Source: Candidatus Cloacimonadota bacterium (GTDB lineage: Bacteria; Cloacimonadota; Cloacimonadia; Cloacimonadales; Cloacimonadaceae). From it: a stretch of DNA of 64,000 nt. The notes under the pieces are model-generated. The model was not told where the DNA came from, did not search any database, and was given only the letters and a program-made list of their open reading frames with translations. Positions 1 to 64,000 of this stretch are shown here, piece by piece. Every line of letters starts with the position of its first letter. The stretch's first letter is position 1. Location: NCBI GenBank assembly GCA_020532545.1, contig JAJBAW010000007.1, positions 1-64,000 on the forward strand, given 5' to 3'. Both the position numbers and the translations under genes were made by a program.

Positions 1-2
1 TT

Positions 3-1268
3 GGTACCCACTTATACAACACTTTGGGTTTGGAGCCCGAGAAATTTCAAAGAATAGACTTCCGGGATGAGTATTTCCAGAAGGAAGAGACGCTGGATGC
101 TTTTGTGAAGCAGTGTGACGTGATCGTGCATCTGGCGGCTATGAACCGGCATAACGATCCGGGCGTATTGTATCGAACCAATATCGAGCTCGTGCAAAGG
201 CTGATCGATTCTATGGAAAGGACGGAGGCAAGACCTTATGTGATTATGAGCTCTTCGCTGCAGGAAGAGCGGGATAATCTTTATGGACGGTCCAAACGGG
301 AAGGCAGGGAACTTTTTAATAAGTGGGCAGACCGCAATGATGCTGCCTTTACTGGCTTGATCATTCCGAATGTATTTGGTCCTTTTGGGGTGCCGTTCTA
401 TAATTCTGTGATATCTACCTTTTCGCATCAGGTCGTTAATAATTTGGTGCCGAAGATTGAGGTGGATGCGGAGTTGAAGCTGATCTATGTGGGAGATTTG
501 GTTAGAAAGATAATTGGTTTGTTTCCCGCAGATAACGCAGATATGGGCGCAGATTTCGCTGATTTGAATAGTCACACGGATTTTACGGATGGGACGGATC
601 AACGCGGATTGGGTTTTGCAACCACCGAGAACACCGAGAACACTGCAACCACCGAGAGCACCGAGGACACCGAGGTTGGGGAGAAGGGTAATTCTCAATT
701 CTCAATTCTCAATTCTCGATTGAATTTGCCGAGGCAGATTCAGGTGGAGCATATGGCTGAGTTTAAGGTATCGGAACTGCTGGAGAAATTGCAGGGTTTT
801 AGGGAGATGTATCAGCTTAAGGGGATATTTCCAGAGCTGAATGATAGATTTGAACTGGCTCTTTTTAATACCTTCCGGAGCTATCTGCCGAATGAGCATT
901 TTCCGGTGAAGTACATGAAGCATGCAGATCCCAGAGGGGTGTATGTGGAGGCGATGAAGTTTTGTTCTGGTGGACAGGCAGCGTTCTCTACTACTGTACC
1001 GGGTATTACGCGAGGGAATCATTTCCATACCCGCAAGGTGGAACGGTTTGCGGTGATTCAGGGTAAGGCTTCCATCAAGCTAAGGAAATACGGAACTGAT
1101 GAAGTGATAGAGTATATATTGGATGGCAATGATCCGGCTTATGTGGATATGCCTATCTGGTACACGCATAATATCACCAATATCGGGGATGGAGAGCTGC
1201 TGACTATGTTTTGGATAAATGAGTTTTATGATCCGGGTGATCCGGATACTTTCTTTGAAAAAGTTTAG
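3..1268 (+). CDS. capF: CapF-like UDP-sugar reductase/epimerase (5' truncated by window edge)
   Basis: The reading frame is open from the left edge, so the N-terminal Gly-rich NAD(P)-binding motif lies outside the window and the first Met-type codon (TTG at 24) is not the true start. The N-terminal part is an extended short-chain dehydrogenase (HLAAMNRHND, then YGRSKREGREL carrying the Tyr-x-x-x-Lys-type pair, then NVFGPFGVPFYNS). The C-terminal part, from about residue 275 counted from 24, is a cupin (GITRGNHFHTRKVERF). This SDR-plus-cupin order is that of CapF/WbjC/FnlB, which acts between CapE and CapG in cytoplasmic UDP-N-acetyl-L-fucosamine synthesis. The next gene is CapG-like, which supports the assignment. 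Between the two domains, residues about 168-233 are encoded by intergenic-type word repeats read in frame, absent from the family as I know it. Confidence 0.85.
   Translation, partial: GTHLYNTLGLEPEKFQRIDFRDEYFQKEETLDAFVKQCDVIVHLAAMNRHNDPGVLYRTNIELVQRLIDSMERTEARPYVIMSSSLQEERDNLYGRSKREGRELFNKWADRNDAAFTGLIIPNVFGPFGVPFYNSVISTFSHQVVNNLVPKIEVDAELKLIYVGDLVRKIIGLFPADNADMGADFADLNSHTDFTDGTDQRGLGFATTENTENTATTESTEDTEVGEKGNSQFSILNSRLNLPRQIQVEHMAEFKVSELLEKLQGFREMYQLKGIFPELNDRFELALFNTFRSYLPNEHFPVKYMKHADPRGVYVEAMKFCSGGQAAFSTTVPGITRGNHFHTRKVERFAVIQGKASIKLRKYGTDEVIEYILDGNDPAYVDMPIWYTHNITNIGDGELLTMFWINEFYDPGDPDTFFEKV
525..721. repeat. Three word-repeat families inserted in frame in capF
   Basis: Three consecutive low-complexity blocks lie within the CapF-like reading frame. 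Bases 525-613 are variations on GCAGAT/GCGGAT, 618-680 repeat ACCACCGAGAACACCGAG-like words, and 690-721 repeat AATTCTC. All three kinds resemble intergenic repeats; the first and third occur elsewhere in this window between genes. The block is preceded by GTTTCCCGCAGAT, which matches the terminus of the gene-free element at 1292-1388 apart from one T. It keeps the frame, contains no stop, and falls at the linker between the SDR and cupin domains. Confidence 0.85.
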
Positions 1269-1291
1269 TTTCACTAAATAAGCTGGGTTTT

Positions 1292-1388
1292 CCCGCAGAT
1301 TTCGCAGATGCAATGCGCAGATCACGCGGATCGATAAATTACTAATAAATCTGCGATATCTGCGTTCTAAATCTGCGCTATCTGCGGG
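1292..1388. repeat. Gene-free inverted GCAGAT-word element
   Basis: The left arm starts CCCGCAGATTTCGCAGAT and the right arm ends ATCTGCGCTATCTGCGGG, so the ends are inverted copies; flanking bases extend the match to GTTT(T)CCCGCAGAT. The centre is short, AT-rich and has no gene. The right end lies only a few bases before the purine-rich stretch and ATG of the CapG-like gene at 1404, so the element occupies the whole capF-capG intergenic space and contributes its 5' untranslated region. It could fold into a long imperfect hairpin in the transcript. Confidence 0.8.
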
Positions 1389-1403
1389 AAACAAAGGGAT
1401 AAG

Positions 1404-2519
1404 ATGTTAAAAGTTATTACAGTAGTGGGCACAAGGCCGGAGATCATCCGTTTGGCCTGCGTTATACAGTTATTTGATCGCTACACCAAGCACATCCTGG
1501 TGCATACCGGGCAGAATTACGATTATGAACTGAATCAAATATTCTTTGAGGATCTGGAGCTGCGCAAGCCGGATTATTTCTTGAATGTGGATACCTCATC
1601 TTTGGGGCGTGTATTGGGTGAAACCCTTATCGGGATCGAAGAGGTAATTGACAAAGAGCAGCCTGATGCAATGCTGATATTGGGTGATACTAATGCTTCA
1701 ATTGCCGCTATTATGGCGAAACGCAAGCACATCCCCATCTATCATATGGAAGCGGGAAACCGCAGTTTCGATGCCAATGTGCCGGAAGAGATTAACCGCA
1801 AAATGATAGACCATATTTCAGATTTTAATCTGGTGTATACAGAGAACTCGCGCAGGCATCTTTTGGCAGAAGGTCTTTCACATCGTAGGGTATATCTTAC
1901 CGGTTCTCCCATGTTCGAAGTTTTGCAGCGGTATTTGCCCAAGATACAGAAATCTGATATCTTGGAGAAGCTTAGTCTACAAGCACGAAAATACCTCTTG
2001 GTCTCTGTACATCGTGAAGAGAATGTGGATTATCCGGACAATTTGCGCCAGATAAGCATGGTATTGAATACTCTCGCGGAGAAGTATAAATACCCCATCA
2101 TCGTGAGTACGCATCCGCGGACCAGGAAGAAAATAGAGCTGCTGGAAGAATTTGTGTTCAATCCCTTGATTCAGTTTCTTAAGCCTTTTGGCTTCTCTGA
2201 TTACAATTATCTGCAGATGAATGCGCTTTGCGTTGTTTCGGATAGCGGAACCATCAGCGAGGAAAGCTCTATTCTTAGATTCCCAGCTATCTCGATCCGC
2301 AACTCCATGGAGCGGCCAGAGGCGATTGATGCTGGAACCATCATCCTCACTGGATTTGATCCTGAGGTGGTGCTGGATTCTGTCAATCTGGCAGTGGAGG
2401 AAGGTGCGCAATATGCCAGTATCTGTCCCGAATACCAAGTGGAAAACACGGCGATGAGGGTGCTTAAGCTGGTGATGGGGACGGCGAAATTGCATAAGTT
2501 GTGGAGTGGGCTGTATTGA
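1404..2519 (+). CDS. capG: UDP-N-acetylglucosamine 2-epimerase family enzyme, CapG-like
   Basis: A 371-residue member of the non-hydrolysing UDP-GlcNAc 2-epimerase family, which has a GT-B-like fold. Visible signatures are GTRPEIIR at residues 8-15, HTGQNYDYELNQIFF near 35-50, GDTNAS near 95, HMEAGNRSFD near 115, PEEINRKMIDHISD just after, and SDSGTISEE near 280. The variant with AGNR and PEEINRKMID is typical of the CapG/WbjD/FnlC branch. That branch performs the last 2-epimerisation giving UDP-N-acetyl-L-fucosamine. It lies downstream of the CapF-like gene and is probably cotranscribed; the partner CapE would be upstream of the window. Plain WecB activity is the alternative. Confidence 0.85.
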   Translation: MLKVITVVGTRPEIIRLACVIQLFDRYTKHILVHTGQNYDYELNQIFFEDLELRKPDYFLNVDTSSLGRVLGETLIGIEEVIDKEQPDAMLILGDTNASIAAIMAKRKHIPIYHMEAGNRSFDANVPEEINRKMIDHISDFNLVYTENSRRHLLAEGLSHRRVYLTGSPMFEVLQRYLPKIQKSDILEKLSLQARKYLLVSVHREENVDYPDNLRQISMVLNTLAEKYKYPIIVSTHPRTRKKIELLEEFVFNPLIQFLKPFGFSDYNYLQMNALCVVSDSGTISEESSILRFPAISIRNSMERPEAIDAGTIILTGFDPEVVLDSVNLAVEEGAQYASICPEYQVENTAMRVLKLVMGTAKLHKLWSGLY

Positions 2520-2551
2520 GTTACGGGGTGAGTGAATGGAAGAGGTGTTGG

Positions 2552-3020
2552 GCGTTAATCGTTAAACGGTAAATGTTAGACGGTAAGCGGTAAAAGTTAG
2601 ACGTTAGGCGTTAGACGTGAAGGAAGAATTATGATTCATAAGGATATGGAAGTTTATAAGTCAAGCATGCTGCTTGTAAAGTATATCTACGAGCTCAGTT
2701 CAGCTTTTCCTAAAGAAGAAATCTATGGGCTTACATCACAGATGCGAAGGGCGGCCGTGTCGGTTCCATCCAATATTGCTGAAGGAAGCGGACGTAGATC
2801 GCCCAAGGAGCTATTACAATTTCTTAACATAGCTCTGGGTTCCCTTGTTGAGCTTGAAACGCAATTAGAGATAGCTCATATGCTCAAGTTCTCGATTGAT
2901 AAAGAAAAACACAAGGTAATCGAAGACCAAGTCTTGAAGGTCAAACAGCTCCTTCTGGGTTTGATTAGATCAATGCGAGCAAAATCTACCGTTTAACGTC
3001 TAACGTTTAACGTCTAACGT
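2552..3020 (+). mobile_element. Inverted-word element carrying a four-helix-bundle gene (family GTTAGAC)
   Basis: The left arm (2552-2618) is a run of GTTAAACG, GTTAGACG and GTTAGGCG words ending GTTAGACGTTAGGCGTTAG. The right arm (2989-3020) is the same vocabulary in reverse complement: CCGTTTAACGTCTAACG followed by another copy. Between them lies only the four-helix-bundle gene. The stop codon of that gene (TAA, 2994-2996) is inside the right arm, and the arm ends 6 bases before the ATG of the deacetylase gene. No target-site duplication was identified by eye. Calling it mobile is an inference from repeated architecture at three loci. Confidence 0.65.
2631..2996 (+). CDS. Four-helix bundle protein (23S rRNA IVS/S23 family, Avd-like)
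   Basis: A 121-residue, mostly helical protein with the family signature LTSQMRRAAVSVPSNIAEG near residues 38-56, then GRRSPKELLQFLNIALGS. This family was first known from open reading frames in intervening sequences of 23S rRNA genes (Leptospira, Coxiella). It is structurally related to Avd of diversity-generating retroelements, a positively charged four-helix bundle that binds RNA and reverse transcriptase. No catalytic residues are expected, and no reverse transcriptase lies nearby. A GGAAG-type ribosome site precedes the ATG. It is bracketed by inverted word repeats, one of which supplies its stop codon and last residues. It is very similar to the protein at 5639. Confidence 0.85.
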   Translation: MIHKDMEVYKSSMLLVKYIYELSSAFPKEEIYGLTSQMRRAAVSVPSNIAEGSGRRSPKELLQFLNIALGSLVELETQLEIAHMLKFSIDKEKHKVIEDQVLKVKQLLLGLIRSMRAKSTV

Positions 3021-3026
3021 AACACC

Positions 3027-3782
3027 ATGAAAGATTTTACTGTAAAAATGTACTCAGATTTGCTGGATGCCATCATGGGAGCTGGATATGCGTTTCAAAC
3101 CTTTAGAGAGTATCTGAGGGAGCCTCTTGAGAGAGTGGTGATTCTGCGGCACGATGTGGATAAAAGGCCGGAGAATTCGCTGACATTCGCGGAGATTGAG
3201 CATGCAAAGAAGCTGAAGGCTTCTTATTTTTTTAGGGTGGTACCGGAGTCTTTGCAGCCTGATAAACTGCTTGCTATAGCCAGGATGGGGCATGAGATTG
3301 GTTATCACTATGAGGATATGGACTTTGCTAAAGGGGACTTGGAAAAGGCCTTGGAGTCGTTTGTCCAAAACCTCCAATTATTGCGAAAGCTGGCTCCGAT
3401 AGATACGATCTGTATGCATGGCAGCCCACTCTCCAGATATGACAACAAAGAGCTTTGGCGCCATTATGATTACCGGCAATATGACATTTTGGGCGAGCCT
3501 TATTTTGATCTGGATTATAGCAAGATCTTTTACATTACCGATACGGGTAGAAAGTGGAATAACACGGAGGCCAGTATCCGGGATAAAGTGGATAGTCCTT
3601 TTCAGATTGAGGTGAATAGCACAGATCATTTTATCGAGCTCTTGAAAGTAAATGCCATGCCGGATCAGATGATGATCAATACGCATCCACAGAGATGGGA
3701 TGATGGGCTTGGGCCGTGGATTAAAGAGCTGGTGGGGCAGACCTTGAAGAACCAGATTAAAAAGATGATTTCACGCAGATAG
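3027..3782 (+). CDS. Polysaccharide deacetylase-family protein
   Basis: A 251-residue cytoplasmic-looking protein with no signal peptide. It has the deacetylase-fold motif RHDVDKRPENS near residues 41-51 (metal-binding Asp pair), HEIGYHYEDMDF near 90 and CMHGSPLSRYDN near 130. It resembles the WalW/NodB-like proteins found in surface-polysaccharide loci; the substrate is unknown. Its setting is unusual at both ends. The ATG comes 6 bases after an inverted GTTTAACGTC-word array with no good ribosome-binding site. The last codons (Ile-Ser-Arg-Arg-stop) are read from the CACGCAGATAGCGCGG word array of the next element, so the original C-terminus may have been replaced. Confidence 0.75.
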   Translation: MKDFTVKMYSDLLDAIMGAGYAFQTFREYLREPLERVVILRHDVDKRPENSLTFAEIEHAKKLKASYFFRVVPESLQPDKLLAIARMGHEIGYHYEDMDFAKGDLEKALESFVQNLQLLRKLAPIDTICMHGSPLSRYDNKELWRHYDYRQYDILGEPYFDLDYSKIFYITDTGRKWNNTEASIRDKVDSPFQIEVNSTDHFIELLKVNAMPDQMMINTHPQRWDDGLGPWIKELVGQTLKNQIKKMISRR

Positions 3783-3823
3783 CGCGGATAAAGGCGCAGA
3801 TTTTCGCAGAGGGTGACAACAGT

Positions 3824-4201
3824 ATGACTGAGAATGAAATCGGATACAAGGTTCGGGGTGCTTGCTTTTCTGTATATAACGAGCTTGGAGCGGGTCTTTT
3901 GGAAAGTGCCTATGAACAGGCTTTGACATATGAGCTAAGGAATTTGGGCTTACGGGTAGAAACTCAGGTTCCGATTGAGACGAGCTACAAAGGTCAGTCG
4001 ATTGGCACAGGGTATCGATTGGATATATTAGTTGATGGTAAGGTGATTGTTGAACTAAAATCTGTAGAAAAGCTCTGTGCAGTGCATCACAAACAGCTAT
4101 TGACCTATTTGAAATTAACGGGGCTGAAACTTGGTTACCTGATTAATTTTAATACAGATAAGTTGTCTGACAATCTCGTCCGATACGCGAATAAGTTGTG
4201 A
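3824..4201 (+). CDS. GxxExxY protein (PD-(D/E)XK nuclease-like)
   Basis: A 125-residue protein of the GxxExxY family (TIGR04256). The naming motif is GLLESAY at residues 24-30. The core YRLDILV...VIVELKSVEKL gives Asp67, Glu77 and Lys79, matching the D-(D/E)-x-K pattern of the PD-(D/E)XK nuclease superfamily. The family's molecular role is not established; nuclease activity would be an inference from the motif. The gene stands alone in a GCAGAT-word element and is followed by two broken copies of itself, which points to mobility rather than a part in polysaccharide synthesis. Ribosome site: a GAGGG stretch within the repeat header. Confidence 0.85.
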   Translation: MTENEIGYKVRGACFSVYNELGAGLLESAYEQALTYELRNLGLRVETQVPIETSYKGQSIGTGYRLDILVDGKVIVELKSVEKLCAVHHKQLLTYLKLTGLKLGYLINFNTDKLSDNLVRYANKL

Positions 4202-4265
4202 TTATCAAGTGATTTCACGCAGATAGCGCGGATAAAGACGCAGATTTTCGCTGAGAGACTTTAAC

Positions 4266-4411
4266 ATGAGAGAAAATGAAATTGGATATAGAGTAAGGGG
4301 TGCTTGTTGCTTTTTGTATATAATGCACTTGGAGTATCCTGGTGCAATAGGTAAATAAATTATTCTGCTAAGTTGTCTGACAATCTCGTCCGATACGTGA
4401 ATAAGTTATGA
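4266..4411 (+). pseudogene. Internally deleted GxxExxY copy
   Basis: The 5' end reads MRENEIGYRVRGACC, matching the start of the intact gene at 3824. The sequence then jumps to its 3' end (SDNLVRYVNKL and a stop), so roughly two thirds of the gene are missing. The middle is frame-disrupted and contains TAA codons. The copy has its own GCAGAT-word header immediately upstream. Confidence 0.8.
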
Positions 4412-4475
4412 TTATCAAGTGATTTCACGCAGATAGCACGGATAAAGGCGCAGATTTTCGCAGAGAGACTTTAAT

Positions 4476-4572
4476 ATGAGAGAAAATGAAATCGGATATA
4501 GAGTAAGGGGTGCTTGTTTTTTGTATATAATGCACTTGGAGTATCCTGGTGCAATAGGTAAATAAATAATTC
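4476..4572 (+). pseudogene. 5' fragment of GxxExxY gene
   Basis: Only the start (MRENEIGYRVRGAC) and the same scrambled middle as the previous remnant are left. It runs directly into the closing inverted ATCTGCG array. It shares the junction TTTTTTGTATATAATGCAC-type middle with the 4266 copy, so both remnants descend from the same deleted ancestor, and the last one later lost its 3' end. Confidence 0.75.
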
Positions 4573-4625
4573 TGCGTTGATCTGCGCCTTTATCTGCGTG
4601 ATCTGCGTGCAACAAAGAGATTAAA

Positions 4626-5555
4626 ATGAAATACTTAGTAACAGGTGGAGCCGGCTTTATAGGCTCAAACATCGTATCGGAGCTGCTCTCTCAGGATCAG
4701 CAAGTGGTAGTCTTGGACAATTTTGCTACAGGCAAGCGGGAGAATACCCTCCCTTTGATGAAGAATAAGAATCTGACTATGATCGAAGGGGATTTGCGCA
4801 GTTTTCATATTGTACGTACTGCGGTGAAAGGTGTAGATTATATCCTGCATCAGGGGGCTTTGCCTTCGGTGCCACGCTCGATCAATGACCCCATTACCTC
4901 GAATGATGTGAATATCTTGGGTATGCTGAACATCCTGGAAGCGGCCAAAGAATTTGGCGTAAAGCGAGTGGTGTGTGCTTCATCATCTTCGATCTATGGT
5001 AATAGCGAGAGCTTGCCCAAGGTGGAAAGTATGCCGGTGAATCCGCTTTCGCCTTATGCGCTCACAAAATATGCGCAGGAGCGCTACTGTCAGATTTTCT
5101 CGAAGATATATGGGATGGAGGCGGTGGCTTTGCGTTATTTTAACGTGTTTGGTCCGAATCAGGATCCCACCAGTCAGTATTCGGCAGTGATCCCGAAGTT
5201 CATCAAGCTGATCATGCAGGATAAAGAGCCGATGATCTATGGCGATGGCAGTCAATCCCGTGATTTCACCTTTGTGGAAAACAATGTCTGGGCGAATATT
5301 CAGGCTTGTACGGCACCGAAAGCATCCGGAGAGGTGATTAATATCGCCTGCGGGAAGAGGTATACCCTGATTGATTTAGTTGATATGATCAATGAGATTT
5401 TAGGTAAGAATATCGAGCCGAAGTTTGCACCGGATAGGGCAGGGGATGTGAAGCATTCGTTGGCGGGGATTGAGAAAGCGAAGGAACTGCTGGGGTATGA
5501 GGTGAGGGTGGATTTTAAGGAAGGGCTGCGGCGAACGATTGAGTATTTTATGTAG
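4626..5555 (+). CDS. NAD-dependent nucleotide-sugar 4-epimerase (GalE/WbpP-like SDR)
   Basis: A 309-residue extended SDR. It shows the NAD-binding GGAGFIGSN at residues 7-15, DNFATGKREN near 31, the SSSSIYGNSESLPK segment and the catalytic YALTKYAQERY with Tyr-x-x-x-Lys near 145-150. The substrate region is NVFGPNQDPTSQYSAVIPKF. These features fit UDP-GlcNAc/UDP-Glc 4-epimerases of the WbpP/Gne type; the exact sugar cannot be read from sequence. It lies in the polysaccharide locus. Its start is 12 bases after the right arm of the GCAGAT element, whose AAAGAG stretch probably acts as ribosome site. Its TAG stop abuts the GTTTTAG arm of the next element. Confidence 0.85.
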   Translation: MKYLVTGGAGFIGSNIVSELLSQDQQVVVLDNFATGKRENTLPLMKNKNLTMIEGDLRSFHIVRTAVKGVDYILHQGALPSVPRSINDPITSNDVNILGMLNILEAAKEFGVKRVVCASSSSIYGNSESLPKVESMPVNPLSPYALTKYAQERYCQIFSKIYGMEAVALRYFNVFGPNQDPTSQYSAVIPKFIKLIMQDKEPMIYGDGSQSRDFTFVENNVWANIQACTAPKASGEVINIACGKRYTLIDLVDMINEILGKNIEPKFAPDRAGDVKHSLAGIEKAKELLGYEVRVDFKEGLRRTIEYFM

Positions 5556-6120
5556 GTTTTAGCGTTTTAGGGTTTTAACGTTTTATCGAGGCGCGGAGTT
5601 TCAGTGTTTTATCGAGTCGCGGGAATTGGAGATTGGTTGTGAAGAGTTTTAAAGATTTAGAAGTTTGGAAGCTGAGTATAGATTTCGTGGAAGACGTTTA
5701 TAAACTGACAGGCGCTTTTCCTGAGAACGAAAAGTTTGGATTGGTGTCTCAGATGCGTAGAGCGGCTGTGTCTATCTCTTCTAATATAGCTGAAGGGCAA
5801 GGCCGCAAGAATTCCAAAGAGTTTATCCAGTTCTTGTATATTGCCAAAGGATCATTGGCTGAAATAGAGACGCAACTCATAATCTGTGAACGCTTAGGCT
5901 ATACTGCCAACATAATAGAGCTTACCGAGAAGATGAAAAGAATCAGAATGATGATCGTAGGTCTCATAAACGCATTGTATAATCAGAGTGGCCAACAACC
6001 TCACAGCCTTAAACCTCAAAAATAGGAACGTAGGCTCCACTACTGCATTACACAGCTAAAATGACCGACAACCCTAAAACGTTAAAACCTTAAAACGTTA
6101 AAACCTTAAAACCTCAAAAC
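5556..6120 (+). mobile_element. Inverted-word element carrying a four-helix-bundle gene (family GTTTTAA)
   Basis: The left arm (5556-5588) reads GTTTTAGCGTTTTAGGG and GTTTTAACGTTTTATCG. The right arm (6072-6120) is the reverse complement vocabulary: CCCTAAAACGTTAAAACC repeated, ending CCTCAAAAC. The only gene inside is the four-helix-bundle protein at 5639. Architecture and orientation match the elements at 2552 and 61038, but the word itself is different. A short stretch, ATCGAGGCGCGGAG / ATCGAGTCGCGGG, is also repeated between the left arm and the gene. Confidence 0.65.
5639..6025 (+). CDS. Four-helix bundle protein (23S rRNA IVS/S23 family, Avd-like)
   Basis: About 128 residues. I choose the GTG at 5639 (giving (M)KSFKDLEVWKLS, the usual family start) rather than the TTG at 5633, because GGAG at 5628-5631 is well spaced only from the GTG. 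The signature VSQMRRAAVSISSNIAEGQG and SKEFIQFLYIAKGSLAEIE closely match the protein at 2631. The last residues (SLKPQK) are encoded by sequence already resembling the right-arm words. The role is unknown; the related Avd binds RNA. It interrupts an otherwise coherent polysaccharide operon between an epimerase and an LmbE-type gene. Confidence 0.85.
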   Translation: MKSFKDLEVWKLSIDFVEDVYKLTGAFPENEKFGLVSQMRRAAVSISSNIAEGQGRKNSKEFIQFLYIAKGSLAEIETQLIICERLGYTANIIELTEKMKRIRMMIVGLINALYNQSGQQPHSLKPQK

Positions 6121-6144
6121 CCCCAACAAACGGAGAAAATTCGG

Positions 6145-6780
6145 ATGATATCTATCAAACAACGTATTCTTGTTTTAGCCCCTCACACCGATGATGGTGA
6201 ATTTGGTTGCGGAGCTACGATCGCAAGATTCGTGAAAGAATCCAAAGAAGTATATTATGCCGCATTTTCGCTGGCGGAAGAATCTGTCCCCATGGGATAT
6301 CCCAGAGATGTCTTGGAGACTGAGGTGAAAAATGCTACAAAAGTCTTGGGCCTCCAGAAAGATCATCTGCTGATTTATCGTTATAAGGTGAGGAACTTTG
6401 CCAGCGAAAGACAAGCTATTTTGGATGATTTGGTGAAGCTTAATAGAGACCTTCGGCCTGATTTGGTGCTGATGCCTTCTCTGAATGATCTGCACCAGGA
6501 CCACACGACTATCGCCAAAGAAGGCTTGCGCGCCTTTAAGAAAACCACCATTTTGTGTTATGAATTGCCCTGGAATAACATAGTTTTTGCCAATAATTGT
6601 TTTATTACTTTTGGAGAATCCGAGCTGCAAACTAAGATCGAAGCTTTGCGTTGTTACAAGTCACAACAGAACCGGGATTATGCCTCACCAGATTTTATCC
6701 GAGGTCTGGCCATCACTCGAGGAACTCAGATTGGAGCAAAGTATGCTGAGGTTTTCGAAGTGATCCGCATGGTGCTGTGA
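6145..6780 (+). CDS. LmbE/PIG-L family de-N-acetylase
   Basis: A 211-residue PIG-L/LmbE deacetylase. The zinc-site motif LAPHTDDGEFGCG (P-H-x-D-D) is at about residues 10-22, and the second zinc-binding segment is LNDLHQDHTTIAKEG near 112-125. The family hydrolyses N-acetyl groups from GlcNAc-type substrates, including GlcNAc-lipids and nucleotide sugars. It starts an apparently cotranscribed run with the hexapeptide acyltransferase 8 bases downstream and the FabH-like and FabG-like genes. A free amine made here could be re-acylated by the neighbour; that pairing is an inference. Confidence 0.85.
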   Translation: MISIKQRILVLAPHTDDGEFGCGATIARFVKESKEVYYAAFSLAEESVPMGYPRDVLETEVKNATKVLGLQKDHLLIYRYKVRNFASERQAILDDLVKLNRDLRPDLVLMPSLNDLHQDHTTIAKEGLRAFKKTTILCYELPWNNIVFANNCFITFGESELQTKIEALRCYKSQQNRDYASPDFIRGLAITRGTQIGAKYAEVFEVIRMVL

Positions 6781-6788
6781 GGTAAAAT

Positions 6789-7625
6789 ATGAAATATGTG
6801 ATACCTGAAAGGAATGTAAGTATTCTTGCAGACTCCATCGAGATTGGCGAATCCGTAGTATTTGGCCATAACGTTGACATCAACTTGAAAGGATCCTTCA
6901 GCATTGGCAGCTTCTCGGTATTGGGCTCGAACATACAAATAAGAGGAAACAACACTGCCATCGGAGAACATCTTTTTTGCGGTGGCGGCCTCAGAATCGG
7001 TGGAGGTGGGCGCTATCATCCTAATGCTAATCTGACAATAGGGGATAGATGCACCATCCACAACAATTTTATCAATGTCTGTGAGCCTGTCGTGATTGGG
7101 AATGATGTGGGGCTTTCGCCAGATACGTCGATTTTGACTCATGGCTACTGGATGTCTGTCCTTGAGGGCTATCCAGCCTCGTTTTCTGGCGTGAGCATAG
7201 GAGACGGCGTCATTGTAGGATATCGAAGTCTGATCATGATGGGCGTTGATATAGCCCCATACTGCGTGATTGGCGCCCAATCTGTAGTGACAAAATCGCT
7301 TGCTAAAAAGGGGATATACGCCGGCAGCCCGGCGAGATTTATTCGGGCTATTGAACCTCCATCTCAAGATGCAAAGCTGAGAATCATAGAAGATATTATT
7401 GAAAGATATTTGCTGATCGCAGAATACCACGGCTTGAAGCCAGAGATAAGCATCCAATACCCCAATGTCAAGATCAATGATTTTGTAATCAACGTAGAAA
7501 GCTTGGATTATGCTGGCACTGAAGATCCAGAAACCGATGATTTTCGTGACTATATCCGGAAATGGGGTATCAGGATCTTTACCCAACGTCCCTTCATCAG
7601 TAGCTTTTCATTGAGAAGCGAATGA
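6789..7625 (+). CDS. Left-handed beta-helix (hexapeptide-repeat) acyltransferase
   Basis: A 278-residue protein. Residues about 5-200 form degenerate [LIV]-G-x4 hexapeptide turns (IEIGESVVFGHNV, FSIGSFSVLGSNI, LTIGDRCTIHNNF, VSIGDGVIVGYRS, YCVIGAQSVVTKSL), followed by the usual AGSPARFI tail of trimeric acetyl/acyltransferases. The C-terminal 70 residues are an extension without recognised motifs. ATG follows GAGGT in the short gap after the LmbE gene. It probably acylates a sugar amine or hydroxyl made by the deacetylase. The acyl donor is unknown, but the next two genes are fatty-acid-type enzymes. Confidence 0.8.
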   Translation: MKYVIPERNVSILADSIEIGESVVFGHNVDINLKGSFSIGSFSVLGSNIQIRGNNTAIGEHLFCGGGLRIGGGGRYHPNANLTIGDRCTIHNNFINVCEPVVIGNDVGLSPDTSILTHGYWMSVLEGYPASFSGVSIGDGVIVGYRSLIMMGVDIAPYCVIGAQSVVTKSLAKKGIYAGSPARFIRAIEPPSQDAKLRIIEDIIERYLLIAEYHGLKPEISIQYPNVKINDFVINVESLDYAGTEDPETDDFRDYIRKWGIRIFTQRPFISSFSLRSE

Positions 7626-7677
7626 GTACCATGTTCTGCTCTGATTCTATGCTAGAAAGGAATATTTAGAAAGTATT

Positions 7678-8670
7678 ATGCAACAGATCGTACGCAATGT
7701 TCGAATAATCGGCACGGGATCTTATGTTCCGGAAACAGTTTACACCAATGAATACATAGAGACTTTTGCTCCCACCAATGCCGCTTGGGTAGAAGAAAAC
7801 CTCGGCATCAAAGAACGAAGGATAGCCTCTGAAGATCAGCCCACCAGTGACCTGGCCGCCAAGGCAGGACTCAAAGCCATCGAATCAGCAGGCCTGAAAC
7901 CCGAAGATATAGATCTTATCATCGTGGCAACATCCACTCCGGATCGTCTGGCTCCTTCCACCGCTGCGATTGTGCAGGATAAGATTCAAGCTTATAATTC
8001 CGTAGCTTTTGATCTTGCGGCGGTATGTTCCGGCTTTCTTTTTAGCATATCTACCGCAGCTCAATTCATTGCTACAGGAGTTTATAATAACGCCTTAGTG
8101 ATCGGAGCCGATACCTTTTCGAAGATAATAGACTGGAGCCGCAGAGACTGCGTATTCTTTGGTGATGGCGCAGGCGCAGCGGTTCTTACGCATACCGAAT
8201 CTGACAAAGGGTTTTTGGCTTTCAGACTCTATACAGATGGCCGCGGAAAGTGGAATTTTACTATTCCCGGAGGTGGTTCCGAATACCCGCTGAGCCACGA
8301 AAATGTAGATGCCGGACACCGCTATTTTCAGATGGTGGGCAAGGCTGTCTATGAGACGGGGATTAAGGTATTGCCCAAGGCCATCAATCAGGTTTTAGCA
8401 GATACCGGGACGAGCATTGATCAAGTTGATTATCTGATTCCCCATCAGCCCAGCATCAGAATTTTGAAGGATACTGCTAAGATCATCGGCTTGCCTTTTG
8501 AGAAGGTAATGACGAATATGGACCGCTATGCCAATACTTCCGGGGGAACCATCCCGATCCTCTTGGATGAAGCTAATAAAGCAGGCAAACTGAAGCCAGG
8601 TTCATTGATCCTCTTTGCCGCTGTGGGCTCTGGTTGGACCTATGGCGCATCGCTGATCAGGTGGAGCTAA
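7678..8670 (+). CDS. 3-oxoacyl-ACP synthase III (FabH-like)
   Basis: A 330-residue thiolase-fold ketosynthase III. The catalytic triad is visible as Cys117 (LAAVCSGF), His256 (LIPHQPS) and Asn286 (YANTSGG). The length is normal for FabH. It condenses acyl-CoA or acyl-ACP with malonyl-ACP. The context of sugar deacetylase, acyltransferase and a FabG-like reductase inside a polysaccharide locus suggests a dedicated role in making a special acyl chain rather than general fatty-acid synthesis. The housekeeping alternative cannot be excluded, since no other fab gene is in the window. Confidence 0.85.
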   Translation: MQQIVRNVRIIGTGSYVPETVYTNEYIETFAPTNAAWVEENLGIKERRIASEDQPTSDLAAKAGLKAIESAGLKPEDIDLIIVATSTPDRLAPSTAAIVQDKIQAYNSVAFDLAAVCSGFLFSISTAAQFIATGVYNNALVIGADTFSKIIDWSRRDCVFFGDGAGAAVLTHTESDKGFLAFRLYTDGRGKWNFTIPGGGSEYPLSHENVDAGHRYFQMVGKAVYETGIKVLPKAINQVLADTGTSIDQVDYLIPHQPSIRILKDTAKIIGLPFEKVMTNMDRYANTSGGTIPILLDEANKAGKLKPGSLILFAAVGSGWTYGASLIRWS

Positions 8671-8675
8671 GACCC

Positions 8676-9359
8676 TTGAAGATTCTTATTGCTGGCGCTT
8701 CCGGAGGGATAGGCAAGTATCTGGCAGAGCGCATGTCTGCAGAGCATGAGGTCTTTGGTAGCTACAATTCACGACAGCCGGATATTGGCTTGAGCTACAA
8801 CATGACCAAGGTAGATATCGGCTGTGAACCCGAAGTCCAAAACTGGATAGATCAAGCCTGCTCTGCTGAAGACGAGCTTGCCCTTATTTATTGTGTAGGG
8901 GTGAATTACAACTGCATGATGCATAAATCGGACGCTGGACTTTGGCAAGAAGTGATAGAATCGAACCTTATTGGTGTTCAGCACGTTCTAAGGCAGATTT
9001 TGCCGCTTATGCGGGGGAAAAAGTTTGGCAGAATCGTGCTTTTATCTTCTGTGGTTCCTCAGATTGGGGTGCCTGGGACCAGTGCTTATGCAGCGTCGAA
9101 AGCTGCCCTATGGGGCTTAAGTAAGGCTGTGGCCAGTGAAAACGCAAGATATGGCATTACGATTAATAGCATAAATCTTGGCTATTTTGATATCGGCATG
9201 ATCAAGGATGTGCCATCTGAGGTGCTGGAGCAGATTGTTTCCAGTATTCCCATGGCGCGCTTGGGAGATCCAGATGATATTCTCAAGACTGTGGAGTACC
9301 TGCTGTCTTCCGATTATTTGACTGGAAGCCAGATCGACCTGAATGGGGGACTGTTTTGA
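8676..9359 (+). CDS. Short-chain dehydrogenase, 3-oxoacyl-ACP reductase-like
   Basis: An SDR of about 227 residues. I take the TTG at 8676 as start, since it gives (M)KILIAGASGGIGKYLAERM and follows GGAG at the end of the FabH-like gene; an earlier ATG at 8634 would add residues that do not fit the family. It shows the cofactor motif GASGGIGK, the catalytic Ser in LLSSVVPQIG, and YAASKAALWGLSK with Tyr-x-x-x-Lys. The C-terminal LTGSQIDLNGGLF is typical of FabG-like enzymes. Pairing with the ketosynthase suggests beta-keto reduction of its product. Confidence 0.8.
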   Translation: MKILIAGASGGIGKYLAERMSAEHEVFGSYNSRQPDIGLSYNMTKVDIGCEPEVQNWIDQACSAEDELALIYCVGVNYNCMMHKSDAGLWQEVIESNLIGVQHVLRQILPLMRGKKFGRIVLLSSVVPQIGVPGTSAYAASKAALWGLSKAVASENARYGITINSINLGYFDIGMIKDVPSEVLEQIVSSIPMARLGDPDDILKTVEYLLSSDYLTGSQIDLNGGLF

Positions 9360-9384
9360 AGAATTGGGTATGTAGCTCCTCTCA

Positions 9385-9542
9385 TTGGCACGCAGATTGC
9401 GCAGATAGGGTCTCTCACAGATCTCACAGATTTCACAGATATTTGTTTAAAAAGGGGCTGGTATCAACATGCTTACCTGTACACACATTGCCCAACCCCT
9501 CATATAACCTATTTGTGTGATCTGTGAGATCTGTGAGCAATA
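9385..9542. repeat. Gene-free inverted CACAGAT-word element
   Basis: The left side contains CACGCAGATTGCGCAGAT followed by CTCACAGATCTCACAGAT (9414-9431). The right side has the exact reverse complement ATCTGTGAGATCTGTGAG (9520-9537), giving a perfect 18-base inverted pair. The 88-base centre holds a second potential stem (AGGGGCTGG with CCAACCCCT) and no gene. The right end (GAGCAATAGAAGGACTTTAC) runs directly into the ATG of the sugar transferase at 9555 and supplies its ribosome-binding site. Confidence 0.85.
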
Positions 9543-9554
9543 GAAGGACTTTAC

Positions 9555-11153
9555 ATGAAATATAAAATCACAAAATGGGGCCTATTCTTCCTGGACATCA
9601 TCCTGGTGGTGTTCTCTTTTCTATTTGTGGCTAAAGTGCGCAGTGGTACGCGGATCATCGTCTCTACCTACTGGCGTTCGCTGATTCCCTTTACTTTGAT
9701 CTGGATAGGTAGCGGGGTATGGGGGCTGAAATACTCCATGGAAACGATTGCCAATGGAGGCGAGCTGCTGAAAAGGCTCTTTAAATGTAATACAGTGGCG
9801 GTTCTGGCTATTTTCTTTGTGATGTATATCTTGAAGAAATTCCACTATTCCCGCTATATCGTGATCGGTACGATTCTGGGTGTGATTGTACTGGAAATCA
9901 TCATCTTTATCGGGGTTTATTACACTCTCCGTTTTCAGAAGGAAAACCGCAATTTTGCCTCTACCAAGCTGGTGACGAGATCCAAGGTTCTGGAGGAATC
10001 TCAGAGTCCGAAATTCTTTGAAGAGGAGGCACGTGAGATTCCGACTATTTCAGACAAAGCCTATGTCCCGCCCTTCTCAGAAGCGATAGAAGAAGACAGC
10101 ATTCTGGTTCCGCTCTGGCAGAAATACCTCATTGGCAATAGCGCTCTATTTGATTTCATCAATGACTTTCTGAATCTGACCCGCTTTTCCAAGAGCCATA
10201 CCCTGGTGCTGAATAGCGAGACTTTTTTCAATATCGAAAATGAAGCTGAGAACTCACGCCATCTTTTTATTAATTTACATAAGATCAATGACTTCCGGCG
10301 GCTCAATGTCTATCTGATCAGAGTGAATGAGATGCTGGAGACGGGTGGAGTTTTCATCTGCCAGGGTCAGACTATCACCGAACGTAGAGAGGAGTTTTAC
10401 AAGCGTTTCACACCCTATCTGGGGCGTGTTTTTTATGGCGCTGATTTCATCTATCGACGTGTGTTCCCCAAGTTGCCGATCCTGCAAGGTTGGTATTTTG
10501 CCCTCACCAAGGGTAAAAATCGCGCCCTCTCCGAGACGGAGATGCTGGGGCGCTTTTATTTTTGTGGATTCGATCTCATCCATAAACGCGAAATAGATGG
10601 TCACATGCACTTTATCCTGCGCAAAAGCAGAGAGCCCAAGCGCGATCAAAACCCGACTTATGGCCCCTTGATCCGGCTCAAGCGTAAAGGTCTGAATGGC
10701 AAGACCATATACGTGAAGAAGTTTCGCACTATGCACCCCTATAGTGAATATCTCCAGGCCTACGTCTATGCCACAAACGAGCTGCAGGATGGGGGGAAAT
10801 TCCGGGATGACTTCCGCGTGACTTCCTGGGGAAAGATCATGCGTAAACTCTGGATTGACGAACTGCCACAATTCCTGAATTTCTTTGCCGGAGAGCTATC
10901 TCTGGTGGGAGTCAGAGCCTTGAGCGAACACTATTATCAGCTCTATCCAGCCGATATGCAAGAGCTGAGACTCAAGGTAAAACCGGGGCTCTTGCCACCC
11001 TTTTATGCGGATATGCCTACAAGCTTTGATGAGATAGTGGAATCCGAAAGGCGCTATCTGATGCAGAAGATGGAGCGGCCCTGGCTTACGGATTGGAAGT
11101 ATTTCTGGAAAGGAACCTGGAATATCTTGATCAAGCGGGCGAGGTCGAATTGA
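9555..11153 (+). CDS. Membrane sugar-phosphate transferase (initiating glycosyltransferase-like)
   Basis: A 532-residue protein with about four N-terminal membrane helices (residues roughly 8-130) and a C-terminal bacterial sugar transferase domain (PF02397-like). The domain shows GPLIRLKRKGLNGK, VKKFRTMHPYSE, DDFRVTSWGKIMRK, LWIDELPQFLNFF and GELSLVGVRALSE. Such enzymes load sugar-1-phosphate onto undecaprenyl phosphate at the inner membrane. The middle (about 190-350) is unusual: INDFRRLNVYLIRVNEML and LETGGVFICQG look like the C-terminal half of a class I methyltransferase fold. The hydrophobic re-entrant helix normally just before the transferase core is not evident. It probably starts repeat-unit assembly for this locus. 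Confidence 0.75.
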   Translation: MKYKITKWGLFFLDIILVVFSFLFVAKVRSGTRIIVSTYWRSLIPFTLIWIGSGVWGLKYSMETIANGGELLKRLFKCNTVAVLAIFFVMYILKKFHYSRYIVIGTILGVIVLEIIIFIGVYYTLRFQKENRNFASTKLVTRSKVLEESQSPKFFEEEAREIPTISDKAYVPPFSEAIEEDSILVPLWQKYLIGNSALFDFINDFLNLTRFSKSHTLVLNSETFFNIENEAENSRHLFINLHKINDFRRLNVYLIRVNEMLETGGVFICQGQTITERREEFYKRFTPYLGRVFYGADFIYRRVFPKLPILQGWYFALTKGKNRALSETEMLGRFYFCGFDLIHKREIDGHMHFILRKSREPKRDQNPTYGPLIRLKRKGLNGKTIYVKKFRTMHPYSEYLQAYVYATNELQDGGKFRDDFRVTSWGKIMRKLWIDELPQFLNFFAGELSLVGVRALSEHYYQLYPADMQELRLKVKPGLLPPFYADMPTSFDEIVESERRYLMQKMERPWLTDWKYFWKGTWNILIKRARSN

Positions 11154-11160
11154 GGGGCGT

Positions 11161-11275
11161 GAGAAGTTAGACGTGAGAAGTTAAGAGTTACAAGTTACGA
11201 GTTACAAGTTACGAGTTACAAGTTACGAGTTACAAGTTACAAGTTACGAGTTACAAGTTATCAGTTACGAGTTGC
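11161..11275. repeat. GAGTTACAA word array
   Basis: About fifteen copies of GAGTTAC / AAGTTAC words in one direction, beginning with GTTAGACGTGAGAAGTTAAG and ending AGTTACGAGTTGCCAG. A short related piece (GTTACGAGATACAAG) recurs near 11316. No inverted partner array is visible nearby, so this is a one-sided or half-deleted member of the same kind of repeat. It directly follows the stop of the sugar transferase. Confidence 0.85.
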
Positions 11276-11337
11276 CAGTGCTGGATTGGATACGTCTCGT
11301 GTCCAGTGAAAGTTAATTAGTTACGAGATACAAGTAT

Positions 11338-11366
11338 TAGCGAGGTTTAGTCTCGCTATTTTTTTT
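11338..11366 (+). terminator. Rho-independent terminator after the polysaccharide locus
   Basis: The stem TAGCGAG/CTCGCTA with a short loop is followed by a run of eight T. It ends transcription of the polysaccharide genes after the sugar transferase and the word array. Confidence 0.85.
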
Positions 11367-11750
11367 GCCCAAAAATCCGGAGATCGATCCATGATTTGTG
11401 ATTATATTCCAATGTGTTAGCGGTTGAGAGTTCCTCTTTATCTTCATCAAAAACACCACAATCTCAAGGTTCTATCTGCGCGGAATCTGACAAAGAACTT
11501 GACACAGTACGGCTGATTTTCTTTATATCAATTCATTAATAATTATGAGAAAGGCAGAAATGAAGAAATACAGTTTGATACTTGGGTTCATGTTCCCCAG
11601 GTGTCACAGATTGATACTTATGACCATGCCCAATAGCTTGATGTTTAAGCTCTTGTCCCCATTTTATGAGAGTCTGATGCCAGGACTCCGACCCTCTTTT
11701 GTTTGGGCGTTTGCCCCGATATCCCGTCACCCCATTAACAGGAGTGCTTG
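11367..11750. other. Intergenic region, no gene supported
   Basis: No convincing gene; the small open frames lack coding character. It holds a promoter candidate at 11499-11528 and, after 11590, about 150 bases without clear pairing. This probably forms the leader of the DUF1538 gene. I saw no match to a riboswitch class I know. Confidence 0.5.
11499..11528 (+). promoter_or_regulatory. Sigma70-type promoter candidate for the DUF1538-PII operon
   Basis: TTGACA at 11499-11504 and TTATAT at 11523-11528 are separated by 18 bases. A transcript starting near 11535 would have a leader of about 215 bases before the ATG at 11751. Confidence 0.5.
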
Positions 11751-13886
11751 ATGAAGCGGGATAAACCAGCAGATGTGAAAATCAGGGTGAGAGGCAAAGA
11801 AGCCCTAAACATGGTCTTGCGCTATATTCGTCAGAAGATCTCAGAACAGATCATGGCTGTGGCCACCATTATCATTTATTTATTGCTGTTCCAAACCATC
11901 ATCCTGGGCATTCCCGTCTTTGATGCCGCGATTCTGGCCTTGGGGATGGCCTTGGTGATTTTGGGCTTAACGTTCTTCCTGGAAGGCCTCTTGATCGGGA
12001 TAATGCCCATGAGCGAGGAGATCGGCATCAAGCTACCCCAAAAAGCGGGGCTGATCACCATTCTCGTGATCGGCTTTATTCTGGGGGTGGGTGCCACCTT
12101 TGCCGAGCCGGCGATCGGAGTGCTAAAAGCCGCGGGGAGAAGCGTTTTGGCCTGGCAGGCACCGCTGCTTTTTCTTTTTTTGAATAAGTACTCTTCCTAC
12201 CTGGTAAATGCCGTTGGTTTCGGAGTAGGCATAGCCCTGATCCTGAGCATGATACGCTTCTTAAAAGGCTGGTCACTCAAGCCCTATATCTATATCCTGG
12301 TGAGTCTGCTCTTGGGGCTTTCTTTGTACAGCTATCTGGATCCCAATCTCCGTTTTGTTTTGGGTTTGGCTTGGGATTGTGGAGGTGTAACCACCGGTCC
12401 GGTCACGGTTCCTTTGGTCCTGGCTCTGGGTATCGGTATCAGCCATGTGGCTCATAAGGGTGGGAGCAATGCCGAAGGTGGATTTGGAGTGGTTACTCTG
12501 GCTTCGCTGGTGCCTATCATCACAGTGATCTTGCTGGGCATCTTCTTCTCTTTCAGCGTACCTCAGCCCATGGAAGATACGGAATTTTTCGATCCGGCCA
12601 ATACCAAGACCCAGTTTCTTTTTGAAAGTTCGGATAAGATGAAGGACTATGCCATCAGCAATGCCAGCTATGAAGCTCAGCTAAAGCTCTTTGATTCGGA
12701 TGAGCAGTCCTTGATGACTTATGTGGGCGAATTGGGCAAGGATGAAACCCGGATCAGGGAGATATTTGGAGACTATAAAGTATTTCAAGCCTGGCTGATA
12801 AATAATGGTTCTGCCGAGCTGAAGCAGCAATATGCTCATCTTCTGGATAGCGCAGCTTTTGCGGTGGAACATACCAACGGCGCGCTGGACCAGCTTGATT
12901 TTGCCGAGCTCACGCGCCGGAACATCATGAATGCCTTGCGCGCGATCGTGCCGCTTTCGGCGTTCTTGCTTTTTGTCCTGTATTTTGTCTTGAGATCGCG
13001 GCTGTATAGAGCAGACGAGGTTTTTCTGGGATTGGCCTTTGCCGTGATCGGTCTGGCTATATTTGGGGGAGGAATCGAGCTGGGACTCTCCAAATTGGGA
13101 GATCAGGTGGGCAGCAATCTACCCTCATCTTTTTCTGCTATGGAGATGCCTGTAAATCAGCAAATCATCCGGAATTTTGATGAAGATATGATCAATACTG
13201 CCATCAGGCAAGATGGCAGCAGCGATCGCTTCTTTTTCCTGCATAAGGGCAAACACATCGAACAGGTGCCTTTTGATGAGACGAATTACGATGCCGAGCA
13301 AAGAGTTTATCGCTATGTGCCAGTGCGAGGGCCTCTAGTGGGTAGACGCGAATACAGTTTTGGCGGCATCTTATTGGTGCTGATCTTTGCCTTCATCATG
13401 GGCTACAGTGCCACCCTGGCGGAGCCGGCTTTGAATGCCCTGGGCATCACGGTGGAGGATGTCACGGTGGGTGCCTTCAAAAAGAGCACCCTGATCCAGG
13501 CGGTAGCCGTGGGAGTGGGCACAGGGATACTTTTGGGAATGGCCAAGATCATCTGGGACTTACCACTATTTTGGATGTTAGCGCCGCTGTATGCAGTGCT
13601 TTTGCTTATTACCAAGCTTTCCACGGAGGAATTTGTGAATATCGGCTGGGATAGTGCCGGTGTAACCACCGGGCCTATCACCGTGCCTCTGGTGCTCTCT
13701 ATGGGCCTGGGAATAGGCACTCAGGTGGGGGTGGTGGAAGGCTTTGGCATCCTCTCTCTGGCCTCTGTGTGCCCCATCCTGTCTGTGCTGGGCATGGGGA
13801 TGTATGTGAATCATAAACGCAGGGCAGTGTTCAAAGAATTGGAACAAGATGAAGCCGAAATATCTGCCAAGGAGCTAGCCGTATGA
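11751..13886 (+). CDS. DUF1538 membrane protein with two repeats
   Basis: A 711-residue integral membrane protein built of two homologous DUF1538 halves. Matching pairs are VGATFAEPAIGVL / YSATLAEPALNAL, WDCGGVTTGPVTVPLVLALG / WDSAGVTTGPITVPLVLSMG and GFGVVTLASLVPI / GFGILSLASVCPI. A soluble stretch of about 120 residues (roughly 275-395) and a shorter one near 470-530 separate the helix groups. The inverted-repeat-like Gly/Pro-rich motifs suggest a transporter, but the substrate is unknown. I chose the ATG at 11751 (AGGAG 6 bases upstream). Its stop overlaps the next gene's start (ATGA), so the two are translationally coupled. Confidence 0.8.
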   Translation: MKRDKPADVKIRVRGKEALNMVLRYIRQKISEQIMAVATIIIYLLLFQTIILGIPVFDAAILALGMALVILGLTFFLEGLLIGIMPMSEEIGIKLPQKAGLITILVIGFILGVGATFAEPAIGVLKAAGRSVLAWQAPLLFLFLNKYSSYLVNAVGFGVGIALILSMIRFLKGWSLKPYIYILVSLLLGLSLYSYLDPNLRFVLGLAWDCGGVTTGPVTVPLVLALGIGISHVAHKGGSNAEGGFGVVTLASLVPIITVILLGIFFSFSVPQPMEDTEFFDPANTKTQFLFESSDKMKDYAISNASYEAQLKLFDSDEQSLMTYVGELGKDETRIREIFGDYKVFQAWLINNGSAELKQQYAHLLDSAAFAVEHTNGALDQLDFAELTRRNIMNALRAIVPLSAFLLFVLYFVLRSRLYRADEVFLGLAFAVIGLAIFGGGIELGLSKLGDQVGSNLPSSFSAMEMPVNQQIIRNFDEDMINTAIRQDGSSDRFFFLHKGKHIEQVPFDETNYDAEQRVYRYVPVRGPLVGRREYSFGGILLVLIFAFIMGYSATLAEPALNALGITVEDVTVGAFKKSTLIQAVAVGVGTGILLGMAKIIWDLPLFWMLAPLYAVLLLITKLSTEEFVNIGWDSAGVTTGPITVPLVLSMGLGIGTQVGVVEGFGILSLASVCPILSVLGMGMYVNHKRRAVFKELEQDEAEISAKELAV

Positions 13887-15007
13887 AGCTCATAAAAATT
13901 AGCATCATCCTGAGCAAGGAGCTCTCCTCTGCGCTGGTAGATGATCTTTACGCCCTGGGAGTAATACAGCTTTTTGTGCAAGCGGGGCGCACCTCGATCT
14001 TGGAAAAGACCAATGGTATATCGAATTTTCTGAATCGCTCCAGCCTCAGCACCTATCCGGTGGAGATCATCAGCCTCTTTGTCGATGAAAAATATGAAGA
14101 CAGCCTGATGAGCTATGTGACTCGAAAATATGACCTGAAGACTCCGGGCAAAGGAAGCATCTATAGCCAGGAGATCATAGTCTCCGAGGCTCATCCGGAT
14201 TATGTCACAAAGCAGGACATCAATCTGAACATAGAACAAAAAGAGAAATTCTTTCGCCAGCTCATGGGCATAGTCTGCATTGTGCAAAGGGGAGAAGGCG
14301 ATAAAATCAACAAAATTGCCTTGAATTATGGCGCCAGTGTGCCTGCCACCACGCATGGAGAAGGCTCTGGCGTGAGGGATAAACTGGGCTTGCTGCGCAT
14401 CACCATCCCAGCCGAAAAAGAACTGACCAATCTCACCATCAGCAAACACGATGCCGAAGCCGTGATGGAACTGTATATCACACAAGGAAAACTGGATGAA
14501 CCCGGACGGGGTTTTGCCTATCTGTATCCCATCAAACAGGGCCTGGTGAATACCAAAATATCCCGCAATAGCTCCAGCCAGGCGGCCAGCGTCGAGCAGA
14601 TGATTTCTGCCATCGATAGCATCAAAGGCGGCATGGAATGGAGGAAGTCCCGCCTGGAACATGAATCGAACAAAAGAAGAGAATTTCTCAGCGACCTCAC
14701 CGAAATGGATCTCGTCTGCGAAGAAGGCCGTGGCACAGCGCTCACGGAGGCGGCAATGAGCAGTGGCGCTCCTGGAGCCACCATTTGTAAGATCCGCTCT
14801 GTGAAACTAGGCAAAGACTTGGAGATGATCCGCTTTATCCGGGAGATCTGCAAGATGATCGTGCCTACTGACAAAGTAGAAGCCATCACGGCTGCCTTAA
14901 AGGCAACAGGTTGTTTCGAGGGTGAAGACAAGGCTATGCTATATACGCTGCCGGTGCAGAAGGCTTTCACTTATAGGGCGAAGGAAATAAAAAGAATTGA
15001 GAATTGA
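13883..15007 (+). CDS. Triple PII-like regulatory protein coupled to DUF1538
   Basis: A 374-residue soluble protein. By eye it is three ferredoxin-like PII modules in tandem: about 1-112 (ends GKGSIYSQEIIV), 125-230 (ends GRGFAYLYPIKQG) and 265-368 (ends DKAMLYTLPVQKAF). Each begins with a hydrophobic strand-helix-strand like GlnB (KISIILSKELSSALVDDLYA, then GVIQLFVQ in the first). PII proteins bind ATP/ADP and 2-oxoglutarate and often plug membrane transporters. Overlap with the DUF1538 gene suggests it gates that protein. The final residues (KRIEN-stop) and the TGA are read from an AATTGAG word array, so the C-terminus was probably altered by repeat insertion. Confidence 0.65.
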   Translation: MKLIKISIILSKELSSALVDDLYALGVIQLFVQAGRTSILEKTNGISNFLNRSSLSTYPVEIISLFVDEKYEDSLMSYVTRKYDLKTPGKGSIYSQEIIVSEAHPDYVTKQDINLNIEQKEKFFRQLMGIVCIVQRGEGDKINKIALNYGASVPATTHGEGSGVRDKLGLLRITIPAEKELTNLTISKHDAEAVMELYITQGKLDEPGRGFAYLYPIKQGLVNTKISRNSSSQAASVEQMISAIDSIKGGMEWRKSRLEHESNKRREFLSDLTEMDLVCEEGRGTALTEAAMSSGAPGATICKIRSVKLGKDLEMIRFIREICKMIVPTDKVEAITAALKATGCFEGEDKAMLYTLPVQKAFTYRAKEIKRIEN

Positions 15008-15394
15008 GAATGGAGAATTATCGCGGGATTGTAGAACTGGACGGGCGGGAGTTCTTAGTTCTTTGTGCGGGAGTTCTTAGTTCTTTGTGCGGGAGTTTTG
15101 GATGTTTTGCGTAGTGGCGGACTCCTGTTCCGCCCACAGGGTTTTCAATCAATAAGGCTTATAGAACACAGATCGGGCAGATTGGCTGGATTTATTGGCT
15201 GGAAAAGATATTGAAAGGTTGGGCGGCGCAAAGTCGCCTCTTCCCATCTTCACTTACTCCCCCCCCTCAAATGAACCTCCATGCTCCCAAACCCAGAACA
15301 AAGAACCCCTGCACCCAGAACCCAGAACAAAGTACCAGCAAACTCTAAATGACCTGCATAATTCTCAATTCTCCATCCTCAATTCTCAATTAAC
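14995..15394. repeat. Nested inverted word arrays between the PII-like gene and lon
   Basis: The outer pair is AATTGAGAATTGAGAATGG at 14995-15021 and its inverse ATTCTCAATTCTCCATCC (15358-15394). Nested inside is a second family: GTTCTTAGTTCTTTGTGC twice at 15051-15091, with the inverse-sense CCCAGAACAAAG words at 15289-15334. A palindromic GGCGGACTCCTGTTCCGCC is at about 15112-15130, and the piece between holds no recognisable gene. The remainder up to lon at 15525 is a short AT-rich leader. Confidence 0.8.
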
Positions 15395-15524
15395 CCCCCT
15401 CCCCTAACCTCCATTGTGATAGAGGAAATAAATATTGCTTGTCAAAAATCAGGACAGGCAGAATCTTGTTTTTTAGCTTAAAAGAGTTATACATATATAA
15501 AACGATTATGTTAAGGAGTGCAAA

Positions 15525-17852
15525 ATGGAAGATAATAATAGCAGGATTCCCAGGACTTTGCCGGTGCTGCATCTGAGCAGTGTGGTAATGTTCCCTTATC
15601 TCTTGATGCCATTGGTAGTTACGGATGAGGAATCCAAGCTGGTAGTCGATCATGCGCTTTCGAATGATAAATTAATGGCCTTTTTCCTGAATTCCGGGAA
15701 AGAAGGTGGAAGCGATCAATTGAAGAAGATTGGCACAGCGGTGACCATTCTCAGGATGTTGCGCAATCAAGATGGCAGCATTTCTCTGCTTTTGCAGGGG
15801 ACTTCGCGCATTCGCATGCAAAAGATCAGCCAGAAAGAGCCCTTTATGATGGTGGACGTCCAGGTGATCCCAGAGCCGCAGACCGAAGATACAGAGATTC
15901 AGGCCTATCGCACCATCGCGCTGGAGCTTTTGGACAAGATATCTCAGGAGAGCTCTTTGCTGAATCGCGAAATGATCTCCGGACTTTCCAATATCAAACA
16001 ATCCGGCCGCGTAGCAGATATCATCGCCGGTAATATAGACTTACAGATTCATGACCGCCAGAAGATTCTGGAATTGGCGGATCTGAATCAACGCTATAAA
16101 TATTTGAACAACTGCCTGGCCGAGCTCATTCGCCAGATGCGCCTGGAAAATCATATTCGCAGCAATATCCAGCTAGAGATGAATGAGGATCAGAGGCGTT
16201 ACTACCTGCGTGAACAGATGGATGCCATCCGTCGCGAATTGGGCGAAACCGATGAGGTGAGCAAGGAGATTTTGGGCTGGCAACAGCGTATCGAAAAGAA
16301 CGATCTTCCGGATTATGTGAAAGACGTGGCCGAAGAAGAGCTTTCGCGTCTAGCCGTGATGCAGCCGGCCTCCAGTGAATATGGCGTGATCCGCAATTAT
16401 CTGGATTGGATAGTGAATCTGCCCTGGAAAAAACAGAGTAAAGACAGGCTTGATCTAAGGAAAATCGAACGCATCCTGGAAAAAGACCACTACGGTCTGG
16501 AAAAGCCCAAAGAGCGCATCCTGGAATACATTGCCGTGAAAAAACTTAAGGGCCAATTGGGTGGGCCGATACTCTGTTTTGTGGGCCCCCCTGGAACCGG
16601 TAAGACCTCGATCGGCCGCTCTGTAGCCAATGCCTTGAACCGCAAATTTATCCGCATGTCACTAGGCGGTATTCACGACGAAGCGGAGATCCGTGGACAC
16701 CGGCGCACCTATATCGGAGCCATGCCCGGCAAGATCATCACTGAGATCAAGCGTCAGGGCACTGCGAATCCAGTTTTTATGCTGGATGAAATCGATAAAT
16801 TGGGTCGGGATTTTAGGGGAGACCCTGCCTCCGCGCTCTTGGAGGTGCTGGATCCCGAACAGAATAACAGCTTTGTAGATAACTATATCAATCTGCCCTT
16901 TGATCTCTCGGAAGTGATGTTTATCACCACGGCAAATTCACTGGATACCATTCCACCGCCTCTGCGGGACCGGATGGAGATCATCGAATTTACCAGCTAT
17001 CTGGAGCACGACAAGATCGCGATTGCCAAAAAATACCTTATCCCCAAGGAAAAAGAAATCAACGGCCTCAAAGACCATGCCGTTACTTTGCAAACAAGTG
17101 CGCTGCATGAGCTGATCCATCATTATATCCGCGAGGCTGGGGTGAGAAATCTTCAGCGCCGCATCGGCTCCATATTCCGCAAAATAGCTCGGGAAGTAGC
17201 CTCTGGTGCAGAAGGCCCCTGGAAAGTACAGGGCAAAGACATTCAGAAATATCTGGGCCCCAGAAAGGTGATCCATGAAATGGCAAATCGTAAGGCGGAG
17301 ATTGGAGTAGCCACAGGATTGGCCTGGACCAGCTATGGCGGCGAGATCCTCTTTTGTGAGACCACCCGGATGCCGGGTAAGGGAAGAGTGACCCTGACGG
17401 GGCTTTTGGGCGATGTAATGAAGGAATCTGCCAGCATTGCGCTGAGCTACCTGAAGTCTCACCATGAGCAGTATAAGATCGATCCCAAGGATTTCACTGC
17501 CTACGACATCCATGTGCATTTCCCTGCGGGAGCGGTTCCCAAAGATGGACCTTCCGCAGGCATTACCCTTACCACAGCTTTGGCTTCGCTTTTTATGCAG
17601 GCCAGAGTGAGATACGACATCGCCATGACCGGAGAAGTGACTCTGCAAGGCAAGGTCCTGGCCATCGGTGGACTGAAAGAAAAGATGCTGGCCGCCCGTC
17701 GTGCCGGAATCAAGAAACTGATCATCCCGGAAGAAAACCGGGAAACCATTGCCGATTTTTCCAAAGAAATCCTGGACGGTATGGATATCAGCTTCGTAAC
17801 TGAGGTCTCAGAAGTGCTGAGCAAGGTGATTATGCCCAAGGCCGAGAAGTAG
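15525..17852 (+). CDS. lon: ATP-dependent protease Lon
   Basis: A 775-residue LonA with full domain order. The N-terminal substrate-binding domain covers about 1-205 and a coiled segment follows (MNEDQRRYYLREQMDAIRRE). The AAA+ module has Walker A GPPGTGKT near 354-361 and Walker B VFMLDEIDK near 418. The proteolytic domain has catalytic Ser in PKDGPSAG near 677 and Lys in GGLKEKMLAARRAG near 720. It degrades misfolded and regulatory proteins in the cytoplasm. It is not next to clpX here. GGAG (15512-15515) precedes the ATG. No heat-shock operator was recognised upstream. Confidence 0.97.
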   Translation: MEDNNSRIPRTLPVLHLSSVVMFPYLLMPLVVTDEESKLVVDHALSNDKLMAFFLNSGKEGGSDQLKKIGTAVTILRMLRNQDGSISLLLQGTSRIRMQKISQKEPFMMVDVQVIPEPQTEDTEIQAYRTIALELLDKISQESSLLNREMISGLSNIKQSGRVADIIAGNIDLQIHDRQKILELADLNQRYKYLNNCLAELIRQMRLENHIRSNIQLEMNEDQRRYYLREQMDAIRRELGETDEVSKEILGWQQRIEKNDLPDYVKDVAEEELSRLAVMQPASSEYGVIRNYLDWIVNLPWKKQSKDRLDLRKIERILEKDHYGLEKPKERILEYIAVKKLKGQLGGPILCFVGPPGTGKTSIGRSVANALNRKFIRMSLGGIHDEAEIRGHRRTYIGAMPGKIITEIKRQGTANPVFMLDEIDKLGRDFRGDPASALLEVLDPEQNNSFVDNYINLPFDLSEVMFITTANSLDTIPPPLRDRMEIIEFTSYLEHDKIAIAKKYLIPKEKEINGLKDHAVTLQTSALHELIHHYIREAGVRNLQRRIGSIFRKIAREVASGAEGPWKVQGKDIQKYLGPRKVIHEMANRKAEIGVATGLAWTSYGGEILFCETTRMPGKGRVTLTGLLGDVMKESASIALSYLKSHHEQYKIDPKDFTAYDIHVHFPAGAVPKDGPSAGITLTTALASLFMQARVRYDIAMTGEVTLQGKVLAIGGLKEKMLAARRAGIKKLIIPEENRETIADFSKEILDGMDISFVTEVSEVLSKVIMPKAEK

Positions 17853-17860
17853 CCGGCTAT

Positions 17861-19306
17861 ATGGAACGTTACCCAAATATCAATATCCTCCTCAATCTGC
17901 CGCAGCGCTATCTGCCCAAGGCGGAATTTGTGCTGCGCACCTATTGTTATATCCTGAGGCTGAATCCGACCTTTATCTACGATACCCATTTTGAGGCGGC
18001 GCATCTTTATTACGGCCCGCTTCCGGATCGTGAATATCCCATCCGGGTGCATTTTGATCCTGATACGGCGGATTTCTTTGAAAGGCAGGAGCTCTATCCT
18101 CTGGAAGATGTCAATTTCTGCAAATTCAGGAAGAACCATGTCCCCTTTCTCTTTTCCAAAGGGGGAACGATCTTTTCCTTGACTGCGGATTCCTGCGTCT
18201 TTCGTAAAGACATCATAGCCAGCGGTTTCTACTTCCTCACCTGCTGGCATGAGTATGTTTTTAGTGAGAAGGGACTGCCCGGGGGACGGGTGGATTTCAA
18301 GGAAAGCCTGCAATACCGATGGGATTTTACCGAAACTCCGGTGGTGGATATATATTGTCAGATCCTGCGCTATACCATAAAGAAAGTGCTTCCGGAATTT
18401 GTGCGGGATATTAGCTGGCAAAATGAACGCAAATTTGCCATCAGTCTCTCTCATGACATAGACTATTGGGATTTTTGGGACGCTGAATCTTTGCAAAAGA
18501 CCCTGAAGTACAATTGGGACAGCCTGTGGCAACGCCCGGTGAATGCGATCTACAAATATCTGGGGCATACCATCCATAAGAAGCTGTCTTATGATCACTT
18601 CAAGCAGCTCTATAATATTTACCGCAAGGAACAGGATCTGGGCGTGAAATCCACCTGGTTTGTGATGGCGGGACAGGATTTTGAGGATCCCCGGCAGAAT
18701 TACATTCAGAAGCTGGGAGTCAAAGAAGAGATTATAGACCTCTTGGGACAGGAAGATGTGGGCTTGCACGGTTCGCCGGAATCCGCATTTGATCTGGAGA
18801 TACTGAAAGCAGAGCTGGCACGCTTGAGAGCGCTGGGCTTCGCTGTGATGGGCTATAGAACCCACTATCTGCATTTCGATTATCAAAAAAGCTTTGGGCT
18901 GCTGGAAGAGGCGGGAATCAAGTATGACAGCACTTTGGGCTATTGGGAAAGCATCGGCTTCAGGGCCGGCACTTCCTTCCCCTTTTATCCCTTTAATATC
19001 AAGGAAAACCGCCCTTTTAGGGTGCTGGAGATTCCCCTGATCGTAATGGACACCACCCTGCTTTCGGAGAAGGCCATGAATATGGGCTATCTCAGTGCCA
19101 AAAGCACTCTGAGACGCCTCATCAAAGTGGCGGCCCACTTCCAATCCCACCTCACCCTGCTCTGGCACAATACCACCTTTGACCCCATAGATTATCCCTT
19201 GTGGGGAAGGCTGTATTGGAATACTATCCGGCATGCCCTAAGGGAAGGGGCCTGGATCACTTCCTTAAGTGAAATCTACGAAGAATGGGTAAACCTGAGT
19301 TATTAG
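17861..19306 (+). CDS. Polysaccharide deacetylase-family protein with N-terminal extension
   Basis: A 481-residue protein without a signal peptide. The N-terminal 180 residues (AHLYYGPLPDREYPIRVHF, then FYFLTCWHEYVF) match the extension seen in large bacterial polysaccharide-deacetylase-like proteins. The deacetylase barrel follows: ISLSHDIDYWDFWD near 200-213 (metal-binding Asp pair), GLHGSPESAFD near 305, VMGYRTHYLHF near 330 and a late LTLLWHNTTFD motif with His near 435. It starts 8 bases after lon and is followed by plsC 8 bases on, so cotranscription is likely. The substrate is probably a cell-surface glycan. Confidence 0.75.
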   Translation: MERYPNINILLNLPQRYLPKAEFVLRTYCYILRLNPTFIYDTHFEAAHLYYGPLPDREYPIRVHFDPDTADFFERQELYPLEDVNFCKFRKNHVPFLFSKGGTIFSLTADSCVFRKDIIASGFYFLTCWHEYVFSEKGLPGGRVDFKESLQYRWDFTETPVVDIYCQILRYTIKKVLPEFVRDISWQNERKFAISLSHDIDYWDFWDAESLQKTLKYNWDSLWQRPVNAIYKYLGHTIHKKLSYDHFKQLYNIYRKEQDLGVKSTWFVMAGQDFEDPRQNYIQKLGVKEEIIDLLGQEDVGLHGSPESAFDLEILKAELARLRALGFAVMGYRTHYLHFDYQKSFGLLEEAGIKYDSTLGYWESIGFRAGTSFPFYPFNIKENRPFRVLEIPLIVMDTTLLSEKAMNMGYLSAKSTLRRLIKVAAHFQSHLTLLWHNTTFDPIDYPLWGRLYWNTIRHALREGAWITSLSEIYEEWVNLSY

Positions 19307-19314
19307 GAGTAAAT

Positions 19315-20031
19315 ATGAAATCTTTATTATGGAAAATCTGGTTCATCTTCTTCATGCTCTTGTGCCTGTTGGCCTTTGGTCCGCTGCTCATCTGCAAACT
19401 GATACTCCCGAACAAATCGTATCGCAAAATAGTGAACTTCTGCACAAGATTTTGGGGTAGAACTGTGGTGCTGACCACTGGTAGCAAGGTGGATATAGAG
19501 GGTGAAGACAATCTGCCGGAAGGACTCAATCTCTGCTTTATCTCAAATCATCAGGGCATGTTCGATATTCCTCTGGTGCTGGGCTTCGTTCCCAAACCGA
19601 CAGGATTTATCGCCAAACAAGAGCTGTTCAAAATACCGGTTTTGTCCTGGTGGATGCGTGAAATCCCCTGTGTGTTTATCGATCGGGGATCTGCCCGCAA
19701 AGCTATGGAATCCTTCATCAAGACAGCCGAGGTGATCAAATCCGGGCATCCGATGGTGATCTTCCCCGAGGGCACCAGAAGTCAGAAAGATGAGATGGCG
19801 TCTTTTCATCTGGGTAGCTTCAAGCTGCCGGCCATGGCAGGAGCGACGATCGTACCTCTGGCGATCAAAGATAGCTGGAAGGTCTATGAGATAGACAAGC
19901 ACATCCATGCCGCTCATCTGAAACTGCGCATTCTGAAGCCCATTAATGTGGACGATCCCTTGTACAAAGACAAACATGCGCTGTCAAAAGTCTTGCATGA
20001 AAGAATCAGCGCTGCTTTGAAGGACATGTAG
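19315..20031 (+). CDS. plsC: 1-acyl-sn-glycerol-3-phosphate acyltransferase
   Basis: A 238-residue LPLAT-family protein. It has an N-terminal membrane helix (residues 4-27), the catalytic H-x4-D motif in SNHQGMFDIPL near 81, FIDRGSARKAM near 122, FPEGTRS near 147 and a late AGATIVPLAIKDSW. It makes phosphatidic acid at the inner membrane. I take ATG 19315 because GGAG at 19306-19309 fits it, rather than an upstream in-frame ATG at 19285 inside the deacetylase gene. The stop is followed at once by the barrel gene. Confidence 0.9.
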   Translation: MKSLLWKIWFIFFMLLCLLAFGPLLICKLILPNKSYRKIVNFCTRFWGRTVVLTTGSKVDIEGEDNLPEGLNLCFISNHQGMFDIPLVLGFVPKPTGFIAKQELFKIPVLSWWMREIPCVFIDRGSARKAMESFIKTAEVIKSGHPMVIFPEGTRSQKDEMASFHLGSFKLPAMAGATIVPLAIKDSWKVYEIDKHIHAAHLKLRILKPINVDDPLYKDKHALSKVLHERISAALKDM

Positions 20032-20748
20032 ATGAGATGGGCCTTGCTGATGGCTCTTTTATTATCCACAGCTTTGGTCTATGCTCAGGCACCGGCATCC
20101 TGGGGAGTGAAAACCGGGTTTAATCTTTCTCAACACTATGGTACAAAAGGCGATGAGGGAGATTATGAGGTGCATACAGGCCTCAGACCAGGCTTCATTG
20201 GAGGAGCTTTTCTGGAATATGAGGCCAATGAGAATTTGAGCCTCGGACTGGAGGCTTTGTATTCGATGAAAGGCTCTCGCGAGAAGATCGGGATCAACAA
20301 AATCGAAATCGATGGGGTGATGGAGAATTTGGCGCACCCTGCTCAAATGCATGTAGATTACGATCTGGATTATCTTGAGCTGCCGGTGCTGCTAAAGCTG
20401 AAGACCTTCAAACGTGAAAAACTGGAGCTCAGTCTGATCACCGGCACTGCGGTGGGCCTCAAAGTGAATGCGCATCACCAGCTCAAGGGGAAGGTCTATT
20501 TTCCTCTGGACGGAGGTGGATTTGAGATCATTGAGATCAGCGAAAGCAGCAAGCTGCGAGACGTGAATATCTTTGATTTCAGTTTTGTTTATGGCGGATC
20601 GCTGGATTTTATGATGCGGATTCCGCTTAGCCTGGAATACCGTTTTACCCTGGGTTGGGACTATCTGCGCTTGCCCACTTATGAGATGTTTGAACCGGTT
20701 GAGCTGCGCAATCAAACCTGGTCTGTGCTGCTTTCAACCACATTTTAG
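20032..20748 (+). CDS. Outer-membrane beta-barrel protein (PorT/OmpW-like fold)
   Basis: 238 residues with a clear signal peptide (MRWALLMALLLSTALVYAQA, cleavage after the AQA region). The mature part alternates polar and hydrophobic residues (GVKTGFNLSQHYG, GGAFLEYEANENLSLGLEAL, LELPVLLKLKTF, YRFTLGWDYLRLPTYEMF), as in eight-strand barrels of the porin-like outer-membrane-beta-barrel family. It ends in the aromatic-terminated WSVLLSTTF. Its ATG directly abuts the plsC stop. The function (structural or porin) cannot be resolved. Confidence 0.75.
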   Translation: MRWALLMALLLSTALVYAQAPASWGVKTGFNLSQHYGTKGDEGDYEVHTGLRPGFIGGAFLEYEANENLSLGLEALYSMKGSREKIGINKIEIDGVMENLAHPAQMHVDYDLDYLELPVLLKLKTFKREKLELSLITGTAVGLKVNAHHQLKGKVYFPLDGGGFEIIEISESSKLRDVNIFDFSFVYGGSLDFMMRIPLSLEYRFTLGWDYLRLPTYEMFEPVELRNQTWSVLLSTTF

Positions 20749-20757
20749 GAGTTTATT

Positions 20758-22128
20758 ATGAAGGTACGTTTATTGATCTTACTGGTACTATGGGGCTGCA
20801 GTTTGTCTGCCATCCAGGATTTTTCCAGGCTTTACAGTTTTGACGATCCTTTTGAGATCGGGTTCATCGCCCCTTCCGAAGGCGCTGGTTCGTATTACTA
20901 TCTAGAGGATGGCAGCATCCAACAAAGCGCTCTGGAAAGTTGGCAAACCGGCTGGAAACAAGGCAATATCACACAACCCGGATACATCGGCTTCCGCAGC
21001 TTGGATGATGCTCTGATGAGTCCCGTCTGGGCAGATATTCAGCCACCGCTGGCAGCATTTACCTCGCTTTTTGAAGATCCAGAGGGTGACCATCTTTTCA
21101 CTAATCCAGTCTTGGATATCCTTTCCATGAAAATCGCTGCTACCAATGAAAGGCTATATTTTGCCATGCAGGTGGCAGGCAATGCCTATCCAGTCTCCTC
21201 TGGGTTCACCTATTTTGCCTATATGCCGGTAATCGTGGATCCATCTGCTGATCCCGAAGGTAACCCCATAGTCTATGGCCTGATGTACACTGTAGAACTC
21301 GGAGGCCTCATCAGCCCTGGATTATACAAAGTCACAGGTATTGGCTTTGATGGGCTGACCCGCTTGGGCAATGTACAGCACAGCATAGAGGATCATACCC
21401 TCATCCTTTCTTGCACCCTGGCGGATCTTTTGGCAGATGCGGATTTCTCAAGCTGGTTTGATCCTCAGTATCCTCTTTTTACCACTACTGCAACTACTTC
21501 CCGGATTAACCTGGTAAATGGCATCCAGCAAGCGGATGTGACCGCTGGAATAAAGGTTCTATACAAACCGCAATATCTGGATGGCTCAAACCTGCATGCT
21601 CCCATCCTGAGCAATGCCTTTATGGAAATCGGTGACGGACCTTACAAAATCATAGGACTAATCGATTATCAGGATCAGGATCACAATGTGCCTCGCCTGG
21701 CCCGAGTAAGAATAGATGATTTAAAGAGCTATCCTCTGATGCCGATCGGAGAATTGGATTTCTCTCAGGCTGTGACCTACAAGAGCGAAGAGCTTGAATT
21801 TCTCGGGAGTTGGGACAAGATGACCTTTGAGTTTTCTGATGGGGAGGGAAGCGTGGAGTACAGCTTGCCGAATCCAGTCTCGAACTCCGATGAAACTCTT
21901 CTACCTGCCGCCACCATCTCACTGCATCCCAATCCAGTGCGATCCAGCCTCTACCTGAAATCACAGAGTCCCCAGCAGCAGCTAAAGATCTATAATCTGC
22001 GGGGGCAGCTCATGCGGGAAATCGCGCTCGCTAAGGGAGAAACCCAGCTTGACCTTAGCTCCCTACCCTCCGGGATATATTTTCTGCAAGGAAAAGGAGT
22101 GCAGAGCCGACGCTTTGTGAAGCTGTAG
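20758..22128 (+). CDS. Secreted protein with Por-type C-terminal sorting-like domain
   Basis: 456 residues with a signal peptide (MKVRLLILLVLWGCSLSA). No enzymatic motif was recognised in the body (about 20-370). The C-terminal 75 residues contain LHPNPVRSSLYLKSQ, LKIYNLRGQLMREI and SSLPSGIYFLQG, which is the immunoglobulin-like Por-secretion/type-IX sorting-type domain. Proteins with this tail are usually delivered to the cell surface. It lies downstream of the outer-membrane barrel with a 9-base gap, GGAG in between, so the two may work together. Confidence 0.75.
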   Translation: MKVRLLILLVLWGCSLSAIQDFSRLYSFDDPFEIGFIAPSEGAGSYYYLEDGSIQQSALESWQTGWKQGNITQPGYIGFRSLDDALMSPVWADIQPPLAAFTSLFEDPEGDHLFTNPVLDILSMKIAATNERLYFAMQVAGNAYPVSSGFTYFAYMPVIVDPSADPEGNPIVYGLMYTVELGGLISPGLYKVTGIGFDGLTRLGNVQHSIEDHTLILSCTLADLLADADFSSWFDPQYPLFTTTATTSRINLVNGIQQADVTAGIKVLYKPQYLDGSNLHAPILSNAFMEIGDGPYKIIGLIDYQDQDHNVPRLARVRIDDLKSYPLMPIGELDFSQAVTYKSEELEFLGSWDKMTFEFSDGEGSVEYSLPNPVSNSDETLLPAATISLHPNPVRSSLYLKSQSPQQQLKIYNLRGQLMREIALAKGETQLDLSSLPSGIYFLQGKGVQSRRFVKL

Positions 22129-22606
22129 TGGCGGAATCCGTTTTGCCGACACCTTTAAAGTCCTGTAGGGATGATAGTTTAGATAGAAATCCAGCTATAG
22201 AGTTAGTCTGAGTCCCATCGGGACGATATAGTCAAAAGGAATAGTCTATCAGCTCTTGATTATTCTGCCATATTGCCTTTGTAAACCATAAAGCGGTTCA
22301 AGTCTTATCAAATATGCCGTCCCGATGGGACTCGCTCTCTATTTATTGATCGTTTTTTCTATCTGAAATACCGTCCATATGGGACTCAAAGGACGTTCAT
22401 CCATCATCTTGTAAATATAGCTTGCTCTCTTCAAAACATCGGCTTATACTGTTCATGAGTAGTACAGATAATCCCATACTCATAGACGCTAACCTTTAGC
22501 AAACAGTCCTAAAAATGGCCGACTGAGCCCTCATTTGTCGATTTAGGTTGACAAAAGCCCTACTTACAATTGTTTGAACAACAAAACACTAAAATGGAGT
22601 CCCAAA
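22129..22606. repeat. Intergenic region with GTCCCATCGGGAC-type palindromes
   Basis: No gene. Repeats include GTGGCGGAATCCGTTTTGCC at about 22128, GAGTCCCATCGGGACGATAT at 22210, its inverse GTCCCGATGGGACTC at 22319 and the degraded ATCTGAAATACCGTCCATAT followed by GGGACTC at about 22361-22386. Another inverse copy is at about 27742. The rest is AT-rich leader for panD; a TTGACA at about 22549 has no convincing -10 partner. Confidence 0.7.
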
Positions 22607-22963
22607 ATGCTAAGGCAGATATTATTGTCCAAGCTTCACCGGGCTACGGTGAAGGAATGTGATCTAAACTACAACGGCAGCATAAAGATAGACGAAGAAT
22701 TGCTCGAGGCCAGCGGTATGCGCGAATTCGAGAAAGTGGACGTCTTTAATATTTCCAATGGTGCCCGCTTTAGCACCTACATTATCAAAGGTGAAAGAGG
22801 CAGCGGCATGGTGGGCATCAATGGTGCCGCAGCGCGTCTTGCCCAGGTGAATGATCAAGTGATCGTGGTGAGCTACGGCATGCTCGATGAACAGGAAATG
22901 TCCACGCACAAGCCCCGCATCGTGGTCTTGGGCGCGGATAATAAAATAGACTCAATTTTGTAA
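22607..22963 (+). CDS. panD: Aspartate 1-decarboxylase
   Basis: A 118-residue proenzyme that self-cleaves at Gly-Ser in LNYNGSIKID (Ser25 becomes the pyruvoyl group). Further signatures are SKLHRATV at 8-15, NGARFSTYII with the conserved Arg and Tyr, and GINGAAARL near 73. It makes beta-alanine from aspartate for pantothenate. I start at ATG 22607 (GGAG upstream), which matches the family; an upstream in-frame codon at 22574 adds non-family residues. The stop overlaps the panC start (TAATG). Confidence 0.95.
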   Translation: MLRQILLSKLHRATVKECDLNYNGSIKIDEELLEASGMREFEKVDVFNISNGARFSTYIIKGERGSGMVGINGAAARLAQVNDQVIVVSYGMLDEQEMSTHKPRIVVLGADNKIDSIL

Positions 22964-23796
22964 TGCAGATCCTGCGTTCGATCTCTGAAATGCAGGCGGT
23001 GAACTATCCCGCAGCCGCAAAGGTGGGCTTTGTTCCCACCATGGGCTATCTGCATGATGGACACCTCAGTCTGGTGGATGCTGCGCTAAAAAGCTGCGAC
23101 GTGGTAGTGGTCTCCATCTTCGTCAATCCAGCCCAATTCGCACCTTCGGAAGACCTCGCCAGTTACCCCCGCGATTTGGACCGGGATCTGGCCTTGCTCG
23201 AAAAGAGAAAGGTAGATTATGTCTTTTTCCCCACTCCAAACGAAATGTACCCCCCCGGTTACAAGACCTGGGTACAGGTGGCAGATCTCTCCAGCATTTT
23301 GTGTGGGAAGACCCGCCCCGAGCATTTCAAGGGTGTGAGCACAGTGGTGCTCAAACTGCTCAATATAGTGAGACCGCAGTCCATGTATATGGGGGAGAAG
23401 GATTTTCAGCAGCTTACCGTGCTGCAGAGAATGGCTCTGGATCTGAATCTGGGTATCAGCATCATCGGCTGCCCCATCATCCGGGAAGAGGACGGCCTGG
23501 CCAAAAGCAGCCGTAATCTCTATCTGAAAGACGCAGAGCGTAAGCAGGCGACCTGCTTGTACGATGCTTTAACGAATTCCCAAAAGCTGGTGGAAGCAGG
23601 CGAACTCGCAGCAGACAAGATCATCGCTGCTGCAGAAAAGCTTATCCTGGATAGCCAGGCCAAAGTGGATTATATTAAGATTGTGGATGCTCGGGATTTG
23701 TCCGAAGTCCAAGATATAGATGAACATAGCCGCATGCTGATTGCAGCGTGGGTAGGCAAGCCTCGTTTGATAGACAACATGTCACTCAAAGCTTGA
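22963..23796 (+). CDS. panC: Pantothenate synthetase
   Basis: 277 residues. It joins pantoate and beta-alanine using ATP. Signatures: VPTMGYLHDGHLSLV at 25-39 (HIGH-like nucleotidyl site), FVNPAQFAPSEDLASYPRD near 53, YMGEKDFQQL near 145, IREEDGLAKSSRN near 178 (KMSKS-like). Translation is coupled to panD by a one-base overlap, giving a two-gene beta-alanine to pantothenate operon. It is followed by tRNA-Leu. Confidence 0.96.
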   Translation: MQILRSISEMQAVNYPAAAKVGFVPTMGYLHDGHLSLVDAALKSCDVVVVSIFVNPAQFAPSEDLASYPRDLDRDLALLEKRKVDYVFFPTPNEMYPPGYKTWVQVADLSSILCGKTRPEHFKGVSTVVLKLLNIVRPQSMYMGEKDFQQLTVLQRMALDLNLGISIIGCPIIREEDGLAKSSRNLYLKDAERKQATCLYDALTNSQKLVEAGELAADKIIAAAEKLILDSQAKVDYIKIVDARDLSEVQDIDEHSRMLIAAWVGKPRLIDNMSLKA

Positions 23797-23856
23797 CAGA
23801 TCATAGGGCTACCAAAAACTGACCTCTCATATTTAAATAGATAAATGAAATTAATT

Positions 23857-23943
23857 GCGAAAGTGGCGGAACTGGCAGACGCGCTGGACTTAGGATCCAG
23901 TAGGTTCACTCCTATAGGGGTTCGATTCCCCTCTTTCGCACCA
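23857..23943 (+). tRNA. tRNA-Leu (UAG)
   Basis: An 87-base class II tRNA. The acceptor GCGAAAG pairs with CTTTCGC, followed by discriminator A and an encoded CCA. The anticodon stem CTGGA/TCCAG encloses the loop CTTAGGA, anticodon TAG. The long variable arm GTAGGTTCACTCCTAT and the TPsiC arm GGGGTTCGATTCCCC are present. It reads CUN leucine codons. Confidence 0.96.
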
Positions 23944-23979
23944 GGTTCTTTGATTTTTACCATTAAGGAGATATAAAAA

Positions 23980-25323
23980 GTGCAGGTAGAATTTAATGCC
24001 ATCAATGCAGTAAGCAAAGAAATCACACTTACCATAGCCTCGGAAGAGGTCGGTAAAGCTTGGGATAAATACCTCAGCAAAGCCGCTCGTAACCTTGAAG
24101 TTCCCGGCTTTAGAAAGGGCAAGGCACCGCTGAGCCTGGCCGAAAGAATGTATGGCGATAGCCTTCATGAACGTTTTGTGCAAGAGCGTGTAAGCGACTA
24201 CTTTGAAGCAGCCGTGGAAGAACACGAAATCAACTATTTGCTCTTCCCCGATATCAAGGAAGTGAATTGGGAGAAGGGCACCGATATGGTCATCAAGGCC
24301 GAGATCGAACACGAGCCCGATCTGGACATCACACAGCTCGATAACCTCGATGTACCGCATCACCCCATTACTTTGGACAGCGAGATCGATAAATACCTCG
24401 ATGAGCTGAAGCAGCAAAGTGGCCGGGTAATCGATGTAGAAAAAGCCGAGCCCATGGACCTTGTGGAAGCAGAACTTACCGTGACTCTCCCCAATGAACA
24501 AATGGTGAAAAATGCCAACTTCTTCGCAGGCACAGAGCCCCAGCGCAGGTCTCTGCCGGAATTGGTGGGCAAAGGCATCGGTGATACCCTGGACGTCGAG
24601 CTGGAAGGCAGCAATATCAAACTTGTCTGCCAGGACTCCAAAGTTAATCTGGAAAATAACCAGACCTACCCTGTAAAGCTCATGGTCAATTCCATCAGCC
24701 GCATGCAGTTCCCTGCTCTTGACGATGATTTTGCCAAAGACATGGAATTCGATAGCATGGAAGCGATGCGTGCGAAGATTGGTGAAGACATGCGTCTGGC
24801 CAATGAACACAAGAATATCGATGCTGATAACTATTCCATAGTAGGCAAACTCTTTATGGACAATCAATTTGAGCTTCCGCTGAAGACCATAGAATATCTG
24901 GCTCATGAAGAAGCTCAGAGATATGGCGATAGCCAGCAGCTTCCCTACATAGAGTATCAGCTCCGTATGAAGATCTCACATGAATTGGTCGAAATGTATA
25001 TTTTGAACAATTTGCGCAGAAAGATCGAGCTTACCGTCACAGACGAGATGATCGAAGAATACATCACCCATGTAGCCATCCTGGAAGACCATACCGTAGA
25101 AGCTTACAAAGAAAAATATAAAGAAGAAGTTGGCAGTGAAGATTTTAAACTTGGCGTGCAAAACTACTTCATCCTACGCAAACTTGCCGAAACCGCGAAT
25201 TTCTTTATTCCGGAGCCCGAAACAGAAGCGGCAGAGATTCCCGAAGCTGAAACTCAGCCTGTGGAAGAAGAAGAGATAGAGCCTGCCGAAATCGTGCAGG
25301 AAGAAGCCAAACCCGAAGTATAA
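23980..25323 (+). CDS. tig: Trigger factor
   Basis: A 447-residue ribosome-bound chaperone. The N-terminal ribosome-binding signature is [19 protein letters not shown] near residues 43-61. A PPIase-type middle (about 145-235) is followed by the long helical C-terminal arms and a Glu/Pro-rich acidic tail, typical of FCB-group trigger factors. The start is GTG (23980) after AAGGAG. It is followed by clpP with 17 bases between, the common tig-clpP-clpX order. Confidence 0.94.
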
Positions 25324-25340
25324 CCCTTAAGGGAGATATA

Positions 25341-25934
25341 ATGAATTATATACCAATGGTAATTGAACAAGTAGGACGCGGAGAGCGTGCCTACGACATA
25401 TACAGTCGCCTGCTCAAGGATCGCATCATTTTTGTGGGCGGCCCTATCGACGACAATCTGGCCAATACGGTGGTGGCCCAACTCTTGCACCTGGAAGGTG
25501 AAGACGCTGCCAAAGACATCTATATGTACATCAATAGCCCCGGCGGCAGCATTAGCTCTGGCCTGGCTATCTACGACACCATGCAGTACATCAAGCCCGC
25601 TGTTTCCACCATCTGCATCGGCATGGCCGCCTCTATGGGCGCTGTCCTGCTCGCAGCCGGAGCCAATGGCAAGCGCACCGCTCTGCCCAATAGCCGCATC
25701 ATGATTCACCAGCCCTGGGGTGGCACCCAAGGCCGGGCCGCAGACATAGAGATTCAAGCCAAAGAGATCCTGTATCTGAGAGGCATCATGAACGATATCC
25801 TGCACCGCCATAGTGGCAGAACCATAGCCCAAATCGAAGCTGATACAGACCGGGATTACTTCCTCAGTGCCAAAGAAGCCAAAGACTATGGCCTCATCGA
25901 TGAAGTGATCGAAAAGAGAGAACAGGAGAAGTAG
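25341..25934 (+). CDS. clpP: ATP-dependent Clp protease proteolytic subunit
   Basis: A 197-residue serine peptidase with the complete triad: Ser98 in GMAASMG, His123 in MIHQPWGG, Asp172 in DRDYFLS. It also has the [18 protein letters not shown] segment of the oligomer interface. It forms the tetradecameric chamber that works with ClpX. AAGGGAG precedes the ATG. The gene is directly followed by clpX. Confidence 0.97.
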
Positions 25935-25935
25935 T

Positions 25936-27177
25936 TTGGAAAAGAACAAAAATCTGAGCTGTTCCTTTTGTGGACGCAGCGAAGCTGAAGTAAAAAACCT
26001 CATCCGCGGTATCGCCGGAAACATCTGTGAAGATTGCATTCACATGTGTTCCACCATAGTCGATGTGAGTGACGTGCCGCAGGATATGCAGGATTTTGAA
26101 ACTCCGATACCCAGCCAGATCAAGAGCTACCTGGACGAATACGTGATCGGTCAAGAGCTGGCTAAAGAGATTATTTCTGTAGCGGTGTACAACCATTACA
26201 AGCGCATTTTCTGGCAGAAGACCGAAGACGGCGTGGATCTGGAAAAAAGCAATATTATGATGATCGGTCCCACCGGCAGTGGCAAGACTTTGATCGCTCA
26301 GACCCTGGCGCGCTTTTTACAGGTGCCCTTTGCCATCAGCGATGCCACCACACTCACCGAAGCAGGATATGTGGGCGAAGATGTGGAAAACATCCTCGTG
26401 CGCCTCTTGCAAAGCGCTGAATATGACGTGGCCAAAGCCGAACGAGGGATAGTTTACATCGATGAGATCGACAAGATTTCGCGCAAAAGCGAAACTCCCT
26501 CCATCACTCGCGATGTCTCCGGTGAAGGCGTGCAGCAAGCCCTGCTCAAAATCCTGGAAGGAACCAAAGTCAACGTGCCACCCAAAGGTGGACGTAAACA
26601 CCCTCAACAGGAATTTATCGAGCTGGATACCACAAATATCCTCTTCATCGCTGGCGGTGCTTTCTTTGGTCTGGAAAAGATCATCAAAGAACGCATCGAT
26701 AAAAAGGCGATCGGTTTCGACGTGCAATTGGGGACCAAAACTGAAGACACCAATATCTTTGATAATACCATTCCCCATGACCTGCTCAAATATGGCCTGA
26801 TCCCCGAGCTTATTGGCCGGATGCCGGTAATCTGCACCCTGCATGAGCTCAGCGAGAGCGCTTTGGTGGATATCCTCACCGAACCCAAGAACGCCATCGT
26901 AAAGCAGTATCAGAAGCTCTTTGATATGGAAGGCGTGAAGCTGAGCTTTGACACCGAAGCCCTGAAAGAGATCGCCCGCATCGGCATTTCCCAAAAGACA
27001 GGTGCCCGCGGCTTGCGCTCGATCATGGAAAAGTTCATGCTAAGAATCATGTATGATATCCCCGATTTGAAGACTGTGAAGAGCTGCAAGATCACCGCCA
27101 AGGTGGTCAAAGGCGAAGACGAAGCCATCATGACCCATGTGAAACCGGTGAAAAGCAAAGCCGTGGGTGAAAAATAA
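25936..27177 (+). CDS. clpX: ATP-dependent Clp protease ATP-binding subunit ClpX
   Basis: 413 residues. The N-terminal zinc-binding domain has Cys9, Cys12, Cys31 and Cys34 ([21 protein letters not shown]). The AAA+ module has Walker A GPTGSGKT near 112, Walker [10 protein letters not shown] near 175, the pore GYVGEDV, and sensor RMPVICTL. It unfolds substrates for ClpP. The start is TTG (25936), one base after the clpP stop, with AGGAG inside the clpP end. Confidence 0.97.
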
Positions 27178-27188
27178 AGGAAGTTCGA

Positions 27189-27722
27189 ATGAGAACCTTC
27201 CAGCTAGTTATTCTGGCGCTGATGATACTAATCATTAGCGCCTGTACTCAAGAACAGGAACTCGTGGTAAGAAACAACAGTACGGCAGACGCCTGGGTGC
27301 GCCTTAATAATGGTTCGGAGCGTTATGTCCTGCCTCAAAGCAGCACCAGCTTCAGTATAAACTCACCGCAGATGGCGAACCTGCAATACCATGGCCTTCA
27401 CATCCTGCCTGGCAATATCCTGGTGGATATGGAAGTCACTGGCAGCCAGTATCTCAGTCTGGAACCGAATTGCGGAGCCTTGAAATTGCTCAATACTTCA
27501 AGCAGACAAATCACCAGCTTGAAGGTTACCCAAGCCGGTACTAACAACTGGTCACAAAACCTCTTGAAGCGCGCACTTTACCCCCAAAACTTTGAATATT
27601 TCAGCCTCAGCCCAGGCCCATACGATCTCAAAATTCAGGACCAGCAAAATAACTACTTTTATATCACTGCCAAGCAGATCAGCATAGACATCACCACAAA
27701 CCACACTTTTAGCGGGCTTTAG
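27189..27722 (+). CDS. Small lipoprotein of unknown function
   Basis: 177 residues. A lipoprotein signal peptide ends in the lipobox IISAC (Cys18-19). The mature part is beta-rich with short repeats (LVVRNNSTADAWVRLNN, SFSINSP) and no recognised domain. It follows clpX with an 11-base gap containing AAGGAAG, so it may be the last gene of the tig operon. I do not recognise a family. Confidence 0.7.
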   Translation: MRTFQLVILALMILIISACTQEQELVVRNNSTADAWVRLNNGSERYVLPQSSTSFSINSPQMANLQYHGLHILPGNILVDMEVTGSQYLSLEPNCGALKLLNTSSRQITSLKVTQAGTNNWSQNLLKRALYPQNFEYFSLSPGPYDLKIQDQQNNYFYITAKQISIDITTNHTFSGL

Positions 27723-27802
27723 ACTTTATAAACAGGCATCTATGAGTCCCATCAGGTCGCTATTTCAGATAGTAAGCTAATGTCAAGTTTCCTCAGTGTC
27801 CT

Positions 27803-29965
27803 TTAGTCTTTGACTCTGCACACGTAGAGCAAGCGCGCCAGACGCAGTTCGCTGTAGCTGTATCTTTCCTGCAGCAAATCCCTCACCGGCCTTAGTATTT
27901 CCAGACCGAGCTGCCGGAAAGCGGCAGAAATCTCCTGAAAAGCAAAGGGCGCGATGGGATAGAAGTTCTGCATAAGTTCATAGTCCAAAATTCCGTCATG
28001 CTCCAGATAGATCATCAGATGATCTACGATGGTATCCAGTTTCACCCCAAAATGCAGCATTGCTTCCTGGGCGTTGTGCCCTTCCTTCACATATTCTGCC
28101 ACTACAAAGCTCTTGCTTTGGGACTTCTTTTGGGGCTCGGGTCTCAGCACTTGAGAGGGCTCTGGGGGCTCTATTTCGTACTTTTCGCAATAATCTGCGA
28201 TCACTTTTACAAAGGCCTCGCCGTATTCGCTCAGCTTGTGGTCGCCCACTCCGGGGATAGCTCTAAAACTTTGCAGATCACAGGGATAAGCTCTAGCCAT
28301 TTCGCGCAGAGACCTATCCGAAAATACTATATAAGGCGGGAATCCACGTTCGTCTGCGAGCTGGCGCCTGAGATTCTTCAGTTCTTCAAAGAGCAGGCCG
28401 CTTCCTTTGGTTTCATCGCTTTCCACCATCTGTGTGATCAGAGATTTGCTCATGTCAAAGCTCTCTTCCCCCTTCATGATAGCCCAGCTTTTGGGGGTTA
28501 ATTTCAGTTTGGAATAAGTGGCTTGCACCAGCCCACCCTGCTGTTTGAGGGCAGAAAAGAGGGCAAACCAATCCTTAGTAGTACGTTCTTTCCCAATGCC
28601 ATACACACTGAGCTTGTCGTATCCTGCGTCCAGAATGGCCTTGGCTTCCGAGCCTCGCAAGATCTTGATAATCTCATCCGCCGTGGCATTTTCCTGAGCG
28701 CGGAAGATGGCCGAAAGAAACATTTTTGCCGGCTCGGTCGCATCGATCTTTTCCGCCTTATCTCCGAGGCAGATGTCGCACATATCGCAATTGTCTTTTG
28801 CATAGTGCTCGCCAAACCACTTCAGGATTTGAGCTCTGCGGCAGTGCTTGGATTCGCCGTAGCGCACTATGGCGTCCAGATGGGTCTGTGTGATATGATT
28901 TTGCTGAGGATCGGGACTATTAAAGATAATCTTTTTTAGTGAGTAGAAATCGGAAATGCTGTAAAAGAGCAAACAGGTAGAGGGCAGGCCATCCCGTCCG
29001 GCGCGACCGATCTCCTGATAATAGGTTTCCAGACTTTTGGGCAGATCCATGTGGATCACAAAGCGCACGTTTGATTTATTGATACCCATACCAAAAGCGA
29101 TGGTGGCGACCATGATCTGCACCTTGTCGCGGATAAAAGCTTCTTGATTGGCATGCCGTTCATCATCACCCAGACCGGCATGATAGGGCAGGGCAGAGAA
29201 GCCGTCGGCGATGAGCTTGTTGCTGATCGTATCCACGCGTTTGCGCGTCATGCAATACACGATTCCGCTTTCATCTGGGTGCAGGCTCAGAAAGCGGATC
29301 AGGCGATTGTAAGAATCCTGTTTTGGCTCCACAATGAGCAAGAGATTGGGACGGTCAAAGCTTTCGAGCACCATGTTTTCTTCCGGTATTGCAAGGAGCT
29401 TGCAGATATCCTTTTGTACTCTGGGAATGGCGGTGGCAGTGAGGGCAAAATAGGTAGCTTGGGGAAAGTGTTCCCTGAGCTGGGAGAGCTGCAGATATTC
29501 CGGGCGGAAGTTGTGCCCCCACATGGAGATGCAATGCGCTTCATCGATGGCGATCAGTTCGATCTTGACCGCTTTCAGGTGGGACAAAAACCAATCTTTG
29601 AGCAGGGTTTCAGGAGCTACATAAAGCAGTTTCAATTCTCCAGAAACCACAGTAGCCAGGGTCTCTTGCTGCTCCGCCTGCGTCATCATACTGTTATACA
29701 TCATGGCGGGTATACCCAGATCCCGCACCTGCATCACTTGATCTTTCATGAGTGAGATCATGGGGGAGACCACCAAACAGAGCCCTTCCAACATCAAAGC
29801 CGGAAGCTGAAAACATAAGGATTTCCCCGAGCCTGTAGGCATCACTGCCAGGGTGGATTCGCCCATCAGGATCTGCCTGATCACCTTTTCCTGAGCCGGT
29901 AAAAAGCTCTCGTAACCGAATTTATCGCGTAAAACGCCTAAAAGTTCTTCTTGAGAATATTGCAT
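27803..29965 (-). CDS. recQ: ATP-dependent DNA helicase RecQ
   Basis: A 720-residue helicase. It has the superfamily 2 core with TGSGKSLCF near 43-51, IDEAHCISMWGHNFRPEY near 138 and MGINKSNVRF / YYQEIGRAGRDG near 290-320. The RecQ zinc-binding segment follows (CRRAQILKWFGEHY, then CDMCDICLG near 385), then a winged-helix region and an HRDC domain (about 530-605). It unwinds branched DNA in recombination and repair. The C-terminal 100 residues beyond HRDC look like an extra helix-turn-helix module. It is convergent with the preceding lipoprotein gene. Confidence 0.95.
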   Translation of the reverse strand: MQYSQEELLGVLRDKFGYESFLPAQEKVIRQILMGESTLAVMPTGSGKSLCFQLPALMLEGLCLVVSPMISLMKDQVMQVRDLGIPAMMYNSMMTQAEQQETLATVVSGELKLLYVAPETLLKDWFLSHLKAVKIELIAIDEAHCISMWGHNFRPEYLQLSQLREHFPQATYFALTATAIPRVQKDICKLLAIPEENMVLESFDRPNLLLIVEPKQDSYNRLIRFLSLHPDESGIVYCMTRKRVDTISNKLIADGFSALPYHAGLGDDERHANQEAFIRDKVQIMVATIAFGMGINKSNVRFVIHMDLPKSLETYYQEIGRAGRDGLPSTCLLFYSISDFYSLKKIIFNSPDPQQNHITQTHLDAIVRYGESKHCRRAQILKWFGEHYAKDNCDMCDICLGDKAEKIDATEPAKMFLSAIFRAQENATADEIIKILRGSEAKAILDAGYDKLSVYGIGKERTTKDWFALFSALKQQGGLVQATYSKLKLTPKSWAIMKGEESFDMSKSLITQMVESDETKGSGLLFEELKNLRRQLADERGFPPYIVFSDRSLREMARAYPCDLQSFRAIPGVGDHKLSEYGEAFVKVIADYCEKYEIEPPEPSQVLRPEPQKKSQSKSFVVAEYVKEGHNAQEAMLHFGVKLDTIVDHLMIYLEHDGILDYELMQNFYPIAPFAFQEISAAFRQLGLEILRPVRDLLQERYSYSELRLARLLYVCRVKD

Positions 29966-30633
29966 AAAGCCTTATCATTTCTCCTTAAAAAAACAGCCTT
30001 TCCAGATAAGGCAAAATAGTCAAGCAATATGTAGCGTAGGACGCCGTTCCAATAGAACGCAAATCGGGCGGATCGAACGGATTTATAGGATCAAAAGAAC
30101 GCCTTAGGTTAATGGAGAATGGAGAATTACAGTTGAGCTATCCTGATAATGGTGGACTCCGTTCCGCCAAAACCACCCAACTATTTCTATAGAGCCAATT
30201 GCAACCCAGCATGGCATTCCTGGATTTATCTTCGAAAACCTGATTAGATTATCATCCTTATCTCATATCCAAAATGTCGTCCCTTTCTATCTCTTGAGCT
30301 GCTGCGTGCCCCAAACAATCCTTGCGCCTGTTTGATTTTCCACAGATGCCTGTTTTGACTTTCATTTTTGATCTAGCCGATAAGCTTTAGATTGTCCTGT
30401 ATTTTTCTTGGTCCCAGCAAACTACAAATTATTCCCAAACCAAAAATGAGAGTTAAAACAGGAACTATCCATAAGCGGGTGTTGGCACAGGGGAATCATG
30501 ATATTGCGTTGTAAAATCATCCTGCTATCTCCGCGTCATCTAAGGGGGAGCGGTTCTTTAAAAACGGTATAAAGAGCCGGATACATCCAAAATACCAATG
30601 CTCTGGCTCCGCTTTCTCCTTGTGCTCGCAATA
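29966..30633. repeat. Intergenic region with mixed repeat fragments
   Basis: No gene over about 670 bases. It contains a CGCAAATCGGGCGGATCG word stretch (30058-30090), the AATGGAGAATGGAGAATTAC word piece (about 30110-30130) and the palindrome GGTGGACTCCGTTCCGCC (about 30150). The rest, 30180-30630, shows no clear repeat or coding signal. The recQ promoter should lie here. Confidence 0.6.
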
Positions 30634-30673
30634 GATAAAACTGTGGCAGAACAGTATAAGCTGCTCTGCCACA
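30634..30673 (-). terminator. Terminator for the secreted protein gene on the minus strand
   Basis: Read on the minus strand, TGTGGCAGA pairs perfectly with TCTGCCACA and is followed by GTTTTATC. The T-run is short, so strength is uncertain, but position downstream of the 30733 stop fits. Confidence 0.55.
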
Positions 30674-30732
30674 TATCTTAAGCTTCAGATCCGTTCAGCG
30701 TAGAGCGCATCGAGATTTAAGGTAAGTTTTTG

Positions 30733-32568
30733 CTATTCCGAGAGGGTGATCTTCAATAAATCACTGCCACTCTTGCTGGTCAGGCGGGCAAAATAAACCC
30801 CGCTGGGGATGCCTAAATCACGGGTATTCCAGACCAGACTGTGCATGCCCTTGCTCTGATTTGAAAGCTGCTTGGAATCGATCACCTGACCTCTCAGATT
30901 GTAAAAGGTGATCGTGAGGTCAGAATCCTGGCTCAGGCCATAACGCAAGGTGGTGGAGGGATTGAAGGGATTGGGATAATTGGATTTGAAGCCGGTGCGC
31001 TCCACTATTTCGGGGCTATGATTATCACCTTGAAAATCCAGTCTCACATAAATATGACCATGGAATTGGCTCTCATAATTGATGGAGATGTCTTCCAGCC
31101 AGTAATAGTAAGTTCCTTCTTCATAAAGGCCGGTATCTGTGAATACATAATAGGCTCCCTGTGAGCTGTTTTCAGCTTGAATCATGGAGCTGATGCGTGT
31201 GGCTCTAGTCAAATCTGCACTGTCGGCACGCCAGATATTATAGCCCAAACAGTTCGTTTCCGAAGCGGTGACCCAGGATATGCGTACATTGTTGAGTCCT
31301 ACGATCGTGGCGGTGAAAGAGGAGAGGGTAACGGGTAGGGTGTCGTCACCATTGTTGAAGGTACCAGTATAAATTGGGGGTTGAGCCCCAGCTCCACCCC
31401 AGATTATGTCCGTATTGCGGCCTACAGTGAGGTTGTGCACGGTGTTCGGAGTCGGCGTTGTGGTAAAAATACCGCTATGTTGTTCTCCATCGCGATTGAA
31501 CGTGTAATTTGCCTGGCTGGAATAGCTGGCTTCATTCGTCTGCATGCAACCTTTGACGATTCGGTCGTTAAGCGCTATTGATGAAATACCGTCCTTATGT
31601 TTAGTGATCAGGGTGGCACCATCTTCCAAGGTAAACTTTGCAGTCCCTCCCCATTTTTGCGTAGACTGAATGAAATGATCACCCATATCCAAAACGGAAC
31701 CGTTGTTTACCTTTACAACGGTGGTAGATGTAGGGTCGTTACCATATATCATAAGATCTTTATCGAGTTTCACTCCTGCCGGATTGTTGATCTCTAAGCT
31801 CCAGATTGGGCTCGGTAAGTTTCCAGTATGCTGAGCTTGAGTGCCCTTGAACACATAATGAATCATGCCGATATTATTGCTTCCTGTTAGGCGCACAGCT
31901 CCATCAGCAGGATCAAAACCACTAGGACCAGCAATCTCCATACGTTCTTTCCTATGTGCGGTAGCAGACATCGATCCGTTGCCGTATATATAACCATTAG
32001 AACCAGATATCAGTACACTATTACCCTTCATTTGCAAATTGTAGGTAGCAGCATTGCCATCGTCTGTAAGCTGAATCTTGCCATTATTGATGAGTGTAGT
32101 AGTGTTATTTGCGTCCCCTTCGTTGAGGATGATGGTAGCTCCGAGAAAAGCTGAGTTTATCTGGCCGTTATTGGTAATCTTGCACCCCTTATCGACCTGG
32201 ATGGCCTTGTTCTCCACAATGCCAGTGCTCGAAATTTCCAAATGGGCACCGTTTCTTAACTGAAGGGTTCCACCATTGGACATCACGATCTTTCCTGCCA
32301 GCACCATATTCTGGTCGCAGTAGGTAAAGTGGTCCAAATATATTGTGTTCCCCACTGGAAAGGGTGAGGACGGTGATTGAGCGGCATTTACCCACCCTAC
32401 GCCATTATAATATGACCATGAACTCGGAGCGGAAGACGACCCATAGCCCCATTTGGTTTTATAATCTCCTGCTACCTGCGCAGAAAGCGAAGCTACCAGC
32501 AGAATAAAAAGCGCTGCCATCAACCAGCGAGTCAATGACGTATTATAATATGTGTTTAATTTTTCCAT
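30733..32568 (-). CDS. Large secreted protein with Por-type C-terminal sorting-like domain
   Basis: About 611 residues from ATG 32568, chosen because it gives a normal signal peptide (RWLMAALFILLVASLSAQ) while an in-frame codon at 32649 adds a non-signal leader. The middle (about 60-370) is rich in Gly/Asn turns with right-handed beta-helix character (NGKIQLTDDGNAATYNLQM). A fibronectin-like stretch follows (NNVRISWVTASETNCLGYNI), then the C-terminal module NYPNPFNPSTTLRYGL ... YNLRGQVIDSK ... IPSGVYFARL. It is probably exported to the surface; the ligand is unknown. Confidence 0.75.
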   Translation of the reverse strand: MEKLNTYYNTSLTRWLMAALFILLVASLSAQVAGDYKTKWGYGSSSAPSSWSYYNGVGWVNAAQSPSSPFPVGNTIYLDHFTYCDQNMVLAGKIVMSNGGTLQLRNGAHLEISSTGIVENKAIQVDKGCKITNNGQINSAFLGATIILNEGDANNTTTLINNGKIQLTDDGNAATYNLQMKGNSVLISGSNGYIYGNGSMSATAHRKERMEIAGPSGFDPADGAVRLTGSNNIGMIHYVFKGTQAQHTGNLPSPIWSLEINNPAGVKLDKDLMIYGNDPTSTTVVKVNNGSVLDMGDHFIQSTQKWGGTAKFTLEDGATLITKHKDGISSIALNDRIVKGCMQTNEASYSSQANYTFNRDGEQHSGIFTTTPTPNTVHNLTVGRNTDIIWGGAGAQPPIYTGTFNNGDDTLPVTLSSFTATIVGLNNVRISWVTASETNCLGYNIWRADSADLTRATRISSMIQAENSSQGAYYVFTDTGLYEEGTYYYWLEDISINYESQFHGHIYVRLDFQGDNHSPEIVERTGFKSNYPNPFNPSTTLRYGLSQDSDLTITFYNLRGQVIDSKQLSNQSKGMHSLVWNTRDLGIPSGVYFARLTSKSGSDLLKITLSE

Positions 32569-33274
32569 GTTAAGACCTCGTTTTGTTTTGATTTGATACA
32601 TAAAAATACTATAACTCGAATAAAGTGTCTGGCAAGCAGGAAATCCCATCTATGCAAGTAATCCTCTCATAAAAAGCTTTATCTTATTGATGATCAGCAT
32701 GATTGATCTCATATCTGTTTTCGTGCGATACAAGATATTATTATTGATTATCTTTCATTAATGATATGTTTCTGCAATCTGCAATTATGGCGTATGGCCC
32801 ATCCCGGAAACTGCTGCTGGGGAATCATTAGACCAGGGCTCGCCGAAATGGGTGGCGACTATAGCCCTGGATGTCGGATCTCAGGCTTAAGGATTGTTGA
32901 GCTTTGCAGGATTCGTCTGGCCTGTATTCATCGTGCTATCTGGAATAAGGCCTGAAGCTCGATCCAAAACATGATCAGCAGTTTTAGTATCATGGCAAAA
33001 AGACATTACCTGGTTTTCAAAAGAGTATAGCAGGTCGTCTTCACAGATCGGGCAAGCCCTGGCCATCAAAAGTGGCGTCTGCCGTGGCTCTTCACAGCTA
33101 CGAAGAGCAATTGTTCAACTAAAACACCAGCTCTATCAGGGCTCTCATCCGATCGTATTGATCTTGTTTTGTAGATCATTACTTTTTGTTTTCTCAAGAT
33201 TTATCTTGACTTTTAAAGCTAAATATAAAGCTTGATATTCAGAAGATAAAACTAATCAAATAAAGGAGATTCAA
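32569..33274. other. Intergenic region, no supported gene
   Basis: About 700 bases between divergent genes. It must hold both promoters. A minus-strand open frame at 32887-33069 begins MMARACPICEDDLLYSFENQ with a CxxC pair; it is short, isolated and lacks a clear ribosome site, so I do not call it. A TTGACT at 33206 followed by AT-rich sequence may be the promoter of the 33275 gene. Confidence 0.5.
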
Positions 33275-34660
33275 ATGAAGCGTAACGTAATTATTATGGG
33301 CGCCGCAGGCCGAGACTTTCATAACTTCAACGTCTTTTTCAGAGACAACAAAGATTATAATGTCGTAGCCTTTACCGCCACTCAAATCCCCGGTATCGAT
33401 GACAAAAAGTATCCAGCAGAATTAGCTGGAAAGCTCTATCCCAAAGGAATCGAAATCAAACCTGAGAGTGAACTGAAGTCCCTCATCGAAAAACACAATG
33501 TGGACCTTGCCGTTCTTGCTTACAGCGATCTTCATTACGAAGATCTTGGGCACAAAATCGCTTTAGTCAATGCCATTGGTGCTGACTTTATGCTGATGGG
33601 CGCAGATAATACCACCATCAAAACCACAAAACCTCTGGTAACTGTTTGTGCTACCCGCACCGGTTGTGGAAAATCCCAAACCACTCGTACAGTGGTAAAT
33701 GCCCTCAAGGAACGTGGACTGAAAGTTGTTTCAATCCGTCACCCCATGCCTTATGGCGACCTTGTGAAGCAGAAAGTTCAGCGCTTTGCCGAGATTGCTG
33801 ACCTCAAAAAACACAAATGCACCATCGAAGAGATGGAAGAATATGAGCCGCACATCCAGATGGGCAGCATTATCTACTCTGGTGTGGATTATGAAGCCAT
33901 CGTGCGCGAAGCCGAAAAAGAAGCCGACGTCATCGTATGGGACGGCGGAAACAACGACATTCCTTTCTACTGTTCAGACGAAATGATCCGCATTGTAGTG
34001 GTAGATCCTCACCGTCCTGGTGATGAAATCACTTACTACCCCGGCGAAACCAATGTCTTAATGGCAGACGTCGTAGTAATCAACAAAATCGATAGCGCCG
34101 ATCTGGACGATATCAATGAAGTGCGCGAAAACGTCCGCGCCATCAATCCTACAGCCAAGATCATCGACGCTGCTTCTCCGCTCTTTGTGGATCATCCTGA
34201 GATGATTCTGGGCAAAAGCGTGCTCGTAGTGGAAGACGGTCCTACCCTCACTCACGGAAACATGGCCTTTGGCGCCGGCACAGTAGCCGCTGTCAAATAC
34301 GGCTGCGCAGATTTCGTGGATCCTCGCCCCTGGGCAGTTGGCGAAATTCAGGAAACTTTTGAAAAGTATCCTGATATCGGCGACCTGCTTCCTGCCATGG
34401 GTTACAGTGCCCAGCAGATCAAGGACTTGGAGACTACCATCAATGCCGTTGAATGTGATTCTGTGGTGATCGCCACCCCAATCGATCTTCGCCGTATCGT
34501 GAAGATCAAAAAGCCCGCTTGCCAGGTTTCATACGAACTGCAAGAAATTGGCACACCCACCATCAAAGACGTGTTGGCAGATTTTGCCATCGGCAAGAAA
34601 GCAGCCCCCAAAAAAGCTGCTCCAAAAGCTACAACGAAAGCTGCACCTAAAAAGAAATAA
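33275..34660 (+). CDS. Cyclic 2,3-diphosphoglycerate synthase-like GTPase
   Basis: A 461-residue protein of the cDPGS family (archaeal-type cyclic 2,3-diphosphoglycerate synthetase and its bacterial relatives). It has an N-terminal Rossmann-like part (IIMGAAGRDFHNFNVFFRD at 6-24) and a P-loop NTPase core with TRTGCGKSQTTR near 127-138. It continues with IRHPMPYGDL, VWDGGNNDIPFY and VVINKIDSAD. The bacterial function is not established. A Lys/Ala/Pro-rich tail (about 440-461, KKAAPKKAAPKATTKAAPKK) is appended, resembling nucleic-acid-binding tails. AAAGGAG precedes the ATG. The next gene is carbamate kinase, beyond a terminator and REP array. Confidence 0.8.
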   Translation: MKRNVIIMGAAGRDFHNFNVFFRDNKDYNVVAFTATQIPGIDDKKYPAELAGKLYPKGIEIKPESELKSLIEKHNVDLAVLAYSDLHYEDLGHKIALVNAIGADFMLMGADNTTIKTTKPLVTVCATRTGCGKSQTTRTVVNALKERGLKVVSIRHPMPYGDLVKQKVQRFAEIADLKKHKCTIEEMEEYEPHIQMGSIIYSGVDYEAIVREAEKEADVIVWDGGNNDIPFYCSDEMIRIVVVDPHRPGDEITYYPGETNVLMADVVVINKIDSADLDDINEVRENVRAINPTAKIIDAASPLFVDHPEMILGKSVLVVEDGPTLTHGNMAFGAGTVAAVKYGCADFVDPRPWAVGEIQETFEKYPDIGDLLPAMGYSAQQIKDLETTINAVECDSVVIATPIDLRRIVKIKKPACQVSYELQEIGTPTIKDVLADFAIGKKAAPKKAAPKATTKAAPKKK

Positions 34661-34687
34661 CAGGCAGTAGCCAAATTGCAATAAATG

Positions 34688-34725
34688 ACCGGGAGTGAGC
34701 CAATTAGCTCAGTCCCGGTTTTTTT
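34688..34725 (+). terminator. Rho-independent terminator after the cDPGS-like gene
   Basis: ACCGGGA/TCCCGGT with an inner GAGC/GCTC stem is followed by seven T. It is a strong, canonical terminator. Confidence 0.92.
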
Positions 34726-34730
34726 GTGTT

Positions 34731-34940
34731 CCGTAACGCTGGCTTCAGCCGGCCGTACCGCCAGCTTTAGCTGGTTTGGGGACAAGACACAGAAGATAAA
34801 CGCTGGGCTGGCGGTAGTGACTGAAGCTTGAACACGTACCGGCTAAAGCCAGCGTTACGGTACCAGTTGTTTCGTACCGGCTAAAGCCAGCGTTACGGTA
34901 CCAGTTGTTTCGTACCGGCTAAAGCCAGCATTACGGCATA
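34731..34940. repeat. REP cluster (CTGGCTTTAGCCGG family)
   Basis: One CCGTAACGCTGGCTTCAGCC copy at 34731 faces three inverse copies CGTACCGGCTAAAGCCAGCG near 34845-34935, the last two separated by the direct repeat TACCAGTTGTTTCGTACCGG. A further GCCAGCTTTAGCTGG palindrome is at about 34760. The unit is a short stem (GGCTTTAGCC-type) next to a conserved GTAACG end. A single copy recurs at 38090, and a stem-covaried version surrounds the transposase at 44555. Confidence 0.85.
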
Positions 34941-34963
34941 ATATCTTTTTAATGGGGACGAAT

Positions 34964-35911
34964 ATGAAAAAAACAGCAGTGCTGGCCTTGGGTGGCAATG
35001 CCATCATCAAGGCAGGTCAAAAAGGAACGATCTCAGAGCAATTTGCCAATACCAGGGATTCTCTGGATGGCATCGTGGAACTCGTCAAGAGGGGCTATCT
35101 GCTCAGCATCACACACGGTAATGGTCCTCAGGTGGGCAATCTGCTCCTGCAACAGGAAGCGGGTGCAAAAGAAGGCCTGCCCAGCCTGCCCTTGGGAGTG
35201 CTGAACGCAGCCACAGAAGGCACAATGGGCTATATGATAGAGCAAAGCCTGCAAAACAAACTGCATGAACAGGGCATCGATAAACAGGTGATTACCATCG
35301 TCTCCCAAGTGGTGGTGGATAGGAACGACCCCAGTATGAAGAACCCCACAAAGTATGTAGGCAGTACATATTACAGCCTTGACGAAGCCAAAGCGCTGCA
35401 AGAAAGTTTGGGCTGGAGCCTGAAAGAAGATTCTGGCAAAGGCTGGCGCAGAGTGGTTCCTTCACCCCTGCCCATAGAGATTATCCCGGCTGGCACCATC
35501 AAAGCTTTGGTGCACAGTGGGCAGATCGTGATCGCAGCAGGCGGTGGTGGCATTCCTGTCTGTCGCACAGAAAACGGCTTTCTGGAAGGCATCGATGCCG
35601 TGATCGACAAGGATTTTGCCAGTGCACTTTTGGCGCTGAATATACAGGCCGACCTCTTTGTGATCCTCACGGGAGTGGATAAAGTTTCCCTGAATTATGG
35701 CAAGCCCAATGCTCAGGAATTGGACATCATGTCCGTGGCCGAAGCCCAGCAACATTATGCTGAAGGGCATTTCCCCGCAGGCAGCATGGGCCCCAAGATC
35801 CGGGCGGCAATCAATTTCCTGTCCCGAGGCGGCAGCGAAGTGCTCATCACTTCACTTCCCCGCATTGTGGAAGCTTTTGAAGGCAAGACCGGCACCCGCA
35901 TTATCCCATAA
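34964..35911 (+). CDS. arcC: Carbamate kinase
   Basis: A 315-residue amino-acid-kinase-family enzyme. Signatures: LALGGNAIIK at 6-15, SITHGNGPQVGNLLLQQ near 46, GWRRVVPSPLPIEI near 155, AAGGGGIPV near 190 and ILTGVDKV near 230. It interconverts carbamoyl phosphate plus ADP with ammonia, bicarbonate and ATP, usually in the ATP-yielding direction. The start at 34964 is preferred over an in-frame ATG at 34952 because GGGG lies between. No arcA or arcB is nearby, so its partner pathway is not visible. Confidence 0.95.
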   Translation: MKKTAVLALGGNAIIKAGQKGTISEQFANTRDSLDGIVELVKRGYLLSITHGNGPQVGNLLLQQEAGAKEGLPSLPLGVLNAATEGTMGYMIEQSLQNKLHEQGIDKQVITIVSQVVVDRNDPSMKNPTKYVGSTYYSLDEAKALQESLGWSLKEDSGKGWRRVVPSPLPIEIIPAGTIKALVHSGQIVIAAGGGGIPVCRTENGFLEGIDAVIDKDFASALLALNIQADLFVILTGVDKVSLNYGKPNAQELDIMSVAEAQQHYAEGHFPAGSMGPKIRAAINFLSRGGSEVLITSLPRIVEAFEGKTGTRIIP

Positions 35912-36045
35912 CCCAAGATTTTGTTTCAGATAAAGCCACCAGATCAGAGCCCAGCGGCTTTTTTGTTTGAGTTGATATTATTTGCTTGACTGGAATCGCG
36001 CTATGCCAGAGATTGGCAGAGACATATACAGAAAAGGAAATCACG

Positions 36046-37734
36046 ATGGAAAATGAAACAAAAACGGTAGTGCCAAACTTTATCCGTACTATCATAGATG
36101 AAGACCTAAAGAGCGGCAAGCATGAGCATATCATCACCCGCTTCCCGCCCGAACCCAATGGCTATCTGCACATCGGCCATGCCAAATCCATCTGTCTGAA
36201 CTTCGGTCTGGCCAGGGATTATCAGGGCCAATGCCACCTGCGTTTTGACGATACGAACCCGGTCAAAGAAGACGTGGAATATGTGGACAGCATCATGGAA
36301 GACGTGCGCTGGCTGGGCTGGGACTGGAAAGAGCACCTTTATTACGCTTCGGATTATTTTGACCAACTTTATGCCTATGCCGAGCTCTTGATTACTGAGG
36401 GCAAGGCTTTCGTCTGCGATCTCTCTTTTGATGAGCTGCGCGAGTACAGAGGAACCCTCACCGAACCGGGCAAAAACAGCCCTTATCGGGACCGTCCCAT
36501 AGCCGAAAATCTCGATCTTTTCCGCCGCATGAAAGCTGGCGAATTTCCCGATGGCAGCAAGTCCCTGCGTGCCAAGATCGATATGGCCAGCCCGAATCTG
36601 AACATGCGTGATCCCGTCTTCTACCGCATCAAAAAGACAGATCATCACCGCACCGGCGATACCTGGCAGATCTATCCCATGTACGATTATACCCATTGTG
36701 TCTCAGACGCTTTGGAAATGATCACCCACTCTCTTTGTACCCTGGAATTTGAAGATCACCGGCCGCTTTATGACTGGTTTTTGGATCAACTTCCCGTGCC
36801 CTCCCATCCCCGGCAGATCGAATTTGCCCGCCTCAATCTCAGCTACACCGTGATGAGCAAAAGGCTGCTTTTGGAAATGGTAAAAGATGGCTATGTCCAG
36901 GGTTGGGACGATCCTCGTATGCCCACCATCGCCGGCCTCAGAAGACGCGGTTTTACCCCGGAATCTATCCGTAAATTTGCAGACCGCATCGGAGTGTCCA
37001 AAGCCAGCAGCATGGTGGATTATGACTTGCTCAATTTTTGCCTGCGGGAAGATCTCAACAAATGCGCCTTACGCCGAATGGCCGTTCTGGATCCGCTCAA
37101 GCTTACCATCACCAACTATCCCGATGGCCAAACGGAAGAAATGGATGCCGAAAACAATCCTGAAGATGAAAGCACCGGAAACCGCAAAATCAAGTTCTCA
37201 AAGCATCTATACGTTGAACAGGAAGATTTTATGGAAGAGCCGGTCAAAGGCTGGTTCCGCCTTGCTTTGGGCAAAGAAGTTCGCCTGAAACATGCTTACT
37301 ACATCCGCTGTAATGAAGTGATCAAGAATGCAGATGGCAAGATCGCCGAGATTCTTTGCACTTACGATCCCCAAAGTCGTGGCGGTTGGAGCGAAGATGG
37401 ACGCAAGGTGAAAGGCACCCTGCACTGGGTTTCTGCAGACGACGCAGTGCCCATTCAGGTAAGGCTTTATGATCATCTCTTCAGCATTCCGGATCTCAGC
37501 GATATCCCTGCAGACAAGAGCTATCTGGATTATATCAATCCCGACAGCCTCGAGATAAACGACCTTGCTTTGGCGGAAAGCTCTTTGGCAAATGCCACGC
37601 CGGGTCAGAAATTCCAGTTTTTACGTTTGGGCTACTTCGCTGTAGATCCAGACACTACACAAGATAAGATAGTATTCAACCGCGTCAGCACCCTCAGGGA
37701 TAGCTGGGCGAAAAAACAAAAAAACATAAAGTAA
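36046..37734 (+). CDS. glnS: Glutaminyl-tRNA synthetase
   Basis: A 562-residue class I synthetase. It has [17 protein letters not shown] with HIGH at 42-45, [12 protein letters not shown] near 65, the KMSKS-equivalent VMSKRLL (270-272) and a C-terminal anticodon-binding beta-barrel (about 335-545). Start 36046 follows AGGAAA and gives the standard N-terminus; an in-frame ATG at 35986 does not. Presence of GlnRS means direct charging of tRNA-Gln rather than the transamidation route. Confidence 0.96.
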
Positions 37735-37753
37735 CGGATGCAAAACGCATCCG
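37735..37753 (+). promoter_or_regulatory. Hairpin next to the ribosome-binding site
   Basis: CGGATGC and GCATCCG pair around AAAAC directly after the glnS stop. The 3' arm touches GGAGGAGG, the ribosome site of the 37767 gene. No T-run follows, so it is not a terminator; it may stabilise the message or tune translation. Confidence 0.5.
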
Positions 37754-37766
37754 GAGGAGGAAAAAT

Positions 37767-38015
37767 ATGATCTATAAGGTAGTACTTATCAAGATCGATC
37801 ACCGCGCCTCTGAAGCCACCAGGGTTCAGGGTATCCTTACTGACTTCGGCTGCAATATTAAAACGCGCCTGGGTCTGCATGAAGTATCCAACGAATTCTG
37901 TGCCAATGATGGCCTGGTTGTATTGGAAGTAGAAGGCGAAAAAGACATTATCGCTCAAATGATTGACAAGCTCAATGCCATTGAGCATGTAACAGCAAAA
38001 CTGATCGAGATGTAA
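37767..38015 (+). CDS. Small ACT-like regulator (TM1266-like)
   Basis: 82 residues with a beta-alpha-beta-beta-alpha-beta pattern (YKVVLIKIDHRASEATRVQG, ILTDFGCNIKTRLGLHEV, GLVVLEVEG, IIAQMIDKLNAIEHVTAKLI). This resembles the TM1266/'iron-only hydrogenase system putative regulator' ACT-fold family. No hydrogenase gene is in the window, so function is open. It has a strong ribosome site, GGAGGAGG. It is probably cotranscribed with glnS and ends in a terminator. Confidence 0.6.
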   Translation: MIYKVVLIKIDHRASEATRVQGILTDFGCNIKTRLGLHEVSNEFCANDGLVVLEVEGEKDIIAQMIDKLNAIEHVTAKLIEM

Positions 38016-38043
38016 TTCGCATTTTACTATAGTCTTGATAGAA

Positions 38044-38072
38044 GCCGGTGCCCCTTGGGGTGCCGGCTTTTT
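38044..38072 (+). terminator. Rho-independent terminator after the ACT-like gene
   Basis: GCCGGTGCCCC/GGGGTGCCGGC (two G-U pairs in the middle) with a TT loop, followed by TTTTT. Confidence 0.85.
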
Positions 38073-38089
38073 ACATGCTGGATTAAAGT

Positions 38090-38117
38090 GCTCGTAACGC
38101 TGGCTTTAGCCGGCCGT
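38090..38117. repeat. Single REP copy (CTGGCTTTAGCCGG family)
   Basis: CGTAACGCTGGCTTTAGCCG matches the copies at 34731-34940. The rest of the 38016-38423 interval has no gene; it contains terminators for both convergent transcripts. Confidence 0.85.
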
Positions 38118-38361
38118 AGCAAATGTTGATTGCATTGCAAGATATTGATCTCTATGATCTCTGTCAAAAGATGGTTGTGCAAGCAGTATCCAATGTTTTC
38201 AGGCTTTTCCATCTTGTGAAATCAAGTGCTCTTTCTGCATAGCTCACCGTAAAGATAACGTGGAGATAAGAGGATTTATTCCTGCTATCTGCACGTCATC
38301 TCTACGACAACAAATGGGGGAGGCGGCTTGGCACCGGATCCAGTCATCAAGATCTATTGTG

Positions 38362-38401
38362 AAAAAAAGAAGCGGAATCCGCGCGATACGGATCCCGCTT
38401 T
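38362..38401 (-). terminator. Terminator for the large secreted protein gene
   Basis: On the minus strand AAGCGGGATCCG pairs with CGGATTCCGCTT (one G-U pair) and is followed by CTTTTTTTC. It is placed 23 bases beyond the stop of the 900-residue gene. Confidence 0.9.
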
Positions 38402-38423
38402 GTGTCAGATAGGACAATACAGA

Positions 38424-41126
38424 TCAAGGCAGATCGGCTGTCACTTTGTAGAAATTGATGTGACCAGACACCGGTTCCGACCAATAGTGGTCGTTTTCAA
38501 TAGAATCATAATATACGAAGGGTCCATCGGGATTGGCGCTGCGATAGATCTTGAAGGTAACTCCGGAGCTTGCCGGATGATCCCAAAGCAGCACAATGGA
38601 GGCGAGAATGTCAAAATAGTCAATGCTCAGATTGGTGACCGGAGGCACTCCATCATAGCCTTCCCAATAAATACGGTTGTGGGGGTCTTGTTCAAAGTTG
38701 GGGCCGCTGAAGTTTCCGGTCCAGTCCTTGAAATACACCATTCCTCCATCTACCGCTTTGGAAACATTATAGATGCTGTCCCAGGTATTGGGAGGGAAGA
38801 TCGCGCCCTCAACTACGAAGCTCTGGCCGTTGTTGATGGTGAGCAAGCGTCCGTATTGGGCTCCCTTCCAGAACGTGCAGTAGTCAAAGGAACTGTTGGT
38901 ATCAACCAGTGAGCCTTCCTTGAGCATAATCCCGTTTACGTTCATATATTCGAACATACTGCCAAAAGCGCCGATGGTGCCGCCACTTTCTACATTCAGA
39001 CCGTAATACCCTGTACCGTTGTGGGTTATCAAACCGGCATTTAGCCTGAGGGAACCGCCGTCATTCACAGTGATATTGCGGCCATCGGACATCAACAGAG
39101 CGGATCCCCAAACGATGATCAAATTGCCGTTGGCGTTGATGTTTAGATTGCCGGTGCTAATCAGGTTGTATTCTTGCAGAATGAAGTCTGCGTTCTCGAT
39201 ATTGATCGTGCCGTTGTTTATGCTGTTCATATCATCCTGCAGAAAAACAGTGTTTGCCGCCTGGATGTTGAGCCCGCCTTTGATGGTGACAGCATTGATT
39301 GCGAGATTGCTGGAGCGGGTGATGAGGGTCTGGTTGCCGTCACGGTCATAAGAGAATTGCGGTTCAGAGACTTCCCGCGTGGCTACCTTATTAACCACCA
39401 GATTCCAGAACCAACTGTCGGCATGCTGAATAATGGTGTTGTCCCCGCTGCCGGTCATCACCACCGAACCGCCAGTGGGATCGAAGACTCCCAATGTATC
39501 CCTCCAATCACCATTTACGGTGATCGTGCCGCCGGTAATTATGAAATCGCAGCCGCCGGTGAAACTTGATATGCTGATGCCTCGGTCCTTCACGTTGAAC
39601 GAACCTGAACTCATGGTGAAGATACTATAGCCCAGGAAGCCGATATAGAGATCGTATTCCCCGCCGTAGATATCTACGATGCCGTCGTTGTGAATGGTTA
39701 TATTGCCGTAGATATCGATTGGGCTGTAGATGTCCTGGTGGATCTCAAGGTGTCCGTTATCGGCAGTGAAATTCCCGTTAATGCCGAACTGGGTGAGATC
39801 AGTGATGATAACTTGGGCGCTCCCTGTAGACTTGAGCGAACCTCCTCCGGTGTATTCATCAATAAGATAGGAGGCGGTATAGAACTCCAGGCTTGCCTCA
39901 TCCGCTGTGTTTGAGACGGAATTGAAGCTGCCACCGCCCAAAAAGGCAATTTCAGAGTTCACGGTCAGAAGGGAAGAAATCTCAGTATAATCATAGAATG
40001 TAAGAGAGTTTCCGGTGTGGTTGTCCAGCACGTTATAAAAACTATTTGGTCCATAAACAGCTTGGACAGAATTGCTTTGATTAAAAATAACAGTGCCAGT
40101 TCCAGGAACGAATTCGCTGCCCGCCACGGCGTTCATCCATTCGCCTCCCACTTTGAGTGTGTAAGTTTGCGCGATCAAAGCACCGGACCAGATCTCGACT
40201 TTCCCTTTTACAGTAAGGTTGGTATTCATACTAACACTCGCCCCATCATCCTTTTCTATCTCCAGGTTGTTCAGGTAATTGCTGGCAGAATTAAGATCGG
40301 ATATGACAGCGTTTGCGCTGCCACTCATGCGCAAACTGCCCGCACTAAGATTGACGGTGCTGGTGGGAAAGAGCACAATGTCGCCCCGGATGATAGTTGT
40401 CCCTGTATATGGATGAGAGATCTTGCTCGCACTTGCCACCTCCAAAGACTTTATTGAAAGGGTGGCGGTGGACTGGGTGCTGATGTTCGTAGATCCAGAC
40501 ACAGGTTTAGAGGTGAACAATGTTCCGATGATCGTCGGAGTGTAGGTGCCGATGTAAGATATTTCTGTCCCGCGAAGTTCCAGCTTAGTGTTGGGTATAT
40601 TGATGCTGGATCCGTTTTGGAAGGTCACATGCTTTTTAACCGAAATAATTGCACTGCCGTTGAAATTTGCCATGGCATTAACACTAAAGATCAGGCTCCC
40701 ATTCACCGCAAGTGTGGTGGAACTGCTCATGTACAGTTTTCCGTTGAGAGCGGCATCGGCTGTTACATCCAATCTGCCGCTGCTAAAGTTGAGGTCTGCA
40801 CCGTTATTTACAGCGATGGTATTGCATACATAATTTCCTGTGATCGCAGGGTAGCGGCCTGAGCTCACCACCGGGATCACGACGTCTTCCGTGGCCAGAG
40901 GTATGTGGTTCAAACTCCAGTTCGAAGGAGCGTACCAAAAGGAGTTGTAGCTCCCGTCCCAGGTGTTGATTGCCCGCAGGTTTTCCGGCCGGCTGTCAAA
41001 TGCCGGTTCCTCGTTCGCCCCGTTGTCCCAAGCTGGGATAGAGGAGAAATTATCCTGGTCTGCCGCCAGGTCGGCGCTGAGAGCGGTAAAACAAATCAAG
41101 ACAAACAATAGTGCAATCGTTTTCAC
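38424..41126 (-). CDS. Large secreted beta-helix-type protein
   Basis: 900 residues with a signal peptide (MKTIALLFVLICFTALSADL). An N-terminal segment (WDGSYNSFWYAPSNWSLNHI) resembles the start of surface-layer-type 'dead-wood' repeats. About 700 residues of Gly/Asn-rich strands follow (NGADLNFSSGRLDVTADAAL, MSSGSFNVKDRG), suggesting a long right-handed beta-helix. The C-terminus is a fibronectin type III-like domain (VLLWDHPASSGVTFKIYRSA). Unlike the other secreted proteins here, it lacks the NPFNPST-type sorting tail, so its anchoring differs or the tail was lost. Function is unknown; adhesion or glycan binding is plausible. Confidence 0.7.
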   Translation of the reverse strand: MKTIALLFVLICFTALSADLAADQDNFSSIPAWDNGANEEPAFDSRPENLRAINTWDGSYNSFWYAPSNWSLNHIPLATEDVVIPVVSSGRYPAITGNYVCNTIAVNNGADLNFSSGRLDVTADAALNGKLYMSSSTTLAVNGSLIFSVNAMANFNGSAIISVKKHVTFQNGSSINIPNTKLELRGTEISYIGTYTPTIIGTLFTSKPVSGSTNISTQSTATLSIKSLEVASASKISHPYTGTTIIRGDIVLFPTSTVNLSAGSLRMSGSANAVISDLNSASNYLNNLEIEKDDGASVSMNTNLTVKGKVEIWSGALIAQTYTLKVGGEWMNAVAGSEFVPGTGTVIFNQSNSVQAVYGPNSFYNVLDNHTGNSLTFYDYTEISSLLTVNSEIAFLGGGSFNSVSNTADEASLEFYTASYLIDEYTGGGSLKSTGSAQVIITDLTQFGINGNFTADNGHLEIHQDIYSPIDIYGNITIHNDGIVDIYGGEYDLYIGFLGYSIFTMSSGSFNVKDRGISISSFTGGCDFIITGGTITVNGDWRDTLGVFDPTGGSVVMTGSGDNTIIQHADSWFWNLVVNKVATREVSEPQFSYDRDGNQTLITRSSNLAINAVTIKGGLNIQAANTVFLQDDMNSINNGTINIENADFILQEYNLISTGNLNINANGNLIIVWGSALLMSDGRNITVNDGGSLRLNAGLITHNGTGYYGLNVESGGTIGAFGSMFEYMNVNGIMLKEGSLVDTNSSFDYCTFWKGAQYGRLLTINNGQSFVVEGAIFPPNTWDSIYNVSKAVDGGMVYFKDWTGNFSGPNFEQDPHNRIYWEGYDGVPPVTNLSIDYFDILASIVLLWDHPASSGVTFKIYRSANPDGPFVYYDSIENDHYWSEPVSGHINFYKVTADLP

Positions 41127-41996
41127 TTCTTTCTCCTATGCTCCGCAGTCAGTCTGGAACTCCGAACCGACCCGTAAGCCCTTTATTCGTTTCTTATATT
41201 TATATTCTTTTATCGACCGTAAACTCGTCAAAAATGACAATAAGTTTATAGCATTATATAGATAAGGATAGTGTAAACACCGCAGCAGCAGAAAGCAAAC
41301 TCTATGTTCATGAAGGCGGTTCATAGTGTATATGCGTCCTAAACCAGGATTCCTTTCAGTCTATTACTTAGGACACGCACTCTGGACAAAGCGAAAAGCG
41401 GGAGCAGAGGGCTCCCGCTAATGTGCGGTCATCACAAGCAAGCGATGACAGGGTTTGGCTGAAAGCTCAGTATGAAGCTGTCACCCGGTAAAAGGTCTTG
41501 TTATTCCAGTCTGAGCTCGCAGCCCCGGTCCAGGTTGTGGCAAAAACCCTGTTCCAGCAGAATCATTCCAACCGGAGTCTGGGAATGTGGCGAACATTGC
41601 AAAAGTTTCTAATGTTCCATTAAGACCAATCTGCTGGCCTTCGTCTCACTCAGTATAGCTTGAGCGTTGATTGTATATCTTGCAATCGACTTGACGCAAT
41701 TGAATCCAAACTCTGAGTTTCAGTCAAGGACTATGTTCCCATAATTACTGTATTCTACTTGAATTGTGCCCAAGCTATAAGCGCCATGCAAGGCAGGGCT
41801 TTACTTTGCGGGATGTGGACATATTTCCACACACGATTGGTGCGTGAAAAACTCATTGATTGCTATTTAATCAAGATTCACCATCCAGCTAAACCAATAT
41901 TTTGCAATAACCTGGATATGGCTGATTATTTGTAATCGTGGAATGAATGTTGCATGAATAATCAGACATCAAGCCACAGCTTGAAAAGGAGATAAG
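41127..41996. other. Long intergenic region with a decayed secreted-protein end
   Basis: About 870 bases without an intact gene. Minus-strand sequence from about 41556 to 41473 can be read as VFATTWTGAASSDWNNKTFY followed by a stop shortly after. This resembles the C-terminal fibronectin-like end of the neighbouring 38424 protein (FYKVTADLP). Upstream the frame is broken. The rest is AT-rich and should contain the promoters of the divergent secreted-protein genes. Confidence 0.4.
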
Positions 41997-44132
41997 ATGA
42001 AACGTTTACTTTGCTTTGTTGCGTTGCTGTTTTTACTTGGCATGCTGAATGCTCAGCAGGAGAATTGGCGGGTAATCCGCCCTGGATATAGTGCTAAGGA
42101 CGTCTGCCTCCACGATGCTGAGATCTGGGTGGCTTCGGCTGCGGGGATCATGCGCTGGAATCCCTCTACCAACCAAAAAACTCAATATGATGAATACAAT
42201 ACTCCCTATCCGAGTAGTGCCATCAATTGTCTTTGCTCTAGCCCGGATGGCAGCTTGTGGGCTGGAGGTGGTTTCGGTATTATGCGTTTTGATGGGACAA
42301 ACTGGCAGCTTTTCAATGCCGCCAATTCGGGTCTCTTAAACGATGGAGTGATCAAGATCGTAGCGGATCATCAGGGAGGAATATGGTGCGGAACAAGATT
42401 CGGCCTGTCTTACTATCGACAAAGAGTATGGACATCCTTTGCCAGCACGAATTCCACCTTGCCGGATTACTACGAATTCTTTGACCTGGCTTTGGACCCT
42501 GTCCAGGGCGTGTGGGTAGCCACTACGGGTGGCGTGCACCATTATAACGGAAACACCTGGACTGCCTATACTGCCCAAAATTCTACCCTACCAAACAGTC
42601 AGGTAAAGAGCATCTCCTTTCAGGAAAATGGCGAGGGCTGGTTTGGCCTGAGCAATGGAGTGGCCAAATACACTGGCGGCAATTGGCAGATCCACAGTTC
42701 TTGGGATGGGGTGGCCATTGGTGATGTGATAGGCTCTTATGCCGACCCTTTGCAAAGAGTCTGGCTGTGGGATAAAGACACGCTTTGGCTTTGCGATGAA
42801 GATAGCCCTTTGCACTATTCGGCTCAGCTCTTTGGAAATCACTATATGAATTTTACCCGAATGGTGATGGACGAAGAGCAGGCAATGTGGCTGACATTTT
42901 ACGATACACAAGATCCCGCTTCGTTGCTGCGTTTTGATGGCACGGATATCGAGAGATATCCTGTAAGTGAGCTGCCTTTGGCTAGCCGTAATATCCAGGA
43001 GATTTTCCGGGGTTTTGATGAAAAAATCTGGATTGCGGCCTCCGAAGAAAAAGAAAATGGCGGCTACTTCTCCCTTGGAAACGATGGGATTCAAAACTTT
43101 GGAAAATTCAATACAGCCATGCCCTGCTGGCATGTGTGGGCACTGGCTGAGGATAGAATGCTCAATATCTGGGTAGGCACCTGTATCGGGCTACTAAAAA
43201 CCGGGCCTTCGGGTTCACAGGTTTTCAATAGTATTGATCACGGGATAGGGGGCGGCTATATGGAAACGATATGCCCGGTAGGAGATGGCGTCTGGATTGG
43301 AAATGACCAGGGTGTATCCCGCTATGCAGATGGCGTCTGGACTCCCATCACCACTGCAGAGGCAGGCCTGAGCCTGGCCTATACCAAGGTAATCAAAGCC
43401 GATGGCCTGGGCAGAATCTGGATCGGCTCTTCGGCGGGAGTATGCTGCTATGCCAATTCACAGTTTACGTCCTATCCACAGATCACCAATGCCAAAGATT
43501 TTGCCTTTGGAGAAAATGGAGAAGTCTGGGTGGCCAGAGGAGAATTGTCGCGCTGGCAGGATGGAACTTGGACGCACTTTAATGCCAGCAATTCTGCGCT
43601 GCTGGAGAATCATGTAAGCTGCTTGGCAATAGACCAAAATCAAGTGCTTTGGGTGGGATTGGGCTATCCAAGTGCCTCGCTATACAGCTATGACGGAGTG
43701 AACTGGACTAATTTTGGTTCCCAAAACATGCCTCTCGCCGGAAGTCTTAAAACGATATTTGTGGATGAAAACAATACGAAGTGGATTGGCGGAAGATATC
43801 TGTATCTTTACAACGAAGGCGGGCTTCCGGTCTCAAATGCTGAACAGCTCGTGCCCCAGGCCATGGGCTGTGTGAATTATCCCAATCCCTTTAGAGAATC
43901 AACCACAATCCGCTTCGAGAAAAAGTCAGATGGATTCCTGCAGGTCAACATCTATAACTTGAAGGGACAGAAACTCCGGACTTTCGAGGGCACAGATCTG
44001 CCCAGGGGAGAAAGAGAAATCGTATGGGACGGCAAAGATGAGCATGGCCAAAATTGCGCTACAGGATTGTATCTGATCCAGATGCAGGATAGAGCTGGCA
44101 GTCGTACCCGCAAAGCTTTGAAGTTGAAGTAA
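41997..44132 (+). CDS. Secreted beta-propeller protein with Por-type C-terminal domain
   Basis: 711 residues with a signal peptide (RLLCFVALLFLLGMLNAQ). The body has many two-component-regulator-propeller-like repeats with a W-x-G-T/S core (SLWAGGGFGIMRFDGTNW, GIWCGTRFGLSYYRQRVW, GVWVATTGGVHHYNGNTW, RIWIGSSAGVCCYANSQF), enough for one or two seven-blade propellers. No membrane or kinase part follows; instead there is the C-terminal sorting-like module (VNYPNPFRESTTIRF, YNLKGQKLRTFEG, GLYLIQM). It is probably a surface-exposed binding protein. AAAAGGAG precedes the ATG. Confidence 0.8.
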   Translation: MKRLLCFVALLFLLGMLNAQQENWRVIRPGYSAKDVCLHDAEIWVASAAGIMRWNPSTNQKTQYDEYNTPYPSSAINCLCSSPDGSLWAGGGFGIMRFDGTNWQLFNAANSGLLNDGVIKIVADHQGGIWCGTRFGLSYYRQRVWTSFASTNSTLPDYYEFFDLALDPVQGVWVATTGGVHHYNGNTWTAYTAQNSTLPNSQVKSISFQENGEGWFGLSNGVAKYTGGNWQIHSSWDGVAIGDVIGSYADPLQRVWLWDKDTLWLCDEDSPLHYSAQLFGNHYMNFTRMVMDEEQAMWLTFYDTQDPASLLRFDGTDIERYPVSELPLASRNIQEIFRGFDEKIWIAASEEKENGGYFSLGNDGIQNFGKFNTAMPCWHVWALAEDRMLNIWVGTCIGLLKTGPSGSQVFNSIDHGIGGGYMETICPVGDGVWIGNDQGVSRYADGVWTPITTAEAGLSLAYTKVIKADGLGRIWIGSSAGVCCYANSQFTSYPQITNAKDFAFGENGEVWVARGELSRWQDGTWTHFNASNSALLENHVSCLAIDQNQVLWVGLGYPSASLYSYDGVNWTNFGSQNMPLAGSLKTIFVDENNTKWIGGRYLYLYNEGGLPVSNAEQLVPQAMGCVNYPNPFRESTTIRFEKKSDGFLQVNIYNLKGQKLRTFEGTDLPRGEREIVWDGKDEHGQNCATGLYLIQMQDRAGSRTRKALKLK

Positions 44133-44141
44133 ATAAGTAAG

Positions 44142-44331
44142 GTCGTAACGCTGTCTTTAGACGGTGCGTGTCCAGGAAGGTTTTTGAAAATACAGCCTTT
44201 TACGCCAGAAATACTTGTAGCGAAATGGGATGTTATTTATGGTTTTGTTCATAATGTTGGGCCACGCTCCGTCTGAAGACAGAGTTACGGTCATTCCTGG
44301 CCATGCTCCGTCTGAAGACAGAGCTACGGTA
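44142..44331 (+). repeat. REP-containing 190-base repeat, left copy
   Basis: This stretch is about 90% identical by eye, and in the same orientation, to 45229-45420 on the other side of the RAYT gene. It contains one CTGTCTTTAGACGG REP and two inverse GCTCCGTCTGAAGACAGAG copies joined by TTCCTGGCCA. The middle (CAGCCTTTTACGCCAG and GGGATGTTATTTATGGTTTT) is also shared. The rest of 44332-44554 has no gene besides the REP pair at 44478. Confidence 0.9.
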
Positions 44332-44477
44332 GGCGAAGACAGCACCACTGACTGTACTGGACCAAGCAGGAGGGTGTGACAAGAAACTTGACAATATACG
44401 GCGGATCATTTTACTTCCACTTCATATAAAATATTGTGATAGGATGGCTATTTTGAAAGATAGATTGCTTGGATTAC

Positions 44478-44544
44478 ACGCTCCGTCTAAAGACAGAGTT
44501 ACGGGGATTTCTGGCCATGCTCCGTCTGAAGACAGAGTTACGGG
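44478..44544 (+). repeat. REP pair directly upstream of the RAYT start
   Basis: Two copies of ACGCTCCGTCTAAAGACAGAG / ATGCTCCGTCTGAAGACAGAG-type sequence, each ending AGTTACGG, lie 10 bases before the transposase ATG. They are in frame with the gene but are not part of the protein. Confidence 0.85.
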
Positions 44545-44554
44545 GGGTGCGAAG

Positions 44555-45190
44555 ATGGAATATAGACAGATGTACAAAAGAAATCTGCCTCATTACCAGC
44601 CCAAAAATGGACTGCTGTTCGTGACCTTCAGGCTGAATTTTGCGGTACCAGCACAATACATCAATGCCTATCATAAATATCGTGAAAGTCTCGAAGCGCA
44701 GCTTGACATAAAAGAATCCATAAAGCCCCAGCAGATAGTCCTGCATAAGAAACTCTTTGACTTTGTCGATAATTATTACCCCGAAATCCACAGTGAGATA
44801 GATCTGACCAAGCCCCCTGAAATCGCAATTTTGCTCTCTGATATCCTGCGTTCTCTACACGATGAATATTATGCTTTATACGCCTTTACGATCATGCCAA
44901 ACCACGTACATATCTTGCTGAAACCGCTGACGGTCGATGAGAAGGATCTCTCTTTGGCAGAGATTATGCACAAAATCAAGGGGAGCAGTGCTCGCCAGAT
45001 AAATCTGGTGTTACAGCGGCAGGGAAAGTTGTGGCAACGGGAGTATTATGATCATTGGGTGCGGACAGATCAGGAGATGTGGAATGTGGTGGAATACATC
45101 AGGCAAAATCCAGTGAGAGCCAAGCTGGCAAGCGATCCGGAGTGCTGGCGGTGGACTTGGATAAATCCAGAACTGGGTAGGAAGATATGA
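44555..45190 (+). CDS. REP-associated tyrosine transposase (RAYT, Y1/TnpA_REP)
   Basis: About 211 residues from ATG 44555. An in-frame ATG at 44444 would translate the REP repeats (HAPSKDRVT twice), so it is not used. Visible motifs are LLFVTFRLNF near 18, the HUH site in IMPNHVHILLKP near 115-126 and KLWQREYYDHWVR near 150. The Tyr-containing VEYIRQNPVRAKL near 175-187 is the usual catalytic tyrosine region. RAYTs are single-strand DNA endonucleases related to IS200/IS605 TnpA that act on REP hairpins. The gene appears intact and sits between two 190-base direct repeats loaded with REPs. Confidence 0.92.
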   Translation: MEYRQMYKRNLPHYQPKNGLLFVTFRLNFAVPAQYINAYHKYRESLEAQLDIKESIKPQQIVLHKKLFDFVDNYYPEIHSEIDLTKPPEIAILLSDILRSLHDEYYALYAFTIMPNHVHILLKPLTVDEKDLSLAEIMHKIKGSSARQINLVLQRQGKLWQREYYDHWVRTDQEMWNVVEYIRQNPVRAKLASDPECWRWTWINPELGRKI

Positions 45191-45228
45191 TTGGCATTAA
45201 TGGCTAACACTATATTGATGTAGGTATT

Positions 45229-45420
45229 AGCCGTGTAGCACTGTCTTTAGACGGTGCGTAGCCAGGAAAGGTTTTTAAAAATACAGCCTCTTACACCAGA
45301 AATGCTTGTAACGAAATGGGATGTTTTTTATGGTTTTGTTCATAAGGTTGGGCCACGCTCCGTCTGAAGACAGAGTTACGGTTTTTCCTGGCCACGCTCC
45401 GTCTAAAGACAGAGCTACTT
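45229..45420 (+). repeat. REP-containing 190-base repeat, right copy
   Basis: Direct-orientation partner of 44142-44331 with scattered substitutions. It again has one CTGTCTTTAGACGG and two inverse GCTCCGTCTGAAGACAGAG-type units. A TTGACG at about 45432 follows and may start asnB transcription. Confidence 0.9.
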
Positions 45421-45485
45421 AGAATTTCACTTGACGTAAATCTACTTGTAAAACGAGCTGAATCCATATAAGGAGAAAAAGACTT

Positions 45486-47450
45486 ATGTGTGGAATTGCC
45501 GGAATATTCAGTTTAGACCCTTCTAAAAAGATAGATTTACCGCTTTTGAACGAGATGACAAAGCGGGTGCATCATCGTGGCCCGGATGATGAGGGCTATT
45601 TGGCCATCGAGATCAAAAAGCCGGAAGTACGGGCATTTTATGGTGAGGATAGCAGCCCTGCGGTGAAGGCTCATTTAAAGCCTTTTGATGCCAGCTATGC
45701 GGCCCAATTGGGTTTTGGTTTTAAAAGATTGCCCACTTTGGAGCTTACAGAATCCGGACATCAGCCCATGTATGATGCGGCTCTGGGTCTGGCGATCATT
45801 TTTAATGGCGAGATATTCAATCATCTCGAGCTCAGGGCTGAGCTGGAAAATATGGATTACAACTTTGTGAGCCATAGCGATACCGAGGTAATTCTCAAAG
45901 CTTATCATGCCTGGGGAAGAGACTGCGTGCAGCGCTTCATCGGGATGTGGGGTTTCAGCATTTGGGATCAAAAAGAGCAGACGCTGTTTCTCAGCCGGGA
46001 CCGTTTTGGCATCAAACCACTGTATTATGCTTTGGACCAGGGCTATCTGTATTGGGGCTCGGAAGTTAAGCAGATTCTGGCCGCTCCTATCGATAAGACT
46101 CAAAACAAAGCCATGATGTGGCGCAGCATGAAAGTTGCCGCCATGATGGTCTATGACGATGAAACCTATTGGCAGAATATACATGCGCTGAAGCCCGGAT
46201 ACAATATGACCGTGAAGGGTGGCAAAGTTCAGATCGAGCAATATTATCAATTGGATGTTGAGAGTTTTGAGCGCAGCACGCTCAGTTTTGAGGAAGCCAA
46301 AGAACGATATTATCAGCTTTTCCTGAACAGTTTGAAGCTGCATATGCACAGCGATGTGGAGATTGCCTCCTCACTTTCCGGGGGCATGGATTCCAGCGCG
46401 ATAGTCTGTATGGGTGCCCCGCTTTTGAACTATCCGCTACGGACTTTTTCTACCTATTATGAGGATGATCCTGCTTTGGATGAAAGGAGCTATATCGAGA
46501 TTGTAGCTGCCAAAAATGACATTCGGACCAATTACTGTGCCCCACAGGCGCAAAATGCCCTCGATTGGTGGGAACGTGCCACTTATTTGAACGATCTGCC
46601 GCTCAGCTCTGCCTTTGTGAGCCAATATGCTCTGATGAAGACAGCTCATGAGGCGGGAATCCGGGTGCTGCTCTCGGGGCAGGGCTCGGATGAAATGTCC
46701 GGAGGCTACCGCCATGGCAGTTATCGCTATTTTGCCGATTTGATCCGGAGCCTGAGTCTAGGCAAATTTGCATCAGAAATTGGGCACTTCCTGAGTAGCA
46801 AGCCCTTGAAAAACATGGGAGATCTGGCTAAAATCGCCATGTCTGTGGCTTTGCCAGAATCTACTTTGTATGCCCTGGAAGCCAGACATTACCGCTTTGA
46901 TCCCTTCTCAAAAGATTTCACGCGTGATGCCAAAGCTATGGTGGAAGGGAAGTTTATGCGACAGATCAGTGATTTGCCGGTGTCCAGAACGAGTAGCTTT
47001 TTGTACAATATGATGCACAGCACTTCGCTGATGACCCTGCTGCACTCTGAAGATCGGATGAGCATGGGGCACAGTGTGGAAAGCCGTGCGCCTTTCCTGG
47101 ATCACCGCTTGGTGGAGCTGGTTTTCAGCCTGCCGGCATCATACAAGATTCAGCCGCCTTTGGGTAAGGTAATTCACCGCAAAGCCCTGGAGAATTGTGT
47201 GCCCCAGGAAATCTCTGAACGGCGCGACAAAAGCGTCTTTGGCAGTCCTTTTGCCAGCAGATGGATGCGGCACGAACTCAAGGATTTCATTCAGGATATC
47301 CTGTTTAGCACGGAATTTCGCAGCCGCGGGATCTGGGATTTGCCCACGATCCAGAAGCGCTGGCAAGGCTATCTATCAGGGAAAAATCGCGATGCAGAGA
47401 TGCTGTACAACGTGATCTCGCTGGAGCTTTGGCACAGGATCTTTAAATAG
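45486..47450 (+). CDS. asnB: Asparagine synthetase (glutamine-hydrolysing)
   Basis: 654 residues. The N-terminal class II glutaminase domain has nucleophile Cys2 (MCGIAGIFS), VHHRGPDDEGY, IIFNGEIFNH and SHSDTEVILKAY. The C-terminal synthetase domain has the ATP PP-loop SLSGGMDSSAIVC near 299-311 and GQGSDEMSGGY near 400. It converts aspartate and glutamine to asparagine, or amidates a sugar/peptide in some surface-polymer loci. It is followed within 8 bases by a lipoprotein gene. Confidence 0.92.
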   Translation: MCGIAGIFSLDPSKKIDLPLLNEMTKRVHHRGPDDEGYLAIEIKKPEVRAFYGEDSSPAVKAHLKPFDASYAAQLGFGFKRLPTLELTESGHQPMYDAALGLAIIFNGEIFNHLELRAELENMDYNFVSHSDTEVILKAYHAWGRDCVQRFIGMWGFSIWDQKEQTLFLSRDRFGIKPLYYALDQGYLYWGSEVKQILAAPIDKTQNKAMMWRSMKVAAMMVYDDETYWQNIHALKPGYNMTVKGGKVQIEQYYQLDVESFERSTLSFEEAKERYYQLFLNSLKLHMHSDVEIASSLSGGMDSSAIVCMGAPLLNYPLRTFSTYYEDDPALDERSYIEIVAAKNDIRTNYCAPQAQNALDWWERATYLNDLPLSSAFVSQYALMKTAHEAGIRVLLSGQGSDEMSGGYRHGSYRYFADLIRSLSLGKFASEIGHFLSSKPLKNMGDLAKIAMSVALPESTLYALEARHYRFDPFSKDFTRDAKAMVEGKFMRQISDLPVSRTSSFLYNMMHSTSLMTLLHSEDRMSMGHSVESRAPFLDHRLVELVFSLPASYKIQPPLGKVIHRKALENCVPQEISERRDKSVFGSPFASRWMRHELKDFIQDILFSTEFRSRGIWDLPTIQKRWQGYLSGKNRDAEMLYNVISLELWHRIFK

Positions 47451-47458
47451 GAGATATC

Positions 47459-48361
47459 GTGAAACTTTGGAAAGCCCTGGCCCTAAGCCTCATGCTGCTC
47501 GCACTGAGTTCATGCAAGTTTGGCTTTAAACAGCCGGAAATCGTGAAGATCCAGGATTTGACCATCAGCGAAATCAAGATTGACAATAGCAAACTGCTGC
47601 TTTCCATCATTGTCAAAAATCCTAATAACTACCCGATCCGGCTCAAAGAACTGGATGTGCAGATGCTGGATCCGACCCGGGTGAAAGTGGGGGAGGCCAA
47701 GCTCAAGCAAGAGATCGATCTCCCTGCCAATAAGAATATACAATTGGACTTCCTGGTCAATGTCCAGAGCCGCCCCATGATCCACATGGTGAGCAGTATC
47801 AACAAAGATTTGCAGTTCTTCATCGCAATGAAAGGCAAAGGCCGAGCCAAAGGCATTTCCAAAAGCTTTGAATTTGAACAGCCCTATAGCATTGACATCA
47901 AAGAGTATCTGCCGCAGTTTTTGCCCAATCTGAAACGCATCACGTCCGGCCCTGCAGGGGATCAGCCGCTATTTAAACTTCTGCGTACCTATGTGGGAGA
48001 TTATGGCATTACTAAGACCGGGCTGATGTCGGATTTTATCGTGATCAATCCCTATGGCCTCAGCTTCAAGCTCAAAGGCTTTCCGGCTGAGCTTTTCATC
48101 AATGGCAAGATCGTGGGCACAGGAAACATCAAGAAAGAGCTGGTTTTTGACGAAAACGTCTTTTATCGTGATGGTACCATGGTATTTCAGGTCTCCAATC
48201 TCAAATCCGTAGTGAGTGCAGCCAAGGGAGTGTTCCAGGGCGGCATAGATTATGAGGTGAGAGGAACGATCCAGATCCAGGTGATGGGCCTCGATCTTGA
48301 CATCCCTTATGCTTATTTGGGCGTGATTCCATTTAGCATTTGGGAGATCTTACTGAAGTAA
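47459..48361 (+). CDS. LEA14-like (WHy domain) lipoprotein
   Basis: 300 residues starting at GTG 47459 after AGGAG. A lipoprotein signal peptide ends LALSSC (Cys19). Two late-embryogenesis-abundant type 2 / WHy-like beta-sandwich repeats follow: IDNSKLLLSIIVKNPNNYPI at about 41-60 and KTGLMSDFIVINPYGLSFKL near 185-205. Such proteins are periplasmic or outer-membrane anchored, with poorly known function. It is probably cotranscribed with asnB. Confidence 0.75.
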   Translation: MKLWKALALSLMLLALSSCKFGFKQPEIVKIQDLTISEIKIDNSKLLLSIIVKNPNNYPIRLKELDVQMLDPTRVKVGEAKLKQEIDLPANKNIQLDFLVNVQSRPMIHMVSSINKDLQFFIAMKGKGRAKGISKSFEFEQPYSIDIKEYLPQFLPNLKRITSGPAGDQPLFKLLRTYVGDYGITKTGLMSDFIVINPYGLSFKLKGFPAELFINGKIVGTGNIKKELVFDENVFYRDGTMVFQVSNLKSVVSAAKGVFQGGIDYEVRGTIQIQVMGLDLDIPYAYLGVIPFSIWEILLK

Positions 48362-48448
48362 AACGAAAAATAACTTGACGGAAATGGCAGCCGTAAAAAC
48401 AATGCTAAGCTAAAGAGTAATATCTAAGATATAAAATAAGGAGTAATA

Positions 48449-48724
48449 ATGGTCAAGCTGAGACTGAGAAGGATGGGAGCAGGTGACCAACCTTTTTACC
48501 GTATTGTAGCCGTGGATTCCCGCGTGAAACAAGTTGGTAAATACCTTGAATGTGTAGGTTGGTATGATCCTAAGACTGAACCGTCCAAGATCAATATTGA
48601 AACAGAACGTGCTATTTATTGGCTCTCCGTGGGCGCGCAGCCTTCTGAGACCGTGCGTTCTCTATTGCGTAAAGCCGGCATTTTACAGATCTGGCACGAA
48701 CGCAAATTAGCGAAAGCAGAATAA
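48449..48724 (+). CDS. rpsP: 30S ribosomal protein S16
   Basis: 91 residues. VKLRLRRMGAGDQPFYRIVA at the N-terminus and GWYDPKTEPSKINIETERA are the family signatures. It opens the conserved rpsP-khpA-rimM-trmD-rplS operon. AAGGAG precedes the ATG; the promoter should lie in 48362-48440, where TTGACG at 48375 lacks a clear -10. Confidence 0.96.
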   Translation: MVKLRLRRMGAGDQPFYRIVAVDSRVKQVGKYLECVGWYDPKTEPSKINIETERAIYWLSVGAQPSETVRSLLRKAGILQIWHERKLAKAE

Positions 48725-48746
48725 CGACAAAAAACTGAGGTGGAGC

Positions 48747-48977
48747 ATGAAAGATCTCATTGAATTTATGGTAAAAGCTCTTGTTGACGATCCCAGTGAA
48801 GTTTCTATCACAGAGATCAATGGAGATAAAATTACGCTGTATGAACTACGCGTAGCTAAAACTGACATTGGTAAAGTAATTGGAAAACGGGGACGCACCG
48901 CTGGTGCTATCCGCACTATCATCAACGCTGTATCGACCAAACAAGGAAAACGCGCAGAGCTGGAAATCATAGAGTAG
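48747..48977 (+). CDS. khpA: KH-domain RNA-binding protein KhpA
   Basis: 76 residues with one type II KH domain; the GxxG loop is in VIGKRGRTAGAIRTIINA near residues 43-60. In other bacteria it binds RNA together with KhpB/Jag and affects cell envelope and division. Its stop abuts the rimM start. Confidence 0.92.
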   Translation: MKDLIEFMVKALVDDPSEVSITEINGDKITLYELRVAKTDIGKVIGKRGRTAGAIRTIINAVSTKQGKRAELEIIE

Positions 48978-49532
48978 ATGGCTAATCCTCACCTTGTCGG
49001 AATAGGCAGATTGGGTGGCATAGACAGTGAAGGTTGGCATCACGTGATGATAAAGCCGGAATATCGTGAAGGCTTTGATCACACTGCCGATCTGTATTTG
49101 ATCTTTGAAGAAAATAGAGTGTTTTACGTAACTATCAGTGATAGGAAACAGAGTGAAAAGAAAACTTGGGTGAGATTTGCCGAAGACGGCATTGCCGAAG
49201 AACGTAAGCTGCACCGGGAAGTATTCCTGGCGATTGAAGACGAAGAGATTCAGGATGATGATGAGGATGAACTCCTCGGCCTGGATGTGGTTTACCAAGG
49301 CCAGCTTTTGGGCTGCGTGGTGGATACGTTTTTCAATGGCGCGCAGGATGTATTGGTGATCGCCACCGATTTGGATACCGAGATATTGGTTCCACTGGTG
49401 GAACACTATATGCCTGTGCCCCCTGCTGAGTCGCAAGGTGTGATCTTTCTGGAAAATATGGAAGATCTGCTTTTGGCCAGCGGGCACAAACTGCAGAATG
49501 GCCAGCTTATATATAGCGAAGATGAAGCTTGA
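48978..49532 (+). CDS. rimM: 16S rRNA processing protein RimM
   Basis: 184 residues. The N-terminal part VGIGRLGGIDSEGWHHVMI and the PRC-barrel DELLGLDVVYQGQLLGCVVD, VLVIATDLDTEILVPLVEHY fit RimM, which assists 30S maturation through S19. The spacer between the two domains holds an acidic insert (EDEEIQDDDEDE). The stop overlaps the trmD start. Confidence 0.9.
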   Translation: MANPHLVGIGRLGGIDSEGWHHVMIKPEYREGFDHTADLYLIFEENRVFYVTISDRKQSEKKTWVRFAEDGIAEERKLHREVFLAIEDEEIQDDDEDELLGLDVVYQGQLLGCVVDTFFNGAQDVLVIATDLDTEILVPLVEHYMPVPPAESQGVIFLENMEDLLLASGHKLQNGQLIYSEDEA

Positions 49533-50190
49533 CGTTCTTAGCCTTTTTCCAGGCGCCTTTACCAGTTTTTTGGAAACCAGCATTGTGGCCCGGGCCATCG
49601 CCAAGGGAGCGCTCACAGTAAATCTGGATGATATCCGTAGCTACAGCACGGATAAACACCGGAAAGTGGACGACTATCCTTATGGCGGTTTTGCCGGCAT
49701 GGTGGCTACACCACAACCTTTGTGGGACGCCATCAAAGCCTGCCTGGCTGCAGGACCAGCTCCAGTGATATACTTCAGCCCCCAGGGGCGAAAGCTGAGC
49801 CAAAAGATCTTGTGTGACTATGCCCAGGAGCAGCATATTATACTGCTTTGCGGACATTACAAAGAGATCGATCAGCGTATTCGCCGCCTCTTGGTGAGCG
49901 ACGAAATCTCCCTCGGGGATTTTGTACTCAGTGGCGGTGAACTGGCAGCACAGGTTTTCATCGATGGTATTGCCCGGCTTCAAGATGGAGTCTTAAGTGA
50001 TATCTCAAGTGCCCAAAGCGATTCTTTCTACCACGGGAAGCTGGGTTTTCCCTGTTATACCAGGCCAGAGATTTTTATCGAGCAACAGGTGCCTGATATA
50101 CTTGTCAGTGGAAATCACGCCAAAGTTCAGGATTGGGCAAAAGCCGAGTCCGAGATTTTAACCCGAACCAGACGACCAGATTTATTGTAA
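49522..50190 (+). CDS. trmD: tRNA (guanine37-N1)-methyltransferase TrmD
   Basis: 222 residues from ATG 49522, overlapping the rimM end by 11 bases; this start gives the normal MKLDVLSLFPGAF. It is a SPOUT trefoil-knot methyltransferase. DDYPYGGFAGMVATPQPL, LLCGHYKEIDQRI and SLGDFVLSGGELAAQVFID correspond to the usual PYGGGPGM, CGRYEGIDERV and SIGDYVLTGGELP segments. The CGHYK variation is of the kind I associate with Bacteroidetes-type TrmD. It methylates G37 of tRNAs. Confidence 0.94.
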   Translation: MKLDVLSLFPGAFTSFLETSIVARAIAKGALTVNLDDIRSYSTDKHRKVDDYPYGGFAGMVATPQPLWDAIKACLAAGPAPVIYFSPQGRKLSQKILCDYAQEQHIILLCGHYKEIDQRIRRLLVSDEISLGDFVLSGGELAAQVFIDGIARLQDGVLSDISSAQSDSFYHGKLGFPCYTRPEIFIEQQVPDILVSGNHAKVQDWAKAESEILTRTRRPDLL

Positions 50191-50390
50191 ACAGCTCTGA
50201 TGGCTGTCCCGAACCAGGGAAATGATAACCAATCAGGAAAGCTGAGGTCTATATCACTTGATGTATAGTGCGGAACTGGTGCGAGCAGACTCCCTCAAAA
50301 AGAGTCTTTCGCCGTAAGAACAGAGTTCAGGAGCACAGCGCGAAGCCGTTTTTATGCGCATAAAGGCGGCGAATAATGAGCTGTACTCTG
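50191..50390 (+). ncRNA. Candidate structured RNA between trmD and rplS
   Basis: About 260 bases separate trmD from rplS inside an otherwise tight operon, and they are full of perfect stems. These include ACAGC/GCTGT at 50191-50207, CTATAT/GTATAG at 50249-50268 and GCGA..AGACTC/GAGTCT..TCGC at 50281-50312. A 13-pair GCCGTTTTTATGC stem with its complement lies at 50345-50370, closed further out by GAG..ACAGC/GCTGT..CTC (50331-50388). No T-run terminator follows. It could be a leader binding L19 or another autoregulatory element. I cannot match it to a class I know. Confidence 0.45.
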
Positions 50391-50451
50391 CGCCACAATA
50401 TGCATCCCCCAGATCTCATCTTCTCCGAGTATATATATGGGAGGAACCCAA

Positions 50452-50805
50452 ATGGATATTCTGCAACAAGTTGGCAGAGACCAAATCAGAACCGATTTTC
50501 CCGAGTACCGCGTAGGCGATACTGTGAAAGTCCATTATAAAATTAAAGAAGGTAGCAAGGAACGTATCCAGGTTTTCCAAGGCATCGTGATTCAAAAACG
50601 CGGTGCTGGAGTTTCCAAATCCTTCACTGTCCGCAAGGTTTCAAGCGGAGTGGGAGTCGAGAGGATTTTTCCTCAAAGCTCACCCAATATCGATAAACTT
50701 GAGATCGTGCGCCATGGTCAGGTTCGCAGAGCGAAGCTATTCTATCTGCGTCAGGCCAAGGGCAAGGCAGGAAGAATCAAAGAGCGCCGGAGATTTACTG
50801 CTTAG
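50452..50805 (+). CDS. rplS: 50S ribosomal protein L19
   Basis: 117 residues from ATG 50452 (GGGAGG upstream); an in-frame ATG at 50437 would precede the ribosome site. [48 protein letters not shown] and [20 protein letters not shown] are the standard L19 segments. It is the last gene of the operon, followed by a terminator. Confidence 0.96.
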
Positions 50806-50826
50806 TTACCATAAACACAAAAGCTT

Positions 50827-50867
50827 AGCCCCTTGGACTTTGTTGCATCAAGGGGCTTTGTTTTTTT
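50827..50867 (+). terminator. Rho-independent terminator after rplS
   Basis: AGCCCCTTG pairs with CAAGGGGCT across a short loop, followed by TTGTTTTTTT. The ribosome site of the next gene overlaps its end. Confidence 0.93.
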
Positions 50868-50878
50868 AGGAGAATATT

Positions 50879-51346
50879 GTGCTCAGAGTCCTATATTACC
50901 AAAACTCAGATCTCTGTCTGGAGATCGAGATAGAAGAAGAAACCATCAACTGCATCTCTTTTTGTGAGAAGCCATTAAATAATCTGGTGGAAGATGCCTT
51001 TGAACAAGAGGTGATCCGCCAATTGGATGCATACTTTGCCGGAGAAAGTCAGGAATTTGATCTGCCTTTCTTTGCCACAGGCACACCTTTTCAGCTTATG
51101 GTCTGGGAAGAGCTCCTGAGAATCCCTTATGGCCAGACCATTTCCTATCGAGATATGGCCGAATTGATCGGTAAGCCCAAAGCGGCCAGAGCCGTGGGCA
51201 ATGCCCTGGGTGCAAATCCCATCTCTATCCTCATCCCCTGTCACAGAGTGATAACCTCAGACGGCAAGCTCGGTGGCTTTGGTGGAGGACTAGCGGTCAA
51301 GACCTATCTTTTGGCTCTGGAAAAGCGCTACAAAGAGAATTCATGA
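50879..51346 (+). CDS. ogt: Methylated-DNA-protein-cysteine methyltransferase
   Basis: 155 residues from GTG 50879 after AGGAG. The alkyl-acceptor motif ILIPCHRVI places the reactive Cys at 121; the helix-turn-helix part is TISYRDMAELIGKPKAARAV near 87-106 and GNALGANPI follows. It repairs O6-methylguanine by suicide transfer. The stop overlaps the acpS start (ATGA). Confidence 0.94.
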   Translation: MLRVLYYQNSDLCLEIEIEEETINCISFCEKPLNNLVEDAFEQEVIRQLDAYFAGESQEFDLPFFATGTPFQLMVWEELLRIPYGQTISYRDMAELIGKPKAARAVGNALGANPISILIPCHRVITSDGKLGGFGGGLAVKTYLLALEKRYKENS

Positions 51347-51741
51347 TCCTGGGGCTGGGTACAGATATCGTCGCGGTGCACCGGATTGCTCGTGTGATCA
51401 AGGATAATCCCCGCTTTATCGAGAAAGTATTTAGCTCCGCAGAACAGCAATATTGCAGTAGCAAAGCCAGTCCAGCCCAGAGCTATGCCGCCCGGTTTGC
51501 CGCCAAAGAAGCCTTCATGAAGGCCTTGGGCACAGGCTGGGATGAAGGCATTTCCTGGACTCAGATCGAAGTGATCAATGATGCCAAGGGCAAGCCCAGC
51601 ATCCAGTTATCTGGCGCTACCGAGGCTCTTGCAAAAAGCAGTGGTGCAGAGCTGATACACCTTTCTCTCAGCCACGAAAAGGACTACGCGATCGCCACTG
51701 TGATCCTGGAAAAAAAGAATGAGTCCTGCCCGGCAGAGTAA
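51343..51741 (+). CDS. acpS: Holo-[acyl-carrier-protein] synthase
   Basis: 132 residues. LGLGTDIVAVHRIARV at 3-18 and RFAAKEAFMKALGTG near 50-64 are the metal- and CoA-binding signatures. It transfers phosphopantetheine from CoA to acyl carrier protein. Translationally coupled to ogt. Confidence 0.94.
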   Translation: MILGLGTDIVAVHRIARVIKDNPRFIEKVFSSAEQQYCSSKASPAQSYAARFAAKEAFMKALGTGWDEGISWTQIEVINDAKGKPSIQLSGATEALAKSSGAELIHLSLSHEKDYAIATVILEKKNESCPAE

Positions 51742-51756
51742 ATAGACTATATTGTC

Positions 51757-51785
51757 TTGACAAATCAGCGATATCCGAATTAAAC
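51757..51785 (+). promoter_or_regulatory. Weak promoter candidate for the adk-trk operon
   Basis: TTGACA at 51757-51762 with TTAAAC 17 bases further at 51780-51785. The -10 is poor; the start of a long codirectional run supports it. Confidence 0.3.
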
Positions 51786-51803
51786 GTCACAATTGAGGTA
51801 GTT

Positions 51804-52436
51804 ATGAAAGATGCGATAGTATTTCTGGGAATTCAAGGTAGCGGTAAAGGGACTCAAGCCGAGCTCTTGGCGCAGCACACCGGATTCCTGCATGTAAACA
51901 TTGGAGACCTCCTGCGAGAGCAGGTAAACCTTGGCACCGAGATCGGCGCACAGGTGAATACCATCATCCAAAAAGGTGAATTGGCCCCCGACGAGATCGT
52001 CTTTGAACTGATCGACAGGCGCATTGCAGATTGTTGCGATGGCGTGATCTTCGACGGTTTCCCGCGCACCCTGGTGCAGGCGGAGTTTCTGCTGCAGCAT
52101 TACCACGTGGTCCGAGTTTACTATCTGGACTTGAAGAAAGTTGATGCAATCAAGCGTATCCAGGGCCGCAAGGTTTGCAGCCAATGTGGCACGAACTATC
52201 ACATCACAAATCATCCTCCTAAAAAGTCGGGTATCTGCGATGCTTGCGGTGGAAAGCTTTTCACCCGGGGCGACGATGCACCCAGTGCCATTCGCAAACG
52301 GGTGGCGGCCTTTTATGAAGAGACCTACGTGTTAAAAAAGTTTTTCGAGGAAAAGGGCGAGCTCAAGACTCTGCCTGCTCTAGAACCAATCCAGGAAGTT
52401 CAGGACATGATCATAGAGGATATCAAACTGGGCTGA
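51804..52436 (+). CDS. adk: Adenylate kinase
   Basis: 210 residues. The P-loop is GIQGSGKGTQ (9-18), where most family members have GPPGAGKGTQ. FDGFPRTLVQAEFL near 83 binds AMP. The lid carries a zinc site with Cys125, Cys128, Cys145 and Cys148 (CSQCGTNYH; CDACGG). It interconverts ATP, AMP and ADP. Following genes are close (3 bases to the potassium transporter). Confidence 0.93.
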   Translation: MKDAIVFLGIQGSGKGTQAELLAQHTGFLHVNIGDLLREQVNLGTEIGAQVNTIIQKGELAPDEIVFELIDRRIADCCDGVIFDGFPRTLVQAEFLLQHYHVVRVYYLDLKKVDAIKRIQGRKVCSQCGTNYHITNHPPKKSGICDACGGKLFTRGDDAPSAIRKRVAAFYEETYVLKKFFEEKGELKTLPALEPIQEVQDMIIEDIKLG

Positions 52437-52439
52437 TAG

Positions 52440-54131
52440 ATGCCAGAACTCAAAACCAACAAATTCCTTAGATTTATAGAATCCATCGCTTATCTATTGG
52501 CGGTGTGGAGTTTTGCAGTCGTATTTCTGGAAAGCATCATCTCTACCCTTACCAATTACCCGAAGCTGGAGCTTTATACCGCACTGGCGAATCTGCTGCT
52601 GATAGTGTTCACTATCATAGGTCGCAGCTTTTCGCCTGCGTCTCCCAGCAAACGCAATCTGCTCCTTTTGGATTTGGCTCTGCTGGTCTTCGGTGGCCTG
52701 CTGATGTTTTACCATACGAAGTTCGTCATCTTTTTCTTGCTCATCCGCCAGACCTATTTCATCTTGCAATACCTGATCTTCCGTTCTTTTGAAGGGAAGC
52801 TGTATAAGATGCTCACAAATAACCCACCGGTCTCACTGATGCTGAGCTTTGCCATGGTGATTCTGATCGGGACTGTGCTCTTGATGTTGCCCTCAGCTTC
52901 AGAGCTGGGTAGGGTTACCCCTTTTGGAGATGCGCTGTTTACAGCTACTTCTGCTACTTGTGTGACGGGGCTCATCGTGCAGGATACCGGCACATATTTC
53001 ACCCTTTTCGGGCAACTCGTGATCCTCGTATTGATCCAGATTGGGGGGCTGGGGATCATGACGATATCCACCGCTTTTGCGCTGATCATGGGCAGAAGGC
53101 TTACCTTGAAGCTGGAAAACCTGATGCAATCCGTGATGGGCGAAAGCGAACGGCTGAACGTCTTTCAATTGCTCAAAAACATCGTGATCGTGACCGTCTT
53201 GATTGAAGGAGTGGGGGCGATCTTGCTGTTTCCTGTATTTGCCCGCGATATGTCTTCCTCTTTGGCGATGTACCACGCTGTCTTCCATTCTGTTTCCGCT
53301 TTTTGTAATGCCGGATTCTCGCTGTTTTCGGATTCCCTGGTCTCATTTGTGGATAATCCTTTGATAAACTTCACGATCAGCTCCTTGATTATTTTGGGCG
53401 GCATCGGCTTTGCCGTATTGATCGATCTTTACCGCTATGTGATGCACGTGGATAAAGTCCGCAAGCTCACCCTGCATAGCAAGATCGTGCTCACTGTGTC
53501 CGCAGCCCTTTTGGTGATCGGCTTTGTCAGCATCTATATATCAGAATACCACTCTGTAATGCAAGGCTTTAGCATCAACCGCAGAATCCTGAGCTCCTGG
53601 TTCCAATCTGCCAGCGCGCGCACTGCCGGTTTTAACACGGTGGATATTGGCGCGATGGCACCTGCCTCTCTTTTGGTCCTGATGGTTCTGATGTTTATCG
53701 GCGCATCGCCTGGCTCTACCGGTGGCGGAATCAAGACCACCACCTTTGCGGTTCTGGCGCTGTCCGTAATCTCCATGCTGAAAGGCCGCAGAGAATTGAG
53801 CCTGTTCAACCGCCGCATTTCTCTTTCCAATTTCCGCGAGGCCACCGGCCTGATCACACTGGCTGCCGGAATCGTCTTTTTCGTCGTCTTTCTCCTCTTT
53901 CTTTTTGAGCAGCAAGCTTTTGATAAACTCATGTTTGAAGCTATCTCTGCTTTTGGTACTGTAGGACTTTCCACAGGTATCACCGGCAGACTTACTCATG
54001 TCGGCAAAATGCTGATTACCATTTTGATGTACATCGGGCGCATTGGCCCGCTCACCTTGATTTACGCGCTTTCTATGCGCAAAAGACAACCTAAATTGAA
54101 CTACGCTGAAGAAAAGATAGCCATTGGCTAA
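52440..54131 (+). CDS. trkH: TrkH/KtrB-family potassium transporter subunit
   Basis: 563 residues with a long N-terminal membrane segment (three extra helices over about 1-120) and then the four membrane-pore-membrane repeats of the Trk/Ktr/HKT family. Pore-loop signatures include TATSATCVTGLIVQDTGTYF, SVSAFCNAGFSLFSDSL, TAGFNTVDIGAMAPASL and AFGTVGLSTGITG. It imports potassium at the inner membrane, and is gated by the RCK subunit encoded 10 bases downstream. A KtrB label is equally possible. Confidence 0.92.
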   Translation: MPELKTNKFLRFIESIAYLLAVWSFAVVFLESIISTLTNYPKLELYTALANLLLIVFTIIGRSFSPASPSKRNLLLLDLALLVFGGLLMFYHTKFVIFFLLIRQTYFILQYLIFRSFEGKLYKMLTNNPPVSLMLSFAMVILIGTVLLMLPSASELGRVTPFGDALFTATSATCVTGLIVQDTGTYFTLFGQLVILVLIQIGGLGIMTISTAFALIMGRRLTLKLENLMQSVMGESERLNVFQLLKNIVIVTVLIEGVGAILLFPVFARDMSSSLAMYHAVFHSVSAFCNAGFSLFSDSLVSFVDNPLINFTISSLIILGGIGFAVLIDLYRYVMHVDKVRKLTLHSKIVLTVSAALLVIGFVSIYISEYHSVMQGFSINRRILSSWFQSASARTAGFNTVDIGAMAPASLLVLMVLMFIGASPGSTGGGIKTTTFAVLALSVISMLKGRRELSLFNRRISLSNFREATGLITLAAGIVFFVVFLLFLFEQQAFDKLMFEAISAFGTVGLSTGITGRLTHVGKMLITILMYIGRIGPLTLIYALSMRKRQPKLNYAEEKIAIG

Positions 54132-54141
54132 GGAGTAAATA

Positions 54142-54846
54142 ATGGCCAGATATGCCGTCATCGGACTGGGCAGATTTGGAATGACTGTAGCAAACATTCT
54201 CACCGAAAGTGGGATGGAAGTGATCGCGATCGACAGAAACCAGGAAATAGTGGATGATGTATCGGTCAGAGTGACTTCGGCCTATTGCATGGATTCTACA
54301 GAAGAATCGGCCCTGCGCTCACTGAATCTCAATGAAGCAGATGCTGTGATCATCGGGATCGGCACCAATATCCAGGAAAGTATCCTCACCGCAGCCCTCT
54401 TACGCAAGATCGGCGTGGGGATCATCTATGCCAAGGTGAATAACAGCCTGCATGGCAGAATCCTGGAGCTGATCGGTGTGCAGAACATCCTGCTGCCGGA
54501 AGAGATCGTGGGCACCCAATTGGCCAAGACCCTGATCTCAAAGAATGTGCTGGAATATATTAGCCTCTCCAGCGGACACGTGGTGATGGAGATGGTAGCT
54601 CCCCGCAGCTTTGTGGGTAAAGACCTGCAAGAGCTCGCTTTGCCCTCCACCCGTGGGGTCAATATCATCGCCATCAAATACAATTCTCTGTCTGTAACCG
54701 AAGACGGCCGTAATGTGGTGGATAAAATCACCAACGACATGCCTGGCGCCAATGATACCATCAACGAAGGCGATGTGCTGATCATGATGGGCCCCAAAGG
54801 CAATGTGGATAAACTGATCTATGAAACCACAAACAGGAAGGACTAA
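54142..54846 (+). CDS. trkA: TrkA/KtrA-family potassium uptake regulator
   Basis: 234 residues: one RCK_N domain with nucleotide-binding VIGLGRFGMTVANIL at 6-20 and an acidic end at EVIAIDRN, then RCK_C (about 140-230). The single RCK module is the KtrA arrangement; classical TrkA has two. The cytoplasmic ring controls the neighbouring channel subunit. AAGGAG precedes the ATG. Confidence 0.92.
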   Translation: MARYAVIGLGRFGMTVANILTESGMEVIAIDRNQEIVDDVSVRVTSAYCMDSTEESALRSLNLNEADAVIIGIGTNIQESILTAALLRKIGVGIIYAKVNNSLHGRILELIGVQNILLPEEIVGTQLAKTLISKNVLEYISLSSGHVVMEMVAPRSFVGKDLQELALPSTRGVNIIAIKYNSLSVTEDGRNVVDKITNDMPGANDTINEGDVLIMMGPKGNVDKLIYETTNRKD

Positions 54847-54848
54847 AG

Positions 54849-55592
54849 ATGAAACAATCTATTAAAAAACGCTATCATCTCATGCTTGTCGTCCTTTTTG
54901 CGCTGATTGTGCTACAATTCATTGTGGTGCTATTCACCATCGGGCAAGCAGATAACCTCTACCTTCTGGCCAGCGATATTCAGTCGATTATGATCGTATT
55001 CTTGTTTGCGATCTTTATATATATGGTCCTGATCTTCAACTATCTGCCTTACCGGCTTTCACGAGCGGTGAAGAGGGTGCAAGACCTCATCGAAGAGATC
55101 TCAAACGGAAATTACCAGATCGATATAGACAGCACGCGCTTTGAGCATGACCACGACTTTCAGGAGCTGATTTTCTCCCTGAAAAAGATGCTGGATATCA
55201 TCATGCGCTTCGACGCTGTGAAGGCTGACAAGATCTATGAACATCATCAACGCCTCAATCAATTGATCAACCTCTTGTCAGAGATCGTGTTGATCGTCAC
55301 CGTAAATGGCGATATAGTTTATATCAATGAAGTCTTCAGAAAACGCTTTCCTACTATCACTGATACCGGCAACCTCAATGAAGTGATCCAGAAGGATGAT
55401 TTCAACGCCCGCATCTTTGATATGATCAACAAATCCCTGCGCTTTGGCGATAATATCTATGACGAAACAGTGCAGATCGAAGGCTCTTCTCAGACGGCTC
55501 TGATCAAGGGCTCTGTCATCCGAAACCGCAAAGGCGTAGCCTCTGGCGGAGTATATACAGTGGAGATCATCGGTGAACCCGCGCAGAATTAA
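54849..55592 (+). CDS. Membrane sensor-like protein with HAMP-like and PAS-like parts
   Basis: 247 residues. Two membrane helices (about 10-31 and 43-64) are followed by a HAMP-like linker (RLSRAVKRVQDLIEEISNGN) and a coiled helix. A PAS-like domain follows (LLSEIVLIVTVNGDIVYINE at about 140-159, then YDETVQIEGSSQTALIKGSV). There is no kinase, cyclase or other output domain. Two bases after the trkA stop, it may sense a membrane or cytoplasmic signal for the potassium system; that is inference. The end overlaps the next gene by 20 bases. Confidence 0.6.
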   Translation: MKQSIKKRYHLMLVVLFALIVLQFIVVLFTIGQADNLYLLASDIQSIMIVFLFAIFIYMVLIFNYLPYRLSRAVKRVQDLIEEISNGNYQIDIDSTRFEHDHDFQELIFSLKKMLDIIMRFDAVKADKIYEHHQRLNQLINLLSEIVLIVTVNGDIVYINEVFRKRFPTITDTGNLNEVIQKDDFNARIFDMINKSLRFGDNIYDETVQIEGSSQTALIKGSVIRNRKGVASGGVYTVEIIGEPAQN

Positions 55593-56607
55593 GATCATCT
55601 TTGATGCACAGGAGCCGGTCCGTCTGGACAAGCATCTGGCAGATTTACGGCTGCAGGAGCTGCACTCGCGCACCTACATCGAAAGCCTGATCAAAGAAGA
55701 TGGCGTCCTGGTAAATAATATCCCGGTTAAAAAGAGCTTTTTGCTCACCCGGGGGGATGAGATTGATCTCAAATTACCCGAGCCGCCGGACATTGAGATG
55801 AAGGCGGAAGATATTCCTCTGGATGTGGTCTATGAAGACGACGATCTGGCAGTGATCAACAAAGCTGCTGGCATGATCGTGCATCCGGGACACGGCAATC
55901 CGGATGGGACCTTGGTTAATGCCATCATGTACCGCTTTGCCGGAGAGCTCTCCACGGGGCGGGATCCCAATCGCCCGGGGATCGTGCATCGCCTGGATAG
56001 AGGCACTTCAGGCCTGATCATCATCGCCAAAAACGATGCAACTCAGGTGGCTTTGAACCATCAATTTGCCCGGCGTGAGATCAAAAAGACCTATCTGGCC
56101 ATTACCAGCGGCATTCCCGAACCTCCGGAAGGCAGCATCGAGTGCAATATCGCCCGTTCGCTGAAGAATCCTCGCCAGATGTGCGTTGCCGAAAAGGGTA
56201 AATGGTCTTTACTGCATTACAAGACGATCCAGTATTATCACTATTTTGCTTTGGTAAAAGTGCAGCTCGAAACCGGACGTATGCATCAGATCCGTGTGCA
56301 ATTTGCGCAGCGTAATATGCCCGTTTTGGGAGATTTGCTCTATAATACGCGCCGCTATGTGCACTCGCTCTTGCCGCAAAACATGAAGCACAAGGCCACC
56401 GAGCTGCTCACCACTCACCTTTTGCGCCAGGCTCTGCATGCCTGGAGATTGCAGTTTACTCATCCCATCAGCGGTGCAGAAATGGACATCTATGCAGATC
56501 TGCCCGAAGATTTACTTTATACCCTGAATTGGTTGAACCGATATTTTGCTGTTGACACAGACAGCGCTTCCCTGAATGTGATATTAGAGGAAAATAAGAC
56601 GTGGTAG
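55573..56607 (+). CDS. RluD-like rRNA pseudouridine synthase
   Basis: 344 residues from GTG 55573. An N-terminal S4 domain ([20 protein letters not shown] near 16-35) precedes the RluA-family catalytic domain with [17 protein letters not shown], whose Asp is catalytic (near 141). The [14 protein letters not shown] motif is near 233. It probably modifies 23S rRNA uridines like RluD; the exact sites cannot be told. It overlaps ribBA by seven bases. Confidence 0.9.
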
Positions 56608-57833
56608 AAACGAAAGAAAGACAAATAGACCCGATATTTAGCACCATAGAAGATGCGATCTCTGCTATTGCTCAAGGTAAGATGATCATCGTGGTGGACG
56701 ACGAGAACCGTGAAAACGAAGGAGATTTGCTCATGGCAGCAGATCTGATCACCCCTGAGCATGTGAACTTTATGATTACCCAAGGTAAGGGGCTGCTCTG
56801 CGTGCCCATTAACGAAGAATATGCCCAAAAACTGGACATTCCGCTCATGACTCTGAAAAGCAACGAACGTCATGGCACCAAATTTACCATTTCAGTGGAT
56901 GTCTTCGAAGGCACCACCACCGGAATCTCAGCTTCAGAACGCGCCAAAACCGTGAGAGCTCTGGCAGATCCGCACAGCGTTGCCAAGGACTTTATGCGCC
57001 CCGGGCACATCTTCCCGCTGCTCGCAGAAAAAGGCGGCGTACTCAAGCGTGCAGGCCACACAGAAGCTGCGATAGATCTTACCACTATGGCAGGGCTGAA
57101 CCCTGTGGGCGCCATCTGTGAAATCATCAGAGAAGATGGCGAAATGGCGCGGCTCACGGATCTGATTCCCTTTGCCCAAAAACATGGCCTGCTGATAGTC
57201 ACAATCGAAGATCTGATTCATTACCGGCGCAAAAAAGAACAGCTTGTGCATCAGGTCAGCAAGGCACATTTGCCCACAGAATATGGCATGTTTGACATCA
57301 TCACCTATATCAGCGAGATCTCAGGCGAGCATCATCTGGCGCTCACCATGGGAGACATCTCCACTCCGGAGCCTGTCCTGGTGAGAGTTCACTCCGAATG
57401 TTTGACCGGAGATGCCCTTCATTCTCTCAGATGCGATTGCGGTCAACAGCTGGAGCGCAGCTTTGAGATGATCTCCGAACTGGGGCGTGGCGTGATTCTT
57501 TATATGCGTCAGGAAGGCCGGGGCATCGGTCTTTTGAACAAGATCAAGGCTTACCATCTGCAAGATAACGGCGCCGATACAGTGCAAGCAAATCTGGACC
57601 TGGGCTTTGCCGAGGACTTAAGAGACTACGGAATCGGAGCGCAGATCCTCATAGATCTGGGACTGAAATCCATCGAATTGCTTACCAATAATCCCAAAAA
57701 GATCGTGGGACTCAGCGGATACGGTCTCACCATCGTGAACCGGGTACCCATCGAAATCACACCCCGTAAAGAAAACAAATTTTATCTGAAAACTAAAAAG
57801 GACAAAATGGGGCATATCCTCCATGAAGTATAG
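56601..57833 (+). CDS. ribBA: Bifunctional DHBP synthase / GTP cyclohydrolase II
   Basis: 410 residues from GTG 56601. The RibB half has [18 protein letters not shown] at 32-49, [12 protein letters not shown] and [14 protein letters not shown]. The RibA half has [20 protein letters not shown], with the zinc-binding Cys residues, and [17 protein letters not shown]. It provides both the four-carbon unit and the pyrimidine precursor for riboflavin. The 3' end overlaps the TPM gene by 11 bases. Confidence 0.95.
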
Positions 57834-58602
57834 ACATCTCCTGCTGATCTTACTATTGCTGTTTAGCTTTAGTATTCAGGCCAAGGATATCAAAATCCCC
57901 CCGGCAAAAGGTTTTGTGAATGACTTTGCCGGACTCCTGACTGAAGAAAACCGAGCCAGGATCAATGACTGGGCGATCGAGCTGAGAGAGAAAACCGGTG
58001 TGGACTATTCCATAGCGACTTTTCCTGAGATCGCAGGTGAAGACGAAGTAAGCTTTGGAGTACGTCTATATAAAGCCTGGGGCATCGGTACAAAGCGGGA
58101 TGAGGGCGTACTGGTCTTCGTGGCGCAGAAAGAACGCAAGCTGCGTATAGAAGTGGGCTATGGCGCCGAAGGATACATCACAGACGCCTATGCCCATCAA
58201 GTTTATCAAGAAATGGTCAGCTATCTGAGCAAAGGCTCGGAAGATTGGGATGCCGCTTTTATGCAAGGCAGCCTGATGTTGCTTTCGGTGATCGCCCAGG
58301 AAAAGGGAGTCATGCTCACCGGAATGTCTGAATACTCTCAAGGCCGAAGCTCTGGCGAGCAAGGCTCTTCACCCTTTGGCGGGCTGGTACTCCTGGCAAT
58401 CTTCATCATCCTGATGATAGTGACCAGGGGCAGGATTCTGCTGTGGTTAATGATCTTTAGTCGTGGTGGCGGCGGTGGCGGCTCTTGGGGCGGAGGTTCT
58501 GGTGGCGGCGGAGTCGGTGGTGGTTCATCAGGCGGCTTTGGTGGCTTTGGAGGCTTTGGCGGTGGCCGCTCAGGTGGCGGTGGAGCAGGAGGAGGTTTTT
58601 GA
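57823..58602 (+). CDS. TPM-domain (YgcG-like) membrane protein with Gly-rich tail
   Basis: 259 residues. A signal peptide ([15 protein letters not shown]) is followed by the TPM fold ([50 protein letters not shown]). One membrane helix is at about 187-208. A tail is almost entirely Gly with Ser/Phe ([16 protein letters not shown], then [11 protein letters not shown]). TPM proteins face the periplasm and some assist membrane-protein assembly or repair. It is coupled to the next gene by a TGATG overlap. Confidence 0.85.
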
Positions 58603-59186
58603 TGCTCTTTTTACAATCATTACTCTTTATCGTATGGAACATGGTCCTCGGACTACTCGTGATCAATTTTGTGAAGTGGTTGCTATTCAATCCCAAACCA
58701 CTCTATATCTTTGGCAAAAAAGTCTGGCTCACTCCGGGCTTTCTCGTGAAGAAACGGGATTGGCTATTTAACAAAGCCAGATACTTTTTGCATGATTATC
58801 TCAGGCAGGCCGAAAATCCCCGGAATGAGGATGGCTATCTGGCCAATTGGGAGCAGAAGGCCCACGATTTCCTTTGGGAAAAGACAGAATTTGTGGACGG
58901 TTGGCGCTTTATGCCGGCCAAGCTCAAAGCTGGAATCCGCAGAAAGATCGTGGATGCCTTTGCCGGCATGGTCTCCAAGCTTTTGCGCAAGACCATTCCC
59001 CGCCTGGCGGAACAATTGCGGGTGGAGCATCGCATCGATGATTTTGACGATCAATTTTCCATGGATTTCATCCGGAAATACTACAACCGCTATGTGCACA
59101 AGTACCTGGTCTATTTCTTCCTGGCGGTCAATTTCATCGTCGGTGTGGCAAATATGATCCTGTATCTGATTATTGGAGCGTTCTAA
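58602..59186 (+). CDS. DUF445-like membrane protein
   Basis: 194 residues from ATG 58602 (TGATG overlap with the TPM gene). An upstream in-frame codon at 58485 would translate the Gly-rich coding region out of frame, so it is rejected. One N-terminal helix is followed by FNPKPLYIFGKKVWLTPGFL, similar to the start of DUF445 proteins, then a helical middle and a C-terminal helix (YFFLAVNFIVGVANMILYLI). Function is unknown. Coupling to TPM suggests joint membrane work. Confidence 0.6.
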   Translation: MLFLQSLLFIVWNMVLGLLVINFVKWLLFNPKPLYIFGKKVWLTPGFLVKKRDWLFNKARYFLHDYLRQAENPRNEDGYLANWEQKAHDFLWEKTEFVDGWRFMPAKLKAGIRRKIVDAFAGMVSKLLRKTIPRLAEQLRVEHRIDDFDDQFSMDFIRKYYNRYVHKYLVYFFLAVNFIVGVANMILYLIIGAF

Positions 59187-59511
59187 CAAGAGGCCCTCTG
59201 CACCGTCCAAATTCCCTCTACGGTCCCTGGACGTCGAAGCCTTAATCTTGCGATTAACATGCTTTCGACTCGAGTTGACTCGGTATTTCAAGTTAACTCG
59301 AGTCGAAGATGAATCAGAAGCGAGATCAAGAGAAAGGGGTGCCGCATCCTGAATCCACGATAAAACATCTATAATGGAGCAACCTCCAGGGTTTAAAATC
59401 AATTTGAAGCAAAATAAAGCTTGACATAGGATATATCTTTGATATTAAAAGTATTATCTGATCTCTAATAGAAACAAAAAGAAAAAATGAGCGAAGATAA
59501 GGAGTTAGCAA
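59187..59511. other. Intergenic region with a perfect hairpin
   Basis: No gene. TTCGACTCGAGTT at 59264-59276 is exactly inverted at 59295-59307 (18-base loop), without a T-run. A second weaker pair, CCGTCCA/TGGACG, lies near 59205-59235. A promoter candidate for the GNAT gene is at 59421. Confidence 0.7.
59421..59448 (+). promoter_or_regulatory. Promoter candidate for the GNAT-racemase pair
   Basis: TTGACA at 59421-59426, 16-base spacer, TATTAA at 59443-59448. It lies about 60 bases before the ATG at 59512. Confidence 0.5.
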
Positions 59512-59958
59512 ATGCTAATATTTGAACACTACAAGAATCTGAAAGATCTGGAACAAAGAATCGCAAAAACTGCATTGATAGATTTTATACACACACATCT
59601 TGATCGCTTTCGAGACAGCAAATCTGCCATAGAAAAAGCGATTGATTATGCCTTCAGCAAGGATGTAGGACGCGGTGGATTCGTCCTTTTGGCTCTGGAA
59701 GATGAGCGTCTGGCGGGAGTCGTGGTGATGACCCATACCGGCATGTCAGAATTCATTCCGGAGTATTATATGGTCTATATCGCTGTGGATAGCAGTCTGC
59801 GGGGGCGAGGAATCGGCTCTAAACTGCTAGAAAAAGCGCTCGATAGCGCGGAAGGCGATGTTGCCCTGCACGTGGAACCGGACAATCCGGCCATACATCT
59901 GTACGAACGCCTGGGATTTTCCACAAAATATTCCGAGATGCGCTGGATGAAGAGCTAA
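59512..59958 (+). CDS. GNAT-family N-acetyltransferase
   Basis: 148 residues. The acetyl-CoA site is VDSSLRGRGIGSKLLEKAL near 93-111, and the C-terminal HVEPDNPAIHLYERLGFSTK is the usual motif B. The substrate is unknown; the neighbour is an amino-acid racemase, so an amino-acid-like substrate is possible. AAGGAG precedes the ATG. Confidence 0.88.
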   Translation: MLIFEHYKNLKDLEQRIAKTALIDFIHTHLDRFRDSKSAIEKAIDYAFSKDVGRGGFVLLALEDERLAGVVVMTHTGMSEFIPEYYMVYIAVDSSLRGRGIGSKLLEKALDSAEGDVALHVEPDNPAIHLYERLGFSTKYSEMRWMKS

Positions 59959-59960
59959 AT

Positions 59961-61043
59961 ATGGCACGTCTGAAAGTTCATATTAACCGCCTCATCGAAA
60001 ATATCGAAACCATCTCAGCCTTTATGCGCAAGCATGAGAAAGAATGGACCCTGGTGGTAAAGGTCTTGGGTACACATAAAGAAATCTTGGCCAAGCTCTT
60101 GCAGCATCCTGCCATTCTGGGGACCCATTCTATCGCCGTCTCTCAATGTAAGGCTCTGCGCATCATCAAAGAGCTGAATCCAAGCCTGCGAACCATGTAT
60201 ATCAAACCGCCGGCCATAAAAAACGTGGCTGAAATAGTAAAATATGCGGATATATCTCTAAATAGCACGATAGCAACCATTAAAGCGCTCAGCGATGAGG
60301 CGGTAAAACAGGATAAGATGCATCAGATCATCGTGATGGTGGAAATGGGCGAATTGCGCGAAGGCATCAAACGCGAGGGATTGATTCCTTTTTATAATAA
60401 GATTTTCAAACTGCCGAAACTGCAGGTGATCGGGATCGGCACCAATCTGGGCTGTATGTACGGTATTCAGCCTACTTACGACAAGCTGATCCAACTGGTG
60501 CTTTTTGAACAGATCATTGAAGCCAAATTCAAGCGCTCGATAGAATTGGTCTCTGGAGCCACCAGCATCACCATGCCCATCATGGAGCGCGGCAAAGTGC
60601 CAGATGGGATCAATCATTTCCGTATCGGCGAAGCGGCCTTCCTGGGCACTTCTCCCTTGGAGAATAAACCCATCCTGGGCCTGAATACCGGTGCCTTCAC
60701 CTTTGAGGCCAATATCGTGGAGCTTTATAAAAAGGCCAGTCAGCCAGATGGAATCATCAGCGAGGCCGCCATCGGCAGTACTGTGGAAGATAGCTCAAGC
60801 GAAGAAAGCACCAGTTACAAAGCTATCATGGATTTTGGCGTATTGGATGTGGATGCCGAACTCCTGATTCCGGAAGACCCGGAGATACAATTCTTTGGCA
60901 ATAGCAGCGACCTCACGGTGTATGATCTAGGAGATAATCCCCGCGGCTATAAGACGGGTGATACGATCAAATTCCGCCTCAAATATATGGCCGTTGCGAA
61001 TCTGATGTACTCTCGATTTGTCGAGAAAATCATCGTTAATTGA
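59961..61043 (+). CDS. PLP-dependent amino-acid racemase (ornithine racemase/YhfX-like)
   Basis: 360 residues of the alanine-racemase-fold group that includes ornithine racemase. The PLP lysine is probably Lys34 in LVVKVLGTH; later MVEMGELREGI, IGIGTNLGCMYG and LVSGATSITMP shape the barrel, and HFRIGEAAFLG is near 225. The substrate is undetermined. It starts two bases after the GNAT gene. Its last codons (Val-Asn-stop) run into an AATTGAG word array that provides the TGA. Confidence 0.8.
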   Translation: MARLKVHINRLIENIETISAFMRKHEKEWTLVVKVLGTHKEILAKLLQHPAILGTHSIAVSQCKALRIIKELNPSLRTMYIKPPAIKNVAEIVKYADISLNSTIATIKALSDEAVKQDKMHQIIVMVEMGELREGIKREGLIPFYNKIFKLPKLQVIGIGTNLGCMYGIQPTYDKLIQLVLFEQIIEAKFKRSIELVSGATSITMPIMERGKVPDGINHFRIGEAAFLGTSPLENKPILGLNTGAFTFEANIVELYKKASQPDGIISEAAIGSTVEDSSSEESTSYKAIMDFGVLDVDAELLIPEDPEIQFFGNSSDLTVYDLGDNPRGYKTGDTIKFRLKYMAVANLMYSRFVEKIIVN

Positions 61044-61520
61044 GAATTGAGTATTGAGAATTGAGAATGGAGAATTAATCGGCAATGTGGAGATAGATGT
61101 TCATTTTGGAGCTCCTTTGGAAGTCTTGATGATTGCCGTCAAAATTCGGATGATTTCATTGATGTCTTCTTTGAGAGGGGTAGAGGGGCTTATGAATTCT
61201 GCCCCTATTAGTAATCTTATCCAGTATTCTGTTTCTCTGGCTTCTTTCAGGGCTATGGAAAGTTTGTGCACGAAATCAGCTTTCGATTGGGCTTCGCATG
61301 CTTCGCTGACATTAGCGCCTATTGAAGTGCCCGATTTTAGTATCTGTTTCGAGAGCAGATATTCGTGATTATTTGAACTTAAGTCCCTATATAAAGAGAC
61401 AATCTTGAGAGCAAAGCTAAAAGTCTTATCTGCTATTAAGTTCTCTTTTGCCATCTAGTCCTCCACCACCGATCAATTCTCCATTCTCAATTCTGCATCC
61501 TCCATTCTCCATTCTCAATT
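61038..61520 (-). mobile_element. Inverted-word element carrying a four-helix-bundle gene (family AATTGAG)
   Basis: The left arm (61038-61080) is AATTGAGAATTGAGTATTG followed by AGAATTGAGAATGGAGAATT. The right arm (61471-61520) is the inverse (CAATTCTCCATTCTCAATTC, then CATTCTCCATTCTCAATT). The inner 23 bases of the two arms match with one difference. The sole gene inside is the minus-strand four-helix-bundle gene. Both neighbours' stop codons (TGA 61041, and TAA 61519-61521 on the minus strand) lie in or against the arms. Confidence 0.7.
61101..61454 (-). CDS. Four-helix bundle protein (23S rRNA IVS/S23 family)
   Basis: 117 residues. Signature KQILKSGTSIGANVSEACEA near 37-56 and DFVHKLSIALKEARETEYWI. 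It belongs to a different subgroup from the proteins at 2631 and 5639 (LIADKTFSFALKIVSLYRDL start, no RRAAVS) but the same fold. Function is unknown; RNA binding would be expected from Avd-type relatives. It is enclosed by inverted AATTGAG words and wedged between the convergent racemase and response-regulator genes. Confidence 0.85.
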   Translation of the reverse strand: MAKENLIADKTFSFALKIVSLYRDLSSNNHEYLLSKQILKSGTSIGANVSEACEAQSKADFVHKLSIALKEARETEYWIRLLIGAEFISPSTPLKEDINEIIRILTAIIKTSKGAPK

Positions 61521-62157
61521 ATTTCTTCTCTCTTTCTTTCTTGAGCTTTTCAAATTGCGGTTTCACATGGGTTTCATAGCAATCCGGACAGATAGAGTGG
61601 GAAAACATGGTATCGGTATGCTCGGAGATATAGCCTTCGACTTCCTGCCAATAGTTCTTATCAGCGCGGATCTTCTTGCAATATGAGCAGATCGGGATGA
61701 GCTTTTCCAGGGAGCGAATTTGTTTGGCGGCGTTCACCAGTTCCTGACGCTGTTTTTCCATACGCAGAGCGCTTTTCACCCGTTGCACGAGCTCAAGATT
61801 GGAGAATGGCTTGCTGATGAAGTCCATCGCACCCAGTTCAAAACTGCGGGCCAAGGGCTCCATGTTTTCGTCCAAAGCGGCTGCGGTGATCATGATGATG
61901 GGGATGTCTTCCAGGTCGGTATCCTGTTTGATCCATTCCAGCACATCATAGCCACTCACGCCGGGCATCATGATGTCCAGCAGCAGCAGATCGGGGCGAT
62001 TGTGCATGAGCTCATCCATCATGGATTTGCCGCTAAAATACAGCTTTAAGTTTTGGAATCCGGCTTGGTTGAGCACGGTTTTGACGAGCTTGAGATTGAT
62101 TTCGTCGTCATCAGCCACGTAGATCAACATGTCTTTTAGTTCTTCGAATTTAAACAT
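61519..62157 (-). CDS. Response regulator with C-terminal CxxC pair module
   Basis: 212 residues. The receiver domain covers 8-128 with acidic pocket ADDDE, phospho-acceptor Asp61 (LLLLDIMMPG), Thr91 and Lys116 (SKPFSN). A helix leads to a C-terminal module with Cys157, Cys160, Cys190 and Cys193 (CSYCKKIRADKNYW; HSICPDCY), a pattern found at the ends of many two-component proteins and probably zinc-binding. There is no DNA-binding domain. Seven bases downstream of ctpA on the same strand; no histidine kinase is in the window. Confidence 0.85.
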   Translation of the reverse strand: MFKFEELKDMLIYVADDDEINLKLVKTVLNQAGFQNLKLYFSGKSMMDELMHNRPDLLLLDIMMPGVSGYDVLEWIKQDTDLEDIPIIMITAAALDENMEPLARSFELGAMDFISKPFSNLELVQRVKSALRMEKQRQELVNAAKQIRSLEKLIPICSYCKKIRADKNYWQEVEGYISEHTDTMFSHSICPDCYETHVKPQFEKLKKEREKK

Positions 62158-62163
62158 CTTAAC

Positions 62164-63756
62164 CTACTTTTTCTGTTTGATTTCTTCGGCATAGATGAAC
62201 ATCTCTGGCAGGGTCTTAAAGCGGTTAAAGAGCGAGATGGCTTCTTGCAATTGATTGTCCTGAGAGATGGAGATCTTATAAGCGGCAAGATCGCCATGCA
62301 CTTTGCGCACCAGTTCACTTTTGATGCTGCTTTCGATGAAAGAGCGGGTGCTATCCAGATCTGCAGCGGTATAGCTGACGCCCTGGGCTTTCGCATATTC
62401 CAGGAATTGATTCATGATCTCAGCGGTAATAATAGGGTTCTTGGAAACCTTGCGATCATGATCCACCAAATAATCGATGGCATAATTGAAGAAGAGATTC
62501 TTGCGTCTGAGTTCCACTCCGAATCTGGTGAGCAGATCGTTGTCGATCACGATATCTGGGGTAATGCCCCCGCCACCATAGACTTCACGCCCTTGGGAAG
62601 TATGATAAACCTGAGTGTGGGTATCTTCGTTTTCTTTCTCCAGCTCTTCTGGCGTAACTTCATGTCCGGTAAGAATCTTGTCATTGCTCATTTTATGAAT
62701 GCAGCGTCCGCTTTTGATATAGTAATAAGAGGTGGTAATCTTCACGCCATTGCCATTGGAGAGGGGGATCAGCTGTTGCACGCTGCCTTTGCCGAAGGTG
62801 TTTTTACCCACGACCAGTCCCTTATCCCAATCCTGCAAACTGCCGGCAAAGATCTCGGAGGCAGAGGCAGAGGCTTCATTGACCAGGACGATAATGGGGT
62901 AATTGCGCTCTTTCGTATTGTATCTGGTGTACAGGGCGTCCTGGCGGGTGCGGCCTTTGGTCTCCACCACCAGTTTATGATAGCCGATAAATTCATTTAC
63001 CGTATCCACGGCCTGGTCCAAAAGCCCGCCGGGATTGAATCTGAGATCGATAATCAGGCCTGAGATACCTTCTTTTTCCAGCTCGGCAAGCGATGTGCGC
63101 AGATCGGCAGTAGTGTTTTCATTGAACTGGCTGATGCGGATATATCCTACGCTATTGTCCATCATGAAGCTATAGGGCACACTGTTGATTTTGATGTTTT
63201 CGCGTATGATTTTAAAATCTATGAGATCAGGGATGCCGGGGCGGGAGATGGTGATTATCACTTCTGTGCCCACTTCTCCACGCATTTTCTTGATGGATTC
63301 ATCGGTGGTCACACCTACTATGCTTACACCATCCACCTTGACGAGTTTGTCGCCGGCAGTGATGCCCATTCTGTAAGCCGGTGTACCTTCGATGGGGGAG
63401 ACCACGGTGATATAATCTCCGATCTTATCGATCTGGATGCCCAGGCCGCCAAAGGAGCCACGGGTGCTGGTGGTGAAATCCTTAAACTGATCCGCGGTGA
63501 AGTAATTGGTATGCGGATCTGTGGAATTCAACATGCCTTTGATGGCTGCTTCGATCAGTTCTTCATCCGAAAGGTCTGTCACATAATTCTGTTTGAGCTT
63601 TTGCAGTACTTCGCTAAAAAGCTGAATCTGGCTATATATATTTCCCGAACTGGGACGTGATTGGGCAAAGGCGTTTGTAGCTACCAGCAGCAGTGTGGCA
63701 GTCAAAATCCATACACTGGCGATAGTGATAAGGGCTGTGCGTTGTTTAGGCTTCAT
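62164..63756 (-). CDS. ctpA: S41-family C-terminal processing peptidase
   Basis: 530 residues. An N-terminal signal anchor (TIASVWILTATLLLVATNAF) is followed by a PDZ domain (about 95-180, GLGIQIDKIGDYITVVSPIE). The protease core has catalytic Ser in NEASASASEIFAG near 301 and Lys in GKNTFGKGSVQ near 325. The C-terminal 130 residues are helical. It acts in the periplasm on tails of envelope proteins. It is followed by the response-regulator gene. Confidence 0.93.
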   Translation of the reverse strand: MKPKQRTALITIASVWILTATLLLVATNAFAQSRPSSGNIYSQIQLFSEVLQKLKQNYVTDLSDEELIEAAIKGMLNSTDPHTNYFTADQFKDFTTSTRGSFGGLGIQIDKIGDYITVVSPIEGTPAYRMGITAGDKLVKVDGVSIVGVTTDESIKKMRGEVGTEVIITISRPGIPDLIDFKIIRENIKINSVPYSFMMDNSVGYIRISQFNENTTADLRTSLAELEKEGISGLIIDLRFNPGGLLDQAVDTVNEFIGYHKLVVETKGRTRQDALYTRYNTKERNYPIIVLVNEASASASEIFAGSLQDWDKGLVVGKNTFGKGSVQQLIPLSNGNGVKITTSYYYIKSGRCIHKMSNDKILTGHEVTPEELEKENEDTHTQVYHTSQGREVYGGGGITPDIVIDNDLLTRFGVELRRKNLFFNYAIDYLVDHDRKVSKNPIITAEIMNQFLEYAKAQGVSYTAADLDSTRSFIESSIKSELVRKVHGDLAAYKISISQDNQLQEAISLFNRFKTLPEMFIYAEEIKQKK

Positions 63757-63771
63757 GCTTTGGGTCTCCTA

Positions 63772-64000
63772 TCAGAAATTTAGTGCCCGGACGATCTGAT
63801 TATGAATCAGCTCTGGAGCTTTTAAGGCATCCAATACAAGGTATCTGGATGCGTGTTTTTTGGCAATAGATAAAAACTGCTGTCGAACCTTTTTGTGAAA
63901 AGAGATGTCTTCTTGCTCCAATCTGTCCAAATCCCGGTGATCGATGCGCTTGAAACCTTCTTCCACAGGAAGGTCTAGCAGCACCGTGAGATTGGGTACT
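63772..64000 (-). CDS. tmk: Thymidylate kinase, C-terminal part (cut by window edge)
   Basis: The frame is open to the right edge; the visible end reads VPNLTVLLDLPVEEGFKRI, then DRLEQEDISFHKKVRQQF, the lid and C-terminal helices of dTMP kinase. The P-loop and active-site half lie beyond the window. It lies upstream of ctpA on the same strand with a 15-base gap. Confidence 0.85.
   Translation of the reverse strand, partial: VPNLTVLLDLPVEEGFKRIDHRDLDRLEQEDISFHKKVRQQFLSIAKKHASRYLVLDALKAPELIHNQIVRALNF

Follow-up and report, generated by a model that had tools for sequence, protein, structure and literature searches.

Word repeats in the linker of a CapF-like gene of Candidatus Cloacimonadota resemble the arms of gene cassettes

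A block of short word repeats is translated in frame within a capF-like gene of a Candidatus Cloacimonadota bacterium. The gene lies at the edge of the 64,000-nucleotide stretch of DNA analysed here (the window). The block is probably a run of single cassette arms, which accumulated in frame at a tolerant linker between two enzyme domains.

Results

The capF-like gene and its insert

The domain search of the capF-like open reading frame matched both the NAD-epimerase domain (PF01370) and the cupin domain (PF14667). Foldseek returned CapF proteins as the best matches, and Cap5F of S. aureus (2zkl) matched with E=5e-63. The score against NCBIfam NF047837 was 234.7 bits, below the equivalog cut-off of 500 bits; because this cut-off was not reached and the N terminus is lost at the contig edge, the gene is named only CapF-like. 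The SDR and cupin domains are conserved. Comparison with the orthologue L020 gave dN 0.10 and pS 0.72 for the gene body and pS 0.26 for the linker. Judged from its sequence, capF is a live gene whose body is under purifying selection.

The first-pass annotation had placed a repeat block at 525-721, read in frame without a stop. The block was found as described, and a six-frame check of its whole length revealed that the frame used is the sole open one. Alignment to CapF homologues shifted the edges to about 521-725. In place of the estimated 65 or so linker residues, the excess over the uninserted Cloacimonadota orthologues L004, L005 and L006 is 62 residues, and the three word families proposed became four, arranged as five units on the + strand in the order W1-W2-W3-W3-W4 (Table 1). 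The family words are CGCAGAT (W1), ACGGAT (W2), CACCGAG (W3, two units) and AATTCTC (W4). In the 2zkl alignment query residue 170 pairs with 180 and 253 with 202, so that the linker has 82 residues compared to 21 in S. aureus Cap5F. AlphaFold modelled residues 178-239 with pLDDT <50 between domains that it predicted with confidence for the most part, and the insert is predicted to form a disordered linker. The translated peptide is polar and acidic (D+E = 21%).

Table 1. Features of the capF block and of the word-armed elements in the window
Feature	Position (nt)	Strand	Description
capF-like gene (SDR + cupin)	3-1268	+	5' end cut by window/contig edge
W1 unit	521-566	+	GTTTCCCGCAGAT-NN-CGCAGAT-N4-CGCAGAT-TT-CGCTGATT; peptide FPADNADMGADFADL
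W2 unit	567-609	+	AATAGTCACACGGAT-N3-ACGGAT-N3-ACGGAT-N2-ACGCGGAT; peptide NSHTDFTDGTDQRG
Two W3 units	617-675	+	27-bp tandem CCACCGAGAACACCGAGAACAC (TRF); peptide ATTENTENTATTESTEDTE
W4 array	690-721	+	(AATTCTC)4.6 (TRF); peptide NSQFSILNSR
Peptide stretch			TTENTENTATTE; predicted, in the translated capF block
Gene-free palindromic W1 element	1288-1395	.	capF-capG spacer; inverted repeat
FHB cassette	2553-3020	+	GTTAGACG arms flanking TIGR02436 gene 2631-2996
GxxExxY cassette	3766-4613	+	W1 arms 3766-3811 and 4571-4612; TIGR04256 gene 3824-4201; partial tandem copies
FHB cassette	5555-6121		gene at 5633; inverted arms
FHB cassette	61030-61525	-	W4 (AATTCTC) arms flanking TIGR02436 gene 61101-61454

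Words as the arms of cassettes

The left boundary of the block had been reported to carry the same end as a gene-free element 570 bases downstream, and the agreement is exact: GTTTCCCGCAGAT at 521 is repeated in the right arm (1392-1371, minus strand) of this palindromic element, whose left end reads TTTTCCCGCAGAT. This shared end is meaningful, since the exact W1 pattern GTTTCCCGCAGAT-N4-CAGAT occurs four times in eight genomes and each time in or beside capF. The W1 unit of capF also aligns with palindrome arms and with the arms of GxxExxY cassettes; none of 500 shuffles equalled it.

Family-wide, 46 of 57 GxxExxY (PDDEXK_3) genes lie between inverted arms that score above the 99% level of shuffles, against 8/57 in the direct-repeat control and 1/47 for the other genes of the window. 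The GxxExxY gene of the window and three four-helix-bundle (FHB) genes (2631, 5633 and 61101) lie inside inverted word arms with scores of 18-36. The vocabulary of 7-11-nt words differs between cassettes and is matched between both arms of one (window, L218-L279). Arms of W1 type were seen in L219, L252 and others, of W2 type in L260, of W3 type in L254 and of W4 type at FHB gene 61101; thus cassette arms account for each of the four families stacked in capF. The GxxExxY and FHB genes share these arms and, to our knowledge, have no known transposase activity. The cassettes possibly represent an undescribed class. No target-site duplication was evident in the inspected flanks of intergenic W2 elements (156-157 bp). 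The lone control gene with inverted flanks (44444-45190, score 24) has two AGTTAC words near its start. The region 4152-4575 of the window holds partial copies in tandem (157 nt, 94%) that repeat the beginning of the GxxExxY cassette, W1 arm included.

Cassettes or palindromes adjoin capF in all four species with an insert. Directly upstream of capF, L003 and L020 have a GxxExxY cassette with W1-type arms and G017 has one with W3-type arms. The capF-capG spacer is filled by a palindrome in the window, L020, L003 and L006 and by a nested W2 element in L021, and is a bare 13 bp in L004/L005. In L003 and L006 the spacer palindrome occupies the same place and has W2 arms, and the two interiors are unrelated, which suggests independent insertions or replacement of the interior.

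Orthologues and the age of the insert

Words were found in the same capF linker of the genus-mate UBA5210 (L002/L020, +38 residues), of a member of a second genus (L003 of genome G012, +52) and of L021 (JAKQLB010000098.1, deposited as Bacteroidota, +53). These three inserts have the same flanking residues and each is open in frame. The L004/L005/L006 genes have +0 residues and no words in the linker, and no word precursors were seen in the uninserted capF linkers. Equally long linkers free of repeats had been named as the observation that would speak against insertion; the uninserted homologues are in fact 38-62 residues shorter. The unit order is constant across the four inserted genes and the contents differ: W1-W2-W3-W3-W4 in the window, W1-W2-W4-W4 in L003, W2-degraded W3-W4 in L020 and W2-W3-W3-AATTTAC array in L021. 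The L021 protein is 81% identical to that of the window though its contig is filed under Bacteroidota; the contig is probably misbinned.

The third-position identity of W2 between window and L003 was 0.80, a value reached by 0/328 windows of the gene body; the other capF pairs were less extreme. The W2 unit of G012 capF matches its own intergenic copy at 37/41 positions versus 28-32/41 for other capF units, and that of the window matches its own genome at 37/41 versus 32-35/41. No preference for own-genome copies was observed for L020. From these base comparisons the words are younger than the capF gene, or homogenised relative to it, and the W2 similarities fit re-copying from a local pool.

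These data bear on the chief rival explanation, which we regard as rather unlikely: one ancestral W1-W2-W3-W4 chain passed on by vertical descent, was lost in L004/L005/L006 and had its words held by selection on the linker peptide or on the DNA words. Order and phase are the same in all four capF genes, and the double-W3 junction ACTGCAACCACCGAGA is common to the window and L021. In the capF tree the window gene forms a group with L020 and L021 at a support of 99/99, and the AU test does not reject a single inserted clade (p 0.121). The same tree, however, places L003 outside and prefers two changes, with one inserted clade in 1% of bootstraps. The synonymous sites of the body are saturated but those of the words are not, and the G012 W2 unit resembles its own intergenic copy, both contrary to one old insertion.

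Word families in genome and phylum

Pattern searches of the own genome against the reversed patterns gave 33 versus 0 matches for W1, 72 versus 0 for W2, 29 versus 1 for W3 and 62 versus 0 for W4; the 0-1 matches of the controls ruled out random low-complexity DNA as the nature of the words. W2 is a 41-nt block of four words with the fixed left end TAGTCACACGGAT genome-wide, and its intergenic copies have an architecture identical to the capF unit. Two W2 blocks often lie on opposite strands at a distance of 135-136 bp and thereby form gene-free palindromes of 156-157 bp. Intergenic chains of the own genome run W2 to W3 at least four times and W1 to W2 once. W2 is patchy in the phylum (14/125 genomes), ranging from 62 copies to none inside one genus. 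At G000:C60:5258-6076 (L119-L123) five W2 units follow one another at ~190-215 bp spacing with W1 units interleaved on the opposite strand. Further intergenic vocabulary was seen at G000 loci L095-L112 and L033-L061, namely GGATTGCAGGCGTCTCGCCTGCAGAGC and, ahead of W2, CAGCTGGTGCGTGCAGCAAA.

It is improbable that the block grew out of native linker sequence by local slippage or tandem expansion. Such growth agrees with W3 as a 27-bp tandem of 9-mers and with W4 as a 7-mer array. The block nevertheless holds four unrelated vocabularies, the ends and word number of W1 and W2 are fixed and match genome-wide copies, and the uninserted linkers contain no word precursor. The proposal that words arrive as units with defined ends rather than by slippage therefore holds for W1 and for W2, with its fixed left end and word number, but W3 (27-bp tandem) and W4 (7-bp tandem) fit local duplication and could have grown by it.

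In-frame copies in other genes had also been envisaged. Among about 160 unique word sites listed from the own genome at up to 30 loci per pattern, a large sample and no census, a credible coding frame over the words was seen in capF only. When 50 genomes of the family were searched at the protein level, long open frames running across words were likewise confined to capF orthologues. The 1925-aa frame L081 of G030 was set aside as a natural repeat protein by reading, L060 as a chance match and L137 as an antisense frame that is spurious. The frame is open in 4/4 capF W2 units, which are not independent of each other, versus 7/28 intergenic units.

Structure of the block as RNA

The capF block showed no RNA hairpin (fold z +0.8 versus shuffled RNA) and no right arm, only left arms; the fold of the gene-free palindrome 570 bp downstream gave z -8.8. 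A whole palindrome inside capF was ruled out, right arm and hairpin being absent. Removal of the segment from RNA or protein, as an intron, an intein or an RNase III-excised element of the intervening-sequence (IVS) type, is very improbable. Related FHB proteins are indeed encoded in 23S rRNA IVSs that RNase III excises (PMC4990558). Since the hairpin is absent from the block and present in the palindrome, excision by such a stem is unlikely for capF, and the frame is open and polar in four orthologues. The Rfam scan of the window matched tRNA alone, with no rRNA, intron or other known RNA and no match in the block. An assembly error or a pseudogene is scarcely credible: capF does start at the contig edge of a MAG, but three other assemblies carry like inserts, which excludes an assembly fault of the kind that the first-pass annotation had considered, and the gene body is under purifying selection.

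Discussion

The accumulation of single cassette arms in capF, which we hold likely, may be pictured as follows. A full element would carry a GxxExxY (PD-(D/E)XK-like) or FHB (23S-IVS-type) gene flanked by inverted word arms, while a gene-free one would be a palindrome. Single arms would have been copied into the codons of the SDR-cupin linker, in the window lineage and in the G012 lineage, and kept only where their phase left the frame open and the linker polar, acidic and disordered. The linker may later have gained and lost sequence in frame, with re-copying out of the own-genome pool, perhaps from the neighbouring cassette. As a guess, a single arm lacking its partner might insert through template switching or through conversion, with an adjacent inverted element as donor. 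We infer that the arms are mobile, that the adjacent cassette is the source and that the protein tolerates the insert. Against the arm model stands the block itself, which, unlike a whole element, is made up of left arms alone and shows no RNA folding beyond that of shuffled sequences. The first-pass annotation had pictured serial insertion at one point in a live gene; the live gene and the domain linker are upheld, but the units look like single arms and some perhaps arrived together, given the ready-made intergenic W2 to W3 chain.

A further proposal is offered tentatively. The products of the GxxExxY and FHB genes might belong to a single, as yet undescribed class of mobile cassette, which would recognise its own arms, copy them locally and repeatedly write single arms into the same capF codons, and element ends would thereby evolve as a disordered linker under reading-frame selection.

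A literal search of the literature for the words gave no match. Nothing relevant was found on Cloacimonas repeats or on repeats of FHB or GxxExxY genes, and GxxExxY had passing mentions only in the literature searched. Cyanobacterial heptamer repeats (STRR) are arrays of 7-nt words; they are like the 7-nt arrays of W4 but differ from W1-W3, which have 9-nt words and fixed unit ends. MITEs and small palindromic repeats (ERIC, RUP, Correia) resemble the ~157 bp gene-free palindromes in their terminal inverted arms and mostly intergenic position, whereas the Cloacimonadota arms consist of arrayed 9-nt words whose vocabulary changes.

Of the known systems, the Rickettsia palindromic elements (RPE, Ogata et al. 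2000) come nearest; PMC10969869 and PMC2229807 describe them as 105-150 bp palindromes, in frame in many unrelated genes and also intergenic. The likeness lies in a non-coding repeat that is carried in frame as a tolerated extra peptide and is also intergenic. In contrast to RPE, the capF block stacks several arm families as single arms with no palindrome or hairpin, and the words are in the linker of one gene only (among the ~160 word sites listed), not in many genes.

The intervening sequences of 23S rRNA encode an S23/FHB protein and are excised by RNase III (PMC4990558). They share with the present elements an FHB gene between inverted arms (three window genes) and repeated tolerance at the same permissive loop. 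Here, however, the elements sit in intergenic DNA and in a protein linker, the vocabulary is common with GxxExxY cassettes, and the in-gene capF block has neither FHB gene nor stem. All three FHB genes of the genome are on this contig among protein genes, and Rfam gave no rRNA in the window.

Conclusion

The arm reading would give an origin to a puzzling repeat vocabulary, its words being the arms of cassettes that carry GxxExxY or four-helix-bundle genes. The capF linkers of four species would then form a natural record of non-coding repeats turned into protein where a linker tolerates them, and relatives with empty sites allow a comparison.
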